A program made the translations under genes and the position numbers. Positions 1 to 55,943 of a stretch of DNA of 55,943 nucleotides are shown here, piece after piece; the stretch's first letter is position 1, and each line of letters starts with the position of its first letter. Source of the stretch: Gammaproteobacteria bacterium (lineage in GTDB: Bacteria > Pseudomonadota > Gammaproteobacteria > GRL18); contig JAPHSW010000072.1 of NCBI GenBank assembly GCA_026196615.1, forward strand, positions 1 to 55,943, written 5' to 3'. A model generated the notes under the pieces. It did not search any database, had not been told where the DNA came from, and saw nothing but the letters and a program-made list of their open reading frames with translations.

Positions 1-1
1 G

Positions 2-100
2 CCTATATTATATCAAAAACTTGCAATTTTAGCACCTGTAATGAAAGAATATATCCTTACAAATCAAAGTGCTATGATTTATTCAGGTTCGACTATATAG
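2..100 (+). CDS. C-terminal tail of an unrecognised gene, cut by the left window edge
   Basis: A reading frame is open from the window edge to a TAG at 98-100 and would encode a 32-residue tail ending in SAMIYSGSTI. I do not recognise it. It lies on the same strand as motA and ends about 117 bases before its start. Because the region is AT-rich, a 32-codon open frame could be chance, so this is only a possible partial gene. Confidence 0.3.
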   Translation, partial: PILYQKLAILAPVMKEYILTNQSAMIYSGSTI

Positions 101-217
101 GTTTAATTAGCTATATTTAATCTAAGTCTATTGATAAAGTTAAACATAGAGCCATTAGGTAGCTTTTGTAATTGCTTTTTCTGGTTTAAGTTGTTCGTTA
201 TTATTAAGGGAACTTAC

Positions 218-1078
218 ATGGGGTTTATACTTGGTGTTGCTATCGTTGTCTTGAGTGTATTTGGTGGTTATATTTTATCACATGGCCATATGGCTATGCT
301 TATGCAGCCTTATGAATTTTTGATTATAGCAGGAGCAGCTTTAGGTGCTTTTATTATTGCCAGTCCAAAATATCTTATTGTAAAAGTATTGAAGCACTTC
401 CCTGATCTCTTTAAGGGGTCGAGATACAACAAAGGGAGTTATCTTGATTTATTGGGATTAATCTTTGTACTGTTATCAAAAGCAAAATCTCAAGGTTTGG
501 TAACACTTGAATCTGATGTTGATGAACCTCAATCCAGTGAAGTTTTTCAACGTTTTCCCACGCTTTTGCAAGAAAGTCGAGCAATGGAGTTTATGACAGA
601 TTATTTACGCCTGATAATCAGTGGCTCTATGAATGCTCATGAACTAGAAAACTTGATGGATGTAGAACTTGACAGTCATGAAGAAGAAGCCAAACAGGTT
701 AGCTCAGCAATTACAAATGTTGCGGATGGACTGCCTGGTTTTGGTATTGTTGCTGCCGTATTAGGGGTAGTGATTACTATGTCATCTCTAGATCAGCCTC
801 CAGAAATTCTTGGAATGCATATTGGTGCAGCATTGGTTGGTACTTTTCTGGGTATACTGCTTGCCTATGGTTTTGTTGGTCCTATGGGAAAATCTCTTGA
901 ATATAAAGAGCAGGAGGAACAACGTTTTTTAGAATGTATCAAGATATGTATTATTGCTTTTCTAAGTGGTTATTCTCCGCAAATCACAGTTGAATTTGGA
1001 CGAAAAGCCATTTTCTCAGATGTTCGACCCAGCTTTTTTGAACTTGAAGAGCATGTTAGAAGCATAAAAAAGAAATAG
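218..1078 (+). CDS. motA: Flagellar motor stator protein MotA
   Basis: MotA is the inner-membrane stator subunit that, with MotB, conducts ions and drives flagellar rotation. The protein is 286 residues, close to the usual 285-295. It starts with a hydrophobic helix (MGFILGVAIVVL), has a second near residues 35-50, a large charged cytoplasmic loop, and the family hallmark DGLPGFGIVAAVLGVV before the last two transmembrane helices. I chose the ATG at 218: the frame is open back to a TTG at 131, but those 29 extra residues do not resemble MotA, whose first helix begins right at this methionine. motB follows after 65 bases, so they are probably one operon. The polar and charged loop and the MotB partner fit the proton-driven class, but ion choice cannot be settled by reading alone. 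Confidence 0.95.
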   Translation: MGFILGVAIVVLSVFGGYILSHGHMAMLMQPYEFLIIAGAALGAFIIASPKYLIVKVLKHFPDLFKGSRYNKGSYLDLLGLIFVLLSKAKSQGLVTLESDVDEPQSSEVFQRFPTLLQESRAMEFMTDYLRLIISGSMNAHELENLMDVELDSHEEEAKQVSSAITNVADGLPGFGIVAAVLGVVITMSSLDQPPEILGMHIGAALVGTFLGILLAYGFVGPMGKSLEYKEQEEQRFLECIKICIIAFLSGYSPQITVEFGRKAIFSDVRPSFFELEEHVRSIKKK

Positions 1079-1143
1079 TTTAATCTGATGGATACTAACT
1101 CACAAAAATTTTTAACAAGTATTATTTTGGCTAAAGGCTTACT

Positions 1144-2079
1144 ATGAATGACAATCAGCCCATAATAAAAAAAATAACCAAAAGAAATCATGCTGGTCAT
1201 CATGGTGGTTCCTGGAAAGTTGCCTACGCTGATTTTGTTACTGCGATGATGGCTTTTTTTTTACTCATGTGGCTATTGGGGTCAACGGATGAAGAACAAA
1301 AAGCTCAACTCAGTGATTTTTTTGAAAACCCAACTGTATTTCTTGAGAACAAAGAATCTGGTGGAGCGAGTATTATTGATTTTGGCGAGCGCGGAAAAAG
1401 CGGTGTCAATATTAAAATTGAGGAAGTTTCATCTTCTCAGGAGGCAGATCAAACGGCTGAATTATCTGAACGGGAGCTGGATAAGTTATTACAAGAAAGG
1501 GAACAAAGAGAATTGGCCTCACTTAAAGAGTTGATTGAAAAATCTATTGAGGAAAGCATGATTCTAAGTGATTTCAAAGAACAATTGAAATTGGATGTTA
1601 CTAATGAAGGTCTGCGAATTCAAATAATTGATCAGGATAGCAAACCGATGTTTGATGTGGGAAGTTCACATCTGAAGGATTATGCAGATGATATTTTATT
1701 TGAAATTAGTCAGTTATTAATTCAAGTACCCAATAGAATAAGTATATCAGGTCATACAGATGCGACTCCATATAGTGATAATAACTCAAACTATTCTAAT
1801 TGGGAGTTGTCCTCTGATAGAGCAAACTCAGCTCGTCGTACATTCATTGACTCTGGAATGGATGAAAACAAAATTGGACGAATTATTGGTTTGGCATCTT
1901 CTGTTTTATATGATCAAAGTGATCCTAATAGTCCGATTAATCGGCGAATAAGTATTGTTGTTTTAAATAAAAAAACAGCACATGATATTGGTCTTGATGA
2001 GGAACCAATGGCTTTAGAAAAGAAATTAAAACCTGAAGAAGAAACAGAGCAACCTGTTGATTTAATTCCTTTGTGGTAG
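1144..2079 (+). CDS. motB: Flagellar motor stator protein MotB
   Basis: MotB is the stator subunit that carries the ion-binding aspartate and anchors the stator to peptidoglycan. The 311-residue protein has a basic N-terminus (GHHGGSWKVAYADFVTAM), one transmembrane helix (about residues 28-46) beginning with the key Asp of YADFVTAMMAFF, an acidic coiled linker, and an OmpA-like C-terminal domain (about 170-280). The latter has the motifs ISGHTDATPY and SSDRANSARRTF, typical of peptidoglycan binding. It sits 65 bases after motA and ends at a strong hairpin facing the convergent protease gene. No chemotaxis genes follow, as in stator loci lying apart from the main flagellar cluster. Confidence 0.96.
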   Translation: MNDNQPIIKKITKRNHAGHHGGSWKVAYADFVTAMMAFFLLMWLLGSTDEEQKAQLSDFFENPTVFLENKESGGASIIDFGERGKSGVNIKIEEVSSSQEADQTAELSERELDKLLQEREQRELASLKELIEKSIEESMILSDFKEQLKLDVTNEGLRIQIIDQDSKPMFDVGSSHLKDYADDILFEISQLLIQVPNRISISGHTDATPYSDNNSNYSNWELSSDRANSARRTFIDSGMDENKIGRIIGLASSVLYDQSDPNSPINRRISIVVLNKKTAHDIGLDEEPMALEKKLKPEEETEQPVDLIPLW

Positions 2080-2082
2080 GAA

Positions 2083-2120
2083 AAAGTAGTGTAAACAGAC
2101 AAATATTTGTTCACTACTTT
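2083..2120. terminator. Bidirectional terminator between motB and the degS-like gene
   Basis: A 9-bp perfect inverted repeat (AAAGTAGTG at 2083-2091, CACTACTTT at 2112-2120) lies between two convergent genes. The plus-strand exit runs into GTTATTTTATAGTTTTTT and the minus-strand exit into a short T run, so it could stop transcription both ways. The long loop can form further pairs (AACA with TGTT). Confidence 0.65.
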
Positions 2121-2136
2121 GTTATTTTATAGTTTT

Positions 2137-3318
2137 TTAAGAACCAGACATCTGGGGACGTTCTTCGGCAAGTACTTTAAACTGCAATGATTGGTTTCGT
2201 CTTACCCCTTTCAAAATCGCAATATCACCTGGGCGCAAGTTAGTGATTAAACTTAGCGCACTTTTTGCTGAAGATATTTTGATATTGTTAATATGAGTAA
2301 TAATATCTCCAGCTTGAATGCCTGCTTTTTGCCCAGGGCCGTTTTGTAATACACCAATGATTAACAGGCCTTGTTTGATTTCACTGTTGAGTTGTTGTGC
2401 CAACATGGGAGAAATTTCTTTGGCTTCAATACCTATCCAACCACGACGTACCTCACCAAAAGTGATTAGTTGATACATGACTTCGCGGGCGAGAGAAGAT
2501 GGAATAGCAAAGCCGATTCCTTGAGAGCCACCACTATTACTGATATTAATGGTATTCAAACCAATCATTTCACCTTGGGTATTAACTAATGCACCTCCTG
2601 AGTTTCCAGGGTTAATTGCAGCATCTGTTTGAATAAAATTATCAAAATTATTAGCCCTGAACTGAGAACGATTAAGAGCACTGACGATACCTGATGTAAC
2701 AGTGTGTCCCAAACCAAAGGGATTACCAATGGCGAGGACAATATCGCCTACCTGAAGCATTGAAGAATTACCAAAGCGAATGGTTGAGAGATTCTGTGCA
2801 GTCACTTTTAGAAGTGCTAAATCTGTTTCTAAGTCGCGACCAACAATGCTGGCACGTAAAAAACGACCATCTTTTAAAAGTACTTCAATATCTTCAGCAC
2901 CTGAAATAACATGATTATTGGTTAGAATATGTCCCTGGGAAGAAACAATAACCCCTGAACCCAGATTAGTTTCTTCCTTGTAACGTGAAGGAGGTGGACG
3001 CCTATCAATCAATGCTCTAAGTGTGGCATTATTGTATAAGCTACTTTGTTTCTTAATACGTTTTCGGGTAAAAATATTAACGACAGCGGGTGCTGCCTGG
3101 TTGACTGCGGGGGCAAAGCTGGTGATGCCAACCTGTGCAGGTTGGTGATTTGTGTTGTTTTGAGTTATGTTAATGGCTTCTTTGGAAGCGTTATTATTAA
3201 GAGACTGATTGTTTTCTGTCTGCAGAAATAAATAGTTATATCCTAGGGCAAGAATAAAGCCAATTGCTGCGGAGAAAATTAAAAAAAATGTATGGGATGA
3301 CTGTTTTTTTATGACCAT
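2137..3318 (-). CDS. degS: Membrane-anchored HtrA-family serine protease, DegS/AlgW-like
   Basis: Trypsin-like periplasmic protease of the HtrA family. DegS/AlgW proteins sense misfolded outer-membrane proteins through a PDZ domain and cleave the anti-sigma factor of the envelope stress sigma factor. The protein is 393 residues, with an uncleaved N-terminal anchor (about residues 11-31), a linker, a protease domain with the triad in TNNHVIS, ETDLALL and NPGNSGGAL, and a single PDZ domain near the C-terminus (GPGQKAGIQAGDIITHIN). One PDZ domain and an N-terminal anchor favour DegS/AlgW over two-PDZ DegP/DegQ. The position next to NIF3 and petABC resembles the algW region of Pseudomonas, as I recall it. 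The sigma-factor pathway itself is not in this window, so the substrate is inferred. Confidence 0.9.
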   Translation of the reverse strand: MVIKKQSSHTFFLIFSAAIGFILALGYNYLFLQTENNQSLNNNASKEAINITQNNTNHQPAQVGITSFAPAVNQAAPAVVNIFTRKRIKKQSSLYNNATLRALIDRRPPPSRYKEETNLGSGVIVSSQGHILTNNHVISGAEDIEVLLKDGRFLRASIVGRDLETDLALLKVTAQNLSTIRFGNSSMLQVGDIVLAIGNPFGLGHTVTSGIVSALNRSQFRANNFDNFIQTDAAINPGNSGGALVNTQGEMIGLNTINISNSGGSQGIGFAIPSSLAREVMYQLITFGEVRRGWIGIEAKEISPMLAQQLNSEIKQGLLIIGVLQNGPGQKAGIQAGDIITHINNIKISSAKSALSLITNLRPGDIAILKGVRRNQSLQFKVLAEERPQMSGS

Positions 3319-3432
3319 TTTGATATTTTACACAAAAAAAAATGTTTTGGTGTCAGGTTTAACCCATTTTTACGTGACAGACTTGGTTAGAAGGTCATTT
3401 TAGGTTAAATAGACTCATTGATGAGGAATAAT

Positions 3433-4176
3433 ATGGTAAATCGTGCTGATTTAATTAATTATTGTGATGAACTTCTGGAGACAGAGGTGTTTAAAGACTA
3501 CTGTCCAAATGGCTTACAGGTTGAAGGTAGTGAATCTATATCAAAAATTATTTCAGGTGTCACAGCCAGCCAGGCATTGATCGATGCGGCAATAGAAGAA
3601 AAAGCTGATATGTTGTTAGTTCATCATGGTTTTTTTTGGAAGGGGGAATCTCCTGTGTTAACCGGTATAAAAAAGCGTCGATTAAAGTCTCTTTTAATGA
3701 ATAACATTAATCTTGTGGCATATCATTTACCTTTGGATGCTCATAAAACCTTAGGAAATAATGTTTTGTTGGCTGAAAAACTGGGTGTGGATGTAGAGCA
3801 ATTTTTTGCCAACAATAATATTGCTTTGATTGGTAATATAACTCAACAGACAGGAAGTGATTTTAAATTAAGTATCACTGAGATTTTAGAACGGGAGCCT
3901 TTGCATATTGAAGCTGACAGAGTAATTCATAAAGTTGCTATATGTACTGGAGCAGCACAGGGATATATTGAACAAGCGATTGAAATAGGGGCAGATGCTT
4001 TTATTAGTGGGGAAGTTTCTGAAAATACCTGGCATATCGCAAAAGAGAATAATATTCATTATTTTGCAGCAGGACATCATGCCACAGAAAGATATGGAGC
4101 ACAGGCATTAGGTGAGCATTTATCCAATTATTTTAGAATAAAACATCAGTTTATTGATATCCCTAATCCGGTCTAA
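3433..4176 (+). CDS. NIF3-like dinuclear metal-centre protein (YbgI family)
   Basis: Member of the NIF3/YbgI (GTP cyclohydrolase I type 2-like) family, ring-forming proteins with a two-metal site and unsettled function. Metal-ligand motifs are visible: LLVHHGFFW near residue 65, AYHLPLDAH near 100, and GHHATERYG near 215, with the conserved GEVSENTWH just before it. I chose ATG 3433, which gives 247 residues and has GAGGA five bases upstream; an ATG at 3421 and a TTG at 3418 are in frame but add nothing family-like. The gene is divergent from the protease and lies ahead of petABC. Confidence 0.9.
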   Translation: MVNRADLINYCDELLETEVFKDYCPNGLQVEGSESISKIISGVTASQALIDAAIEEKADMLLVHHGFFWKGESPVLTGIKKRRLKSLLMNNINLVAYHLPLDAHKTLGNNVLLAEKLGVDVEQFFANNNIALIGNITQQTGSDFKLSITEILEREPLHIEADRVIHKVAICTGAAQGYIEQAIEIGADAFISGEVSENTWHIAKENNIHYFAAGHHATERYGAQALGEHLSNYFRIKHQFIDIPNPV

Positions 4177-4566
4177 TTTGGCTACTTTAAACATAGTATT
4201 TTTATTGAAAAATTGTGCCTTAAAGTGATGATTGTAACGATAAATTGAAAATCGAGTTAAATTTAGTTTTTCTGCAATTTTGAAGATTATAGCGACAAAA
4301 TTATGATAAATATCACCTTAATTAGTAAATAATGAAATTGTTCTTGATATTATCCCCAGCATTTAAGAAAATACTGCAAATTTTTTTGGTATCGAATAAA
4401 GAATAATGACACACTTCTAGTTAATGACACCTTACAAATACACCTTAAAGTGCATTGAAAAGTGTTGTTGAGATAAAGAGCATACACAGAGAAAAATCTT
4501 TCTTTTTATGCTCTTTATTTTGTTAATTTGGGGCGGGTTAAGATCTTGTATTTGGGAGTTAAGTAA
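4177..4566 (+). promoter_or_regulatory. 390-base petABC leader and promoter region
   Basis: No gene is visible here. The stretch is AT-rich and ends in the petA start. It holds an FNR-like dyad TGAT-AAAT-ATCA (4304-4315) matching four of five positions of each TTGAT/ATCAA half-site, and a perfect 12-bp hairpin at 4473-4518, listed separately. The promoter of the bc1 operon is expected in this gap, but I cannot pick a convincing -35/-10 pair. Confidence 0.5.
4473..4518 (+). promoter_or_regulatory. Perfect 12-bp inverted repeat in the petA leader
   Basis: ATAAAGAGCATA (4473-4484) and TATGCTCTTTAT (4507-4518) are exact reverse complements separated by 22 bases. The right arm is followed by TTTTG. 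The structure ends 48 bases before the petA ATG. It could be an attenuator or terminator-like leader hairpin, an mRNA-stabilising element, or a terminator of a short upstream transcript. Confidence 0.55.
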
Positions 4567-5172
4567 ATGAGTGCAGACGTAAATAATAGCAAACGTCGCT
4601 TGCTAGTTGCAGCCACATCTGTGGTTGGTGCTATTGGCGCTGGTTTTGTTGCTGTACCTTTCGTCAAATCCTGGAATCCTAGTGCTAAAGCTTTAGCCGC
4701 GGGCGCTCCAGTCCTTGCTGATATCAGCAAGCTTGAAGAAGGGCAAATGATTACCGTAGAGTGGCGAGGTAAGCCAGTTTACATATTAAAACGAACAGAA
4801 GAAAACTTGAAAGTATTAGAAACTGATACTGACATGTTAGCCGATGTTAATTCTGATGCCTCTAAGCAGCCGGAATATTGCAAAAATTCAGCGCGAGCAT
4901 ATGAAAACCATGCAAAAATTTCTGTTATGGAAGGTGTTTGTACTCACTTGGGTTGTGCTCCTAAATATGTGCCTGACTTAAATAATCCTTTTGCGGGTTC
5001 TTTAGGTGCAGACTGGAAAGGTGGTTTTTTCTGTCCTTGCCATGGTTCACTTTATGATTTATCTGGTCGAGTCTACTCGTCAATGCCTGCACCAACTAAC
5101 TTACCTATTCCTCCTCATTATTTTAAGAGTGATACGGTGATCCTGATTGGCCAAGATGGGAGTAACGCATAA
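4567..5172 (+). CDS. petA: Ubiquinol-cytochrome c reductase, Rieske iron-sulfur subunit
   Basis: Rieske [2Fe-2S] subunit of the cytochrome bc1 complex; it takes the first electron from ubiquinol and passes it to cytochrome c1 at the periplasmic face. The 201-residue protein has a twin-arginine-like N-terminus (KRRLLVAATSVVGAIGAGFVAV) that also serves as membrane anchor. The cluster-binding motifs CTHLGC (125-130) and CPCHGS (156-161) are both intact, with two Cys and two His ligands. Its stop overlaps the petB ATG by one base, so the two are translationally coupled. First gene of the petABC operon. Confidence 0.97.
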   Translation: MSADVNNSKRRLLVAATSVVGAIGAGFVAVPFVKSWNPSAKALAAGAPVLADISKLEEGQMITVEWRGKPVYILKRTEENLKVLETDTDMLADVNSDASKQPEYCKNSARAYENHAKISVMEGVCTHLGCAPKYVPDLNNPFAGSLGADWKGGFFCPCHGSLYDLSGRVYSSMPAPTNLPIPPHYFKSDTVILIGQDGSNA

Positions 5173-6413
5173 TGGAACAAAAATCCAATGGTTTGATGGG
5201 CTGGATTGACGCCCGTTTTCCTGCGACAAAAATGTGGGAAGATCATCTTTCAAAATACTATGCACCTAAGAATTTCAACTTTTGGTATTTCTTCGGTTCG
5301 TTAGCAATTATGGTTTTGGTTATCCAGATTCTTTCTGGTGTTTTTCTTGCTATGTTTTATAAGCCTGATACTGCATTAGCATTCCAGTCGGTAGAGATGG
5401 GGATTATGCGCGATGTTGAATGGGGTTGGTTAATCCGTTATTTCCATTCTACGGGCGCTTCGGCATTCTTTCTTGTGGTCTATCTGCACATGTTCCGTGC
5501 TTTGATTTATGGTTCTTATAAGAAGCCACGTGAATTAATCTGGATCTTTGGAGTATTAATCTTCTTAGCACTTATGGCTGAAGGTTTTATGGGCTACTTA
5601 CTGCCTTGGGGACAAATGTCTTTCTGGGGTGCTCAGGTGATTATTAATTTGGTGAGTGCGATTCCTTTTGTGGGTGAAGACCTGGGTATCTGGGTTCGTG
5701 GTGACTTCGTCATCGGCGATGCGACTCTGAATCGTTTCTACTCTTTACATATTGTTGCTATTCCTCTGATTTTAATTGGTTTGATTGTTGCTCACATTAT
5801 TGCTCTGCATGAAGTGGGTTCTAATAATCCAGACGGCGTTGAAATTAAGAAAAACAAAGATGAAAATGGTATCCCTAAAGATGGCATTCCTTTTCACCCA
5901 TATTACTCAGTTAAAGATATCGTAGGTGTTATCGTTTTCTTGATGTTCTTTTCGATTGTTGTGTTCTTTGCCCCTGAAATGTTTGGTTACTTCCTGGAGC
6001 ATGCTAACTTTGAGCCTGCCAATCCTTTGAAGACACCTGAACATATTGCTCCAGTTTGGTATTTTACTCCTTACTACTCAGTATTGCGTGCAGTCCCAAG
6101 TATTGCTGGTTCAGCCTTCCCTGGTGTTATTGCTATGGGTGCAGCGATTGTGGTTTTGTTTTTCCTTCCATGGTTAGATCGTAATCCAGTTAAATCAATC
6201 CGCTATCGTGCGGGTTGGTACAAAATTCTGGTTGCAATCTTTGTTGTCACTTTCATTATTCTGGGTGTTTTAGGTACTCTGGCACCAACTGATGGACGTA
6301 CTCTGCTTGCTCAGGTCTGTACGGCTTACTACTTTGCCTTCTTCTTATTGATGCCAATTTATACGAAGTTGGAGAAAAATAAACCAGTTCCAGAAAGGGT
6401 AACAATGAAATGA
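5172..6413 (+). CDS. petB: Ubiquinol-cytochrome c reductase, cytochrome b subunit
   Basis: Cytochrome b, the multi-helix core of the bc1 complex holding both b hemes and the quinol oxidation (Qo) and reduction (Qi) sites. At 413 residues it has the normal length for bacterial cytochrome b. Visible hallmarks are heme-ligand histidines in RYFHSTGASAFFLVVYLHMF and SLHIVAIPLILIGLIVAHI, the GYLLPWGQMSFW segment lining the Qo site, and the PEW-equivalent motif written here as APVWYFTPYY. It overlaps petA by one base and petC by four (ATGA), so the three are made from one message. Confidence 0.97.
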   Translation: MEQKSNGLMGWIDARFPATKMWEDHLSKYYAPKNFNFWYFFGSLAIMVLVIQILSGVFLAMFYKPDTALAFQSVEMGIMRDVEWGWLIRYFHSTGASAFFLVVYLHMFRALIYGSYKKPRELIWIFGVLIFLALMAEGFMGYLLPWGQMSFWGAQVIINLVSAIPFVGEDLGIWVRGDFVIGDATLNRFYSLHIVAIPLILIGLIVAHIIALHEVGSNNPDGVEIKKNKDENGIPKDGIPFHPYYSVKDIVGVIVFLMFFSIVVFFAPEMFGYFLEHANFEPANPLKTPEHIAPVWYFTPYYSVLRAVPSIAGSAFPGVIAMGAAIVVLFFLPWLDRNPVKSIRYRAGWYKILVAIFVVTFIILGVLGTLAPTDGRTLLAQVCTAYYFAFFLLMPIYTKLEKNKPVPERVTMK

Positions 6414-7147
6414 AAAAGACAATCCTGGTTCTGCTATTAACTACAATAGCAATGATAAGTACTGGCCTTACAATGGCCGCTGGTGGTGGATATCCAAAGT
6501 CGCCTGCTAATGTCAATGTTGATGATATGGCTTCACTTCAACGTGGTGCTAAAGTCTTCAGTGACTACTGCTTGAGCTGTCACTCAGCAAAGTTTGTACG
6601 CTTTAATCGCGTTGCAGATGATCTGGGTATGACCGAAAGTGAAGTGATGGAAAACCTGAACCATCTTGGTGGTAAGTTTGGTTCGACCATGACTGCTACT
6701 ATGACAGATGCTTATGCCAAAGAATCTTTTGGTGCAGTTCCACCTGATCTGTCATTAGTGGCACGTTCAAGAGGTGTTGATTGGTTATACACTTATTTGA
6801 TAAGTTTCTATGCAGACAGTGCTAAGACTACGGGTCATAACAATGCTATTTTCAAAGATGTTGGTATGCCTAATATCTTCTGGAAACAAGAAGGTGTTAA
6901 GAAAGCAGTTTATGAAGAGCATGATGGTGTAAAAACACTGGTTGGTCTCGAAGTTGTTGAACAAGGCACAATGGCACCAGAAGAATTTGATACTATGATT
7001 CGTGATTTAGTTGCTTTCCTATCTTATATTGGTGAGCCAAATCAAAGCTATCGTAAGTCTTTGGGTGTTTATGTTCTGGTCTTTTTGTTTATCTTCTTTG
7101 GTTTTGCTTATGCGATGAAGAAAGACTACTGGAAAGATGTTCACTAA
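6410..7147 (+). CDS. petC: Ubiquinol-cytochrome c reductase, cytochrome c1 subunit
   Basis: Cytochrome c1 receives electrons from the Rieske protein and hands them to soluble or bound cytochrome c. The 245-residue protein has a cleavable signal peptide (to about residue 24), the heme c motif CLSCH at 54-58, a likely Met ligand in the VGMPNIF region, and a C-terminal transmembrane anchor (about 218-237) followed by a basic tail. Its ATG overlaps the petB stop as ATGA. A GC-rich hairpin follows at 7221-7239. Confidence 0.96.
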   Translation: MKKTILVLLLTTIAMISTGLTMAAGGGYPKSPANVNVDDMASLQRGAKVFSDYCLSCHSAKFVRFNRVADDLGMTESEVMENLNHLGGKFGSTMTATMTDAYAKESFGAVPPDLSLVARSRGVDWLYTYLISFYADSAKTTGHNNAIFKDVGMPNIFWKQEGVKKAVYEEHDGVKTLVGLEVVEQGTMAPEEFDTMIRDLVAFLSYIGEPNQSYRKSLGVYVLVFLFIFFGFAYAMKKDYWKDVH

Positions 7148-7220
7148 ATTGATTTGAACTCTATTCCTTAGCTCAGGTCTAAGGAGCAGAGTTTTAAAGC
7201 TAAAAAAAGCAATTATTTAT

Positions 7221-7239
7221 AGGGGGCTCCATGCCCCCT
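7221..7239 (+). terminator. GC-rich hairpin after petC
   Basis: AGGGGGC (7221-7227) pairs with GCCCCCT (7233-7239) around a five-base loop. GTTTGCGTTT follows, a weak T tract. It lies between petC and sspA and may partly terminate the bc1 operon transcript. Confidence 0.5.
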
Positions 7240-7270
7240 GTTTGCGTTTATGATTTCCTATGGAGGAACT

Positions 7271-7903
7271 ATGACTCAACTTACAAACAGAAGATCAATA
7301 ATGACCCTTTTTTCTGATGGGAATGATCTTTTGAGTCATCGAGTAAGAATGGTTTTAGCTGAAAAAGGCATTAACCATGAAATTGTTAATGTTGATTCAG
7401 AAAATCTACCAGAAGATTTAATTGATTTGAATCCCTACAATACAGCACCAACTTTGGTCGATCGTGATTTGGTTTTATATGATGCTCAGTTGATAATGGA
7501 GTATCTGGATGAACGTTTTCCACATCCACCATTAATGCCTGTTGATCCTGTTAATCGTGCTAAATTAAAAATGTTACTGATTAGAATTAAAAATGACTGG
7601 GATCCACTGGTTGAAAAATTAATTGGTAAAACTGAAAAGCAAGGTGTTAAACAAAGAAAGGAACTTCGTGAAAGCTTAGCGACAATCGCACCAGTGTTTG
7701 AACAAAAAGCTTTTTTTATGTCGGATGAGTTTACTTTAGTTGATTGTGCTCTTGCACCCATTTTATGGCGTTTGAATGAAATGTGTATTGATCTTCCTGA
7801 TTCTGCTATTGCGGTGAGTCAATATGCTCAGCGTTTATTTGAAAGAGAATCTTTCCAGGAAAGTCTTTCGGATGTTGAAGAAGATATGGAAATTGTTTCT
7901 TAA
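7271..7903 (+). CDS. sspA: Stringent starvation protein A
   Basis: SspA is a glutathione-transferase-fold protein that binds RNA polymerase and alters transcription during starvation and acid stress. The 210-residue product follows the family throughout: an N-terminal thioredoxin-like domain with MTLFSDGNDLLSHRVRMVL, then DLNPYNTAPTLVDRDLVLY and IIMEYLDERFPHPPLMPVDP-type segments, and an all-helical C-terminal domain with DEFTLVDCALAPILWRL. I chose ATG 7271, with GGAGG four bases upstream, over an in-frame ATG at 7250, because the product then lines up with E. coli SspA (212 residues). sspB follows 90 bases later; the petABC-sspAB order is conserved in gammaproteobacteria. Confidence 0.95.
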   Translation: MTQLTNRRSIMTLFSDGNDLLSHRVRMVLAEKGINHEIVNVDSENLPEDLIDLNPYNTAPTLVDRDLVLYDAQLIMEYLDERFPHPPLMPVDPVNRAKLKMLLIRIKNDWDPLVEKLIGKTEKQGVKQRKELRESLATIAPVFEQKAFFMSDEFTLVDCALAPILWRLNEMCIDLPDSAIAVSQYAQRLFERESFQESLSDVEEDMEIVS

Positions 7904-7993
7904 ATCTAACAGCCTTCCTTCATAGTAAGAATAGCAATTTGATTTTTATATGAAGGGAGGAGTAAGTTTTATTATTGAATAAATAGGTTACTT

Positions 7994-8392
7994 ATGACTT
8001 TGAGTCGCCCCTACTTATTGCGTGGAATATATGACTGGCTCACTGATAATGACCAGACTCCATACCTATTGGTTGATGCTGAAGCAGAAGGTGTTATTGT
8101 TCCTATTGAGCATGTACAGGATGGTAAGATCATATTAAACATTAGCCTGACTGCTACACGTGATTTAGAATTAACAAATGATGGTGTCAGTTTTAATGCT
8201 CGTTTTGGTGGAAAACCAATGAAAGTGAATGTACCTATTATGGCGACATTAGCTTTATATTCAAAAGAAAATGGTCGAGGTATGATGTTTCCTGAAGAGG
8301 GGGATGATAACGATCCTTCTACTCCAGATCCTGAACCAATTAAAGGAAAAGAAGAAGCACCTCAAAAACCTCACTTGACCCTTGTAAAATAG
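7994..8392 (+). CDS. sspB: ClpXP adaptor SspB
   Basis: SspB tethers ssrA-tagged stalled-ribosome products (and regulators such as the RseA fragment in E. coli) to the ClpXP protease. The 132-residue protein has the dimeric substrate-binding domain (SRPYLLRGIYDWLTDN to about residue 100, with FNARFGGKPMKVNVPI). A flexible acidic tail follows, ending in KPHLTLVK, which matches the ClpX-binding tail of the family. It is downstream of sspA and probably co-transcribed with it. A 14-bp hairpin follows. Confidence 0.95.
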   Translation: MTLSRPYLLRGIYDWLTDNDQTPYLLVDAEAEGVIVPIEHVQDGKIILNISLTATRDLELTNDGVSFNARFGGKPMKVNVPIMATLALYSKENGRGMMFPEEGDDNDPSTPDPEPIKGKEEAPQKPHLTLVK

Positions 8393-8425
8393 CGAAGGAC
8401 TAGATAACAAAAAAACATAATTTAT

Positions 8426-8464
8426 TAGCAGAAGAACAAATGCATTCCACTTGTTCTTCTGCTA
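8426..8464. terminator. Terminator between sspB and the convergent oxidase gene
   Basis: A perfect 14-bp inverted repeat (8426-8439 with 8451-8464, loop of 11) fills the gap between convergent genes. On the minus strand a run of seven T follows about ten bases after the stem (8409-8416 region). It can serve either strand as a stem-loop; the T tract is better placed for the minus-strand gene. Confidence 0.65.
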
Positions 8465-8467
8465 GCT

Positions 8468-9844
8468 TTAACTAGGGAAGCTTTTTCCTGGGTTTAAAAT
8501 ATTGTCAGGATCAAATTGTTGTTTGATTGCTTTCATGTAGGCAATACTCACTTCATTTAATTCTTTGGCAACATATTCTCTCTTAACCAGACCTATTCCG
8601 TGTTCTCCTGAAATAGTGCCATCAAGGTTAAGTACTAGTTGAAAAACTTCTTCTAAACAATCATTTGCTTTTATTTGTAGCTGAGTATTATCTGGATCGG
8701 TTAGTAGATTAACATGGATATTCCCATTGCCAGCATGTCCAAAATTGACAATGGGAATGTTGTATTTTTGAGAAAGTTTATCAATGCCATCAATTAGTTC
8801 TGGAATTCTAGAAACAGGCACTACCACATCTTCGTTGATTTTTTTAGGCGCTATTTTTCTAAGAGCGGGGGATAGAGCTTTTCTGGTTTCCCATAATGCT
8901 TTAACTTCCTGCTCTGATTGAGCATTATTAATTTCCAGGCAACCACTATTTTTTGCTGCGTGAATAATGGATATTAACCCTTCATCCAGGGCTTTGGTAC
9001 TACCATCAATTTCAACCATTAACATTGCGCCTGCATTATGGGGCAAATTAGCAGAAGAATATTCCCTTATCATTTCGATTGCATTTTTATCGATAAATTC
9101 TAGAGCACATGGTGTGATAGGTTGAGCCATAATATCTGAGACAGCTTGCGCTGCACTATGAATGGATTTGTAAGTTATTTGCAGAGTGCGTTTATCACTG
9201 GCAAGGGGAAGTAGCTTTAAAGTGGCCTGAGTAATAATTCCTAAGGTGCCTTCAGAACCAATAAGTAATCGTGTTAAATCATAACCAACGACTCCTTTTG
9301 TGGTTTTGACACCAGTATGCAGGGTATCTCCTTTACCAGTTACTAGTGTTAATTGAAGAACATTATCACGAGTTGTACCATATTTAACTGCTCTGGGGCC
9401 GGCTGAATTATATGCCAAATTGCCACCGATAGTGCAAACTTTACTACTGGTCGGATCTGGCGCCCAAAAAAAGCCATGATGGTTTGCTGCATCTTGAATT
9501 GACTGATTAGTAACACCAGGTTCGGCAGAAATTAATCGGTTGGCTGGATCAACTTCAAGAATTTTATTCATTCGTTCAAAAGATAGAATGATACCACCCT
9601 CAGAAGGGACGGTTGCTCCAGTTGTTCCTGTTCCTGCTCCACGACTAATGATGGGCACATGATATTTTCGGCATAAATTTACTAGTTTAACTATTTGCTG
9701 ATGATCACGTGCAAAAATGACTGCCTGGGGTAAGGCGTGAAGTCGGCTGTTGTCATAGCCATAGCTCCAACATTGAGATTCTTCAATTAATCGATCATCA
9801 GGAGAGACGAGTTGTTTTAGTTGAGAAAGAAAGTCATTTTGCAT
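8468..9844 (-). CDS. FAD-binding 2-hydroxyacid dehydrogenase (GlcD / D-lactate dehydrogenase type)
   Basis: Flavoprotein of the PCMH/VAO family oxidising a 2-hydroxyacid such as D-lactate or glycolate. The 458-residue protein has the FAD-binding half first, with the diphosphate-binding SRGAGTGTTGATVPSEGG near residue 65 and later GGNLAYNSAGPRAVKYG and LIGSEGTLGIITQATLKL. The substrate half carries the conserved NFGHAGNGNIHVNLL and SGEHGIGLVKREYV. No GlcE or GlcF partner is next to it, so it may work as a single-subunit D-lactate or related dehydrogenase feeding electrons to quinones or cytochromes. The exact substrate cannot be read from sequence. It ends 3 bases past a strong terminator and lies 21 bases downstream of dolP. 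Confidence 0.88.
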   Translation of the reverse strand: MQNDFLSQLKQLVSPDDRLIEESQCWSYGYDNSRLHALPQAVIFARDHQQIVKLVNLCRKYHVPIISRGAGTGTTGATVPSEGGIILSFERMNKILEVDPANRLISAEPGVTNQSIQDAANHHGFFWAPDPTSSKVCTIGGNLAYNSAGPRAVKYGTTRDNVLQLTLVTGKGDTLHTGVKTTKGVVGYDLTRLLIGSEGTLGIITQATLKLLPLASDKRTLQITYKSIHSAAQAVSDIMAQPITPCALEFIDKNAIEMIREYSSANLPHNAGAMLMVEIDGSTKALDEGLISIIHAAKNSGCLEINNAQSEQEVKALWETRKALSPALRKIAPKKINEDVVVPVSRIPELIDGIDKLSQKYNIPIVNFGHAGNGNIHVNLLTDPDNTQLQIKANDCLEEVFQLVLNLDGTISGEHGIGLVKREYVAKELNEVSIAYMKAIKQQFDPDNILNPGKSFPS

Positions 9845-9865
9845 TATGTATTAAAGACCGATTTA

Positions 9866-10462
9866 TTAGATTTTTGGATCTTGAGGATTTGGGTATTCAA
9901 ATAATTTAATGACTCGTTTTACTCCATTGGTTGTTCGTGCTATTTCAGTAATCTGATTCCCTTGCTCTCGTGTAACCAGACCCATTAAAAAGACACTACC
10001 ACTTTCTGTGACCACTTTAACTTGTGCACCATCAAGTTCACTCATGCGAGAAAAAACAGAGGATTTTATCTTGCTGGTAATATATGAGTCATTTGTGCGT
10101 ACACTCATAGAACTCACTTTACCTATGCTTACTTCATTGAAATGCTTACGTACATTTTTTATTTGATTGGCGATGTTACTGAGTTTTTGTTTGTCATGCT
10201 CAGTAGGTGCTTCACCTGTAATGAGAATTTGACGATTGTAACTGGTCACATTAATATGAGTTGTTTCTGCAAGTTTATCGTCTTGATAGTACAAGTGAGT
10301 AAACTTAGCTTTAATATTTTGATCCTCAACATAGTCTCCTGTTGTTCGTTTATCAAGAGCCACAGAGGTACCTGCTACAGCGCCACCGACTACAGCTGCA
10401 GTGCAACCACTGAGTAAATAAAGAGAAAGAATAATTAGAAGAGCTGATGTTACTAATTTCAT
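9866..10462 (-). CDS. dolP: Outer-membrane lipoprotein with two BON domains, DolP (YraP)
   Basis: DolP is a division-site-localised lipoprotein that supports outer-membrane integrity. The 198-residue product has a lipoprotein signal ending in LYLLSGC (lipidated Cys near residue 19), a short glycine/alanine stretch, and two BON domains (about 45-115 and 120-190). The repeats show TSYNRQILITGEAP and TESGSVFLMGLVTREQ. I chose ATG 10462 with an AGGT upstream; a TTG at 10483 is in frame but would add residues ahead of the signal peptide. The order lpoA-yraN-diaA-dolP is that of E. coli, supporting the name. Confidence 0.92.
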   Translation of the reverse strand: MKLVTSALLIILSLYLLSGCTAAVVGGAVAGTSVALDKRTTGDYVEDQNIKAKFTHLYYQDDKLAETTHINVTSYNRQILITGEAPTEHDKQKLSNIANQIKNVRKHFNEVSIGKVSSMSVRTNDSYITSKIKSSVFSRMSELDGAQVKVVTESGSVFLMGLVTREQGNQITEIARTTNGVKRVIKLFEYPNPQDPKI

Positions 10463-10538
10463 TGATAGATACCTGTTATTCAATAGGGATTAAGTGATGC
10501 AATCTCTAACTTATATAAAATTTTTTATGTTGACACTC

Positions 10539-11513
<975 letters not shown>

Positions 11514-11536
<23 letters not shown>

Positions 11537-13604
11537 TAGACACTTTAGAACTATTTATATTACTGCTGGAGCCACTGCTATTTAAAGACGGATTTTGCAG
11601 TTTTACATTACCTTGATCAAATATAGCCCAAGGTAGTGCACGTACGATATGGCCATTACTATCAATAGTAATTTGCCCCGTGTCTCCAGAAAAAGATTCA
11701 GATGGGTTTTTATATAAATACTCAACATAGGGTGCTAATTGATAACTGTCTACACCCATGGCAAAGAGTCGTTGGTATAGTGTACTTTGGTAAGTATTTT
11801 GTTGGCTGGCAGTATTATCAATACTTCCAAGTAAAAAGGGCATATCGGAAAAATTGACGCCATCCATATCTATATTTTGTCGGGCATTTTGATAGTTTGA
11901 CACGATATGAGATGTAGAATAAATTGGAATTGTTTCCCCATGATGATAGATAACTTGCAAAGGAATTTGTTTTGCTTGTCTTGGGAAAGCAGCCATAAAT
12001 AACATATCAACATCTTGACGTCTTCTTGGAGTAAATTCTAACTTCCTTCCAATGGTGCGACTGACTTCTTTTTTGCGAGATTCACTTAGGTTAATATTGA
12101 GCATTGATTTAATTGAGTCAGAGAAGTCGTGAACTTTTGAGTCATAGTCAACTGAATCAACGACAACCCCGCCTGACTTTTCCCAATGAGTAGAAAATGC
12201 CATTTTCATGCGTTTCCCCCAGGCATTATTGGGGGCCATTATTGCGGCATAATAGTGGCCATCTTTGCGTGCTTTGTCAGCTACCATTCTGGCTGAAGAT
12301 TCAGGGGAAAGGCCAAACTGGAACAAATGGGCAGGTTTGATCGCTGAAAATTGTTGTTTCTCAGCAGTATTTGCCTTTTCAGGTTCAGGGAGGTTATTAG
12401 GCTCCAGGCTATTTAAAGCAAGTGTTGGGACACTGAGTTCAGTTGATTCTGATAGTACTTCAAGATTACTTTTTGCTAAAGGCCCAATAATAAAATTAGC
12501 TCCATTATCAATAGCTTGCTGATAAGTTAACCAAATATGATCATTATTACCGGTATCATAAAAACGTATCTGGAGGTTTGCTGACAATGATGATTGGTAA
12601 TGAGAGGCCATAATACCATCACGAATAGCTTTGGCTGGTTTGGCTAGTTTACCCTGCTGAGGTAAGAGAACAGCAATATGTTTGACATCTATAACAGATG
12701 CCTGGCGAACTTGAATGATACGGTTAATAAATGCACGGTCAGCTTGATGGTCAGGATAAGTTTGCAACCAAAAATTGATGGCATTGTTCATTGTTTGTGG
12801 GTCTTTTGAATCACGTAAGATTTTGGCGAGGTTTAACCAGCCAAAATAAATGTGATCATTATTACTAATATCTTGACTATAGTTCTGAGTTTGTTCATTA
12901 AGATTAATACCTGCTAGATAATTCCATATGAGGCTTTTATTGGCTTGTTTTTCTTGTTCGGTGACGAGGAAGTCATGGCGGATGATTAGTTCTTTAACTG
13001 ATTGGATTTGCTGACCAAGTTGAAATTCAGTCATGGCACGCAGCTGATAATAAAGAGACCACAGATCATTTTGAGTAGAAATGAAATCTATATTGAGTTG
13101 TGCCAAAGCTTTGTCAATTTGATAGTTTGTTAAGCTAAGAGTAGCTGATGTCAATCGATATTGGTTATTTTGTTCGTGAGTGAGTTGGCTAGTATTAAGT
13201 TGTGACATTATTTTATTGATTAGCTGCAAAGAATAATCATATTCTTCTGGAGAAATAGCAAATGCAGTTTGTTCATGAGAAAGTGTCATTTGATGAGAAT
13301 CAACCACAATTTGGGTGCAAACTAGTAGAGCATTACTCAAAAGTGTATTTTTTTCAGAGTCACTTTTATTGGCTGATAAAGCAGAACTAAAAAGTTTTTC
13401 TGCATATTTAATTTTTTCATCAGTATTCATCGTTGAAATTATACTGCTATCAACAGTTTGAACCTTGCTTGTAGTACTTGTTTTTCCAGTGTCTTTTTTG
13501 ACTGTTGCTGAACCGACACAAGCAGTCAAAAAAAGAATGATGATAAAAATTGAAGTAAATTGATATAATTTTGATGTTGTTTTTAACATTGCTTTTTTTA
13601 ACAT
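11514..13604 (-). CDS. lpoA: Penicillin-binding protein activator LpoA, outer-membrane lipoprotein
   Basis: LpoA is an outer-membrane lipoprotein that reaches through the periplasm to activate the class A synthase PBP1A. The 696-residue product (E. coli about 680) has a lipoprotein signal with lipobox LTAC (Cys near residue 29), a helical TPR-like N-terminal domain, and a periplasmic-binding-protein-like C-terminal domain beginning near residue 300 (IAVLLPQQGKLAKPAKAIRDG). LFQFGLSPESSARMVADKA and DMLFMAAFPRQAKQIPLQ are visible there. The C-terminus is Ser/Asn-rich. ATG 13604 is used; an ATG at 13589 is also in frame. It is divergent from rsmI with only 26 bases between the two starts. Confidence 0.93.
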
Positions 13605-13630
13605 GGTTTTAACTTTCGGGAGTTGATTTA

Positions 13631-14518
13631 ATGGTTACAAATTATCTTGGTAAAACAGATAATAATTCAAACTTGAGTACTGGCCGATTATATATCGTTG
13701 CGACACCTATTGGAAACTTACAGGACATATCGCCAAGAGCTATTGCTGTTTTAAAACAAGTTGACCGAATTGCTGCTGAAGACACTCGTCATAGTGGTCA
13801 CTTATTAAAAGAGCTTGATATTAACACGCATTGCATTGCATTGCATGAACATAATGAAAGGCAATTTGCTGAGAAAATTATTCAACAAATTAAAGAGGGA
13901 AGCAATATTGCCCTCATTTCAGATGCAGGAACACCTTTAGTCAGTGATCCGGGCTATTTTTTGGTTAAACTGGCACATCAGGCAAAAATTCCAGTGACAC
14001 CTATTCCTGGCCCTAGTGCTTTAATTGCTGCACTTTCAGCAGCAGGTGTTGCCACGGATCGTTTTTGTTTTGAAGGCTTTATTCCCACAAAAAAGGGAGC
14101 TAGAAAAACATTTTATGCACAACGTCAAAAAGAACCACGAACCATGGTCTTTTATGAAACACCACACCGGATTGTTGAGTCACTTAAAGATTTATGTGAG
14201 CATTTTGGTGAACAACGCAGGGTTGTATTGGCACGAGAATTAACAAAAACCTTTGAAACCATTCGAAATGATACTGCCCAATCGTTACTGGAATGGGTAA
14301 CAGCTGATAGTAATCAGCAAAGAGGTGAAATTGTACTTGTTGTTCAAGGCTATAGAGCACCTGAAGGTGAGACTCTTTCTGAAGAGACAGAACATACGCT
14401 CAGAATTTTGCTTAAAGAGTTATCACTAAAGCAGGCTGTAAAGTTGACAGTGGATATTACGGGTGAGAAAAAGAAAAAGATTTATAATTTTGCTTTGGCT
14501 TTAAAGGAAGCTGAGTAA
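13631..14518 (+). CDS. rsmI: 16S rRNA (cytidine(1402)-2'-O)-methyltransferase RsmI
   Basis: RsmI adds the 2'-O-methyl group to C1402 in the ribosomal decoding centre; rsmH in the same window adds the N4-methyl group to the same base. The 295-residue protein is a tetrapyrrole-methylase-fold enzyme with RLYIVATPIGNLQDISPRA, AAEDTRHSG, LISDAGTPLVSDPGY and IPGPSALIAALSAAGV in order. ATG 13631 has GGGAG nine bases upstream. The first 17 residues (MVTNYLGKTDNNSNLST) are not part of the conserved domain but are normal for the family. It is immediately upstream of rnpB, as in many gammaproteobacteria. Confidence 0.95.
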   Translation: MVTNYLGKTDNNSNLSTGRLYIVATPIGNLQDISPRAIAVLKQVDRIAAEDTRHSGHLLKELDINTHCIALHEHNERQFAEKIIQQIKEGSNIALISDAGTPLVSDPGYFLVKLAHQAKIPVTPIPGPSALIAALSAAGVATDRFCFEGFIPTKKGARKTFYAQRQKEPRTMVFYETPHRIVESLKDLCEHFGEQRRVVLARELTKTFETIRNDTAQSLLEWVTADSNQQRGEIVLVVQGYRAPEGETLSEETEHTLRILLKELSLKQAVKLTVDITGEKKKKIYNFALALKEAE

Positions 14519-14628
14519 TTGTTAATAATATTGTTTAAATAGATGTTTATTGAAGTTTTTTATAAAGCACTGAAGAGTGTTGATTGAATATCGCTTTATT
14601 AAAAGTAGATTTATATAACATATTCAAG

Positions 14629-14634
14629 GATAAT
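14629..14634 (+). promoter_or_regulatory. Probable -10 box of the rnpB promoter
   Basis: GATAAT (five of six bases of TATAAT) lies eight bases before the expected 5' end of the RNase P RNA. A G+C-rich discriminator (GCGCCCC) stands between box and start, which is typical of stringently controlled stable-RNA promoters. The -35 at about 14606-14611 (TAGATT) is weak. Confidence 0.5.
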
Positions 14635-14641
14635 GCGCCCC

Positions 14642-15013
<372 letters not shown>

Positions 15014-15327
15014 TTTTATTTGGCTCAAGGCTGTTTACTAGCTCAAAAATATTATTGACTAAAGACAATTTACTTAAGGCTGCTTAACTTACCTGGCTTT
15101 TGTTGGTTCTAGTTTATTCATTAGTACTGGCGCTGTGAGTTTGTTTCCCTTTTAACTATTTCTTCGTTGTTACTTATCTGTTTGTTCTCTCATATTTTTA
15201 AATCAATTCGTAATAAATTACTTCTTTTTTTACCCTTAAACGCGGCAATATATTATACAAATTCTTGTCCTGCATTATTGTGATGTTAAATTTATAATTT
15301 TAGTTTTACGTACAATAAACAAAAGCA

Positions 15328-15358
15328 CAATATAGTGTGTATTGGTGTTACTATATTG
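15328..15358. repeat. Inverted repeat in the rnpB-mraZ gap
   Basis: CAATATAGT (15328-15336) and ACTATATTG (15350-15358) are exact reverse complements with a 13-base loop. No T run follows, so it is not a standard intrinsic terminator. Being AT-rich, it may have arisen by chance. Confidence 0.4.
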
Positions 15359-15670
15359 ACTAAATATTGTGTATTTGTCCTGAGTGTAATGCCAAACTAT
15401 TATTAATTAAGGACTTTCAACGTAAAATTGTCCAAAACTCCATATAAACATAAATTCTGGTTTTCCCTAGTACCAGGAACAAATTTTTTTCTAATATTGG
15501 TTAATCCTTAGTCACCTCCTTAATAAATACCATTAAGCTACTGATTTAATAGTAAATTAGCCATATTAAAATTAATGATATAGAAGCTAAGTCATTGTCA
15601 CATAACAAAGAAACTAAAAAATAATACGATTTTACTTGACCTTATCCTCAACAGTTTCTATAGTTGCAAA

Positions 15671-15717
15671 TGTGGGGTAAAGTGGATCAGAATGGATCAA
15701 AATGGGTTTAAGTGGTA
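15671..15717 (+). promoter_or_regulatory. MraZ operator: five TGG boxes at exact 10-bp spacing
   Basis: TGG occurs at 15673, 15683, 15693, 15703 and 15713, giving TGGGG, TGGAT, TGGAT, TGGGT and TGGTA, each one helical turn apart, with A-rich spacers (AAAGTGGATC, AGAATGGATC). MraZ is known to bind direct repeats of a TGGGN-type box spaced by five bases ahead of its own gene and to repress the dcw operon. The array ends about 97 bases before the mraZ start. It is the best regulatory call in the window. Confidence 0.8.
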
Positions 15718-15813
15718 TCTATTGGATAGATAAGGCTTTTTTTCTCATTTAAGACATTTTCTTTTGAATTCACAAAAATAGGTCACATAAAAAATTAATT
15801 TCGGTATTTTATA

Positions 15814-16251
15814 GTGCTAAATGGTGTAACTAAACTCAATCTTGATGCCAAAGGACGTCTGGCGATTCCAAGTCGCTATAGAGAACGTCTCATGGATGAT
15901 TGTGCTGGTCACCTGGTAATCACTCTAGATACGGAAAAACGTATGGTTGTTTATCCTTACAATGAATGGAAAGAAGTTGAAACCAAGCTAGTCAAGCTTT
16001 CCAGTGTTAATAAAGCTGCTGTGAGAATTAAGCGTCTCTATTTGGGACATGCTACCGATTGTGATATGGACAAAAATGGCAGGATTAACTTACCACCATA
16101 CTTAAGAGAGAAAACTGGTCTGGAAAAGCAGATTGTATTAGTTGGTATAGGCAATAAATTTGAAGTTTGGGATGAAGACAGCTGGACTCGTGAGTGGGAA
16201 GATGATGAAGAGCTGGAATTATCAGAAGAATTAGAATCGCTCTCTCTCTAA
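15814..16251 (+). CDS. mraZ: Transcriptional regulator MraZ
   Basis: MraZ is the ring-forming DNA-binding regulator encoded first in the division and cell-wall cluster, and it represses that cluster. The 145-residue protein has two SpoVT/AbrB-like modules, seen as LDAKGRLAIPSRYRERL (about 10-26) and DMDKNGRINLPPYLRE (about 87-102), followed by LVGIGNKFEVWDED and an acidic tail ending ESLSL. The start is GTG 15814: the N-terminus MLNGVTKLNLDAKGR then lines up residue for residue with E. coli MraZ. No strong ribosome binding site precedes it. Five putative MraZ boxes lie upstream. Confidence 0.95.
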   Translation: MLNGVTKLNLDAKGRLAIPSRYRERLMDDCAGHLVITLDTEKRMVVYPYNEWKEVETKLVKLSSVNKAAVRIKRLYLGHATDCDMDKNGRINLPPYLREKTGLEKQIVLVGIGNKFEVWDEDSWTREWEDDEELELSEELESLSL

Positions 16252-16285
16252 GAGTGATGACTTTAATACATGATGGCTATTGACC

Positions 16286-17233
16286 ATGACGGAATCTGAC
16301 CAGAAAAAGATTTTTGAACATAAATCCGTATTGCTCAATGAGTCAATTGAAGCATTAGCAATTGATCCATCAGGTATTTATGTTGATGGAACATTTGGCC
16401 GAGGTGGGCATTCTCAACTGATTCTAAATCAGTTAGGAGATTCAGGCCGATTGATTGCTTTTGATAAAGATCCGCAGGCAATTACAACAGCGGAAGAAAG
16501 ATTTGCTGATGATGAACGTTTTAGTATTCATCATGGTTCGTTTGCTGAACTAGAAGCACACCTCATTGCGCAGGGAGTTTGTGGAAAGATTAACGGTATT
16601 TTATTAGATCTTGGCGTTTCTTCTCCACAGTTGGATGATCCACAAAGAGGGTTTAGTTTCCAGCAGTCCGGTCCACTGGATATGCGTATGAATGATCAGC
16701 AAGGTTTAAGTGCAGCGCAATGGCTTAATAAAGCCAAAGAATCTGAAATTGCTAATGTCATATATGAGTATGGTGAAGAACGATATTCAAGGCGTATTGC
16801 AAAAGCAATTGTTTTAGCAAGAGAAAATGAAGTACTAAATGATACCAAACAATTAGCTGAAATAGTAAAGCAGGCTCACCCACGTTGGGAGAAGAAAAAA
16901 CATCCAGCAACACGTAGCTTTCAGGGTATACGAATTTTTATTAATAATGAGTTAGGTGATTTAGATGAATGTTTACAGCAAAGTTATCGTTGCCTTGCTG
17001 AAAAAGGTCATTTAGCTGTTATTAGCTTTCATTCTCTTGAGGATCGGAAAGTAAAACGTTTTTTTAAAAAAATGGTTGAAGGTGACAAATTGCCACCTGA
17101 CTTACCAGTAATGGAAGAGTCTGTTAATCGAAAAATGAAATTAGTAGGCAAAAGAGTTAAAGCAGGTAAACAAGAGTTATATGATAATCCTCGTGCTCGA
17201 AGTGCTGTATTGAGAGTAGCGAGTAAGTTATAA
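16286..17233 (+). CDS. rsmH: 16S rRNA (cytosine(1402)-N(4))-methyltransferase RsmH
   Basis: RsmH (MraW) methylates N4 of C1402 in 16S rRNA. The 315-residue protein opens with FEHKSVLLNESIEAL, has the SAM-binding motif YVDGTFGRGGHSQLIL, then INGILLDLGVSSPQLDDPQRGFSF-type sequence, PLDMRMN, and the C-terminal AVISFHSLEDRKVKRFFK and NPRARSAVLRVA. ATG 16286 is used; a TTG two codons upstream is possible. It follows mraZ by 34 bases and is part of the same operon. Confidence 0.96.
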   Translation: MTESDQKKIFEHKSVLLNESIEALAIDPSGIYVDGTFGRGGHSQLILNQLGDSGRLIAFDKDPQAITTAEERFADDERFSIHHGSFAELEAHLIAQGVCGKINGILLDLGVSSPQLDDPQRGFSFQQSGPLDMRMNDQQGLSAAQWLNKAKESEIANVIYEYGEERYSRRIAKAIVLARENEVLNDTKQLAEIVKQAHPRWEKKKHPATRSFQGIRIFINNELGDLDECLQQSYRCLAEKGHLAVISFHSLEDRKVKRFFKKMVEGDKLPPDLPVMEESVNRKMKLVGKRVKAGKQELYDNPRARSAVLRVASKL

Positions 17234-17302
17234 GCTGTTGTCTATTTATAGACTAAGGGCTTTTTGTGGGCTTAGAGCTATGTAAGCTAAAGGCTAGAAA
17301 AA

Positions 17303-17578
17303 ATGAGTAGCAAAGTATTATTAATAATGATTTTGCTGATTGTGACTTTTGTTTCTGCCATCAGTGTTGTTTATGTCAAACACTATAATCGTAAGCTGTT
17401 TGTTGAACTGCAGCAGATGGAAAAGCAAAGAGATGATATGGAAGTTGAATGGGGAAAATTGCAATTAGAACAGAATACCTGGGCAACTCATACAAGAATT
17501 GAACGCATAGCAAGAGAAAAACTGCAAATGATAACGCCCGATACTGATGATGTTATCTTTATAAAACAAGAGTTATAA
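17303..17578 (+). CDS. ftsL: Cell division protein FtsL
   Basis: FtsL is a small bitopic divisome protein that forms a periplasmic coiled coil with FtsB and, with FtsQ, activates FtsWI. The 91-residue product has one N-terminal transmembrane helix (about 4-22), a leucine/glutamine-rich coiled coil (LFVELQQMEKQRDDMEVEW, about 33-60), and the conserved ERIAREKLQM segment near 70-80. The family is poorly conserved, but size, topology and position between rsmH and ftsI make the call safe. Confidence 0.93.
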   Translation: MSSKVLLIMILLIVTFVSAISVVYVKHYNRKLFVELQQMEKQRDDMEVEWGKLQLEQNTWATHTRIERIAREKLQMITPDTDDVIFIKQEL

Positions 17579-17633
17579 AGCAATAAATAATGCAGTCATT
17601 TTTTTAAAATGCAAAGAAAATTAGTATAAAGAT

Positions 17634-19406
17634 ATGTCAAAGGTGAACAATCAAATACAAGCATACAGAATCAACTTTATTTATTTGATTCTCATTATAG
17701 TTTGTTGTGCTTTGATTTGGCGAGTCTTAGATTTACAACTGGTTAATAATGATTTTTATAAAGGTCAAGGAAATGCTCGAGTTTTAAGACAGTTGGAAGT
17801 CACTGCCCATAGGGGCATGATTAAAGATAGAAACGGTTATCCATTGGCAATTAGTACGCCTGTTTCATCAATTTGGATTAATCCAAAAGAGTTTAAAGCC
17901 AATGATAAAAAAATTTATCAGGTGGCAAAATTACTAAAGCTGAATAGCCAATATATAAAAAATAAGATAAAAAAAAGAGCCAATAAAGAATTTGTTTATA
18001 TTAAGAGGCGTATTAATCCAGATTTAGCACAACGAATTTTAAGCCTGAATGTTAAAGGCATTCATATACAAAGAGAATATAGACGTTACTATCCAGATGG
18101 TGAAATTTTTGGTCATGTTCTAGGTTTTACCGATGTGGATGATAATGGTCAGGAAGGAATGGAACTGGCCTATAACGAATGGTTAAGTGGACAGTCAGGC
18201 AGTAAACGAGTCGTTAAAGATCGTTTGGGTCGTATTATTGCTATTGAAGAGCAAATTAAAGCGCCTCAACACGGTAATGATTTAAGTTTGAGTTTGGATC
18301 GCAGGATTCAATATCTGGCTTATAAAGAGTTAAAAAAAACAGTACAAAAACATAAGGCAAAATCAGGATCTATTGTGGTATTAGATATTGAAACAGGTGA
18401 AGTGATTGCTATGGCGAGTCAGCCAGGGTTTAATCCCAACCGATTACAAGATCGAAAGTCCAGACTGTATCGCAACAGAGCGATAACGGATCTGTTCGAG
18501 CCGGGTTCTACAATGAAGCCGATATCGATAGCTGCTGCCTTAAACAGTGGCCGTTATAGTCCTGGAACACAAATAAAAACAGGTGATGGCTGGTTTATGA
18601 TTGATGGTAAAACCATCAAAGATACTCATGCTTATGGCACTATTGATGTCTCTACAGTGATACAAAAATCAAGCAATGTTGGTACTTCCAAAATAGCTTT
18701 AAGCTTACCTAAACCGTTACTCTGGGATACGTATTATAGTTTTGGATTTGGTAGTGATACCGGTAGTGGTTTTCCTGGTGAGTCATCAGGACGTTTAGTT
18801 CGTCCACGACGTGTTTCCAAAATTGAGCAGGCAACACTTTCCTTTGGCTATGGTATGTCAGTCACAAACCTACAGCTTGCTAATGCATATGGTGTTATTG
18901 CTCGACAGGGTGAAAAATTGCCAGTGACTTTTTTATCTCAAAAGTATTTGGATAAGAATCAGTTTAAACATGATTCTTTACAAAATAATGAAATAAAGAC
19001 ACAAACACAGAGAGTATCATTATCAACACGTTCACTTAAACAGGTGAATAAAATGATGCAGACTGTTGTTCAAACGGATGGTACTGCACCAAAAGCTTCA
19101 GTTACAGGATATAAGGTAGCAGGTAAAACAGGTACTGTGAAAAAAGCATCCAGACAGGGTGGTTATACGAAAAAGAAATACAGTGCTGTCTTCGCCGGTT
19201 TTGCACCAGCAAGTGATCCCAAAATGGCTATTGTGGTCATGATTGATGAACCCAATAATGGTGATTATTATGGTGGACTTGTCGCTGCCCCATTATTTTC
19301 AACAGTGATGTCTGGTGCACTTAGATTGCTAAATATTAACCCTGATGATATCAGTCACCCTGATGTGATAACACAAATAGAAGAGCGTATCGGGAGGCAG
19401 GGATGA
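17634..19406 (+). CDS. ftsI: Septal peptidoglycan transpeptidase FtsI (PBP3)
   Basis: FtsI is the class B penicillin-binding protein that cross-links septal peptidoglycan with FtsW. The 590-residue protein has a short cytoplasmic tail, one transmembrane helix (about 13-30), a dimerisation module starting with RGMIKDRNGYPLA, and a transpeptidase domain. Its active-site motifs are intact: STMK in FEPGSTMKPIS (catalytic Ser), SSN in QKSSNVGTSK, and KTG in VAGKTGTVKKA. Its TGA overlaps the murE ATG (ATGA). Confidence 0.97.
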   Translation: MSKVNNQIQAYRINFIYLILIIVCCALIWRVLDLQLVNNDFYKGQGNARVLRQLEVTAHRGMIKDRNGYPLAISTPVSSIWINPKEFKANDKKIYQVAKLLKLNSQYIKNKIKKRANKEFVYIKRRINPDLAQRILSLNVKGIHIQREYRRYYPDGEIFGHVLGFTDVDDNGQEGMELAYNEWLSGQSGSKRVVKDRLGRIIAIEEQIKAPQHGNDLSLSLDRRIQYLAYKELKKTVQKHKAKSGSIVVLDIETGEVIAMASQPGFNPNRLQDRKSRLYRNRAITDLFEPGSTMKPISIAAALNSGRYSPGTQIKTGDGWFMIDGKTIKDTHAYGTIDVSTVIQKSSNVGTSKIALSLPKPLLWDTYYSFGFGSDTGSGFPGESSGRLVRPRRVSKIEQATLSFGYGMSVTNLQLANAYGVIARQGEKLPVTFLSQKYLDKNQFKHDSLQNNEIKTQTQRVSLSTRSLKQVNKMMQTVVQTDGTAPKASVTGYKVAGKTGTVKKASRQGGYTKKKYSAVFAGFAPASDPKMAIVVMIDEPNNGDYYGGLVAAPLFSTVMSGALRLLNINPDDISHPDVITQIEERIGRQG

Positions 19407-21136
19407 CCAACCAACTGCCCTTAGCCAGGTCATCAAATATGCTCCTGGCTAAACCCAATAACAAAAACGGTGAAAAGCAATACCCACATAACCATCTACA
19501 GTCTCTGTTAGATGGTTTTGTTGATTTTAGTGGGGTCGAAAATTGTACCCTTACTTTCAAAGGCTTATCGATTAATAGTAAGAAAGTACATGAAGATTTT
19601 CTGTTTTTAGCCTGTGGCGGAGTTGGAAAGAATCCACATCATGGCATTGCTTATGCGGGTGAAGCGATTAATCAGGGGGCTAGTTGTATTGTATGGGAGC
19701 CAACGGATGAAGTAAAAAATATGCCTGATAGTTGCCCTGCTGAAAGAGAAAATAAGAGTGTCAATATACCTCTTATTCAAGTTAAAGCATTGCATAAAAA
19801 TATTGGTGAAATTGCATCACGTTTTTATCAACATCCAAGTCATTCATTAAGAATCATTGGTGTAACAGGTACTAATGGAAAAACATCAACGGCTCATTTT
19901 ATTGCTCAGCTAATTCATGAGATGAATAATGATGATTCTCGAGAGGAAAAAAAAGGTCCATGTGCAGTTATTGGTACGCTTGGTAATGGTCTTTATGGAC
20001 AACTAGAACAAAGTACTCACACAACACCTGATGCGGTGACTCTACAGGAGCTTATTGCTGGGTTTCGTGATGCAAAAGCTCAAGCGCTGGTTATGGAAGT
20101 TTCATCTCATGCACTAGCTCAGGGACGAGTCAATGGAGTTGAGTTTGATTGTGCAATATTGACCAATTTAACACGAGATCATCTTGATTATCATGGCGAT
20201 ATGAAAACCTATGCTGATGAAAAGTTAAAGCTGTTTCATTTTTCATCATTGAAATACATTATTTTGAATAAGGACGATTCATTTTCAGATCAAATCCTTC
20301 GCTCAATAACAGAAAGCTCAATAGAAAAAGACTCAGCCAATGAGATGTCACTCAAGTCAAGTGAGTTAAAAGCATCGATTGTGTGTTACTCAAGAGTGGA
20401 TAATCATGCTGATTATTATGCCGATAATATTTTGATGAGTAGTGATGGTATTTCTTTTACTCTAACGGTAAACAAAGAGAGTGTTGTTTCAGTAAAAAGT
20501 CATTTAGTGGGTGATTTTAATATTGAAAATCTACTAGCATCTATTGCTGCTTTACACTTGCAGGGATATGAACTGAATAAAATTGTTTCAGGTATTGAGA
20601 AACTTCGTGTTGTACCAGGAAGAATGGAAAAAATAATTTTCCAGGAAAATGGTATGACTTCCAAAAAGCCATTAATTGTTATTGATTACGCACATACACC
20701 GGATGCTTTAGAAAAAGGACTTAGTGCTCTACAGGCACACACAAAAGGAAAGCTGATTTGTCTTTTTGGTTGTGGTGGTGATCGTGATAAAGGTAAACGT
20801 CCCTTAATGGCAAAGGTCGCACAACAATATGCAGATAAGATTATCGTGACATCAGATAATCCAAGAACAGAATCAGCAGAGCGAATTATTGATGAAATTG
20901 CCCGTGGTTTTAATCATTTGGATAATGTGATAACGGAAATTAATAGAAAAAAAGCTATTTATTTAATCTTACAATTGATGGAACCAGATGATGTTTTGTT
21001 GATTGCAGGCAAAGGGCATGAAGACTATCAGGAAGTTAATGGTCAACGTTTTCCCTTTAGTGATAAAGGTTCTGTTTTATCTTTCTATGAAAGTAAAGGG
21101 AATGGTAGTGGACAACAACAGGAGGCTGCTCAATGA
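19403..21136 (+). CDS. murE: UDP-N-acetylmuramoyl-tripeptide synthetase MurE (meso-diaminopimelate adding)
   Basis: MurE adds the third amino acid to UDP-MurNAc-L-Ala-D-Glu in the cytoplasm. The ATP loop is IGVTGTNGKTSTAHF, TTPDAVTLQEL holds the substrate, and DNPR in VTSDNPRTES is the signature for meso-diaminopimelate rather than lysine. The protein is 577 residues, some 80 longer than the usual 490-500. The extra comes from about 30 polar residues at the N-terminus and several charged or serine-rich insertions (about 110-125 and 285-320). Catalytic motifs are intact, so it should be active. Four-base overlaps join it to ftsI and murF. Confidence 0.96.
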   Translation: MTNQLPLARSSNMLLAKPNNKNGEKQYPHNHLQSLLDGFVDFSGVENCTLTFKGLSINSKKVHEDFLFLACGGVGKNPHHGIAYAGEAINQGASCIVWEPTDEVKNMPDSCPAERENKSVNIPLIQVKALHKNIGEIASRFYQHPSHSLRIIGVTGTNGKTSTAHFIAQLIHEMNNDDSREEKKGPCAVIGTLGNGLYGQLEQSTHTTPDAVTLQELIAGFRDAKAQALVMEVSSHALAQGRVNGVEFDCAILTNLTRDHLDYHGDMKTYADEKLKLFHFSSLKYIILNKDDSFSDQILRSITESSIEKDSANEMSLKSSELKASIVCYSRVDNHADYYADNILMSSDGISFTLTVNKESVVSVKSHLVGDFNIENLLASIAALHLQGYELNKIVSGIEKLRVVPGRMEKIIFQENGMTSKKPLIVIDYAHTPDALEKGLSALQAHTKGKLICLFGCGGDRDKGKRPLMAKVAQQYADKIIVTSDNPRTESAERIIDEIARGFNHLDNVITEINRKKAIYLILQLMEPDDVLLIAGKGHEDYQEVNGQRFPFSDKGSVLSFYESKGNGSGQQQEAAQ

Positions 21137-22605
21137 AACAGACTCTTGCTCAGGTAGCTGCTTCGCTTTGCGTTGATTTAATTGGTGAAGATCGAGTTTT
21201 TACACAAGTTAGTATTAATACTCGAACAATGAAAGAAGGTGACTTATTTATTGCCATTAAAGGTGAAAATTTTGATGGTCATCAATACATAGAACAAGCT
21301 GAAAAAAATGGTGCCTGTGGGTTGATTGTTGAACAATGTTGTGGTTCAACATTGCCTCAAATTATTGTTGAAAATACTCGAATTGCATTGGGAGATATTG
21401 CGGCGTTATGGAGTTCAGCTTTCTCTCTTCCTATCGTTGCTATTACGGGAAGTTGTGGAAAGACAACCGTTAAGGAAATGACAGCCGCTATTTTTCAATC
21501 GGCTTATGCTGATACTTCTTCAAAAAAAGAAAGAGTGTTGGCAACTAAAGGTAACTTCAATAATGAAATTGGTGTGCCATTAACCTTATTAAGATTGCAA
21601 AAAGAGCATCAGGCAGCCGTTATTGAATTAGGTGCCAATCATGTGGGTGAAATAAAATATCTGGTGGACATGGTACAACCAGATGTCGCTGTTATAACCA
21701 ATGTGACCCATGCTCATATTGAAGGGTTTGGATCAATAGAAGGTATTGCTAAAGGCAAAGCAGAAATTTATACAGGACTTGAAAGAGATGGTACTGCAGT
21801 CATCAATGCAGATGATGACTTTTTTGAATATTGGAAAACCTTTTGTAATAAACAACCAAATGAAAATGGAAAGATAAAACAACTGACATTTGGTTTAAAT
21901 GAACAAGCTGATGTGAGTGCTGAATATATAAATTTACAAGATGGTTTTGAATTAAAACTCAAAACGCCAGCTGGTAATAAGACTGTTCATTTGAAACAGT
22001 TTGGTTTGCATAATATTTACAATGCACTTGCTGCGACAGCAGTGACACTTTCATCAGGCTGTACATTGAAAGACGTAAAATCTGGTTTGGAAAATTTTAC
22101 GAATGCATCAGGACGCTTAGAAAAGAAGAAAGGTGTAAATAATTCAACACTCTTTGATGATACTTATAATGCGAATCCAGGTTCAGTAAGAGCAGGAATT
22201 AATGCCATCAAACAGGTTGAAAGTGAAATTAAAGGTGAAGCTGTTTTAATTCTGGGTGATATGGGTGAGTTAGGAGAAGAGTCCCGACAACTTCATTTTC
22301 AGCTGGGGGTTGATGCGGCAAAACTGGGAATTAAACAATTGTTTACAGTGGGAACGATAAGTCAGGAAACAACAAATGGTTATAACTCTGTATCATTATT
22401 GACTGATGAAAATAAATTGGGTGCAGTTCATTTTTCTAAAAAGAGTGAGCTTATTCAGAAGGTAAAAGATAAATTGCATAAAGACTCTGTTGTGTTAATT
22501 AAAGGTTCCAGAAGTATGGTAATGGAAGAGGTTGTCAATGACTTGCTTGATAACTCTATAAATGATCATGCTAATAAATGTGTTCAAACAGAAGGTAATC
22601 AATAA
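21133..22605 (+). CDS. murF: UDP-N-acetylmuramoyl-tripeptide--D-alanyl-D-alanine ligase MurF
   Basis: MurF attaches D-Ala-D-Ala to the muropeptide precursor, completing the pentapeptide. The 490-residue Mur ligase has an N-terminal UDP-binding domain ([23 protein letters not shown]), the ATP loop [13 protein letters not shown] near residue 105, the central [12 protein letters not shown], and the C-terminal [15 protein letters not shown] and [12 protein letters not shown]. It overlaps murE by four bases and mraY by one (TAATG), so the ligase genes are translationally linked. Confidence 0.96.
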
Positions 22606-23687
22606 TGCTTCTAGCACTAGCTGAATATTTATCGCAATACTATAGCGCCTTTAATGTTTTTTCATATTTAACATTACGAGCTATTTTGGGAATTTTAACG
22701 GCTCTGACGATTGCTCTATTAGTTGGACCCTTTATGATTAAAAAATTAAGTGTTAAGCAGATTGGGCAAGTTGTTAGAGATGATGGCCCAGAAAGTCATT
22801 TTAGTAAAGCAGGTACACCAACAATGGGTGGTGCGCTTATTCTTGTTGCAATTGCGGTAAGTACATTACTTTGGGGAAATTTGACGAATCATTATGTTTG
22901 GGTTGTTTTGTTGGTCACCTTATTGTTTGGAATTGTTGGCTGGGTCGATGACTACAGAAAGATTGTATATAAAGACACAAAAGGTTTGATTGCAAGACAT
23001 AAATACTTTTGGCAAAGCTTAATAGGAGCTGTTGCTGCAGTTTATCTTTATATGAATGCTCAATCACCAGAAGAAACATTATTGCTCATCCCATTTATGA
23101 AAGATGTATTTATTGATTTAGGACCTTTTTATATATTACTCACTTATCTAGTGATTGTTGGTAGTAGTAATGCAGTAAATTTAACAGATGGTCTTGATGG
23201 CTTAGCTATTATGCCCACGGTAATGGTAGCAGGTGCTCTAGGTGTTTTTGCCTATTTGACGGGGCATTATAATTTTTCAAACTATCTCGGCATACCTTAT
23301 ATTCATGGTGTGGGAGAAATAGTGATTATTTGTGCTGCATTTGTAGGAGCAGGTCTTGGTTTTTTATGGTTTAACACTTATCCTGCTCAAGTTTTTATGG
23401 GTGATGTAGGTGCTTTGGCGCTAGGTGCTGGTCTTGGAGTCATTGCAGTTGTGGTTCGACAGGAAATCATTTTATTTATCATGGGAGGTGTTTTTGTGAT
23501 GGAAACTGTCTCTGTTATTTTGCAGGTTGCTTCTTATAAATTAACAGGACGAAGAATTTTTAGAATGGCACCCATTCATCATCACTTTGAATTAAAGGGA
23601 TGGCCTGAGCCTAGAGTAATTGTCCGTTTTTGGATTATTACCGTTATTTTAGTTCTAATTGGTTTAGCATCGCTAAAAATACGTTAA
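22605..23687 (+). CDS. mraY: Phospho-N-acetylmuramoyl-pentapeptide-transferase MraY
   Basis: MraY transfers phospho-MurNAc-pentapeptide to undecaprenyl phosphate, making lipid I at the inner membrane. The 360-residue protein is polytopic (about ten helices). Its catalytic and substrate motifs are visible: [30 protein letters not shown] with the paired Asp, [34 protein letters not shown], and [17 protein letters not shown] with the histidine cluster. Length matches E. coli exactly. Confidence 0.97.
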
Positions 23688-23729
23688 AGATTTATATCAT
23701 TATTGATAAAGACATATTAAAGATTTTAT

Positions 23730-25166
23730 ATGAATAAAAAGACACAAAACAAATTATTTGACTTTACTATACCGACTCTAATTGTTGGTATGGGAGGGAC
23801 TGGTTTGTCTTGTGCTCGCTATTTGAAAAAAAGAGATTGCTCATTTGCAGTTGCAGATAGCCGTGATGAACAAACATTTATTGAAGGGCTTAAAGAAGAA
23901 TTTTCTCCACTTGAAATTATGGCAGGTGATTTTGAGTTCGAACAATTTAAAAACTATCAACAAATTATTGTAAGTCCTGGTATTTCAATTAGAAGTGAAT
24001 TTTTTAAATCACTACAAGAACAGGGCTGTTTTATTCTAGGTGATATTGAAATTTTTGCACAAGTAGTGGATAAGCCTGTGATAGCGATTACCGGTTCAAA
24101 TGGAAAAAGTACAGTAACCACTTTGGTGGAAAAAATTGCTCAACATTGTGGTGTTAAAGCTATTGCAGGTGGAAATTTAGGGATTCCAGCACTGAATTTA
24201 TTAGATAGTCAAAGTGATTTATATATTTTGGAACTATCAAGTTTTCAACTGGAAACGACTTACAGTTTGCATACATTATCTGCGACGGTTCTAAATGTGA
24301 GTGAAGATCATATGGATCGATATGATGATCTGGATGATTATCGAAAGATAAAAGAGAGTATTTATAACAATACCGATAATGCTGTCGTCAATATAGATGA
24401 AAAAATTACTTTCGATCGTGTAATGAATGTTCAGGATAAAGAATATAGCATTGCTTTTTTTGGTCAAAATAAGACTGATAACAAATTAAATAATTTTTAT
24501 AGTTTATTTAATAACACTGTTTTGGTTAAAGACAATAATGAAATTGTTCATACCAACGAGATTAAGTTAAAAGGAACTTATAACCACTTAAATGTATTAG
24601 CAGCCTTGGCATTACTTGAACCGTTACAACTTGATCAAAAAAAGCAAGTTGAAGCGATTAAAGAGTATAAAGGTTTATCTCATCGTTGTGAATGGGTTGA
24701 AAAAGTAGGAGATGTTGAGTTTTTTAATGACTCGAAGGGAACAAATACAGGAGCAACAATTGCTGCAATTGATGGCTTAGAACTTGAAAGTAATAAAGAT
24801 TATTTACAACGAAAAGTAATATTAATCGCTGGTGGTGTTGGAAAAGGTGCTGATTTTACTGAGCTAGGTCGGGTGATAGAGAAAAAAATAAAATCAACCA
24901 TATTAATGGGAGTTGATTCAGAACTGATAAAAAGTTGTGCACTAAATGCAGGGGCCAAAAATGATTCATTATACTCAGTTGAATCAATGACTGAAGCCGT
25001 ATCAACTGCAGCCAAGATTGCAAAATCAGGAGATGTGGTTTTATTTTCACCTGCTTGTGCAAGCTTTGATATGTATCAGAATTACATGAAAAGAGGTGAC
25101 GACTTTAAAGAAAAAGTATTGACGTTAAAAAAAACTCTGAACAGTGAGTTAAAAAATGTCAGTTGA
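23730..25166 (+). CDS. murD: UDP-N-acetylmuramoyl-L-alanine--D-glutamate ligase MurD
   Basis: MurD adds D-glutamate to UDP-MurNAc-L-Ala. The 478-residue ligase has an N-terminal Rossmann-like domain (TLIVGMGGTGLSCARYL), the ATP loop IAITGSNGKSTVTTL near residue 117, the conserved LELSSFQLETT and NVSEDHMDRYDD, and a C-terminal domain with FFNDSKGTNTGATIAAI and LFSPACASFDMYQNYMKRG. The proteins are slightly longer than E. coli MurD (438) because of polar insertions. It overlaps ftsW by 11 bases. Confidence 0.96.
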   Translation: MNKKTQNKLFDFTIPTLIVGMGGTGLSCARYLKKRDCSFAVADSRDEQTFIEGLKEEFSPLEIMAGDFEFEQFKNYQQIIVSPGISIRSEFFKSLQEQGCFILGDIEIFAQVVDKPVIAITGSNGKSTVTTLVEKIAQHCGVKAIAGGNLGIPALNLLDSQSDLYILELSSFQLETTYSLHTLSATVLNVSEDHMDRYDDLDDYRKIKESIYNNTDNAVVNIDEKITFDRVMNVQDKEYSIAFFGQNKTDNKLNNFYSLFNNTVLVKDNNEIVHTNEIKLKGTYNHLNVLAALALLEPLQLDQKKQVEAIKEYKGLSHRCEWVEKVGDVEFFNDSKGTNTGATIAAIDGLELESNKDYLQRKVILIAGGVGKGADFTELGRVIEKKIKSTILMGVDSELIKSCALNAGAKNDSLYSVESMTEAVSTAAKIAKSGDVVLFSPACASFDMYQNYMKRGDDFKEKVLTLKKTLNSELKNVS

Positions 25167-26571
25167 AATAACGATAAATAATCGATTTTCAAAGACTGGA
25201 AGTCGTGAGCGAAGTAATGAAGATTCACTAACAGAAATGTTTGACAGGAGTGCTAAAAAGCGTGGTGAAAAAACACGTCATTCGAGTAGTAAACTAAAAG
25301 AAACAACAAAAGTTAGAGTAAAAAGTAAAAAAGTTGCCCGTAACCGAAAAACTGTTTCAGCAACACAAGTTGCTATTCAGGAAGATCAAAAATGGGTGTT
25401 AGATCCGTGGATATTGATTCTCACAATAACCATTATTGCTTTGGGAATAACAATGGTAGGTTCAGCTTCAATATCAATTGCTGAACAAAATAATGGGGAA
25501 CCATTTTATTATTTATATCGCCAGCTTATTGCATCTGGAATTGGTATAGGATTGGGTACGATTGTTTTATTTACTCCAATTAAATTTTGGCAAAATATTG
25601 GCCCAATACTATTACTTATTGGATTAATCTTATTAATAGCAGTTCTTTTACCAGGTATTGGAAAAGAAATAAATGGCAGTTCAAGGTGGATACCAATGGG
25701 TATCTTTAACTTACAAGTATCAGAGTTAGCAAAACTGGTTATGGTAATTTATTTAGCTGGTTATTTAGTCAGACACAATGAAAATGTAAGAACAACAATA
25801 AAAGGCTTTTTTATGCCAATGCTGATACTGACTGCGGTTAGTTTATTATTGCTAATGGAGCCTGATCTGGGAGCAACAGTTGTTATTTCAGCAACGGCTA
25901 TGGGAATGCTTTTTTTAGGTGGTGTTAGATTGTGGCAATTTTTAATATTGATGTTGATTATGGCTGTTAGTGTTTATTTTTTGATTATTTTAGAACCTTA
26001 TAGGCTGGCGCGTTTGCAATCTTTTATGGATCCTTGGGCGGATCCTTTTAATACAGGATTTCAGTTGACACAATCACTTATTGCTTTTGGGCGTGGTGAA
26101 TTAACAGGTGTTGGACTTGGTAATAGTATACAGAAATTATTTTATTTACCTGAAGGTCATACAGATTTTTTATTTGCAGTACTTGCTGAAGAATTGGGTG
26201 GTATTGGAGCAATATCTGTAATTACTCTTTTCAGTTTGCTAGTAAGCAGAATTTTTGTTCTAGCTAGAAAAGCTGACTTAATGAATCAGAGTTTTTCTGC
26301 TTATATGATGTTTGGTTTAGCCATTTGGATTGGATTGCAGGCTTTTGTGAATATTGCAGTGAATATGGGGGCATTACCAACTAAAGGCTTAACTTTACCA
26401 TTAATGAGTTATGGTGGTAGTAGTATGATGATTATGTGTGTTGTGATTGCATTAATTTTGCGAGCAGAACATGAAACACGATTTAAATACCCTCTAGGCA
26501 GTAATGTGTGGAACAAACTTTTGGGACTTGAAAAAAGCGCTCGTAAACAAAGAGCTGGGAAGTCATTTTAA
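25156..26571 (+). CDS. ftsW: Septal peptidoglycan glycosyltransferase FtsW
   Basis: FtsW is the SEDS-family glycosyltransferase that polymerises septal glycan from lipid II with FtsI. Ten hydrophobic helices begin near residue 84 (LDPWILILTITIIALGITMVG). Family landmarks are GSSRWIPMGIFNLQVSELAKL, MEPDLGATVVI, DPFNTGFQLTQSLIAFGRG, GLGNSIQKLFYLPEGHTDFLFAVLAEELG and LPTKGLTLPLMSYGGSS. About 80 residues precede the first helix, highly basic and rich in Lys, Arg, Ser and Thr, longer than in E. coli. The ATG at 25156 lies inside murD (11-base overlap). Confidence 0.96.
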   Translation: MSVEITINNRFSKTGSRERSNEDSLTEMFDRSAKKRGEKTRHSSSKLKETTKVRVKSKKVARNRKTVSATQVAIQEDQKWVLDPWILILTITIIALGITMVGSASISIAEQNNGEPFYYLYRQLIASGIGIGLGTIVLFTPIKFWQNIGPILLLIGLILLIAVLLPGIGKEINGSSRWIPMGIFNLQVSELAKLVMVIYLAGYLVRHNENVRTTIKGFFMPMLILTAVSLLLLMEPDLGATVVISATAMGMLFLGGVRLWQFLILMLIMAVSVYFLIILEPYRLARLQSFMDPWADPFNTGFQLTQSLIAFGRGELTGVGLGNSIQKLFYLPEGHTDFLFAVLAEELGGIGAISVITLFSLLVSRIFVLARKADLMNQSFSAYMMFGLAIWIGLQAFVNIAVNMGALPTKGLTLPLMSYGGSSMMIMCVVIALILRAEHETRFKYPLGSNVWNKLLGLEKSARKQRAGKSF

Positions 26572-26572
26572 T

Positions 26573-27730
26573 ATGTCTCAATTAAATGAAAAGAAGATTT
26601 TAATAATGGCTGGAGGTACAGGTGGACATATTTTTCCTGCTCTGGCAACAGCAAATGTATTAAAACAAAAAGGCGTTCATATTGAGTGGTTAGGAACAAA
26701 AAAAGGGATGGAATCCCGACTGGTTCCAGCACATAATTTTCCAATCAATTATATTAATATTGGTGGTTTAAGGGGAAAAGGAATTAAGACGTTATTGTTA
26801 CTGCCTTTTCGATTAATTCGAGCCATGGCTCAAACATTTAAGGTTTACAGGAAAGTAAAACCTGATGTTGTTCTAGGTATGGGTGGTTTTGTTACAGGGC
26901 CAGGTGGGATTGTTGGTTGGATGACAAGAACTCCGCTAGTGTTACATGAACAAAATGCAATTGCAGGATTGACTAATAAGATACTATTTAGATTTTCACA
27001 AAAAGTTTTAGCAGCATTTCCAGGTGCTTTTTCTGAAAACAAAAAATTACGCATTATTGGTAATCCAGTTCGAAAAGAAATTATGAGTATTACGAAGCCT
27101 GAAATACGTTTTGAAAAAAAATGGGCAAAGAATAATGATGGCAAGCAATTAAATATATTAGTGGTTGGTGGTAGTTTAGGCGCAGTAGCTTTAAATGAAA
27201 AACTACCAGAAGCTTTGAATGACATAGATCAAACTGGACAATTAAAGAAAAGTGTTTTTGAGCAAATAAACATTCGTCATCAATGTGGTGAAAAACATTT
27301 GAATGCAACAAAAGAAAATTATTCAAACTTTATTGAGCCAGAAAAGATAGCGAGTATAAAAGTGGATATTATGCCATTTATTGATGATATGGCAAAAAAT
27401 TATGAATGGGCTGATTTGGTTATTTGTCGCTCAGGTGCATTGACTGTAAGTGAAATTGCAGCAGTAGGTGTTGCATCATTATTAGTACCTTATCCCTATG
27501 CAGTAGATGATCATCAAAGTGCGAATGCGGCTTATTTATCAGATGAAGGGGCTGCATTTTTGGTTCAACAAAGTGAATTAAACAGTCAAAAAATATCTGA
27601 TATTATAATGAGTTTAGATAAGAAAAATATTTTAAATATGGCTGTTAAAGCTCGACAATTATCAACTAACGATGCAGCAGAAGTTGTAGCAAATGAATGT
27701 TTGTCTCTTGTGGATAAAGAGCCAGGATAA
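26573..27730 (+). CDS. murG: Lipid II synthase MurG
   Basis: MurG adds GlcNAc from UDP-GlcNAc to lipid I, giving lipid II on the inner face of the membrane. The 385-residue GT28/GT-B enzyme has the N-terminal glycine loop MAGGTGGHIFPALATA, GTKKGMESRLVPA, GMGGFVTGPGGIVGW, HEQNAIAGLTNKIL, GNPVRKEI, VVGGSLGAVALNEKLP, and the donor site CRSGALTVSEIAAVGVASLLVPYP with DDHQSANA. ATG 26573 is used, one base past the ftsW stop; upstream in-frame ATGs lie within ftsW. It is about 30 residues longer than E. coli MurG, from an insertion near 230-260. Confidence 0.96.
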   Translation: MSQLNEKKILIMAGGTGGHIFPALATANVLKQKGVHIEWLGTKKGMESRLVPAHNFPINYINIGGLRGKGIKTLLLLPFRLIRAMAQTFKVYRKVKPDVVLGMGGFVTGPGGIVGWMTRTPLVLHEQNAIAGLTNKILFRFSQKVLAAFPGAFSENKKLRIIGNPVRKEIMSITKPEIRFEKKWAKNNDGKQLNILVVGGSLGAVALNEKLPEALNDIDQTGQLKKSVFEQINIRHQCGEKHLNATKENYSNFIEPEKIASIKVDIMPFIDDMAKNYEWADLVICRSGALTVSEIAAVGVASLLVPYPYAVDDHQSANAAYLSDEGAAFLVQQSELNSQKISDIIMSLDKKNILNMAVKARQLSTNDAAEVVANECLSLVDKEPG

Positions 27731-27736
27731 CTATAA

Positions 27737-29197
27737 ATGAACAATACGAAAGACGCATTGCAACAAAATAATAATAATGATTTGTCCATGGGACGAATTA
27801 AACATATTTATTTTATTGGTATCGGTGGTGCTGGTATGAGTGGTATTGCTGAAGTCCTACTCAATATGGGGTATGTAGTATCTGGGTCAGATTTACAAAA
27901 AAGTAAGGTTACAGAGCGTTTAGAAAAAGCGGGAGCAAAAATTTATCAGGGACATGACGCGCATCAGATAGAAGATGCTCAAGTTGTGGTGACATCAACG
28001 GCAGTGAGCATTGACAATCCTGAAGTACAGCGTGCTAAAGAATTACGAATTCCTATTATACCAAGAGCTGAAATGTTGGCAGAATTAATGCGTTTCAGAT
28101 ATGGCATTGCTATAGCAGGAACTCATGGAAAAACGACAACAACAAGTTTAGTGGCCAGTGTGCTTGCTGAAGGCGGAATGGATCCTACGTTTGTTATTGG
28201 TGGTAAGTTAAATAGTGCAGGCTCTAATGCAAAATTGGGTGCTAGTAAATACCTTGTTGCTGAGGCGGATGAAAGTGATGCATCATTTTTACATTTACAA
28301 CCAATGATTTCAGTTGTAACAAATATTGAAGCTGATCATATGGATACGTACGGTGGTGATTTTGAAAAATTAAAATCAACATTTAATGAGTTTTTACATC
28401 AATTACCTTTTTATGGCTTAGCTGTTTTATGTATTGATGATGAAGTTGTAGCAGAACTTGTTGATGAAATTAGTAAGCCAGTGAAAACCTATGGTTTGAA
28501 TAATGAAAATGCTGATGTTAATGCATTTGATATAGTACAGGAATTAAATAAAACATCATTTAAAGTATCATGCAAAAATAAGGATGATCAGCATGATGAA
28601 TGGATTAAAGTAACGTTAAATATGCCAGGTTTACATAATGTTCAAAATGCATTAGCTGCAATTACTATTGCAATTGAATTAGATGTAGAAAAAGATAAAA
28701 TTGCTCAGGCTCTGGAGAATTTTGAAGGTATAGGAAGACGTTTCCAAATGTATGGTGAGCTTAAAATTAATGGAAAAAAAGCTTTACTCATTGATGATTA
28801 TGGGCATCATCCTACAGAGGTTGAAGCAACAATTAATGCAATACGAAGTGGATGGCCTGATAAACGTTTAGTCGTATTATTTCAGCCTCATCGGTATAGT
28901 AGAACGAGAGACTTATTTGAAGATTTTGTCTATGCGTTAAGTCAGGTTGATCAATTACTTTTACTTGAGGTGTATTCAGCAGGTGAAGCAGTTGTTGCAG
29001 GCGCAGATTCCAGGGCGCTAAGTCGTTCAGTTAGAAATAGAGGAAAAGTTGATCCTATTTTTATTGAACAGCATGAACAAATAAATAGTGTATTGGAAGA
29101 AACGATTAAAGATGGTGATATTTTACTGACATTAGGTGCAGGTAATGTTGGAGCTATTGGTACAGGGATCTTTGAACAATTTAAGTCTGAGCTTTAA
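27737..29197 (+). CDS. murC: UDP-N-acetylmuramate--L-alanine ligase MurC
   Basis: MurC adds L-alanine to UDP-MurNAc, the first step of stem-peptide assembly. The 486-residue protein has an N-terminal Rossmann domain ([18 protein letters not shown]), the ATP loop [17 protein letters not shown] near residue 130, [30 protein letters not shown], and the C-terminal [28 protein letters not shown] and LTLGAGNVG. It begins six bases after murG and ends 33 bases before the murB start used here. Confidence 0.97.
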
Positions 29198-29230
29198 CTC
29201 ATAAACGGTATATTGTTCTTTACTTATAAG

Positions 29231-30238
29231 ATGATGATCATGAAAACACCACTGCAAAAAATATTACAGGAAGCCAGAGATAGTGGAATGTTGAATGGAG
29301 TCTTAAAATTTAATGAATCATTATCTCGCTATACAACATGGCGTATTGGTGGTGAAGCAGAATGTTTTTATCAACCTGAAAATGAGAGTGATTTACAAAT
29401 TGTTTTAAAAAATCTACCAGAGAATACTGAGGTTTACTGGATTGGTTTGGGGAGCAATTTGTTGGTTAGAGATGGTGGTTTTAAAGGAATAATTATTTAC
29501 ACAAATGGTGTGTTAAATGAATTCGATATCAAATGCTCAGAAAAAGTAGACTCAGGAAATGTCGACTCTGGAAAGATAAAAAATACAGAGTGTATTGTAA
29601 GTGCTCAAGCAGGTGTTGCATGTGCAATTTTTGCACGAAAGTCAGCTAACAATGGTATTAATGGCGCAGAGTTTTTATCAGGTATTCCAGGTACTATTGG
29701 AGGAGCATTAGCAATGAATGCAGGTGCTTTTGGTGGAGAGACCTGGCGACATGTTTTGAATGTAAAAATGATCAATAAATCAGGTGATTTAATTATTCGT
29801 ACACCAGATGAGTTTAATGTTAGTTATCGACATGTTGAATTAGCTGAACAATATAAAAATGATGAAAATCCAGAATGGTTTGTTAGTGGTACCTTTGTTT
29901 TTGAACAAGATGAACTAGGACTTAAAGAAAGTAAGCAGGAAATTAAACGTTTGTTAGCAATAAGAGCAGAAACTCAACCAACTAAACAAGCTAATGCAGG
30001 TTCTGTTTTTAAGAACCCCAATAATGATCATGCAGCACGCTTAATTGAAGCATGTGATTTAAAAGGAGTATCGATAAATGATGCACAAGTTTCGCCAAAG
30101 CATGCGAACTTTATTATAAACAAAGGCAAAGCAAAAGCTTCAGATGTTGAAGCATTGATTGATGAGATTAAAGAGACTGTCCTAAGACGATTTGAAATAA
30201 AATTGGAAACAGAAGTTAAAATTATTGGAGCTCATTGA
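29231..30238 (+). CDS. murB: UDP-N-acetylenolpyruvoylglucosamine reductase MurB
   Basis: MurB is the FAD enzyme that uses NADPH to reduce UDP-GlcNAc-enolpyruvate to UDP-MurNAc. The protein has a PCMH-type FAD domain (SRYTTWRIGGEAECFY, YWIGLGSNLLVRDGGF, FLSGIPGTIGGALAMNAGAFGGE) and a C-terminal domain with RAETQPTKQANAGSVFKNP and the Glu at EACDLKG. In-frame ATGs at 29231, 29234 and 29240 are equally plausible (335 to 332 residues); a TTG at 29213 is less likely. The compact form without an inserted C-terminal loop fits the type II class. Its place between murC and ddlB differs from E. coli, where murB lies elsewhere. Confidence 0.95.
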   Translation: MMIMKTPLQKILQEARDSGMLNGVLKFNESLSRYTTWRIGGEAECFYQPENESDLQIVLKNLPENTEVYWIGLGSNLLVRDGGFKGIIIYTNGVLNEFDIKCSEKVDSGNVDSGKIKNTECIVSAQAGVACAIFARKSANNGINGAEFLSGIPGTIGGALAMNAGAFGGETWRHVLNVKMINKSGDLIIRTPDEFNVSYRHVELAEQYKNDENPEWFVSGTFVFEQDELGLKESKQEIKRLLAIRAETQPTKQANAGSVFKNPNNDHAARLIEACDLKGVSINDAQVSPKHANFIINKGKAKASDVEALIDEIKETVLRRFEIKLETEVKIIGAH

Positions 30239-30243
30239 GTTGT

Positions 30244-31254
30244 ATGAATAGTCAATATGACACACCAGAATCATTTGGCAGAGTAGCTGTTCTGATGGGT
30301 GGAGATTCAGCAGAAAGAGAGGTCTCACTAAAAAGTGGCTCTGCAGCTCTTAATGCACTGAAAAGAAAAGGTGTTGATGCATTTAAAGTGGATGTACGAT
30401 TTGCCAATAATGTTGGTGATGGAGGTTGTAATCATGATTTTGGCAATATTTGTCAACAACTGACTGCTGAAAGAATTGATATTGCATTTATTGCTTTGCA
30501 TGGTCGAGGTGGAGAAGATGGCGTTATTCAAGGTGTTTTAGAAGCACTTGGAATTCCATATAGTGGTTGTAAAGTAGCAGCTTCTGCCATTGGTATGGAC
30601 AAATTACGAACTAAATTACTCTGGTCAGGAGCAGGCTTACCAACACCAGCTTTTGAAATAATTAAAGCCTCAGAAGTTTTAATTAATGATGAACAAATAG
30701 TTGAATTAATGCTGAATAAAATTGACTCTGCATTAGGTTTTCCAGTCATGGTTAAACCTGCACATGAAGGTTCAAGTATTGGTATGAATAAGGCAGATGA
30801 TAAGGTGTCACTTTTCAATGCTTTAAAAACAGCTGCTGAATATGATAGTGAAATATTAGTTGAAAAATGGATTGTTGGTAAAGAATATACTGGGGCTGTT
30901 TTAGAAGGTAAAGCATTACCATTAATTAGGCTTGAAACACCTCGTGAGTTTTATGACTTTCAGGCTAAATATTTAACCGATGATACGATTTATCACTGTC
31001 CTTGTGGATTGGAGCAACAATTTGAAAAAAAGTATCAAGCATTAGTTTTAGATGCTTTTGAGCGTATTGGTGCAGAAGGTTGGGGGCGTGTTGATTTTAT
31101 GTGTGATGAACAGGGTAATCCATGGTTAATTGAAATCAATACAGTTCCTGGTTTGACTGATCACAGTCTTGTGCCAATGGCTGCAAAAAATTGTGGGATT
31201 GAATTTGATGATTTAATTTTTCAAATTTTAAAAACTGCAGTCTCTTGTGATTAA
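30244..31254 (+). CDS. ddlB: D-alanine--D-alanine ligase DdlB
   Basis: Ddl joins two D-alanines for MurF. The 336-residue ATP-grasp enzyme shows RVAVLMGGDSAEREVSLKSG with the catalytic Glu and Ser, ALHGRGGEDGVIQGVLEALG, PYSGCKVAASAIGMDKLRTK, FPVMVKPAHEGSSIGM, and WLIEINTVPGLTDHSLVPMA at the metal site. ATG 30244 is used, five bases after the murB stop; TTG 30235, which overlaps murB and has GGAG four bases upstream, is a real alternative. Confidence 0.96.
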   Translation: MNSQYDTPESFGRVAVLMGGDSAEREVSLKSGSAALNALKRKGVDAFKVDVRFANNVGDGGCNHDFGNICQQLTAERIDIAFIALHGRGGEDGVIQGVLEALGIPYSGCKVAASAIGMDKLRTKLLWSGAGLPTPAFEIIKASEVLINDEQIVELMLNKIDSALGFPVMVKPAHEGSSIGMNKADDKVSLFNALKTAAEYDSEILVEKWIVGKEYTGAVLEGKALPLIRLETPREFYDFQAKYLTDDTIYHCPCGLEQQFEKKYQALVLDAFERIGAEGWGRVDFMCDEQGNPWLIEINTVPGLTDHSLVPMAAKNCGIEFDDLIFQILKTAVSCD

Positions 31255-31272
31255 GAGATATGGTTAAAGACA

Positions 31273-32175
31273 ATGGCAAATGAGGATGAAGCCAAATCAG
31301 AAAATAAATTGATTAATGTTTTTTCGCGTTTATTTTTAATGGTTATTATTTTTTCATTACTTGTTTCATTAGTGATGTTTGTAAATTGGCTGAATGAACC
31401 TGATAATTTTCCATTTAAAAAAGTGGAGTTAGTCAATCGCCTAGAAAACCAGGAAAGTAATGAGTTGCAAATGGTTGCAGCAAATGCACTGAATGGTGGT
31501 TTTTTTAGCTTAAATGTTGATGAGTTTCGAGCAGAATTATTAGATAAGTTACCATGGGTCAAATCAGTTTCAGTAAGAAAGGTTTGGCCAAATAAATTAT
31601 TAGTAGAAATAGTTGAGTTTATTCCTGTTGTTCGTTGGGTATCAGCAGAAAATTATTTATTAAGTGAAAAAGAAGGCATCAATTTTTCAGAAAAAAAAAC
31701 AGATGACTTTATAAATTTTAAGTTAAAAAATTATCAACTATTAAGTCAGGATGGGACTATTTTTGAACCAAAATTGACGGAAAGTCAAAAGCTTAAATTT
31801 GGAAAAATGGCATTATTATCAGGACCAAAAATTAGTGCTAAACAAGTGTTAGAACGATGTGTTGGAATCAGCAAAGATATTAAAAAATTGGATCTAGGTA
31901 TTAAGCACTGTGGAATGAATAAGAGAAGAACCTGGAAACTTAGTTTAATTCAAAATGGTGATGTTTATTTTGATATGAAATTGGGAAAAGAAGATGTAAT
32001 TCAAAAACTGGAACGATTTATTAAAATATTTTCGGGAAAGTTAAAGCAATATCTTGGTTCGATTGAGTCTGCGGACTTACGATATTCAAATGGATTTAGT
32101 ATTAAATGGAATACTCAGCACCAGTCTCAAAATGGTTTGCAAAAAGATGTACCAAATAAATCTCTTGTAAAATAG
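31273..32175 (+). CDS. ftsQ: Cell division protein FtsQ
   Basis: FtsQ is a bitopic divisome protein that recruits FtsB and FtsL and holds FtsWI inactive until constriction. The 300-residue protein has a cytoplasmic N-terminus, one transmembrane helix (about 16-36), a POTRA domain starting at FPFKKVELVNRLENQ with NALNGGFFSLNVDEF and LPWVKSVSVRKVWPNKL, and a beta domain that includes RRTWKLSLIQNG. Conservation is moderate, as usual, but the context between ddlB and ftsA is decisive. Confidence 0.95.
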   Translation: MANEDEAKSENKLINVFSRLFLMVIIFSLLVSLVMFVNWLNEPDNFPFKKVELVNRLENQESNELQMVAANALNGGFFSLNVDEFRAELLDKLPWVKSVSVRKVWPNKLLVEIVEFIPVVRWVSAENYLLSEKEGINFSEKKTDDFINFKLKNYQLLSQDGTIFEPKLTESQKLKFGKMALLSGPKISAKQVLERCVGISKDIKKLDLGIKHCGMNKRRTWKLSLIQNGDVYFDMKLGKEDVIQKLERFIKIFSGKLKQYLGSIESADLRYSNGFSIKWNTQHQSQNGLQKDVPNKSLVK

Positions 32176-32202
32176 AGAAGGGAATAGGAATAAAAAAGGC
32201 AT

Positions 32203-33438
32203 ATGACTAAGCGAAACGATAAACGACTCATAGTTGGTCTGGATATAGGCACCTCCAAGATCTCTGCGATTGTTGCTGAAGTTGGTACTGATGGAGATGT
32301 AGAAATTATCGGTATGGGCAAACATGCAGCTCGTGGAATGAAAAAAGGTGTTGTCGTTAATATTGAATCCACTGTGCAGTCGATAAAGCGAGCGATAGAA
32401 GAAGCAGAGCTCATGGCAGGTTGTGAAATACATTCCGTTTTTGTGGGGGTCGCTGGAAGTCATATCAGCAGTTTAAATTCTCATGGAATGGTCGCAATTC
32501 GAGACAAAGAAGTTTCAATTGAAGATTTAGAGCGAGTTATGGATGCTGCTAAAGCGGTTGCAATATCGACAGATCAAAAAATACTGCATGTCTTGCCTCA
32601 ACAGTTTTTAATTGATGATCAAGAAGGGATTCGAGAACCTGTAGGTATGTCAGGTGTTCGTCTGGAAGTGGATGTTCATATGGTGACTGGTGCTGAAAGT
32701 GCTGTGCAAAATATTGTTAAATGTATCCATCGGTGTGACCTGGAAGTTGATGACATTATTTTAGAGCAACTGGCATCCAGTTATTCTGTATTAACGGAAG
32801 ATGAAAAAGAGTTAGGTGTTTGTTTAGTTGATATTGGTGGTGGCACAACGGATGTTGCAATTTTGATTAATGGTGCTATTCGTCACACGAGAGTTTTTCC
32901 TGTGGCTGGTGATCAAGTGACTAATGATATTGCCGTAGCATTGAGAACTCCAACTAAATATGCAGAAGAAATAAAGATTAAATACGCTTGTGCCTTACGT
33001 CAATTGACGAATCCGGAAGAAACAATTGAAGTCCCAAGTGTGGGGGACAGACCTCCAAGACGTCTAGCTCGTCAGGTTCTGGCAGAAGTGGTAGAACCAA
33101 GATATGAAGAACTATTTACTTTGATTAAAAATGAGCTTCAACGAAGTGGACTGGAAGAATTCTGTGCCTCAGGTCTAGTTCTTACTGGTGGTAGTGCAAA
33201 AATGGAAGGTGCGGTTGAATTGGCAGAAGAAGTGTTTCATATGCCCGTTAGAATTGGAATTCCTCTGGAAGTTGAGGGATTAACGGATATGGTTAAAGAT
33301 CCCAAGTTTGCAACGGGTGTAGGCCTGATATTGTTTGGTAAACAAAATCAGGAAGTGAGTGGTTTTGAATTATCAGAACATAAAGGCTTTGCTAGCATTC
33401 TTGCAAAGATGAAAAAGTGGTTTCAGGGTAATTTTTAA
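32203..33438 (+). CDS. ftsA: Cell division protein FtsA
   Basis: FtsA is the actin-like ATPase that ties FtsZ to the membrane and recruits late divisome proteins. The 411-residue protein shows LIVGLDIGTSKISAIVAEV (phosphate 1), the 1C subdomain, CLVDIGGGTTDVAILINGA (phosphate 2), GLVLTGGSAKMEGAVELA (adenosine), and ends in an amphipathic helix (FASILAKMKKWFQGNF) that binds the membrane. It follows ftsQ by 27 bases and precedes ftsZ by 217. Confidence 0.97.
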   Translation: MTKRNDKRLIVGLDIGTSKISAIVAEVGTDGDVEIIGMGKHAARGMKKGVVVNIESTVQSIKRAIEEAELMAGCEIHSVFVGVAGSHISSLNSHGMVAIRDKEVSIEDLERVMDAAKAVAISTDQKILHVLPQQFLIDDQEGIREPVGMSGVRLEVDVHMVTGAESAVQNIVKCIHRCDLEVDDIILEQLASSYSVLTEDEKELGVCLVDIGGGTTDVAILINGAIRHTRVFPVAGDQVTNDIAVALRTPTKYAEEIKIKYACALRQLTNPEETIEVPSVGDRPPRRLARQVLAEVVEPRYEELFTLIKNELQRSGLEEFCASGLVLTGGSAKMEGAVELAEEVFHMPVRIGIPLEVEGLTDMVKDPKFATGVGLILFGKQNQEVSGFELSEHKGFASILAKMKKWFQGNF

Positions 33439-33655
33439 TAAAAGTGGTTATGTAGTGAAGTAGTTTGTGTGTATGAGTGAAGTAATAATGTGCTCAGTGT
33501 GATTAGGTAGTAAAGAGCGATTAACTCTTGTTTGAAGACAGGGATGTTAATGTAAATGGTTGTAGGGCTTCCAAAATGTTGATGGTAATTTTGGTTGATT
33601 TATTTTTTTTTAATGATTTATCTTTCATTGGCTGTGAAGGAAGGAGTAAGTGGGA
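33439..33655 (+). promoter_or_regulatory. ftsA-ftsZ gap with a strong ftsZ ribosome binding site
   Basis: A 217-base non-coding gap is large for this compact cluster and suggests that ftsZ has its own promoter here. No clear -35/-10 pair is visible. AAGGAG at 33641-33646, nine bases before ATG 33656, is the best Shine-Dalgarno site in the cluster and fits the high demand for FtsZ. Confidence 0.45.
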
Positions 33656-34825
33656 ATGTTTGAATTAATGGATACATCAAGTGATAGAGCAGTAATTAAA
33701 GTTATGGGTGTTGGCGGTGGAGGTGGTAATGCTGTTGAACACATGGCTAATAGCAATTTGGATGGTGTGGATTTTATTTGTGCCAACACAGATGCTCAGG
33801 CGCTGGCAAATTCGTCAGCACGAACGGTTTTGCAAATTGGCAATGAAATGACTAAAGGGTTGGGTGCTGGTGCTAATCCTGGTGTTGGTCGTGAAGCGGC
33901 AATTGAAGATCGTGAACGTATCATGGAATCCATTGCAGGTACTGATATGTTGTTCATTACCGCAGGTATGGGTGGTGGTACAGGTACAGGTGCTGCACCG
34001 ATTGTTGCTGAATTAGCAAAAGAAATGGGCATTTTAACCGTTGCTGTTGTGACTAAACCTTTTCCTTGGGAAGGGCCTCGTCGAATGTCACAAGCAGAAG
34101 AAGGTATTGGTGAATTAAAAGAATATGTTGATTCATTAATCACTATTCCTAATGAAAAGCTTCAGGCGGTTTTAGGTAAAGGCACTACATTACTTGATGC
34201 TTTTAAAGAAGCTAATAATGTTTTACTGAATGCTGTCCAGGGCATTGCTGAACTAATTACCCGTCCAGGTTTAATTAATGTGGATTTTGCTGATGTACGT
34301 ACAGTGATGTCAGAAATGGGTATGGCAATGATGGGTACAGGCAGTGCTACAGGAGAAGATCGAGCAAAAGATGCTGCTGAAAGAGCAATCTCTAGCCCAT
34401 TATTAGAAGATGTCGATCTTTCTGGTGCTAAAGGTATCCTGGTCAATGTCACGGCTGGTATGGATATGTCAATTGGTGAATTTGAAGAAGTGGGTAATTC
34501 AATCAAGTCTTTTGCCGCTGACAATGCAACAGTGGTTGTTGGTACTGTTATCGATCCTGAAATGAATGGTGAAATGCGTGTTACTGTTGTGGCAACTGGC
34601 ATTGGTTGTGTGGCAAATCTTCAGGAAGAAAAAGCTGAAATCAAGCTTGTTAAGCCTGAGAGTGAAAGAGCAGATAAGATTCCTACCATTGATCATAACT
34701 CTATCGTTGAAGAAGAACTGATTGTGACACAAAAAGTTTCAGGTGATGAGTATGCTTCTGGTGGTGAATCTGAAGATTTAAAATATCTTGATATCCCAGC
34801 TTTTTTACGTCGTCAAAATGACTAA
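33656..34825 (+). CDS. ftsZ: Cell division protein FtsZ
   Basis: FtsZ is the tubulin-like GTPase that forms the division ring. The 389-residue protein has [16 protein letters not shown], the GTP signature [28 protein letters not shown], the T7 loop with [15 protein letters not shown], and the C-terminal peptide DIPAFLRRQ that binds FtsA and ZapD (zapD is in this window). ATG 33656 is chosen over GTG 33650 because AAGGAG sits nine bases before the former and only three before the latter. The linker to the C-terminal peptide is short. Confidence 0.98.
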
Positions 34826-34863
34826 AATTAGTCATTGACTTTGATTTTTCACAGATAAAAATC
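34817..34863 (+). terminator. AT-rich hairpins at the end of ftsZ
   Basis: AATGACT (34817-34823) pairs with AGTCATT (34830-34836) across the ftsZ stop, and GATTTTT (34843-34849) pairs with AAAAATC (34857-34863) just after. Both stems are AT-rich and the T tract is short, so termination is likely incomplete. Confidence 0.4.
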
Positions 34864-35043
34864 AGCTAAAGGTATGAGATGATGATTACAAAATTGACAG
34901 CTAACTTATTGATATAAAGTTAGTTGTCTGGAAAAACAACGGAATGTTTTATTACAAAAGACTTATGGGACTTTAGAGGTGTTTTCCTATAAAGTTGCTC
35001 ATATATTGGTCTGAGTTAGGAAATTTGTAGTCAATATGGTACA

Positions 35044-35056
35044 CTCAGCCGCTGAG
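35044..35056. promoter_or_regulatory. 13-base near-palindrome ahead of lpxC
   Basis: CTCAGC and GCTGAG flank a single C, 29 bases before the lpxC start. It is more GC-rich than its surroundings. It could be a protein-binding dyad or a small leader hairpin together with the following GGCTTT. No known lpxC operator is matched. Confidence 0.3.
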
Positions 35057-35085
35057 GGCTTTATCATAAATCAGGAATATCGTAA

Positions 35086-35997
35086 ATGATAAAACAGCGT
35101 ACGTTGAAAAATAGCATTAAAGCAACTGGTGTAGGCTTACATTCGGGTGAAAAAGTATATCTGACGTTAAGACCAGCGCCAGTTAATACAGGAATTATCT
35201 TTCGCAGGATTGATCTGGAAACACCAATGGAAATTCCAGCAAGAGCTGAAAATGTCGGTGATACGACGTTGTCAACCACTCTTGTCAAAGATGGTGTGAA
35301 AATTTCCACTGTTGAACACTTATTGTCCGCAATGGCTGGCATGGGAATTGATAATGCCTACATTGATTTAAGTGCGCCTGAAGTACCTATTATGGATGGC
35401 AGTGCAGGCCCCTTTGTTTTTTTATTGCAATCAGCGGGTATCGTAGAACAATCAGCGGCCAAACGTTTTATCAGAATTAAACGAAATGTTGTTATTGAAG
35501 AAGGTGACAAATGGGTGCGCTTCGAACCTTATGAAGGTTTTAAAGTCTCATTTATCATTGATTTTGAACATCCTGTTATTCAAGGGCGTTCACAAAGTGC
35601 AGAAATTGATTTTTCATCAACTTCCTTTGTACGTGAAGTCAGTCGCGCCAGAACATTTGGTTTTATGAACCAAATTGAACAACTCAGAGCAAATAATTTA
35701 GCACTTGGTGGCAGTTTAAATAACGCCATCGTGATGGATGAATATCGAGTTTTGAATGAAGATGGTTTACGTTATGAAGATGAGTTTGTTAAGCATAAAA
35801 TTTTAGATGCCATTGGTGATCTGTATTTACTTGGAAGTAGTTTGATTGGTGCTTTTAGCGGCCACAAAGCTGGACATGCGCTTAATAATAAAATTCTTCG
35901 TGAACTTCTTGCTGATGAATCTGCTTGGGAAGAAGTTATTTTTGAAGACGAAAACTTAGCACCTATCTCCTATATGAAGTCTATTGCAGCCAATTAA
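35086..35997 (+). CDS. lpxC: UDP-3-O-acyl-N-acetylglucosamine deacetylase LpxC
   Basis: LpxC is the zinc deacetylase that commits precursors to lipid A. The 303-residue protein has [19 protein letters not shown], the zinc His and catalytic Glu in [49 protein letters not shown], the second zinc pair in [17 protein letters not shown] (His and Asp), and the catalytic His in [12 protein letters not shown]. Its position after ftsZ is standard. Levels in E. coli are set by FtsH proteolysis; the C-terminus here (SYMKSIAAN) is similar in character to that degron, though this is inference. Confidence 0.97.
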
Positions 35998-36038
35998 TTT
36001 AACTATAGACTTTTGCTCCTGATGATTATTTTATAGAG

Positions 36039-36079
36039 AAGCTTGAACCTGGGATAGAGAAATTTCTTAGGTTTGGCTT
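36039..36079. terminator. Imperfect hairpin between convergent lpxC and dciA
   Basis: AACCT (36046-36050) pairs with AGGTT (36069-36073), an AGAAATTTCT palindrome lies inside, and AAGC/GCTT flank it. It falls in the 155-base gap between two convergent genes, where a shared terminator is expected. No perfect long stem or strong T run. Confidence 0.35.
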
Positions 36080-36152
36080 TATACTCTGTCAGATTGTCTT
36101 CCTCTTTATTCATTTTCCTTTGTTATTTCAAGTAGTTATTAGCTCTTGACTA

Positions 36153-36617
36153 TTACTTTTTTCCTACATGCTGTGATAATCTCATGAGTGCTTTTTTCAA
36201 GTCATTATTATCAATATGTTGTGCACTATCCTGGATAATATCGGCTGAATTTTGAGAGTATAAGGGCATCTTTTTTTCTTTATCTATGCTAGCATTAGGA
36301 GAAGCTACTTTTATGATGATTTTTTTTAGTTGGCTGAACTGGGGCTCAGCAGTTAAAGAGCGTTTTAATGTTGGGATATAAAATCTCAATTTACTGGCCC
36401 ATGCAGCACTAACGGTAGTTATGATTAGGCTTTGTTGTTTTTCCTTTTTTGTATGAGAAGTAGATTCTTTATAAGAGGAGAAACCCAGAACGGATATTTT
36501 CTCGGAAAATTCAGCGGGAAGATAAGTTAATAGGCGCTTGGATAGGTATTCCAGGTAACGGCTGTGTTGAAGTAAACGTTCGATATTTGTCGAAGGTTGT
36601 TGAAGAATATTTTTCAT
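36153..36617 (-). CDS. dciA: DUF721 protein, DciA-like helicase-loading factor
   Basis: The DUF721 family includes DciA, which loads or stimulates replicative helicase DnaB in bacteria lacking DnaC. The 154-residue protein has a hydrophobic N-terminal helical segment (NIERLLQHSRYLEYLSKRLL), the most typical block ITTVSAAWASKLRFYIPTL near residue 70-90, a beta strand KKIIIKVAS, and a polar C-terminal tail. Position between lpxC and secA and on the opposite strand to lpxC matches the Pseudomonas locus as I recall it. ATG 36617 is used; an in-frame GTG at 36629 is possible. Family sequence is weakly conserved. Confidence 0.8.
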   Translation of the reverse strand: MKNILQQPSTNIERLLQHSRYLEYLSKRLLTYLPAEFSEKISVLGFSSYKESTSHTKKEKQQSLIITTVSAAWASKLRFYIPTLKRSLTAEPQFSQLKKIIIKVASPNASIDKEKKMPLYSQNSADIIQDSAQHIDNNDLKKALMRLSQHVGKK

Positions 36618-36812
36618 AATTTTTTCCACAATCTCAACATTTGGTACAAATTATTACAGAAGAGAGTTAAAGGGATTATAGCATGGATTGCGACCTGATT
36701 GACCAAACATATAGAGCTAATAGTCTTTTCATTTTGTATACAAGACTATTGAAATTTAACTCTTTTTTCAAGAAGAGTGCTTTATCAAAGAGAATAATTT
36801 ATTTAAAATTTT

Positions 36813-37805
36813 ATGAATATTATTTTAGTAAGAAAACGAAGCGGTACAACGCTTGACCTCAATTTATCCCGATCTTTCATAATTATTATTTCTTTAATAC
36901 TTCTCAGTATTCCAGCCTTGACTTACTATCTTGGTATTATTTCAAATGATCATGTACCCTCCATCGCTGACCTTGATAAACCAGAAAATATAGAACCTAT
37001 ACGTACTAAGTTAAACCAAATAATAGGCAGTCTTTATAAAGAAGAGCTGGCTCAACAACAAGAAGAACTGGATTTACTTAAGCTGCACAACCAAGAGAAT
37101 ATCAATGCATTAACAAATAATATGGCGAATTTACAAGCTCATATAATTCGACTTGATTCATTAGGAAAACGTTTGACTGAAGTGGCTCAACTGGATGAAA
37201 AAGCATTTAATTTTGACTTTGAACCTTCAATTGGAGGACCAATGGAGTCAAATGATTCTTCCAGCGATAATGCTTATCCTGTTAATGTGGAGTACAGTGA
37301 GTTTTTGAGACGATTGGCGCAGGTAACGCAGGATATTGATAGTCGAACTAAGCAATTGAGTATTTTGGAAACCTTACTTATTGCGGAGCATTTTAAGCTG
37401 ACCACTACTCCAACAGGAAATCCTGCGGAAAAAGGTTGGATTTCTTCTTATTTTGGTCAACGAAAAGACCCTTTCACGGGTAGGAAAAAAATGCATAAGG
37501 GGGTTGATGTTGCAGGAAAATCAGGTTCAGCTGTTTTGGCAACTGCTGATGGCGTGGTTATCCGTGCTGAAAAACAAACAGGCTATGGGAAGCTCATTGA
37601 AATTGATCATGGTTATAAACTGAGTACACTCTATGGGCATAATAAAACAATTTCAGTCAAAGTGGGTGATATCGTTAAGCAAGGCCAAGTGATTGCAACT
37701 ATGGGTTCAACAGGACGTTCAACTGGCCCGCACGTTCACTATGAAGTCTTGCGAAATGGTCGGCCTGTGAATCCTCAAAAATACATCACCACAGCAAAGA
37801 AATAG
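36813..37805 (+). CDS. M23-family (LytM) peptidase, membrane-anchored
   Basis: Zinc metallopeptidase of the LytM/M23 type that cuts peptide cross-bridges in peptidoglycan. The 330-residue protein has a short basic cytoplasmic N-terminus, a transmembrane anchor (about 22-43), a coiled coil (LAQQQEELDLLKLHNQEN, about 80-115), and a C-terminal LytM domain from about 205. All zinc and catalytic histidines are present: HKGVDVAG, STLYGHNK and GPHVHYEVLRNG, so it is predicted to be a hydrolase rather than a degenerate EnvC/NlpD-like activator. It stands just before secA. Confidence 0.92.
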   Translation: MNIILVRKRSGTTLDLNLSRSFIIIISLILLSIPALTYYLGIISNDHVPSIADLDKPENIEPIRTKLNQIIGSLYKEELAQQQEELDLLKLHNQENINALTNNMANLQAHIIRLDSLGKRLTEVAQLDEKAFNFDFEPSIGGPMESNDSSSDNAYPVNVEYSEFLRRLAQVTQDIDSRTKQLSILETLLIAEHFKLTTTPTGNPAEKGWISSYFGQRKDPFTGRKKMHKGVDVAGKSGSAVLATADGVVIRAEKQTGYGKLIEIDHGYKLSTLYGHNKTISVKVGDIVKQGQVIATMGSTGRSTGPHVHYEVLRNGRPVNPQKYITTAKK

Positions 37806-38086
37806 AGCGCACTTAATTATTCTACATGAGGTCAACTTCATAGTATTTTTTGCTTGATGACCGTTATTCCTGTTTGTTTTATTCTCTTTTTTTGTTTTTT
37901 CTTACTGTAGGCCTATAAACCCTATATTTTATCCCCATATTGACTAATTCAACATTAATTAATGTTAGGCTTTGTGCTATGCTATGCGGTTCTGATATTT
38001 AGAGTTTTTATGTGTTATTCCTTTTTCAATCTAAATATTTAAGACTCTAATTTAATTCATTATTCACAATAAGTGCTTATAAAAAT
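37806..38086 (+). promoter_or_regulatory. secA upstream region with a perfect 16-bp palindrome
   Basis: 281 bases without a gene; no SecM-like secretion-monitor frame is visible. AACATTAATTAATGTT at 37951-37966 is its own exact reverse complement and lies 120 bases before the secA start. A possible -35 box TTGACT (37940-37945) is just upstream, so the palindrome would sit in the spacer of a promoter. The -10 is unclear. Confidence 0.45.
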
Positions 38087-40822
38087 ATGGTTGCAAAATT
38101 ATTCAGAAAACTTTTCGGTAGTCGTAATGACCGGGAAATAAAACGTTATTTCAAAAAAGTCGATGTTATCAATGCTCTTGAAGGGGCACTGCAGGAACTG
38201 ACTGATCAAGAAATTCAAGAAAAAACTGTTGAATTTAGACAAATGCTGGACGATGGCAAAATACTGGAAGACATCTTGCCTGAAGCTTTTGCTGTTGTAA
38301 GAGAGGCCAGTCGCCGAGTTATGGGGATGCGTCATTTTGATGTTCAGCTTGTTGGCGCCATGGTTTTAAATGAAGGCAAAATTGCTGAAATGCGTACCGG
38401 TGAGGGTAAAACTCTCATGGCAACATTGGCTGTTTACCTCAATGCATTGAGTGGTAAAGGGGTTCACGTTGTTACGGTTAATGATTATCTGGCAGAACGT
38501 GATGCCAAGTGGATGGGCAAACTCTATAATTTTCTAGGCTTGTCTGTTGGTACTATTCTCTCTGGTCAGGATAGTGAACAAAAGCGTCAGGCATATGCCG
38601 CTGATATTACTTATGGAACTAATAATGAGTTTGGCTTTGATTATCTACGCGATAATATGGCATTTTCAAGTGAAGAAAAAGTTCAAAGAGGGCTTAATTT
38701 CTCAATTGTTGATGAAGTTGATTCCATTTTAATTGATGAAGCCAGAACTCCTCTGATTATCTCAGGTCCAGCAGAAGATAATTCTGATGTTTACCAACGT
38801 GTTAACAAGCTTATTCCAAAACTTGTACAACAAGCAGCTCCAGTTGAATCATTAGATGAACAGGAAGAAGAACCTGCTGGTGATTATACGGTTAATGAAA
38901 AAGATAAACAGGTTCTGTTATCAAATGAAGGTCACCAAAATGTAGAAGATCTTCTACTGGAAGAAGGGCTTATTCAAGAAAATGAAAGCCTTTATGACCC
39001 ATCTAATATCATTCTAATGCATCACATTAATGCGGCATTAAGAGCACATAGTTTATTTACAAAAAATGTTGATTATATTGTCAGCAATGGTGAAGTGGTT
39101 ATTGTTGATGAATTTACTGGACGTACAATGCCAGGCCGACGCTGGTCTGATGGGCTGCATCAGGCTGTTGAAGCCAAAGAAGGCGTTGAGATTCAAGTTG
39201 AAAACCAGACCTTAGCATCAATTACCTTCCAGAATTTATTTCGATTGTATAATAAACTTTCGGGTATGACGGGAACTGCTGATACAGAAGCTTTTGAGTT
39301 TCATGAAATTTATAATCTTGAAGTGATAGTTCTACCGACTAATAATCCAATGCAGCGTCTGGATCATGGCGACTTGATTTTTCTTACTCAAGAAGAAAAA
39401 TTTGATGCCATTATTGAAGATATTAAAGGGTGCCAGGAAAGAGGTCAGCCTGCGCTTGTTGGTACGGCATCTATTGAAGTTTCAGAATTACTTTCAAATG
39501 CATTGAATAAAGCCAAAATAAAACATGAAGTCTTGAACGCTAAGCAACATGCACGTGAGGCTGACATTATTGCTCAAGCAGGTCAAGCTGGTAATATTAC
39601 GATTGCAACTAATATGGCGGGCCGCGGTACAGATATTGTCCTGGGTGGTAATATTGATGCAGAAATTAATAAGCTTGATAATCCTGACGATGCAACAGTG
39701 CAAAAAATGCGTGCTGAATGGAAAACTTTGCATGAGCAAGTATTGAATAATGGTGGTTTACATATTATTGGTACTGAACGTCATGAATCAAGACGTATTG
39801 ATAATCAATTAAGGGGACGTTCAGGACGTCAGGGGGACCCAGGATCTTCTCGTTTTTATTTATCTCTTGATGATAATCTTATGCGTATTTTTGCTTCAGA
39901 AAAAATGGCCAATTTAATGCGCAAACTGGGTATGGAAAAAGGGGAGGCCATTGAACATAAATGGGTGACTCGCTCGATTGAAAATGCTCAGCGAAAAGTT
40001 GAAGGCCATAACTTTGATATTCGTAAACAATTACTCGAATATGATGATGTTGCGAATGATCAACGTAAAGTGATTTATGAACAACGTAGTGAATTGATGG
40101 ACACTGAAGATATTTCTGATCTGATTGTTGATATTCGCAGTGATGTTGTCAACCAGTTTATTGATGGTTATATTCCACCAGAAAGCATTGAAGAACAGTG
40201 GGATGTAGACGGACTTGAAGAAGGCTTAAAAAGTGAATTCTCTTTAGTGCTGCCTATTGCCAAGTGGTTGGCTGAAGATGATGATCTTCATGAAGAGCCG
40301 TTGAGAAAGCGTATCGTACAGGAAATGGTTGATTCTATTACACAAAAAGAAGACCTGATTGGTGCAGATATGATGCGCCGTGTTGAAAAAGGTGTCATGT
40401 TAGAAGTTCTTGATGGTTTATGGAAAGAACATCTGGCTGCAATGGACTATTTACGTAAAGGTATTGGCTTACGTGGATATGCACAAAAAAATCCAAAACA
40501 AGAATACAAGCGAGAATCTTTTGAGTTATTTACTGACTTGTTGGATCGTGTCAAATATGATGTGATTGCTCGATTAAGTACAATGCAAATTCGAGAAGAG
40601 CCAGACATGAGTGAATTTGAAAATCATGAACAACCAGAAATGGAGTTTCAACATGATGATGTGAATTCATTGGGTGATAATGCTTCTGATGAAGAGACTC
40701 AAGGTGCAGCAGATGAAAAAGCCAAACCTTTTGTTCGAGATGGACAAAAGGTAGGGCGAAATCAACCATGTCCTTGTGGTTCGGGTAAGAAGTATAAACA
40801 GTGTTGTGGGAAACTCAGCTAA
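38087..40822 (+). CDS. secA: Preprotein translocase ATPase SecA
   Basis: SecA is the motor that pushes unfolded preproteins through SecYEG. The 911-residue protein has nucleotide-binding domain 1 with Walker [15 protein letters not shown], the DEVD box in [17 protein letters not shown], the preprotein-binding insertion, nucleotide-binding domain 2 ([34 protein letters not shown]), the helical scaffold, and a C-terminal acidic linker. It ends in the zinc/SecB-binding motif [14 protein letters not shown], complete with all ligands. ATG 38087. A strong hairpin follows the stop. Confidence 0.98.
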
Positions 40823-40858
40823 TTTTTTATTAAATTGACTGAAAATCTTAACTGTTAA

Positions 40859-40887
40859 AAGAATGCCCACATCATGTGGGCATTCTT
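40859..40887. terminator. Terminator after secA
   Basis: A 13-bp perfect stem (40859-40871 with 40875-40887) around TCA, core GAATGCCCACA/TGTGGGCATTC, lies 37 bases after the secA stop. TTGTTTAAG follows. It is symmetrical and strong, the best terminator structure on this stretch. Confidence 0.75.
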
Positions 40888-40951
40888 GTTTAAGAAATGA
40901 AACTATTTTCTAAATCAATAGCAAGCACAGTTGTATTAAAAGGTAATAAAT

Positions 40952-42169
40952 ATGTCAATAGAGTCAAATCTTCCTGAAATGAATTCAGTTTCAGGCTTTC
41001 AGCTGGGTACAGCCTGTGCAGGGATAAAAGTTGCTGGTCGAAAAGATGTGGTTGTAATGTCTTTTGATTCCTCTGCAAATGTTGCTGGTGTCTTTACTCA
41101 AAATGCTTTTTGTGCCGCCCCAGTTCATGTGGCTAAAGCTCACTTGAAAGAAGGTAAGACACAGTTTTTTGTCATTAATACTGGTAATGCCAATGCAGGC
41201 ACTGGTGAGCAAGGTATGAATGATGCGCATAAAACATGTGAGTCTCTTAGTAATTTAACAGGCTCAGCTTATCAATCAGTCTTACCTTTTTCAACGGGAG
41301 TTATTGGTGAACCTTTACCTGTTGATAAAATAATTCAAGTTCTGCCTGTTGCTTTAGATAGTTTATCAGAAGATGGCTGGTACGATGCAGCACACGGGAT
41401 TCTGACAACTGATACTTGTACAAAGGGAGCATCTACCAAGGTTACAGTTGGAGGGGAAATCGTCACTATAACCGGTATTTCTAAAGGTTCAGGAATGATT
41501 CGCCCTGATATGGCAACTATGCTTGGTTTTGTTGCAACTGATGCAGCAATTGAGCAAACTCTTTTACAGTCAATATTGAAAGAAGGAGCGGATCGCTCTT
41601 TCAATCGAATTACAGTGGATGGTGATACTTCTACTAATGATGCCTGCATGTTAGTTGCAACAGGAAAATCGAAAGCACCTATGATAGATAGTGAGCAACA
41701 CTCTGACTATCCTATTTTATTTAAGGCTATCACAGATGTTTTAGAACAACTGGCAAAAGCAATTGTTTTGGATGGCGAAGGTGCGACTAAACTGATTAAT
41801 ATAAAGGTGAAGTCAGGTGAAACAGAGCAAGAGTGTAGTGATGTGGCTTATACTATTGCACATTCACCATTGGTAAAAACTGCTTTTTTTGCCAGTGATC
41901 CTAATTGGGGACGAATTTTAGCTGCAGTAGGACGCTCGGGGGTTAATAACCTGGATATTGACGCTCTGGAAATTTTTCTTGATGATGTCTGTTTAGTTCG
42001 TCAGGGTGGAGTAGCGGATGATTATACAGAAGAACGTGGTCAGAAAGTGATGAATCAAGATGAAATTACGGTGACTGTTAATTTACAAAGAGGGTCATTT
42101 GAAACACAAATTTGGACCTGCGATCTTTCTTACGACTATGTGAAAATTAATGCCGAATATCGAAGTTAA
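40952..42169 (+). CDS. argJ: Bifunctional ornithine acetyltransferase / N-acetylglutamate synthase ArgJ
   Basis: ArgJ recycles the acetyl group from N-acetylornithine to glutamate in arginine synthesis and, in the bifunctional form, also uses acetyl-CoA. The 405-residue precursor cleaves itself before a Thr in MIRPDMATMLGFVATDA, which is present. Other landmarks are FVINTGNANAGTGEQGM, LPFSTGVIGEPLPVDK, FNRITVDGDTSTNDACML and SDPNWGRILAAVGRSG. Its 3' end overlaps the next gene by 20 bases. Confidence 0.96.
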   Translation: MSIESNLPEMNSVSGFQLGTACAGIKVAGRKDVVVMSFDSSANVAGVFTQNAFCAAPVHVAKAHLKEGKTQFFVINTGNANAGTGEQGMNDAHKTCESLSNLTGSAYQSVLPFSTGVIGEPLPVDKIIQVLPVALDSLSEDGWYDAAHGILTTDTCTKGASTKVTVGGEIVTITGISKGSGMIRPDMATMLGFVATDAAIEQTLLQSILKEGADRSFNRITVDGDTSTNDACMLVATGKSKAPMIDSEQHSDYPILFKAITDVLEQLAKAIVLDGEGATKLINIKVKSGETEQECSDVAYTIAHSPLVKTAFFASDPNWGRILAAVGRSGVNNLDIDALEIFLDDVCLVRQGGVADDYTEERGQKVMNQDEITVTVNLQRGSFETQIWTCDLSYDYVKINAEYRS

Positions 42170-43220
42170 TCAAGAGCTCATTCATGTTGTTGTTGCTGTC
42201 ATTGTTAAAGATGGGCAAGTTTTAATTTCTAAAAGAGCACAAAATGTGCATCAAGGAGGCTTATGGGAGTTTCCTGGTGGAAAAATTGAAAAAGATGAAA
42301 CCGTTAGCGAAGCTCTTTTTCGAGAAATTAAAGAAGAACTTGGTATTAACATCATATCAAGTCGCCCCATGTTGAAAATAGTACATGACTACCCGGATAA
42401 AAGTGTTGTTTTAGAAACACGAATGGTTACAGCTTTTGATGGTAATGAATACTCTTTTGGCACAGGGATTCATAAGCCAAAACAGTATGGAATGGAAGGT
42501 CAGCAAGTTAAATGGCTTAGTCTTGAACAGCTGGGAGATGTCCAGTTTCCTGAAGCAAATAAGGCTATCATTAATGCACTGAGGCTGCCTGAAACCTACT
42601 TGATCACTCCTGATTGTATTCCAAAGTCAGATCAAATAAACCAGTTTGTTACTGAGTTTTCAAATAGTATTCAATACCATAAGCTTGTTCAATTAAGGCT
42701 CAAGAGTAAAGGATATGATAATAAACAACTTTACAGATTGGTTAAGCAATTGTGTCATATTGCTGATGAACAGCAGAGTCAGCTTATACTGAATTCCTCA
42801 TTGTGTACTGATGAGGAGCTTTCAAGTTGCTTAGGAAGTCAATCAGGTTTTCTTGTTTTAACGGCAGGTGTGCATTTAACCAGTGTTCATTTGCATGAAT
42901 TATCTGAGAAGGATTTTATTGAAGCTTATCGTATGCAGTTTCCAGATAAGATCATAGCCGCTTCTTGTCACTGTCAACATGATATTGAAAGAGCTAATCA
43001 GTTGGGACTGGACTTTATTGTTATTTCAGCAGTGAAGTATACTGAATCACACCCTGAACAGGAGCCCTTAGGTTGGAAACAATTTAAGGCACTGTCAGAT
43101 ATTGCTGAAATGCCAGCATATGCCCTTGGAGGAATGATGCCAACTATGACTTTAGAGGCTCAATCTAATGGTGCTCAGGGAATTTCTGCAATTCGTAATT
43201 TATGGAATAAGGTTAATTAA
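42150..43220 (+). CDS. mutT: Nudix hydrolase (MutT) fused to a ThiE-like domain
   Basis: The N-terminal half (about 1-135) is a MutT-type pyrophosphohydrolase: it has LISKRAQNVHQGGLWEFPGG and a full Nudix box GGKIEKDETVSEALFREIKEELGI. MutT removes 8-oxo-dGTP from the nucleotide pool. The C-terminal half (about 150-356) resembles a thiamine-phosphate-synthase/TIM-barrel domain, with QYHKLVQLRLKSK, SCHCQHDIERANQLG, DFIVISAVKYTESHP and PAYALGGM. Such Nudix-ThiE fusions are known next to argJ and secA in gammaproteobacteria, but the role of the second half is not settled. It starts inside argJ. Confidence 0.93.
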   Translation: MPNIEVNQELIHVVVAVIVKDGQVLISKRAQNVHQGGLWEFPGGKIEKDETVSEALFREIKEELGINIISSRPMLKIVHDYPDKSVVLETRMVTAFDGNEYSFGTGIHKPKQYGMEGQQVKWLSLEQLGDVQFPEANKAIINALRLPETYLITPDCIPKSDQINQFVTEFSNSIQYHKLVQLRLKSKGYDNKQLYRLVKQLCHIADEQQSQLILNSSLCTDEELSSCLGSQSGFLVLTAGVHLTSVHLHELSEKDFIEAYRMQFPDKIIAASCHCQHDIERANQLGLDFIVISAVKYTESHPEQEPLGWKQFKALSDIAEMPAYALGGMMPTMTLEAQSNGAQGISAIRNLWNKVN

Positions 43221-43228
43221 AAGTTGTT

Positions 43229-43747
43229 ATGAATATTAAAAATATTTCTTTTGATAATAAATACATTCGATTATTGGTAATGAGTTTTGTGATTATTCTG
43301 GCTCTAATTTTTGTTCAGGATTTTGGCGATTTTCTGGATGAAAATTCTAATAAAGTGATTCAGCTTGGTGTGAACCAACATTGCAATTCTGCAACGAGTA
43401 TTTGCAGTGCATCAATTATAAATGAAGGTGAGTTTCAAAGAATGAGTTTTGCAATTAAAGGTGATGTGGCATCCAATCTTACCTTTCCTGTTGCTCTTAC
43501 TGTCATAGGTTTTGATTTTGAGGGAATTGAGTCCATTTCTGTTTCATTCACTATGGTAGATGAAGATTTAGAGAACAATCTAGTGCTTTTTACTCCGGAT
43601 AAATCACTTAATCAAGTGGTGCCAGAAAAATGGGATGCAGTGGTAAAACTTCCACAAGTTGATAATAATCGGACAGACTGGTTTGCTGTAATTCGATTAA
43701 AATCGAGTGAAAAAGAATATAGAGCAGAATTTCCCTTTCATTTTTAG
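43229..43747 (+). CDS. Unrecognised membrane-anchored periplasmic protein
   Basis: I do not recognise this 172-residue protein. It has one N-terminal hydrophobic segment (about 14-30, LLVMSFVIILALIFVQ) without a clear cleavage site. A predicted periplasmic domain follows, rich in beta-forming stretches (FPVALTVIGFDF, SISVSFTMVDED, DWFAVIRLKS) and ending in FPFHF. Two cysteines (C52, C59) could form a disulfide. It starts eight bases after the mutT gene and so may be its operon partner, and it ends just before the 46-bp tandem hairpin repeat. Confidence 0.8.
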   Translation: MNIKNISFDNKYIRLLVMSFVIILALIFVQDFGDFLDENSNKVIQLGVNQHCNSATSICSASIINEGEFQRMSFAIKGDVASNLTFPVALTVIGFDFEGIESISVSFTMVDEDLENNLVLFTPDKSLNQVVPEKWDAVVKLPQVDNNRTDWFAVIRLKSSEKEYRAEFPFHF

Positions 43748-43763
43748 AATCTGATTGAAAAAT

Positions 43764-43870
43764 GATAACTCTAACTAATCACTGGGATAAGTTAGAGTAT
43801 AAAGAAAAGGATAGCTCTAACTAACCACTAGGATAAGTTAGAGTACAAAGAAAAGGATAACTCTAACTAA
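43764..43870. repeat. 46-bp tandem repeat, 2.3 copies, each a hairpin
   Basis: Unit 1 (43764-43809) and unit 2 (43810-43855) are 46 bases each and differ at only a few positions; a third partial copy (43856-43870) runs into the yacG stop codon. Each unit holds a CTCTAACT/AGTTAGAG inverted repeat with a 13-base loop and ends in an A-rich run (AAAGAAAAG), which reads as TTTTCTTT on the minus strand. The position between convergent genes suggests a duplicated terminator. Confidence 0.85.
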
Positions 43871-44082
43871 TTGATAAAGTTTCCTGAATTATCATCATTT
43901 GAATGATTCATCTGTTTTTCTGATTGGGCTACGGGCTCACCCTTGATGCGATGTTCTTCTCCAGCCCATGCACCTAAATCTATCAGTTGACAGCGTTCAG
44001 AACAGAACGGACTCCAGGGTTTAGATGTGTAGTAGTCATGCATAAGGGAACATGTTGGGCATTTTATTGTGAGTTTTTTCAT
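43867..44082 (-). CDS. yacG: DNA gyrase inhibitor YacG, zinc-binding
   Basis: YacG is a small zinc protein that binds DNA gyrase and blocks its activity in vitro. The 71-residue product has the four-cysteine site KCPTCSLMHDYYTSKPWSPF then CSERCQLIDLGAWA, with spacing C-X2-C-X15-C-X3-C as in the family, and a polar C-terminal tail. The stop codon TAG lies within the third partial copy of the 46-bp repeat. It is downstream of zapD by 37 bases. Confidence 0.95.
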   Translation of the reverse strand: MKKLTIKCPTCSLMHDYYTSKPWSPFCSERCQLIDLGAWAGEEHRIKGEPVAQSEKQMNHSNDDNSGNFIN

Positions 44083-44119
44083 TGGATAATATTAATGCTA
44101 CATAAGGTGGTATTGAACT

Positions 44120-44923
44120 CTAAAGAGCGCAACAAGAAAGTTGAAATTCAATATCTTCTGAACAAGGATTTGGGCGTTCGCCACTGACAGGCTTCATAAA
44201 ACGTACGCTAAATCGATGTTTTCCTCCACTCATTTCAGCATAAAACTCAGCATTAGAAGGTACTATGACTCTGATGAGTTGAAATGGTACATTGGTATCT
44301 AATGATTGCTGGTAAAAGCCTTGTTCAGCAGTAATGGGGGTGTTGATAGCACTTTCTCGAAGCAAACCTAAGATAACGCCAATTGACAAACGATAATTAT
44401 CCAGTTGACCTAACCAGGATTCTAGAATTTCAATTCTTTGTTCTGGTTGTTGTTTAAGCCAGAAATGATAAATTGGAATGTCAAAATCACAGCTTCCACC
44501 AGGAATAGAGTCACGCTGACGGATTAGTTTTAAAAGCTCAAGGTTGGAGAGTTCATGGCTGGAATAATTTTGAGCCGATTTTAGATTGTGCGTGTAAGTT
44601 TTCAACTTTTTTAAAGTATCTTCCAGAATAGAAGGATCGACTCCTGGTCTGGAACTGATTGCTAATAGTGCTGAAGTCTGACGTTCTAGCTCTTTGACTA
44701 ATTCTGAGCGCAAGTCAATACGACTCATAATATTTAAAATATCCAGAATATGAGTGATTGTGGCTCTACTATCCCAAACAGAATAACCTCTCATAGAATA
44801 TCTTGCTTGTTGAAATAAAAATTCAAGACGTAGTAAGGTTCGTATGCGTTCGTTCAGGGGAAGTTCGTAAATAGTGGAATCAGTTTGGCTGGTCACTCTG
44901 GTCTCGCTCGTCACGCTCGTCAC
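44120..44923 (-). CDS. zapD: Cell division protein ZapD
   Basis: ZapD (YacF) crosslinks FtsZ filaments by binding the FtsZ C-terminal peptide. The 267-residue protein follows the family: YELPLNERIRTLLRLEFLF near residue 19, a helical N-terminal half, FDIPIYHFWLKQQP in the middle, and a beta domain with GFYQQSLDTNVPFQLIRVIV and GKHRFSVRFM. The start is uncertain: GTG 44923 is used, and a second GTG at 44914 lies in the tandem GTGACGAGC repeat at the 5' end. The first 18 residues (Thr/Ser-rich) are not family-like, so the real start could be later. Confidence 0.93.
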   Translation of the reverse strand: MTSVTSETRVTSQTDSTIYELPLNERIRTLLRLEFLFQQARYSMRGYSVWDSRATITHILDILNIMSRIDLRSELVKELERQTSALLAISSRPGVDPSILEDTLKKLKTYTHNLKSAQNYSSHELSNLELLKLIRQRDSIPGGSCDFDIPIYHFWLKQQPEQRIEILESWLGQLDNYRLSIGVILGLLRESAINTPITAEQGFYQQSLDTNVPFQLIRVIVPSNAEFYAEMSGGKHRFSVRFMKPVSGERPNPCSEDIEFQLSCCAL

Positions 44924-45078
44924 GTTGTCAAATACTTCCTGTTAGTGTATTGCTAGCAATAAAGTCCATAATCCCAGGCTCCAGTTAATTACCTCAGGAT
45001 TGTGTTATTGTCCAATATCTTGCCCAAGGTTGCAACAAACATTTATTTTACCCAAATTTGTTGTCATAAATAGAGAGG

Positions 45079-45750
45079 CTATTCATTGTTTTCTAAAGAA
45101 TAATACATATTCAGTAGTGATTGAACCTTTAGTTGAAGGTCTAGAGTATTACCTATATTCTCAATAATATCATCTGCATATTTAAGTCGTACTTTGCGAT
45201 CAACCTGAGAATGTATTATTTTTTTGACTAAATCAGGTTGGCAATTATCTCTTTTTTGAGTTCGCTCAATTTGTAATTTAACAGGCACATCAACCACTAA
45301 GATGCGATCAAATTTACTTTTAACGTTATTGTCAGTCTGTACCTTTGTTGGAGCATTGGTTTCAAAGAATAAAGGAATTGAAACAATGATAATACCTGAA
45401 TGAATTTCTGTAATTTGTGTAAAAATTTCATCATAAACAAGAGGGTGTAAAAGTGCTTCAAGCTGTTGTTTTTTTTCTTCAGAGGAAAAAATAAGAGAAC
45501 GAAGTTGAGTTCGATCTAAAAAACCATCTGAGTTAAATAAATCAGAGCCGAAAAGGTTTTTAACTTCTTGTAATGCAATACTGGAGTAAGGCTCTTTTAA
45601 TGATCCTGCTAAAAGGTTTCTGGCTATAACATCGGCATCAATGATGGTCAGTTCACAATCAACTCTTGATTGTGAAGCCAATTCTTGGAATAGGTTCGTG
45701 ACAACTGTTTTACCGCTGCCAATTCCCCCCGTCAAGGCAATCGTTAGCAT
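45079..45750 (-). CDS. coaE: Dephospho-CoA kinase CoaE
   Basis: CoaE phosphorylates dephospho-CoA in the last step of coenzyme A synthesis. The 223-residue P-loop kinase has IALTGGIGSGKTVVTNLF at its start, IDADVIARNLL, LEALLHPLVYDEI and VVDVPVKLQIERTQKRD. It is slightly longer than E. coli CoaE (206) owing to polar insertions around residues 24-33 and 128-140. Its ATG overlaps the pilD stop by one base (TAATG), so pilD and coaE are coupled. Confidence 0.96.
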   Translation of the reverse strand: MLTIALTGGIGSGKTVVTNLFQELASQSRVDCELTIIDADVIARNLLAGSLKEPYSSIALQEVKNLFGSDLFNSDGFLDRTQLRSLIFSSEEKKQQLEALLHPLVYDEIFTQITEIHSGIIIVSIPLFFETNAPTKVQTDNNVKSKFDRILVVDVPVKLQIERTQKRDNCQPDLVKKIIHSQVDRKVRLKYADDIIENIGNTLDLQLKVQSLLNMYYSLENNE

Positions 45751-46685
45751 TAAATTCCTGAAATACTAAAGTAAAGTTGTTTAATAGGTTCACCCCATAA
45801 TAAGCTGATAAAGCCAGCAGAAGCAAGGTAAGGTCCAAAAGGAATTGGAATGCTTTTATCTCGGCCCATAAAAAGAATGAGGGATATACCGACAACGGCA
45901 CCTACCAATGCTGAGAGAAATAATATCAATGGTAATGCCTGCCAGCCTAACCAGGCTCCTAATACAGCAAGCAGTTTAAAGTCACCATAGCCCATACCTT
46001 CTTTTCCTGTGATCAACTTAAACAGCTGATATACACTCCAAAGAGAAAGATAACCTACCATGGCACCAATGACACTATTTTGTAAGGAAATATCAGAAAT
46101 GCCTAGTAAGTTGACTAAAAAACCAAGCCATAGAAAAGGTAGGGTTATGTTATCGGGTAGTAGTTGGGTATCATAATCAATCATGGTCAAAGTGATAAGA
46201 GCCCAGGTCAAAAACAATGCTGCCAAAGTAAACCATTGAACTCCAAAATAATAGGCGACCAAAACAGAAAGTAGTGCAGTTGTCAGTTCTATGATGGGAT
46301 ATCGTATTGAAATCCTTGATTGACACTCAGAACATTTTCCTCTTAAAACAAGCCATGAGATAATAGGAATATTTTCTAATGCTGTTATTTGATGGCCACA
46401 AGAAGGACAACGTGAGCGTGGAACTGATAAGTTGAATGTATCTTCTTTCTTACTTTCTGTACCATTTTTCATTTTATCAGAAATGAGGTAAGCCTGCTCT
46501 TTAAGCTCAGCAGGCTCTAGTTCATCAGATAAGAAAGCAACACAATCAATTCTCCATTCGCGTTTTAACATGATAGGTGTGCGGTATATCACCACATTTA
46601 AAAAACTACCTATCAATAAACTAAATAAAAAAACTGAAAAAAGGAAAAAATCTAAGTTTGCATTTAAATATGAAATTATATTCAT
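45750..46685 (-). CDS. pilD: Prepilin peptidase / N-methyltransferase PilD
   Basis: PilD cleaves type IV prepilins and type II secretion pseudopilins and methylates the new N-terminal Phe. The 311-residue polytopic protein has an N-terminal cytoplasmic zinc site with CPSCGHQITALENIPIISW and CSECQSRISIRYPIIE, then several helices. The two catalytic aspartates lie in TMIDYDTQLLPD and in GYGDFKLLAVLGAW. It is the third gene of pilBCD. Confidence 0.96.
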   Translation of the reverse strand: MNIISYLNANLDFFLFSVFLFSLLIGSFLNVVIYRTPIMLKREWRIDCVAFLSDELEPAELKEQAYLISDKMKNGTESKKEDTFNLSVPRSRCPSCGHQITALENIPIISWLVLRGKCSECQSRISIRYPIIELTTALLSVLVAYYFGVQWFTLAALFLTWALITLTMIDYDTQLLPDNITLPFLWLGFLVNLLGISDISLQNSVIGAMVGYLSLWSVYQLFKLITGKEGMGYGDFKLLAVLGAWLGWQALPLILFLSALVGAVVGISLILFMGRDKSIPIPFGPYLASAGFISLLWGEPIKQLYFSISGI

Positions 46686-46707
46686 AAGCTTTTAGTAAAA
46701 AAAAGCA

Positions 46708-47940
46708 TTAAACAACCTGTCCCATTTGGAATATAGGCAGATACATAGCAACAACAATGCCACCTATTATGACACCTAAAACAGACATAATAATGGGCTC
46801 CATAAGAGCTGTTAGGCCATCAACTAAATTATCTACTTCTTCTTCATAAAAATCAGCAACTTTGCCAAGCATTGTATCAAGCGCACCAGCTTCTTCTCCA
46901 ATCATGGTCATTTGAATAACCATGTTGGGAAAAACTCCGGTATTTGTCATTGCTTTATTCAATTGTGTACCGGTTGAAACTTCCTGCTGAATTTGATCAA
47001 CAGCTTGCTGAAACACAATATTTCCAACGGCACCAGACACTGAACCAAGAGCTTCAACCAGTGGTGTACCTGCTGCAAACATGGTTTGCAGAGTGCGGGC
47101 ATATCGAGCAATTGCAGCTTTTTCCATGATTGGGCCAATAATAGCCATTTTTAGTGTTATTCTATCTAGCACTTCACGCATTTTCTTAGAACGTTTTTTG
47201 AAGTAAAAGAAAACATAGAAGAATATTCCAATAGAACCAAAAAGGGCCCACCACCATTCCTGTAAAAATTTTGACAAGTTAACAACAAATTGAGTTGGTG
47301 CTGGAAGATCAGCACCAAAGCCCTGAAATAATTCTTCAAATACAGGAATAACAAATAGGAGTAAAATTGTGACAACAATAACGGCTACAAGTATTACGGC
47401 AATAGGATAACCCATTGCTTTTTTTATTTTTGATTTAAGTGCCTCTGTTTTTTCTTTATAAGTTGCTATTTTATCTAAAATGGCGTCTAGAATACCCGCA
47501 TGTTCACCGGCTTGTATGAGATTACAATAGAGATCATCAAAAAGTAGTGGGAATTTTTTTAATGCTTCTGTTAACGAACTCCCGCCTTCTACTTCTGCTT
47601 TAAGACTCATAATCATTTCTTGCATAGTAAAATTTTCATGGCCAGTACCAACAATTTCAAATGCCTGAACTAATGGGACTCCAGCCTTCATCATAGTGGC
47701 TATCTGACGTGAGAAAATTGCAATGTCTAATGGTGTAATGGGCTTCTTCTTTGGGCCACCAAGCCCAAACAAAGGTTTGGGCTTGGGTTTAATTTTAAGT
47801 ACATTAATTCCCTCACGCCTAAGTTGAGCTTTCGCTAAAGCTGAGTTTTTTGCCTGCACCTCCCCTTTTTTACGATTTCCATTTCTATCTGCACCTTCCC
47901 AAACAAAAATAGGAGCTGGTTTCTCTTTAGTCGTAGCCAT
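46708..47940 (-). CDS. pilC: Type IV pilus inner-membrane platform protein PilC
   Basis: PilC is the membrane platform through which the ATPases PilB and PilT act on the pilus. The 410-residue protein has the two repeated GspF/PilC domains (about 75-195 and 280-400). Conserved blocks are FSRQIATMMKAGVPLVQAFEI with LIQAGEHAGILDAILDKIA, and RYARTLQTMFAAGTPLVEAL with MTMIGEEAGALDTMLGKVA. Three transmembrane segments are visible (near 175-195, 222-245 and 380-400). An N-terminal basic module binds the ATPase. Confidence 0.96.
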   Translation of the reverse strand: MATTKEKPAPIFVWEGADRNGNRKKGEVQAKNSALAKAQLRREGINVLKIKPKPKPLFGLGGPKKKPITPLDIAIFSRQIATMMKAGVPLVQAFEIVGTGHENFTMQEMIMSLKAEVEGGSSLTEALKKFPLLFDDLYCNLIQAGEHAGILDAILDKIATYKEKTEALKSKIKKAMGYPIAVILVAVIVVTILLLFVIPVFEELFQGFGADLPAPTQFVVNLSKFLQEWWWALFGSIGIFFYVFFYFKKRSKKMREVLDRITLKMAIIGPIMEKAAIARYARTLQTMFAAGTPLVEALGSVSGAVGNIVFQQAVDQIQQEVSTGTQLNKAMTNTGVFPNMVIQMTMIGEEAGALDTMLGKVADFYEEEVDNLVDGLTALMEPIIMSVLGVIIGGIVVAMYLPIFQMGQVV

Positions 47941-47998
47941 TGCTAATCCTTAATTATAAAAGCTTTTTTATTAGTCTTTAGAGCTTAAATTTTATAGC

Positions 47999-49714
47999 TT
48001 AATCTTTAGTAACACGGTTTACTTCTTCAAGACTGGTGATACCATCCATTACTTTTTTTAATCCAGATTCTCTTAAGTCAGGAATACCTTCTTTTTTAGC
48101 TTGATTGGCTAAATCCAGTGCATTACCCCCTTCCATAATAATACGTCCCATTTCATCTGAGATTTTCATTACCTGGTATATTCCTACTCGACCTTTATAA
48201 CCCCCATTACAACTTGAACAACCAACGGGTTTATAAATTGTGAAGTTCTGGGAGACATTTTCTTCTGTAAATCCTTCTTCCAACTTTGCTTCTTTAGGCA
48301 CATCATGTGGTGCTTTACAATTTTCACATAAACGGCGAGCCAGTCGCTGAGCAATAATTAAGCTGACTGCTGAGGCAATATTATAGGGAGGAACTCCCAT
48401 ATTCATTAGTCGACCAAGTGTTTGAGGGGCATCATTAGTGTGTAGTGTTGAAAGTACCATGTGGCCTGTTTGAGCCGCTTTAATACCGATTTCTGCAGTT
48501 TCTAAATCACGTATCTCACCAACCATGACAATATCGGGATCTTGACGAAGGAAAGAACGAAGTGCAGCAGCAAAAGTTAAGCCTGTTTTAGGATTAACAT
48601 TAACCTGGTTAACGCCTGGTAGGTTGATTTCAGCAGGATCTTCTGCTGTAGAAATATTTACTTCTTCAGTGTTTAGGATGTTCAAACCAGTGTAAAGTGA
48701 AACTGTTTTGCCAGAACCGGTAGGACCTGTCACCAAGATCATTCCCTGGGGTTTAGATAATGCATCCAAATAAAGATCTTTTTGGAAACTTTCATATCCT
48801 AGTGCATCAATACCCAACTGAGCGCTGCTTGGATCAAGAATACGTAATACTGCTTTTTCACCAAATAGAGTTGGGCAAGTACTGACGCGAAAATCAATTG
48901 CTCTGCTTTTAGAAATTTTCATTCTCATTCGACCATCTTGAGGAATTCGTCGCTCTGAGATATCAAGTCGTGATAACACTTTAATACGTGCTAAAATTCG
49001 AGGTGTCAGATTTACAGGAGGTTTGGCTACTTCTTCCAAAATACCATCGAGCCTTAAACGTACTCTAAAAAATTTTTCATAAGGTTCAAAATGAATGTCT
49101 GACGCACCTTTATTAATGGCATCTAACAATATTTTATTTACAAATTTTACAACAGGGGCATCATCTGAGCCACTACCAGTGTCATCATCTTCTTTTTCGG
49201 TGTCTTCGTAATCAAGGCCTTCCAGGTCGTCGTCATCAAAATCGGACATGTTCATACTATCATCCGCTTCAGCTAGTGCTTTTGTAATTGCAGTTTCAAG
49301 TTTGTCTGCTTCAACAAGAATAGCTTCAGTGCTTAGGCCGGATTGAAATTTGATTTCATCCAAAGCACCTATATTTGTGGGATCGGCTACGGCAACAAAT
49401 AATCTGGCTCCTCGTTTAAACAGAGGCAAAGCATGATGTTTGTTAATAAGGTTTTCTTTGATCACCTTAACAGTATCTTTATCAAGCTCAACAGTACTAA
49501 TATCAAGTATCGGTGTACCAAATTCAGTTGATGCAATGGATGCAATATCTATCGACTTAACCAATTCCTTTTTGGTTATATATTGAACAAAAGGGAGTTT
49601 ATCCTTTTTGGCTGCTTCCAATGCATTAAGAGCATCCTCTTCATTAAGAAAGCTTTGCATGACAAGTTGTCGAGCTAAACCTGTTAGCTGAGTTGTTTGT
49701 TGTGCTAGTGCCAT
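47999..49714 (-). CDS. pilB: Type IV pilus assembly ATPase PilB
   Basis: PilB is the cytoplasmic hexameric ATPase that powers pilus extension. The 571-residue protein has the N-terminal GSPII_E domain, an acidic linker (MSDFDDDDLEGLDYEDTEKE), and the ATPase core with Walker A VTGPTGSGKTVSLY, Asp box TAEDPAEINLPGVNQV, Walker B QDPDIVMVGEIRDLETA and His box TGHMVLSTLHTNDA. The zinc-binding CENCKAP and CSSCNGG cysteine pairs follow. It begins the pilBCD-coaE operon. No pilA is divergent from it. Confidence 0.97.
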   Translation of the reverse strand: MALAQQTTQLTGLARQLVMQSFLNEEDALNALEAAKKDKLPFVQYITKKELVKSIDIASIASTEFGTPILDISTVELDKDTVKVIKENLINKHHALPLFKRGARLFVAVADPTNIGALDEIKFQSGLSTEAILVEADKLETAITKALAEADDSMNMSDFDDDDLEGLDYEDTEKEDDDTGSGSDDAPVVKFVNKILLDAINKGASDIHFEPYEKFFRVRLRLDGILEEVAKPPVNLTPRILARIKVLSRLDISERRIPQDGRMRMKISKSRAIDFRVSTCPTLFGEKAVLRILDPSSAQLGIDALGYESFQKDLYLDALSKPQGMILVTGPTGSGKTVSLYTGLNILNTEEVNISTAEDPAEINLPGVNQVNVNPKTGLTFAAALRSFLRQDPDIVMVGEIRDLETAEIGIKAAQTGHMVLSTLHTNDAPQTLGRLMNMGVPPYNIASAVSLIIAQRLARRLCENCKAPHDVPKEAKLEEGFTEENVSQNFTIYKPVGCSSCNGGYKGRVGIYQVMKISDEMGRIIMEGGNALDLANQAKKEGIPDLRESGLKKVMDGITSLEEVNRVTKD

Positions 49715-50005
49715 AGTTGCCTAATATTCGCCTGTTATTTAATCTATGTGTGTGAGTGTCTTCTGAAGGTTGACACACTATCTCTATATATTCTAGTACG
49801 AACTTTAATTATAGCCAAAAAATTATTGTTTTTTCTCAATAAAGTTATAAAAATGAGATATATTTCATGAAAAATAGGAATTTTTAACTATAATTTAATT
49901 TTTTAATGATTAAATGGTAGAGTAATTACTTAATTTATTTAAAAATGATGGTATTGTCGATTAAATATAATATTTGTGAAAATATTGGGGGCTCTCCAGA
50001 AGCCT
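49715..50005. other. Gap between pilB and the sugar-gene remnant; no pilin gene
   Basis: 291 AT-rich bases separate divergent pilB and the decayed oxidoreductase. No prepilin-like frame (short basic leader, Gly, then Phe-Thr-Leu-Ile-Glu) is present on either strand. Both the pilBCD promoter and the polysaccharide promoter should lie here, but I find no convincing boxes. Confidence 0.5.
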
Positions 50006-51041
50006 ATGAAAAGAAAAAAAGTGTGCCATTATTGATTGTGGAAGAATTACACTCAAACATTTTGAAGCCATTGACAAACATAATGATTTTCTTCAATTAA
50101 CTGCGGTTTGTGATACTGATAGGGATTTGGCAACATGTATTGCAGCTGAAAAAAATTGTATTGCTTATCACTCGTTAACTATTTTATTGGAACAAACCGA
50201 TGCAGAATGTATTATTTTCTGTACTCCAAGTGGTCTTCATGCTTGTCAGACGATCTTATGCGCTAAGGCAGGAAAACATGTAGTAACTGAAAAAACAATG
50301 GACACATGCTGGAAAGATGGCTTAAAAATGGTCAAAGCTTGTGATGATGCCGGAGTTGAACTGTTTGTGGTTAAGCAAAATCGTCGCAATACAACTTTAC
50401 AACTTCTAAAAAATGCCATTGATAAGAAGCGTTTTGGTACAATCTATATGGTTCAGGTTAATGTTTTCTGGACGCGACCCCAAGAATATTATGATCAGGC
50501 AAAATGGAGAGGAACTTGGGAGTTTGATGGTGATGTACTAATGAATCAGGCAAGCCACTATATTGATTTTCTTGATTGGTTAATCGGTCCTGTTAAAAGT
50601 GTGCAAGCAATGATTGCTACACTAGCGCGTGATATTGAAGTTGAAGGCACCGCTGTGATGAATGTTAGATGGCGCTCAGGTGTATTAGGTTCAGTGAGTG
50701 TTATGATGCTGATCTACCTAAAAAATCTGGAAGGTTCAATCACCATTATTGATGGAAAAGGCAGAGTTAAAGTAGGCGGTGTTGCCGTTAATGAAATTGA
50801 ATAGTGGAACTTTGAAGAACCTGAGCCTGATGATCAAAAAATACAAGCAGCAAGTTATGAAACCACTTCAGTTTATGGCTTTGGTCATCCGCTTTACTAT
50901 AAAAATGTGATTGATACACTCAATGGTGTAACCAAAGCAGAGACAGACGGGCGGGAAGGTTTGAGATCGCTTGAGTTATTATTTGCCTCATACCTTTCTG
51001 CAAGGGATGGTAAAAAAATATCATTATCTTTAGAGTATTGA
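50006..51041 (+). pseudogene. Decayed UDP-N-acetylglucosaminuronate 3-dehydrogenase (WlbA/WbpB type)
   Basis: Remnant of a Gfo/Idh/MocA NAD-dependent oxidoreductase that, in the WlbA/WbpB pathway, oxidises C3 of the UDP-GlcNAc uronate on the way to a diacetamido sugar acid. ATG 50006 (MKRK) reads into a stop after nine codons. Removing one A from the run at 50014-50020 joins it to the long frame (KKCAIIDCGRITLKHFEAI). That frame continues to a TAG at 50802-50804; after it the same frame resumes as WNFEEPEPDDQKIQ and runs 78 more residues (ETTSVYGFGHPLYY, ETDGREGLRSLELL) to TGA 51041. The usual EKP motif reads EKT. The NQASHY motif remains. Reading both lesions as real makes it non-functional. 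Confidence 0.85.
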
Positions 51042-51050
51042 TGGTACCAA

Positions 51051-51490
51051 ATGAATTATTCCTCTCATCCAACAGCAATTATTGATAATGGAGTTCAAAT
51101 TGGTCAAGAAACTCACATTTGGCATTGGATTCATGTGTGTTCTGGTGCAGAAGTTGGTAATGCCTGTTATTTGGGACAAAATGTTTTTATAGGTAATAAA
51201 GTAAAAATACAAAACAATGTTTATGATAATGTGTCTCTGGATGATGGTGTGTTTTGTGGCCCCAGCATGGTTTTTACCAATATCTATAATCCACGCGCTT
51301 CTATTGAAAGAAAATCTGAGTATAGAAATACTTTAGTGAAAAAAGGTGTCACTCTCGGGGCTAATTGCACAATTGTTTGTGGCATTACTATTGGGAAGTT
51401 TGCATTTATTGAAGCTGGAGTTGTAGTTAATAAAGGTGTGTTGAATTATGCCCTTATGGTAGGGGGCAGCTAAACAAATGATCGTGAGTG
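51051..51490 (+). pseudogene. Decayed left-handed beta-helix N-acetyltransferase (WlbB/WbpD type)
   Basis: Remnant of the hexapeptide-repeat acetyltransferase that acetylates the 3-amino group in the same sugar pathway. The frame runs 140 residues (51051-51473) against about 190 in the family. It shows [47 protein letters not shown] and [15 protein letters not shown]. As I recall the family, NNVSVYDNV is expected where this has NNVYDNV, a two-codon loss between GTT repeats. After ALMVGG the frame stops at once, while the next frame reads AAKQM, matching the expected PAKQI: a frameshift. Changes such as IEAG for IGAG and KGVL for KDVP also look degenerate. Confidence 0.75.
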
Positions 51491-51526
51491 TATCTATTAT
51501 TTATTTAAGGTCATGGAATTAAAAGT

Positions 51527-52606
51527 ATGCAATTTATTGATTTACAAACTCAGCAAGAAAAGATCAGAGATAAAATTGAGCAGCGAATAAAAACGGTTCT
51601 GGATCATGGTAAATATATTATGGGACCAGAGGTTTCTGAATTAGAAGAAGTATTGGCTAATTTTGTAGGAGTCAAACATTGCATTGGAGTCTCAAGTGGT
51701 ACAGATGCACTACTTATTGCAATGATGGCTTTGGAAATTGGACCTGGTGATGAAGTAATTACATCGCCATTTACATTTATTGCTACTGGTGAAATGATTG
51801 CTTTGTTAGGCGCTAGGCCTGTATTTGTTGATATTGATCCTAAAACTTACAATATTGACCCCCAAAAAATTGAACAAGCCATCACAAATAAAACAAAAGC
51901 AATTATGCCTGTTAGTCTTTATGGACAATGTGCAGACATTGATGAAATAAATTTAATCGCAGAAAACTATCAAATACCTGTGATTGAAGATGGTGCCCAA
52001 AGTCTCGGTGCTACATACAAGGGTAAGCAATCTTGTTCACTAACCACTATCGGCTGTACAAGTTTTTTTCCTTTCAAACCACTCGGTGGTTATGGTGATA
52101 GTGGGGCTTGCTTCACAAATGATGAGCATTTGGCTAAACTCATGCGTGAAATTAGAGTGCATGGCCAGGACAAGCGTTATCATCATTCTAGAATTGGAAT
52201 AAATGGTCGAATGGATACACTGCAAGCTGCTATAGTGCTCGCTAAATTTGAACTCTTTTCTGATGAAGTTAAAAAAAGAAATATAATAGGTGAGCGCTAT
52301 ACAGAGCTTATTTCTGAAAACTCTCCATCCATTACCACACCATATATTAAAGATGTTAATACTAGTGTTTATGCGCAATATACTCTTCAGGTGAAAAATA
52401 GAAATCAACTAATAGAACAATTAAAAAAAGTTTCAATTCCAACCGCAGTACATTACCCTATACCATTAAACCAACAACCAGCTTTAGAGACACAAGAATT
52501 TGATTTATCAATATCTGAAAAAGTGTTAAACCAGGTAATGAGTTTACCCATGCATCCTTATTTAACTGAAGATGAACAACAGAAAATAATTATGGCTATG
52601 GCTTGA
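51527..52606 (+). CDS. DegT/DnrJ/EryC1-family sugar aminotransferase (WlbC/WbpE type)
   Basis: PLP-dependent aminotransferase that would convert the 3-keto uronic sugar nucleotide to the 3-amino form. The 359-residue frame is open and full length, starting MQFIDLQTQQEKI. Family motifs are CIGVSSGTDALLIAMMAL, TSPFTFIATGEMIALLGA, PVSLYGQCADIDEIN, IEDGAQSLGATYKG, the PLP lysine in SFFPFKPLGGYGDSGA, and PMHPYL near the end. The residue before the lysine is Phe where I recall Ser, and GGYGDSG differs from the usual GCYGDGG. These differences may mark early decay, in line with the two broken genes ahead of it. If intact, it has lost its pathway here. Confidence 0.88.
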   Translation: MQFIDLQTQQEKIRDKIEQRIKTVLDHGKYIMGPEVSELEEVLANFVGVKHCIGVSSGTDALLIAMMALEIGPGDEVITSPFTFIATGEMIALLGARPVFVDIDPKTYNIDPQKIEQAITNKTKAIMPVSLYGQCADIDEINLIAENYQIPVIEDGAQSLGATYKGKQSCSLTTIGCTSFFPFKPLGGYGDSGACFTNDEHLAKLMREIRVHGQDKRYHHSRIGINGRMDTLQAAIVLAKFELFSDEVKKRNIIGERYTELISENSPSITTPYIKDVNTSVYAQYTLQVKNRNQLIEQLKKVSIPTAVHYPIPLNQQPALETQEFDLSISEKVLNQVMSLPMHPYLTEDEQQKIIMAMA

Positions 52607-52669
52607 TATTATTAATATTTAGAGATACTGTGCCACAGGATTGTTTTTTATGTTAGATATTTCTTAACT

Positions 52670-53926
52670 ATGAAGCTAAAGTCAACTTTTTCTAAAAATG
52701 TATTGATACTTTTTAGTGGAGCAGGAATTGCTCAATTGTTGTTGGTGTTAATTACACCATGGTTGACACGTCTTTATAGCCCAGAAGAATTTGGTGTATT
52801 TTTAATGTTCCTTGCAATCATAGGAATAATACAACCAGCTGTAACTGGTCGATATGATAAAGCAATCATCTTGCCAGGAATTGAAAAAAATGCGGTTAAT
52901 ATTATTGTCCTAATAGGCATTATTTCTACCATCTTAAGTTTATTCATCTATGTTCTGATCATTCTTGCTCCTAAATATTTATCTATACTTTTTTTTGACT
53001 CACAGCAATATAAAAAATTGCTTTTTATTATTCCCCCGACTCTTGTTTTATATGCTTTAAATCAATCTCTTATTCAATGGTTAGTACGCAAAGGACAGTA
53101 TAAAAATATTACTCTTGCACGAGTTATACGCTCATTAGGAATAGCTGTTGGTCAGATAGGTTTAAGCCAATTTAATCTACACTCTTATGGTTTGATATTA
53201 GGTTTTATGGTGGGTGAAGTCTTAATCTTTGTTTTTTTATATAGACTGTTTATGCAACAAATAAAGGGACTTATATACACCATCAGTAAGGTAAGAATTG
53301 TTGCTCTTGCTAGAAAATATAAAGATTTTCCAAAATTTGATGTCATTTCATGTGTTTTTAATCAAGCATCACATCAAATGCCAATTATATTTTTGGGTGC
53401 CTTTATTAGTATTGAAGTTGCTGGACTTTATGGTTTAACACAAAGAGTTCTCGCGACGCCGATTGGCTTAATAAGTACTTCAATTGTCGATGTTTTTAAA
53501 AAAACAGCTAATACTAATTACAGGAATACTGGCTCATGTCGTTCTGATTATGTGCAGTTATTTGGAATTCTCCTTAAATTATCAATCCTACCTTTCATAA
53601 TACTGTTTGTTTGGGGTGAAGGTTTATTTGCGTTTGTTTTTGGAGATGAGTGGCGTTACTCTGGATATTATGCACAAATTTTGTCATTAGCATTATTTAT
53701 AAGATTTATCTCAAATCCACTTAGTGCAATGTTTCATATTGCTGAAAAACAAAAATATAATCTTTATGGAAATATATTACTCTTTATTTCTACACTAGTC
53801 TTTGGTATGCACTTAATGATATTTAGAAGTGTTATCGATGCCTTGATCTTATTTACAATCATTAATTTCTGTATTTATATATGGTACATCTATTTCTCAT
53901 ATCGTATCACTGAGAATAGGAGTTAA
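52670..53926 (+). CDS. Polysaccharide flippase of the Wzx type
   Basis: Membrane protein of the polysaccharide-biosynthesis (MOP/Wzx) family, which flips undecaprenyl-linked O-units across the inner membrane. The 418-residue protein is hydrophobic throughout, with about 12 predicted helices. It starts KNVLILFSGAGIAQLLLVLITPWLTRLYSPEEFGVF, which is the typical N-terminus of this family, and has a conserved FPKFDVISC segment near 220. It follows the aminotransferase by 63 bases and converges with the next gene, overlapping by 20 bases. Confidence 0.88.
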   Translation: MKLKSTFSKNVLILFSGAGIAQLLLVLITPWLTRLYSPEEFGVFLMFLAIIGIIQPAVTGRYDKAIILPGIEKNAVNIIVLIGIISTILSLFIYVLIILAPKYLSILFFDSQQYKKLLFIIPPTLVLYALNQSLIQWLVRKGQYKNITLARVIRSLGIAVGQIGLSQFNLHSYGLILGFMVGEVLIFVFLYRLFMQQIKGLIYTISKVRIVALARKYKDFPKFDVISCVFNQASHQMPIIFLGAFISIEVAGLYGLTQRVLATPIGLISTSIVDVFKKTANTNYRNTGSCRSDYVQLFGILLKLSILPFIILFVWGEGLFAFVFGDEWRYSGYYAQILSLALFIRFISNPLSAMFHIAEKQKYNLYGNILLFISTLVFGMHLMIFRSVIDALILFTIINFCIYIWYIYFSYRITENRS

Positions 53927-54998
53927 TATCTTTAAGAACTGTTTTAGCCTTCTCTTCCCAAGTGTTGTTTTCTGCATAGTATTTAATCTCAGGGATTATT
54001 GCTTGTAAACTTTTTTTAAGTATTTGAGGAGTTTTGAATAAATGATTAATTTCATCATATGAACCGCATATACCTAATTTATTTTTAAGAATAAAGTCAC
54101 CAATAGATGTGTTAGAAAAACTGATTAAAGGTATTCCATAACTTAATGATTCAAATGCTTTATAGGGCATTGCTAATTTTCGATATGGGTGTTCATTGTA
54201 TAGCATAACGGAGGCATCTGCTTTTTGATATTCACTCATAAGAGTCTTATCATTCTGATATGATATGATTGTGATATTTTTGTATTTATTAAAATGGTAA
54301 TGATCAATATAGGTGCTTAATTCATGTTTTCGTACAATCAGTGTGAGATTAATCCCTTTGTTATTTTCAATAAGCTTTAATAGCGGAGAAATATCATTTA
54401 ATGGAGGTTGTAGACCTCCAACATAGAGTAGCTGTAAGGTCTGATTTATAACTTTGGGTGGTTTTATAAGAGGCTGAGAATAATTGTGAGGAGGAGTGCA
54501 TCCGGGTAATAATACTTTATACGAACTCTTACGTTCTTCTCCTAGATAATCAATCATATCTAAAGATGGAACATAAATAATATCAAAATATTTTTTTATA
54601 AATTTCCATTCCAGCTGATAGAATAACTTTAAAATAATTGCTATAGGCTTAAAATACAGGCTAAATAGTAAATCACCAGCCCAAAAAGCATCTCGATAAT
54701 AAATTGATAACTTAACACCGGATTGTTTTAAACTTCTAATATATAAGTAGTCAGAAAAGATATTAATTCTTTTTTCAAGCAGGCATTGAATAAAAAAAGG
54801 TCTATTTATTGACTCAAGATAAAGACCCTTAATTCCTTGCTCTTTTAAATTATAAAAGCGCTTTTGTCCCAGTTGTGCTATCAGCTCTTTGTTACATATA
54901 GATTTAAATGCCTTGAGCATCAAGGTGGGCCTGATTGTGCTTGCTTTATTTGAAGAGCCATCGAGATCATAGGGATAAATGTAGGCAAAAAGATTCAT
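53907..54998 (-). CDS. Glycosyltransferase, GT-B fold (GT4-like)
   Basis: Probable sugar transferase for the surface polysaccharide. The 363-residue protein begins MNLFAYIYPYDLDGSSNKAS, has an N-terminal half of mixed hydrophobic segments (YRDAFWAGDLLFSLY), and a C-terminal GT-B domain from about residue 190. That domain has LLYVGGLQPPLNDISPLLKL, the ADASVMLYNEHPY segment, and the donor-binding region MPYKAFESLSYGIPLISF. Substrate cannot be assigned. It overlaps the next minus-strand gene by four bases (ATGA) and ends inside the 3' end of the flippase gene on the other strand. Confidence 0.83.
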   Translation of the reverse strand: MNLFAYIYPYDLDGSSNKASTIRPTLMLKAFKSICNKELIAQLGQKRFYNLKEQGIKGLYLESINRPFFIQCLLEKRINIFSDYLYIRSLKQSGVKLSIYYRDAFWAGDLLFSLYFKPIAIILKLFYQLEWKFIKKYFDIIYVPSLDMIDYLGEERKSSYKVLLPGCTPPHNYSQPLIKPPKVINQTLQLLYVGGLQPPLNDISPLLKLIENNKGINLTLIVRKHELSTYIDHYHFNKYKNITIISYQNDKTLMSEYQKADASVMLYNEHPYRKLAMPYKAFESLSYGIPLISFSNTSIGDFILKNKLGICGSYDEINHLFKTPQILKKSLQAIIPEIKYYAENNTWEEKAKTVLKDINSYSQ

Positions 54999-55943
54999 TG
55001 CGTCACTTTTGAAAGTATATTTTTAAGCAATTCAGAAGCAGTATAGTCTATAAGTAAAGAGGAACCAAATGTAATTGATGATGCAGTAAATAAACCTCCA
55101 CGGTGTCCATAAGGCTCTCTGATGATCATATCTGCACCACCACCTTTGTTCATTCCTTTTGCAATAAGTATAGAATCTTTTGGTGCTGTTGTAGTTAGTT
55201 TATCTGTCTCCCAACCTGAAGCACCTGAACCAGTTAATCCTGAAGCAAGGCCGGGTCGACCAGGATCGTATCTGTTTGAAGATTGTAGGGTATTTTGGAG
55301 TAAAGACTTTTCTCCAAAAATAGGGTAGTTTTTATTGATTGGTATGCCTTTAAAACACCAATGCTCAGGTTTTAATATTTTATAAGGTGCACAAGTGCCA
55401 TAATCATTCATACTGAAACGGACGGCGGTGAGTTGACTTTCATCAGCATAACTTTGTGCAAAAGATAAGCTAACACATCGTGTAGAACCATCTGGATAAA
55501 ACTCTATCTCACGATACATTGTATTACCGGAAAGGTTTAGTAACCATAAATGGTTATTAGTATGAGACTTATAAACTGCATCATACATTTCACGTGTCCA
55601 ATACTCACAGTGCGATGAGAGTATTAAGGCATTGTATTGAGATAAAACCTCTGGGTTCTTGTGTAATTCAAAACCACTGATTAAATCATAATTAATATTT
55701 TCGCGCTCTAACCAGGCAAGTAAGCGCCATTCTGCGCTGGCAAGATGGTTAGTAAAGGGGAGATAAACAGAGCTACCTTCAAGCAAGCAATTACTATAAG
55801 GTCTTTTTATGGTTAATTTTTTAAACTTCCAGGATGGAGGCTGATATTTTATCATTGTTTTAATAATATCAATGACTTTGACTGGAAGGGTTTTGGCTAG
55901 TATTGCACTGAATTTTATGTAGAGTAGTCTTTTGGGTGAAATA
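54995..55943 (-). CDS. N,N-dimethylformamidase-beta-like protein, 5' end outside the window
   Basis: The frame is open without a stop to the right window edge, reading ISPKRLLYIKFSAILAKTLP ahead of the methionine at 55855, so the visible 315 residues are probably the C-terminal part of a longer protein. Recognisable features are LLAWLERENINYDLISGFEL, NALILSSHCEYWTREMYDAV and HLWLLNLSGNTMYREIEF, which resemble the C-terminal domain of the N,N-dimethylformamidase large subunit, often found in polysaccharide loci where its role is unknown. Its stop overlaps the glycosyltransferase start by four bases, so the pair is co-translated. Assignment rests on recalled family resemblance. Confidence 0.65.
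   Translation of the reverse strand, partial: ISPKRLLYIKFSAILAKTLPVKVIDIIKTMIKYQPPSWKFKKLTIKRPYSNCLLEGSSVYLPFTNHLASAEWRLLAWLERENINYDLISGFELHKNPEVLSQYNALILSSHCEYWTREMYDAVYKSHTNNHLWLLNLSGNTMYREIEFYPDGSTRCVSLSFAQSYADESQLTAVRFSMNDYGTCAPYKILKPEHWCFKGIPINKNYPIFGEKSLLQNTLQSSNRYDPGRPGLASGLTGSGASGWETDKLTTTAPKDSILIAKGMNKGGGADMIIREPYGHRGGLFTASSITFGSSLLIDYTASELLKNILSKVTQ

Follow-up and report, generated by a model that had tools for sequence, protein, structure and literature searches.

Decay of a native wlbA gene, probably made redundant by a wlb cluster of other descent, in a draft gammaproteobacterial genome

In Pseudomonas aeruginosa, UDP-2,3-diacetamido-uronic acids are made by the Wbp pathway (WbpA, WbpB, WbpE, WbpD, and WbpI) (PMC10622841), in which wbpB, wbpD, and wbpE are the counterparts of the genes referred to here as wlbA, wlbB, and wlbC. 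In Porphyromonas gingivalis HG66, a natural nonsense mutation in wbpB abolishes A-LPS (PMC4031482). We analyzed a stretch of 55,943 nucleotides (the window; contig JAPHSW010000072.1 of assembly GCA_026196615.1, a Gammaproteobacteria bacterium of GTDB lineage GRL18) from a draft genome of 288 contigs, in which a native wlbA-wlbB-wlbC cluster lies beside pilB (Table 1). As in HG66, the wbpB counterpart carries a natural nonsense mutation; unlike in HG66, the neighboring acetyltransferase gene is dead as well, and an intact second copy is present in the genome. Compared with the P. aeruginosa Wbp set, the aminotransferase gene is the only one still open in the window's cluster. The closest solved relatives of the wlbA product are 3q2i and 3q2k of the Gfo/Idh/MocA family, which are named dehydrogenase and oxidoreductase in the structure table and correspond to the WlbA proteins of Chromobacterium violaceum and Bordetella pertussis. 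An intact orthologue aligned with these proteins end to end (E = 1.3e-158), and the window remnant aligned over residues 4 to 263 (E = 1.5e-106); in contrast to 3q2i and 3q2k, the window copy does not yield a single chain on translation, and its NAD and EKP motifs are changed.

The frame opened by the ATG of wlbA (50006-50008) ends, behind a run of seven A residues, at a TGA; the same stretch stays one frame in the orthologues of three same-genus genomes (G010, G013, and G014). The long homologous frame begins at 50010, directly 3′ of a TGA at 50007-50009, and continues up to an in-frame TAG. Its remnant covers the NAD-binding fold along with the greater part of the C-terminal domain and shares 76 to 79% identity with the intact same-genus orthologues, and the codons that follow the TAG (YGFGHPLYY, TDGREGLRSLELL) end at a TGA at 51039-51041. 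Because both flanks of the TAG independently matched Gfo/Idh/MocA domains (PF01408, PF22725, and PF02894 above cutoff before it, the end of PF02894 after it), the whole of 50006-51041 is one gene in pieces. Jointly, the two pieces span the WlbA family end to end, with a frameshift and a TAG interrupting what would be a single open frame of ∼344 codons. In an NCBIfam search, no model was reached at its cutoff by WlbA proteins. The window copy contains EKT and DTCWKDG, compared with EKP and ATRWQDG in the intact orthologues. EKP and NQASHYID presumably hold the catalytic Lys and His of WlbA; both residues are retained in the window copy, and the Pro of EKP is gone. An earlier note, made from the letters alone, had described a WlbA/WbpB-like dehydrogenase with its frame broken after the A run, a TAG interrupting the homology, 78 recognizable residues beyond it, EKT for EKP, and a Cys in place of an expected Arg; direct reading of the sequence, the Pfam matches on both sides of the TAG, and the alignments to the orthologues and to 3q2i and 3q2k bore out this description throughout. 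The sequence at 50006-51041 is confirmed as a pseudogene of the genus-native wlbA, which, judged by homology, would have encoded a WbpB-type UDP-GlcNAcA 3-dehydrogenase.

Table 1. Features of the native wlb locus in the window and loci with PIN-WlbC fusions
Feature	Position	Strand	Basis or detail
wlbA start and short dead frame	50006..50035	+	ATG 50006, A7 50014-50020, TGA 50033-50035; sequence read directly
wlbA remnant, 263 codons, without usable start	50013..50801	+	PF01408/PF22725/PF02894 above cutoff
In-frame TAG within wlbA	50802..50804	+	Read directly; the whole-genome search match also has one TAG inside
wlbA C-terminal remnant, 78 codons plus TGA	50805..51041	+	PF02894 profile positions 147-218, E = 2.9e-8
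wlbB (hexapeptide N-acetyltransferase), decayed	51051..51473	+	Protein and DNA alignments with G010, G013, G014, and C277
Eroded rest of wlbB 3′ end	51474..51526	+	Alignments
wlbC (DegT-family 3-aminotransferase), 359 aa, open	51527..52606	+	PF01041, E = 8e-119
PIN-WlbC locus L130 (own genome, contig C209)	14681-16213
PIN-WlbC locus L029	5542-7068
PIN-WlbC locus L030	11571-13154
PIN-WlbC locus L031	10535-12070
Other PIN-WlbC loci: L039, L044, L045, L049, L050, L061, L072, L098, L104, L106

The damage to wlbA was not limited to the frameshift and the stop codon. Across 82 homologues, some of the same genus and others found in public genomes, 100 columns were strictly invariant, and nine of these were changed in the window copy (next worst, 4; median, 0). 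The NAD-binding glycine motif GCGRI is altered by a G>D exchange at 50034, a position invariant in all 82 homologues, and further invariant residues are replaced at 50301 (A>D), 50532 (G>D), 50535 (A>V), 50568 (L>F), 50646 (D>G), 50751 (G>D), and 51027 (P>S). When the four same-genus copies were compared, the window copy showed 28 replacements of its own, whereas the orthologues had 5, 15, and 16. In a codon model purpose-written for this analysis, omega on the window branch was 0.108 versus 0.018 elsewhere with four taxa (likelihood ratio test [LRT], P = 0.0029) and 0.156 versus 0.017 with three taxa (LRT, P = 0.0004), all of these being rough figures from distant relatives with nearly saturated synonymous sites. 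Omega equal to 1 was not rejected for the window wlbA branch (P = 0.06 and 0.16). No significant rise of omega on the window branch was found by the same kind of model for pilB, pilC, pilD, zapD, argJ, and mutT-thiE, with pilD also somewhat high (0.10) but not significantly so (P = 0.24).

It is very unlikely that the frameshift and the TAG are artifacts of sequencing or assembly in a working gene. Although the assembly is a draft and the frameshift sits at a homopolymer run, 39 runs of seven or more A residues lie inside the 46 other open reading frames (ORFs) of the window, none of which is broken by them; the nine invariant-residue changes are scattered along wlbA, the relaxation of constraint is confined to this gene, and wlbB has separate indels. 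TAG is the stop codon of 8 of the 46 other ORFs, and since it is a usual stop and the A runs lie in open frames, homopolymer error and TAG readthrough are poor excuses for the lesions. Recoding, in which slippage at the A run and readthrough of the TAG would together yield a working enzyme, has an almost negligible chance of being correct: polymerase slippage can occur at such runs in A+T-rich genomes, but two separate rescues would be required, one of them at a normal stop, and neither would remedy the G>D exchange at the NAD motif, the loss of Pro from EKP, or the dead wlbB. Extremely unlikely, too, is a new role for the remnant, for instance as the 225-residue ORF from a TTG at 50127 to 50804. 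This ORF is open and keeps several stretches of the active site, KQNRRN and NQASHYID among them, but it lacks the beginning of the NAD-binding fold as well as the C terminus, and the relaxed constraint extends across the whole of wlbA. That the wlbA lesions represent decay and not a single sequencing slip, as the earlier note had argued, is well supported by the gene-wide departures from invariant residues, the raised omega, and the separate indels in wlbB. Eight of the invariant-residue departures and the decay of wlbB go beyond the damage described there.

The adjoining wlbB (51051-51473) is, by its sequence, also dead. It carries two in-frame deletions (18 bp near 51204 and 6 bp near 51218) and a 2-bp frameshift near 51466, which is followed by a TAA (51471-51473) and an eroded 3′ end. 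Lineage-specific replacements numbered 18 in the window copy, compared with 0, 4, and 5 in the orthologues. For wlbB, omega revealed no relaxation on the window branch, and the evidence for its decay consists of the indels and the replacement counts.

For wlbC, we found no departure at 85 near-invariant columns, and its own replacements were unremarkable (17 in the window versus 11, 22, and 19); only these counts were used, codon-model runs with a distant relative being saturated. The gene is open and constrained, so that decay has reached two of the three genes of the cluster. The sole odd residue was S183F beside the PLP lysine (52060-52090), where the other sequences have S (52), A (4), or T (3), and which could be a first sign of decay. 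Window wlbC is without the PIN domain that is fused to WlbC in G010, G013, G014, and the second copy in its own genome. Both the PIN domain and the small ORF are missing at this locus, although its closest same-genus relatives, G010 and G014, carry the PIN domain. Within the eroded remainder of wlbB directly upstream, no PIN domain, PIN remains, or antitoxin-like ORF was seen; the PIN domain may have disappeared along with the 3′ end of wlbB. A phage origin was rejected, no match for 50000-52600 being found among phage records. At the other end of the locus, the sequence separating pilB from wlbA (49800-49865; TATTCTAGTACGAACTTTAATTATAGCCAAAAAATTATTG...) shows strong conservation in G013 and G014 and is probably the pilB promoter region.

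Comparison with relatives revealed intact wlbA orthologues in three same-genus species. The native form is present in 4 of the 16 genomes of the genus, including that of the window; in G013 and G014 it lies beside pilB, as in the window, and in G010 it lies at another site. The window genome itself contains a second, intact wlbA on contig C277, directly behind a nucleotide-sugar 6-dehydrogenase-like (wbpA-like) gene. A wlbB starts at the terminus of C277 (query residues 4 to 132), and a wlbB 3′ end (residues 134 to 188) lies at the end of contig C209; behind it come a small ORF and then a PIN-DegT protein of 510 residues. From these complementary, nonoverlapping wlbB ends, we infer that C277 and C209 are adjacent. 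The genome also contains a candidate WecB/WbpI-type 2-epimerase. When 37 WlbA proteins were placed in a tree, the window copy grouped with G010, G013, and G014 (100/99), and the C277 copy grouped with two Thiotrichaceae metagenome-assembled genomes (MAGs) (95/89). In the aminotransferase tree, the C209 protein grouped with a Thiotrichaceae MAG and G013, apart from that of the window. Because of these placements, the second cluster can be assigned a different descent, and it was probably acquired by transfer. G013 combines a native wlbA and wlbB with an aminotransferase of C209-like descent (L031 versus L029; Table 1); therefore, cluster parts have evidently been exchanged between lineages.

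While decay is well supported, its cause is less certain. We consider it likely, with a probability of roughly 0.88, that the native wlb genes are decaying after the cluster of other descent had made them redundant, a cause that was absent from the earlier note. The second cluster, with its wbpA-like gene and wlbA on C277, a wlbB split between C277 and C209, and a PIN-wlbC on C209, would supply the same steps toward UDP-2,3-diacetamido sugars, including those of the 3-dehydrogenase and the acetyltransferase. Selection on the native copy would have been relaxed through this redundancy. Of the native wlbA-wlbB-wlbC set beside pilB, wlbA and wlbB have been lost by point changes and indels, with wlbC still open. 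We infer for this that the second cluster works, covers for the native one, and preceded the decay. Counting against this explanation, wlbC shows no decay, so that not all of the cluster is dead. Decay might instead have set in once the pathway product was no longer required, for instance after a switch of surface polysaccharide. The patchy distribution of wlbA in the genus would fit such a loss, but the intact second wlbA is kept in a polysaccharide locus with pathway neighbors and the product seems still to be made, which renders this explanation unlikely. Gene decay through redundancy is an ordinary process, of which this locus would be a further instance. It illustrates cleanly how native genes for a surface sugar decay while the same step is seemingly taken over by a cluster of different descent, at a stage when one of the three genes is still open. 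Annotations should not list the window locus as a functional source of WlbA or WlbB; the working copies are likely those on C277/C209.

More surprising than the wlbA pseudogene, and perhaps of greater importance, is the PIN-WlbC fusion. In 14 of 60 wlb loci, distributed over several phyla, the aminotransferase ORF opens with a region of ∼150 residues, which in most cases matches Pfam PIN_3, so that a VapC-like N-terminal PIN domain and a WlbC-type sugar aminotransferase form one continuous ORF. A search of one literature collection for PIN-DegT or PIN-WlbC fusions found no relevant paper. In L031 and L130, the N-terminal region had no Pfam PIN match but could be aligned with the other fusions. 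A small antitoxin-like ORF of 80 to 105 codons lies upstream in most of the fusions; one of these small ORFs matches the AF2212-like family above cutoff. Within the genus, all four intact clusters seen have the PIN fusion and the one decaying cluster is without it. The imported cluster might have been kept by an addiction device, consisting of the PIN toxin fused to the aminotransferase and the antitoxin-like gene, with the toxin-free native cluster left free to decay. However, the link between fusion and retention is weak, since most PIN-free wlb clusters outside the genus are intact, and we regard this scenario as quite improbable. In the predicted structure of one PIN-WlbC protein (mean pLDDT, 88.8), VapC-type PIN proteins were among the best structural matches, with TM-scores of about 0.55 to 0.6 and only one match below an E value of 0.001. 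In the aminotransferase tree, the fusion turns up at scattered places (9 changes), and in an alignment of ten PIN-WlbC sequences, D7, D13, E104, D105, and D124 were invariant.
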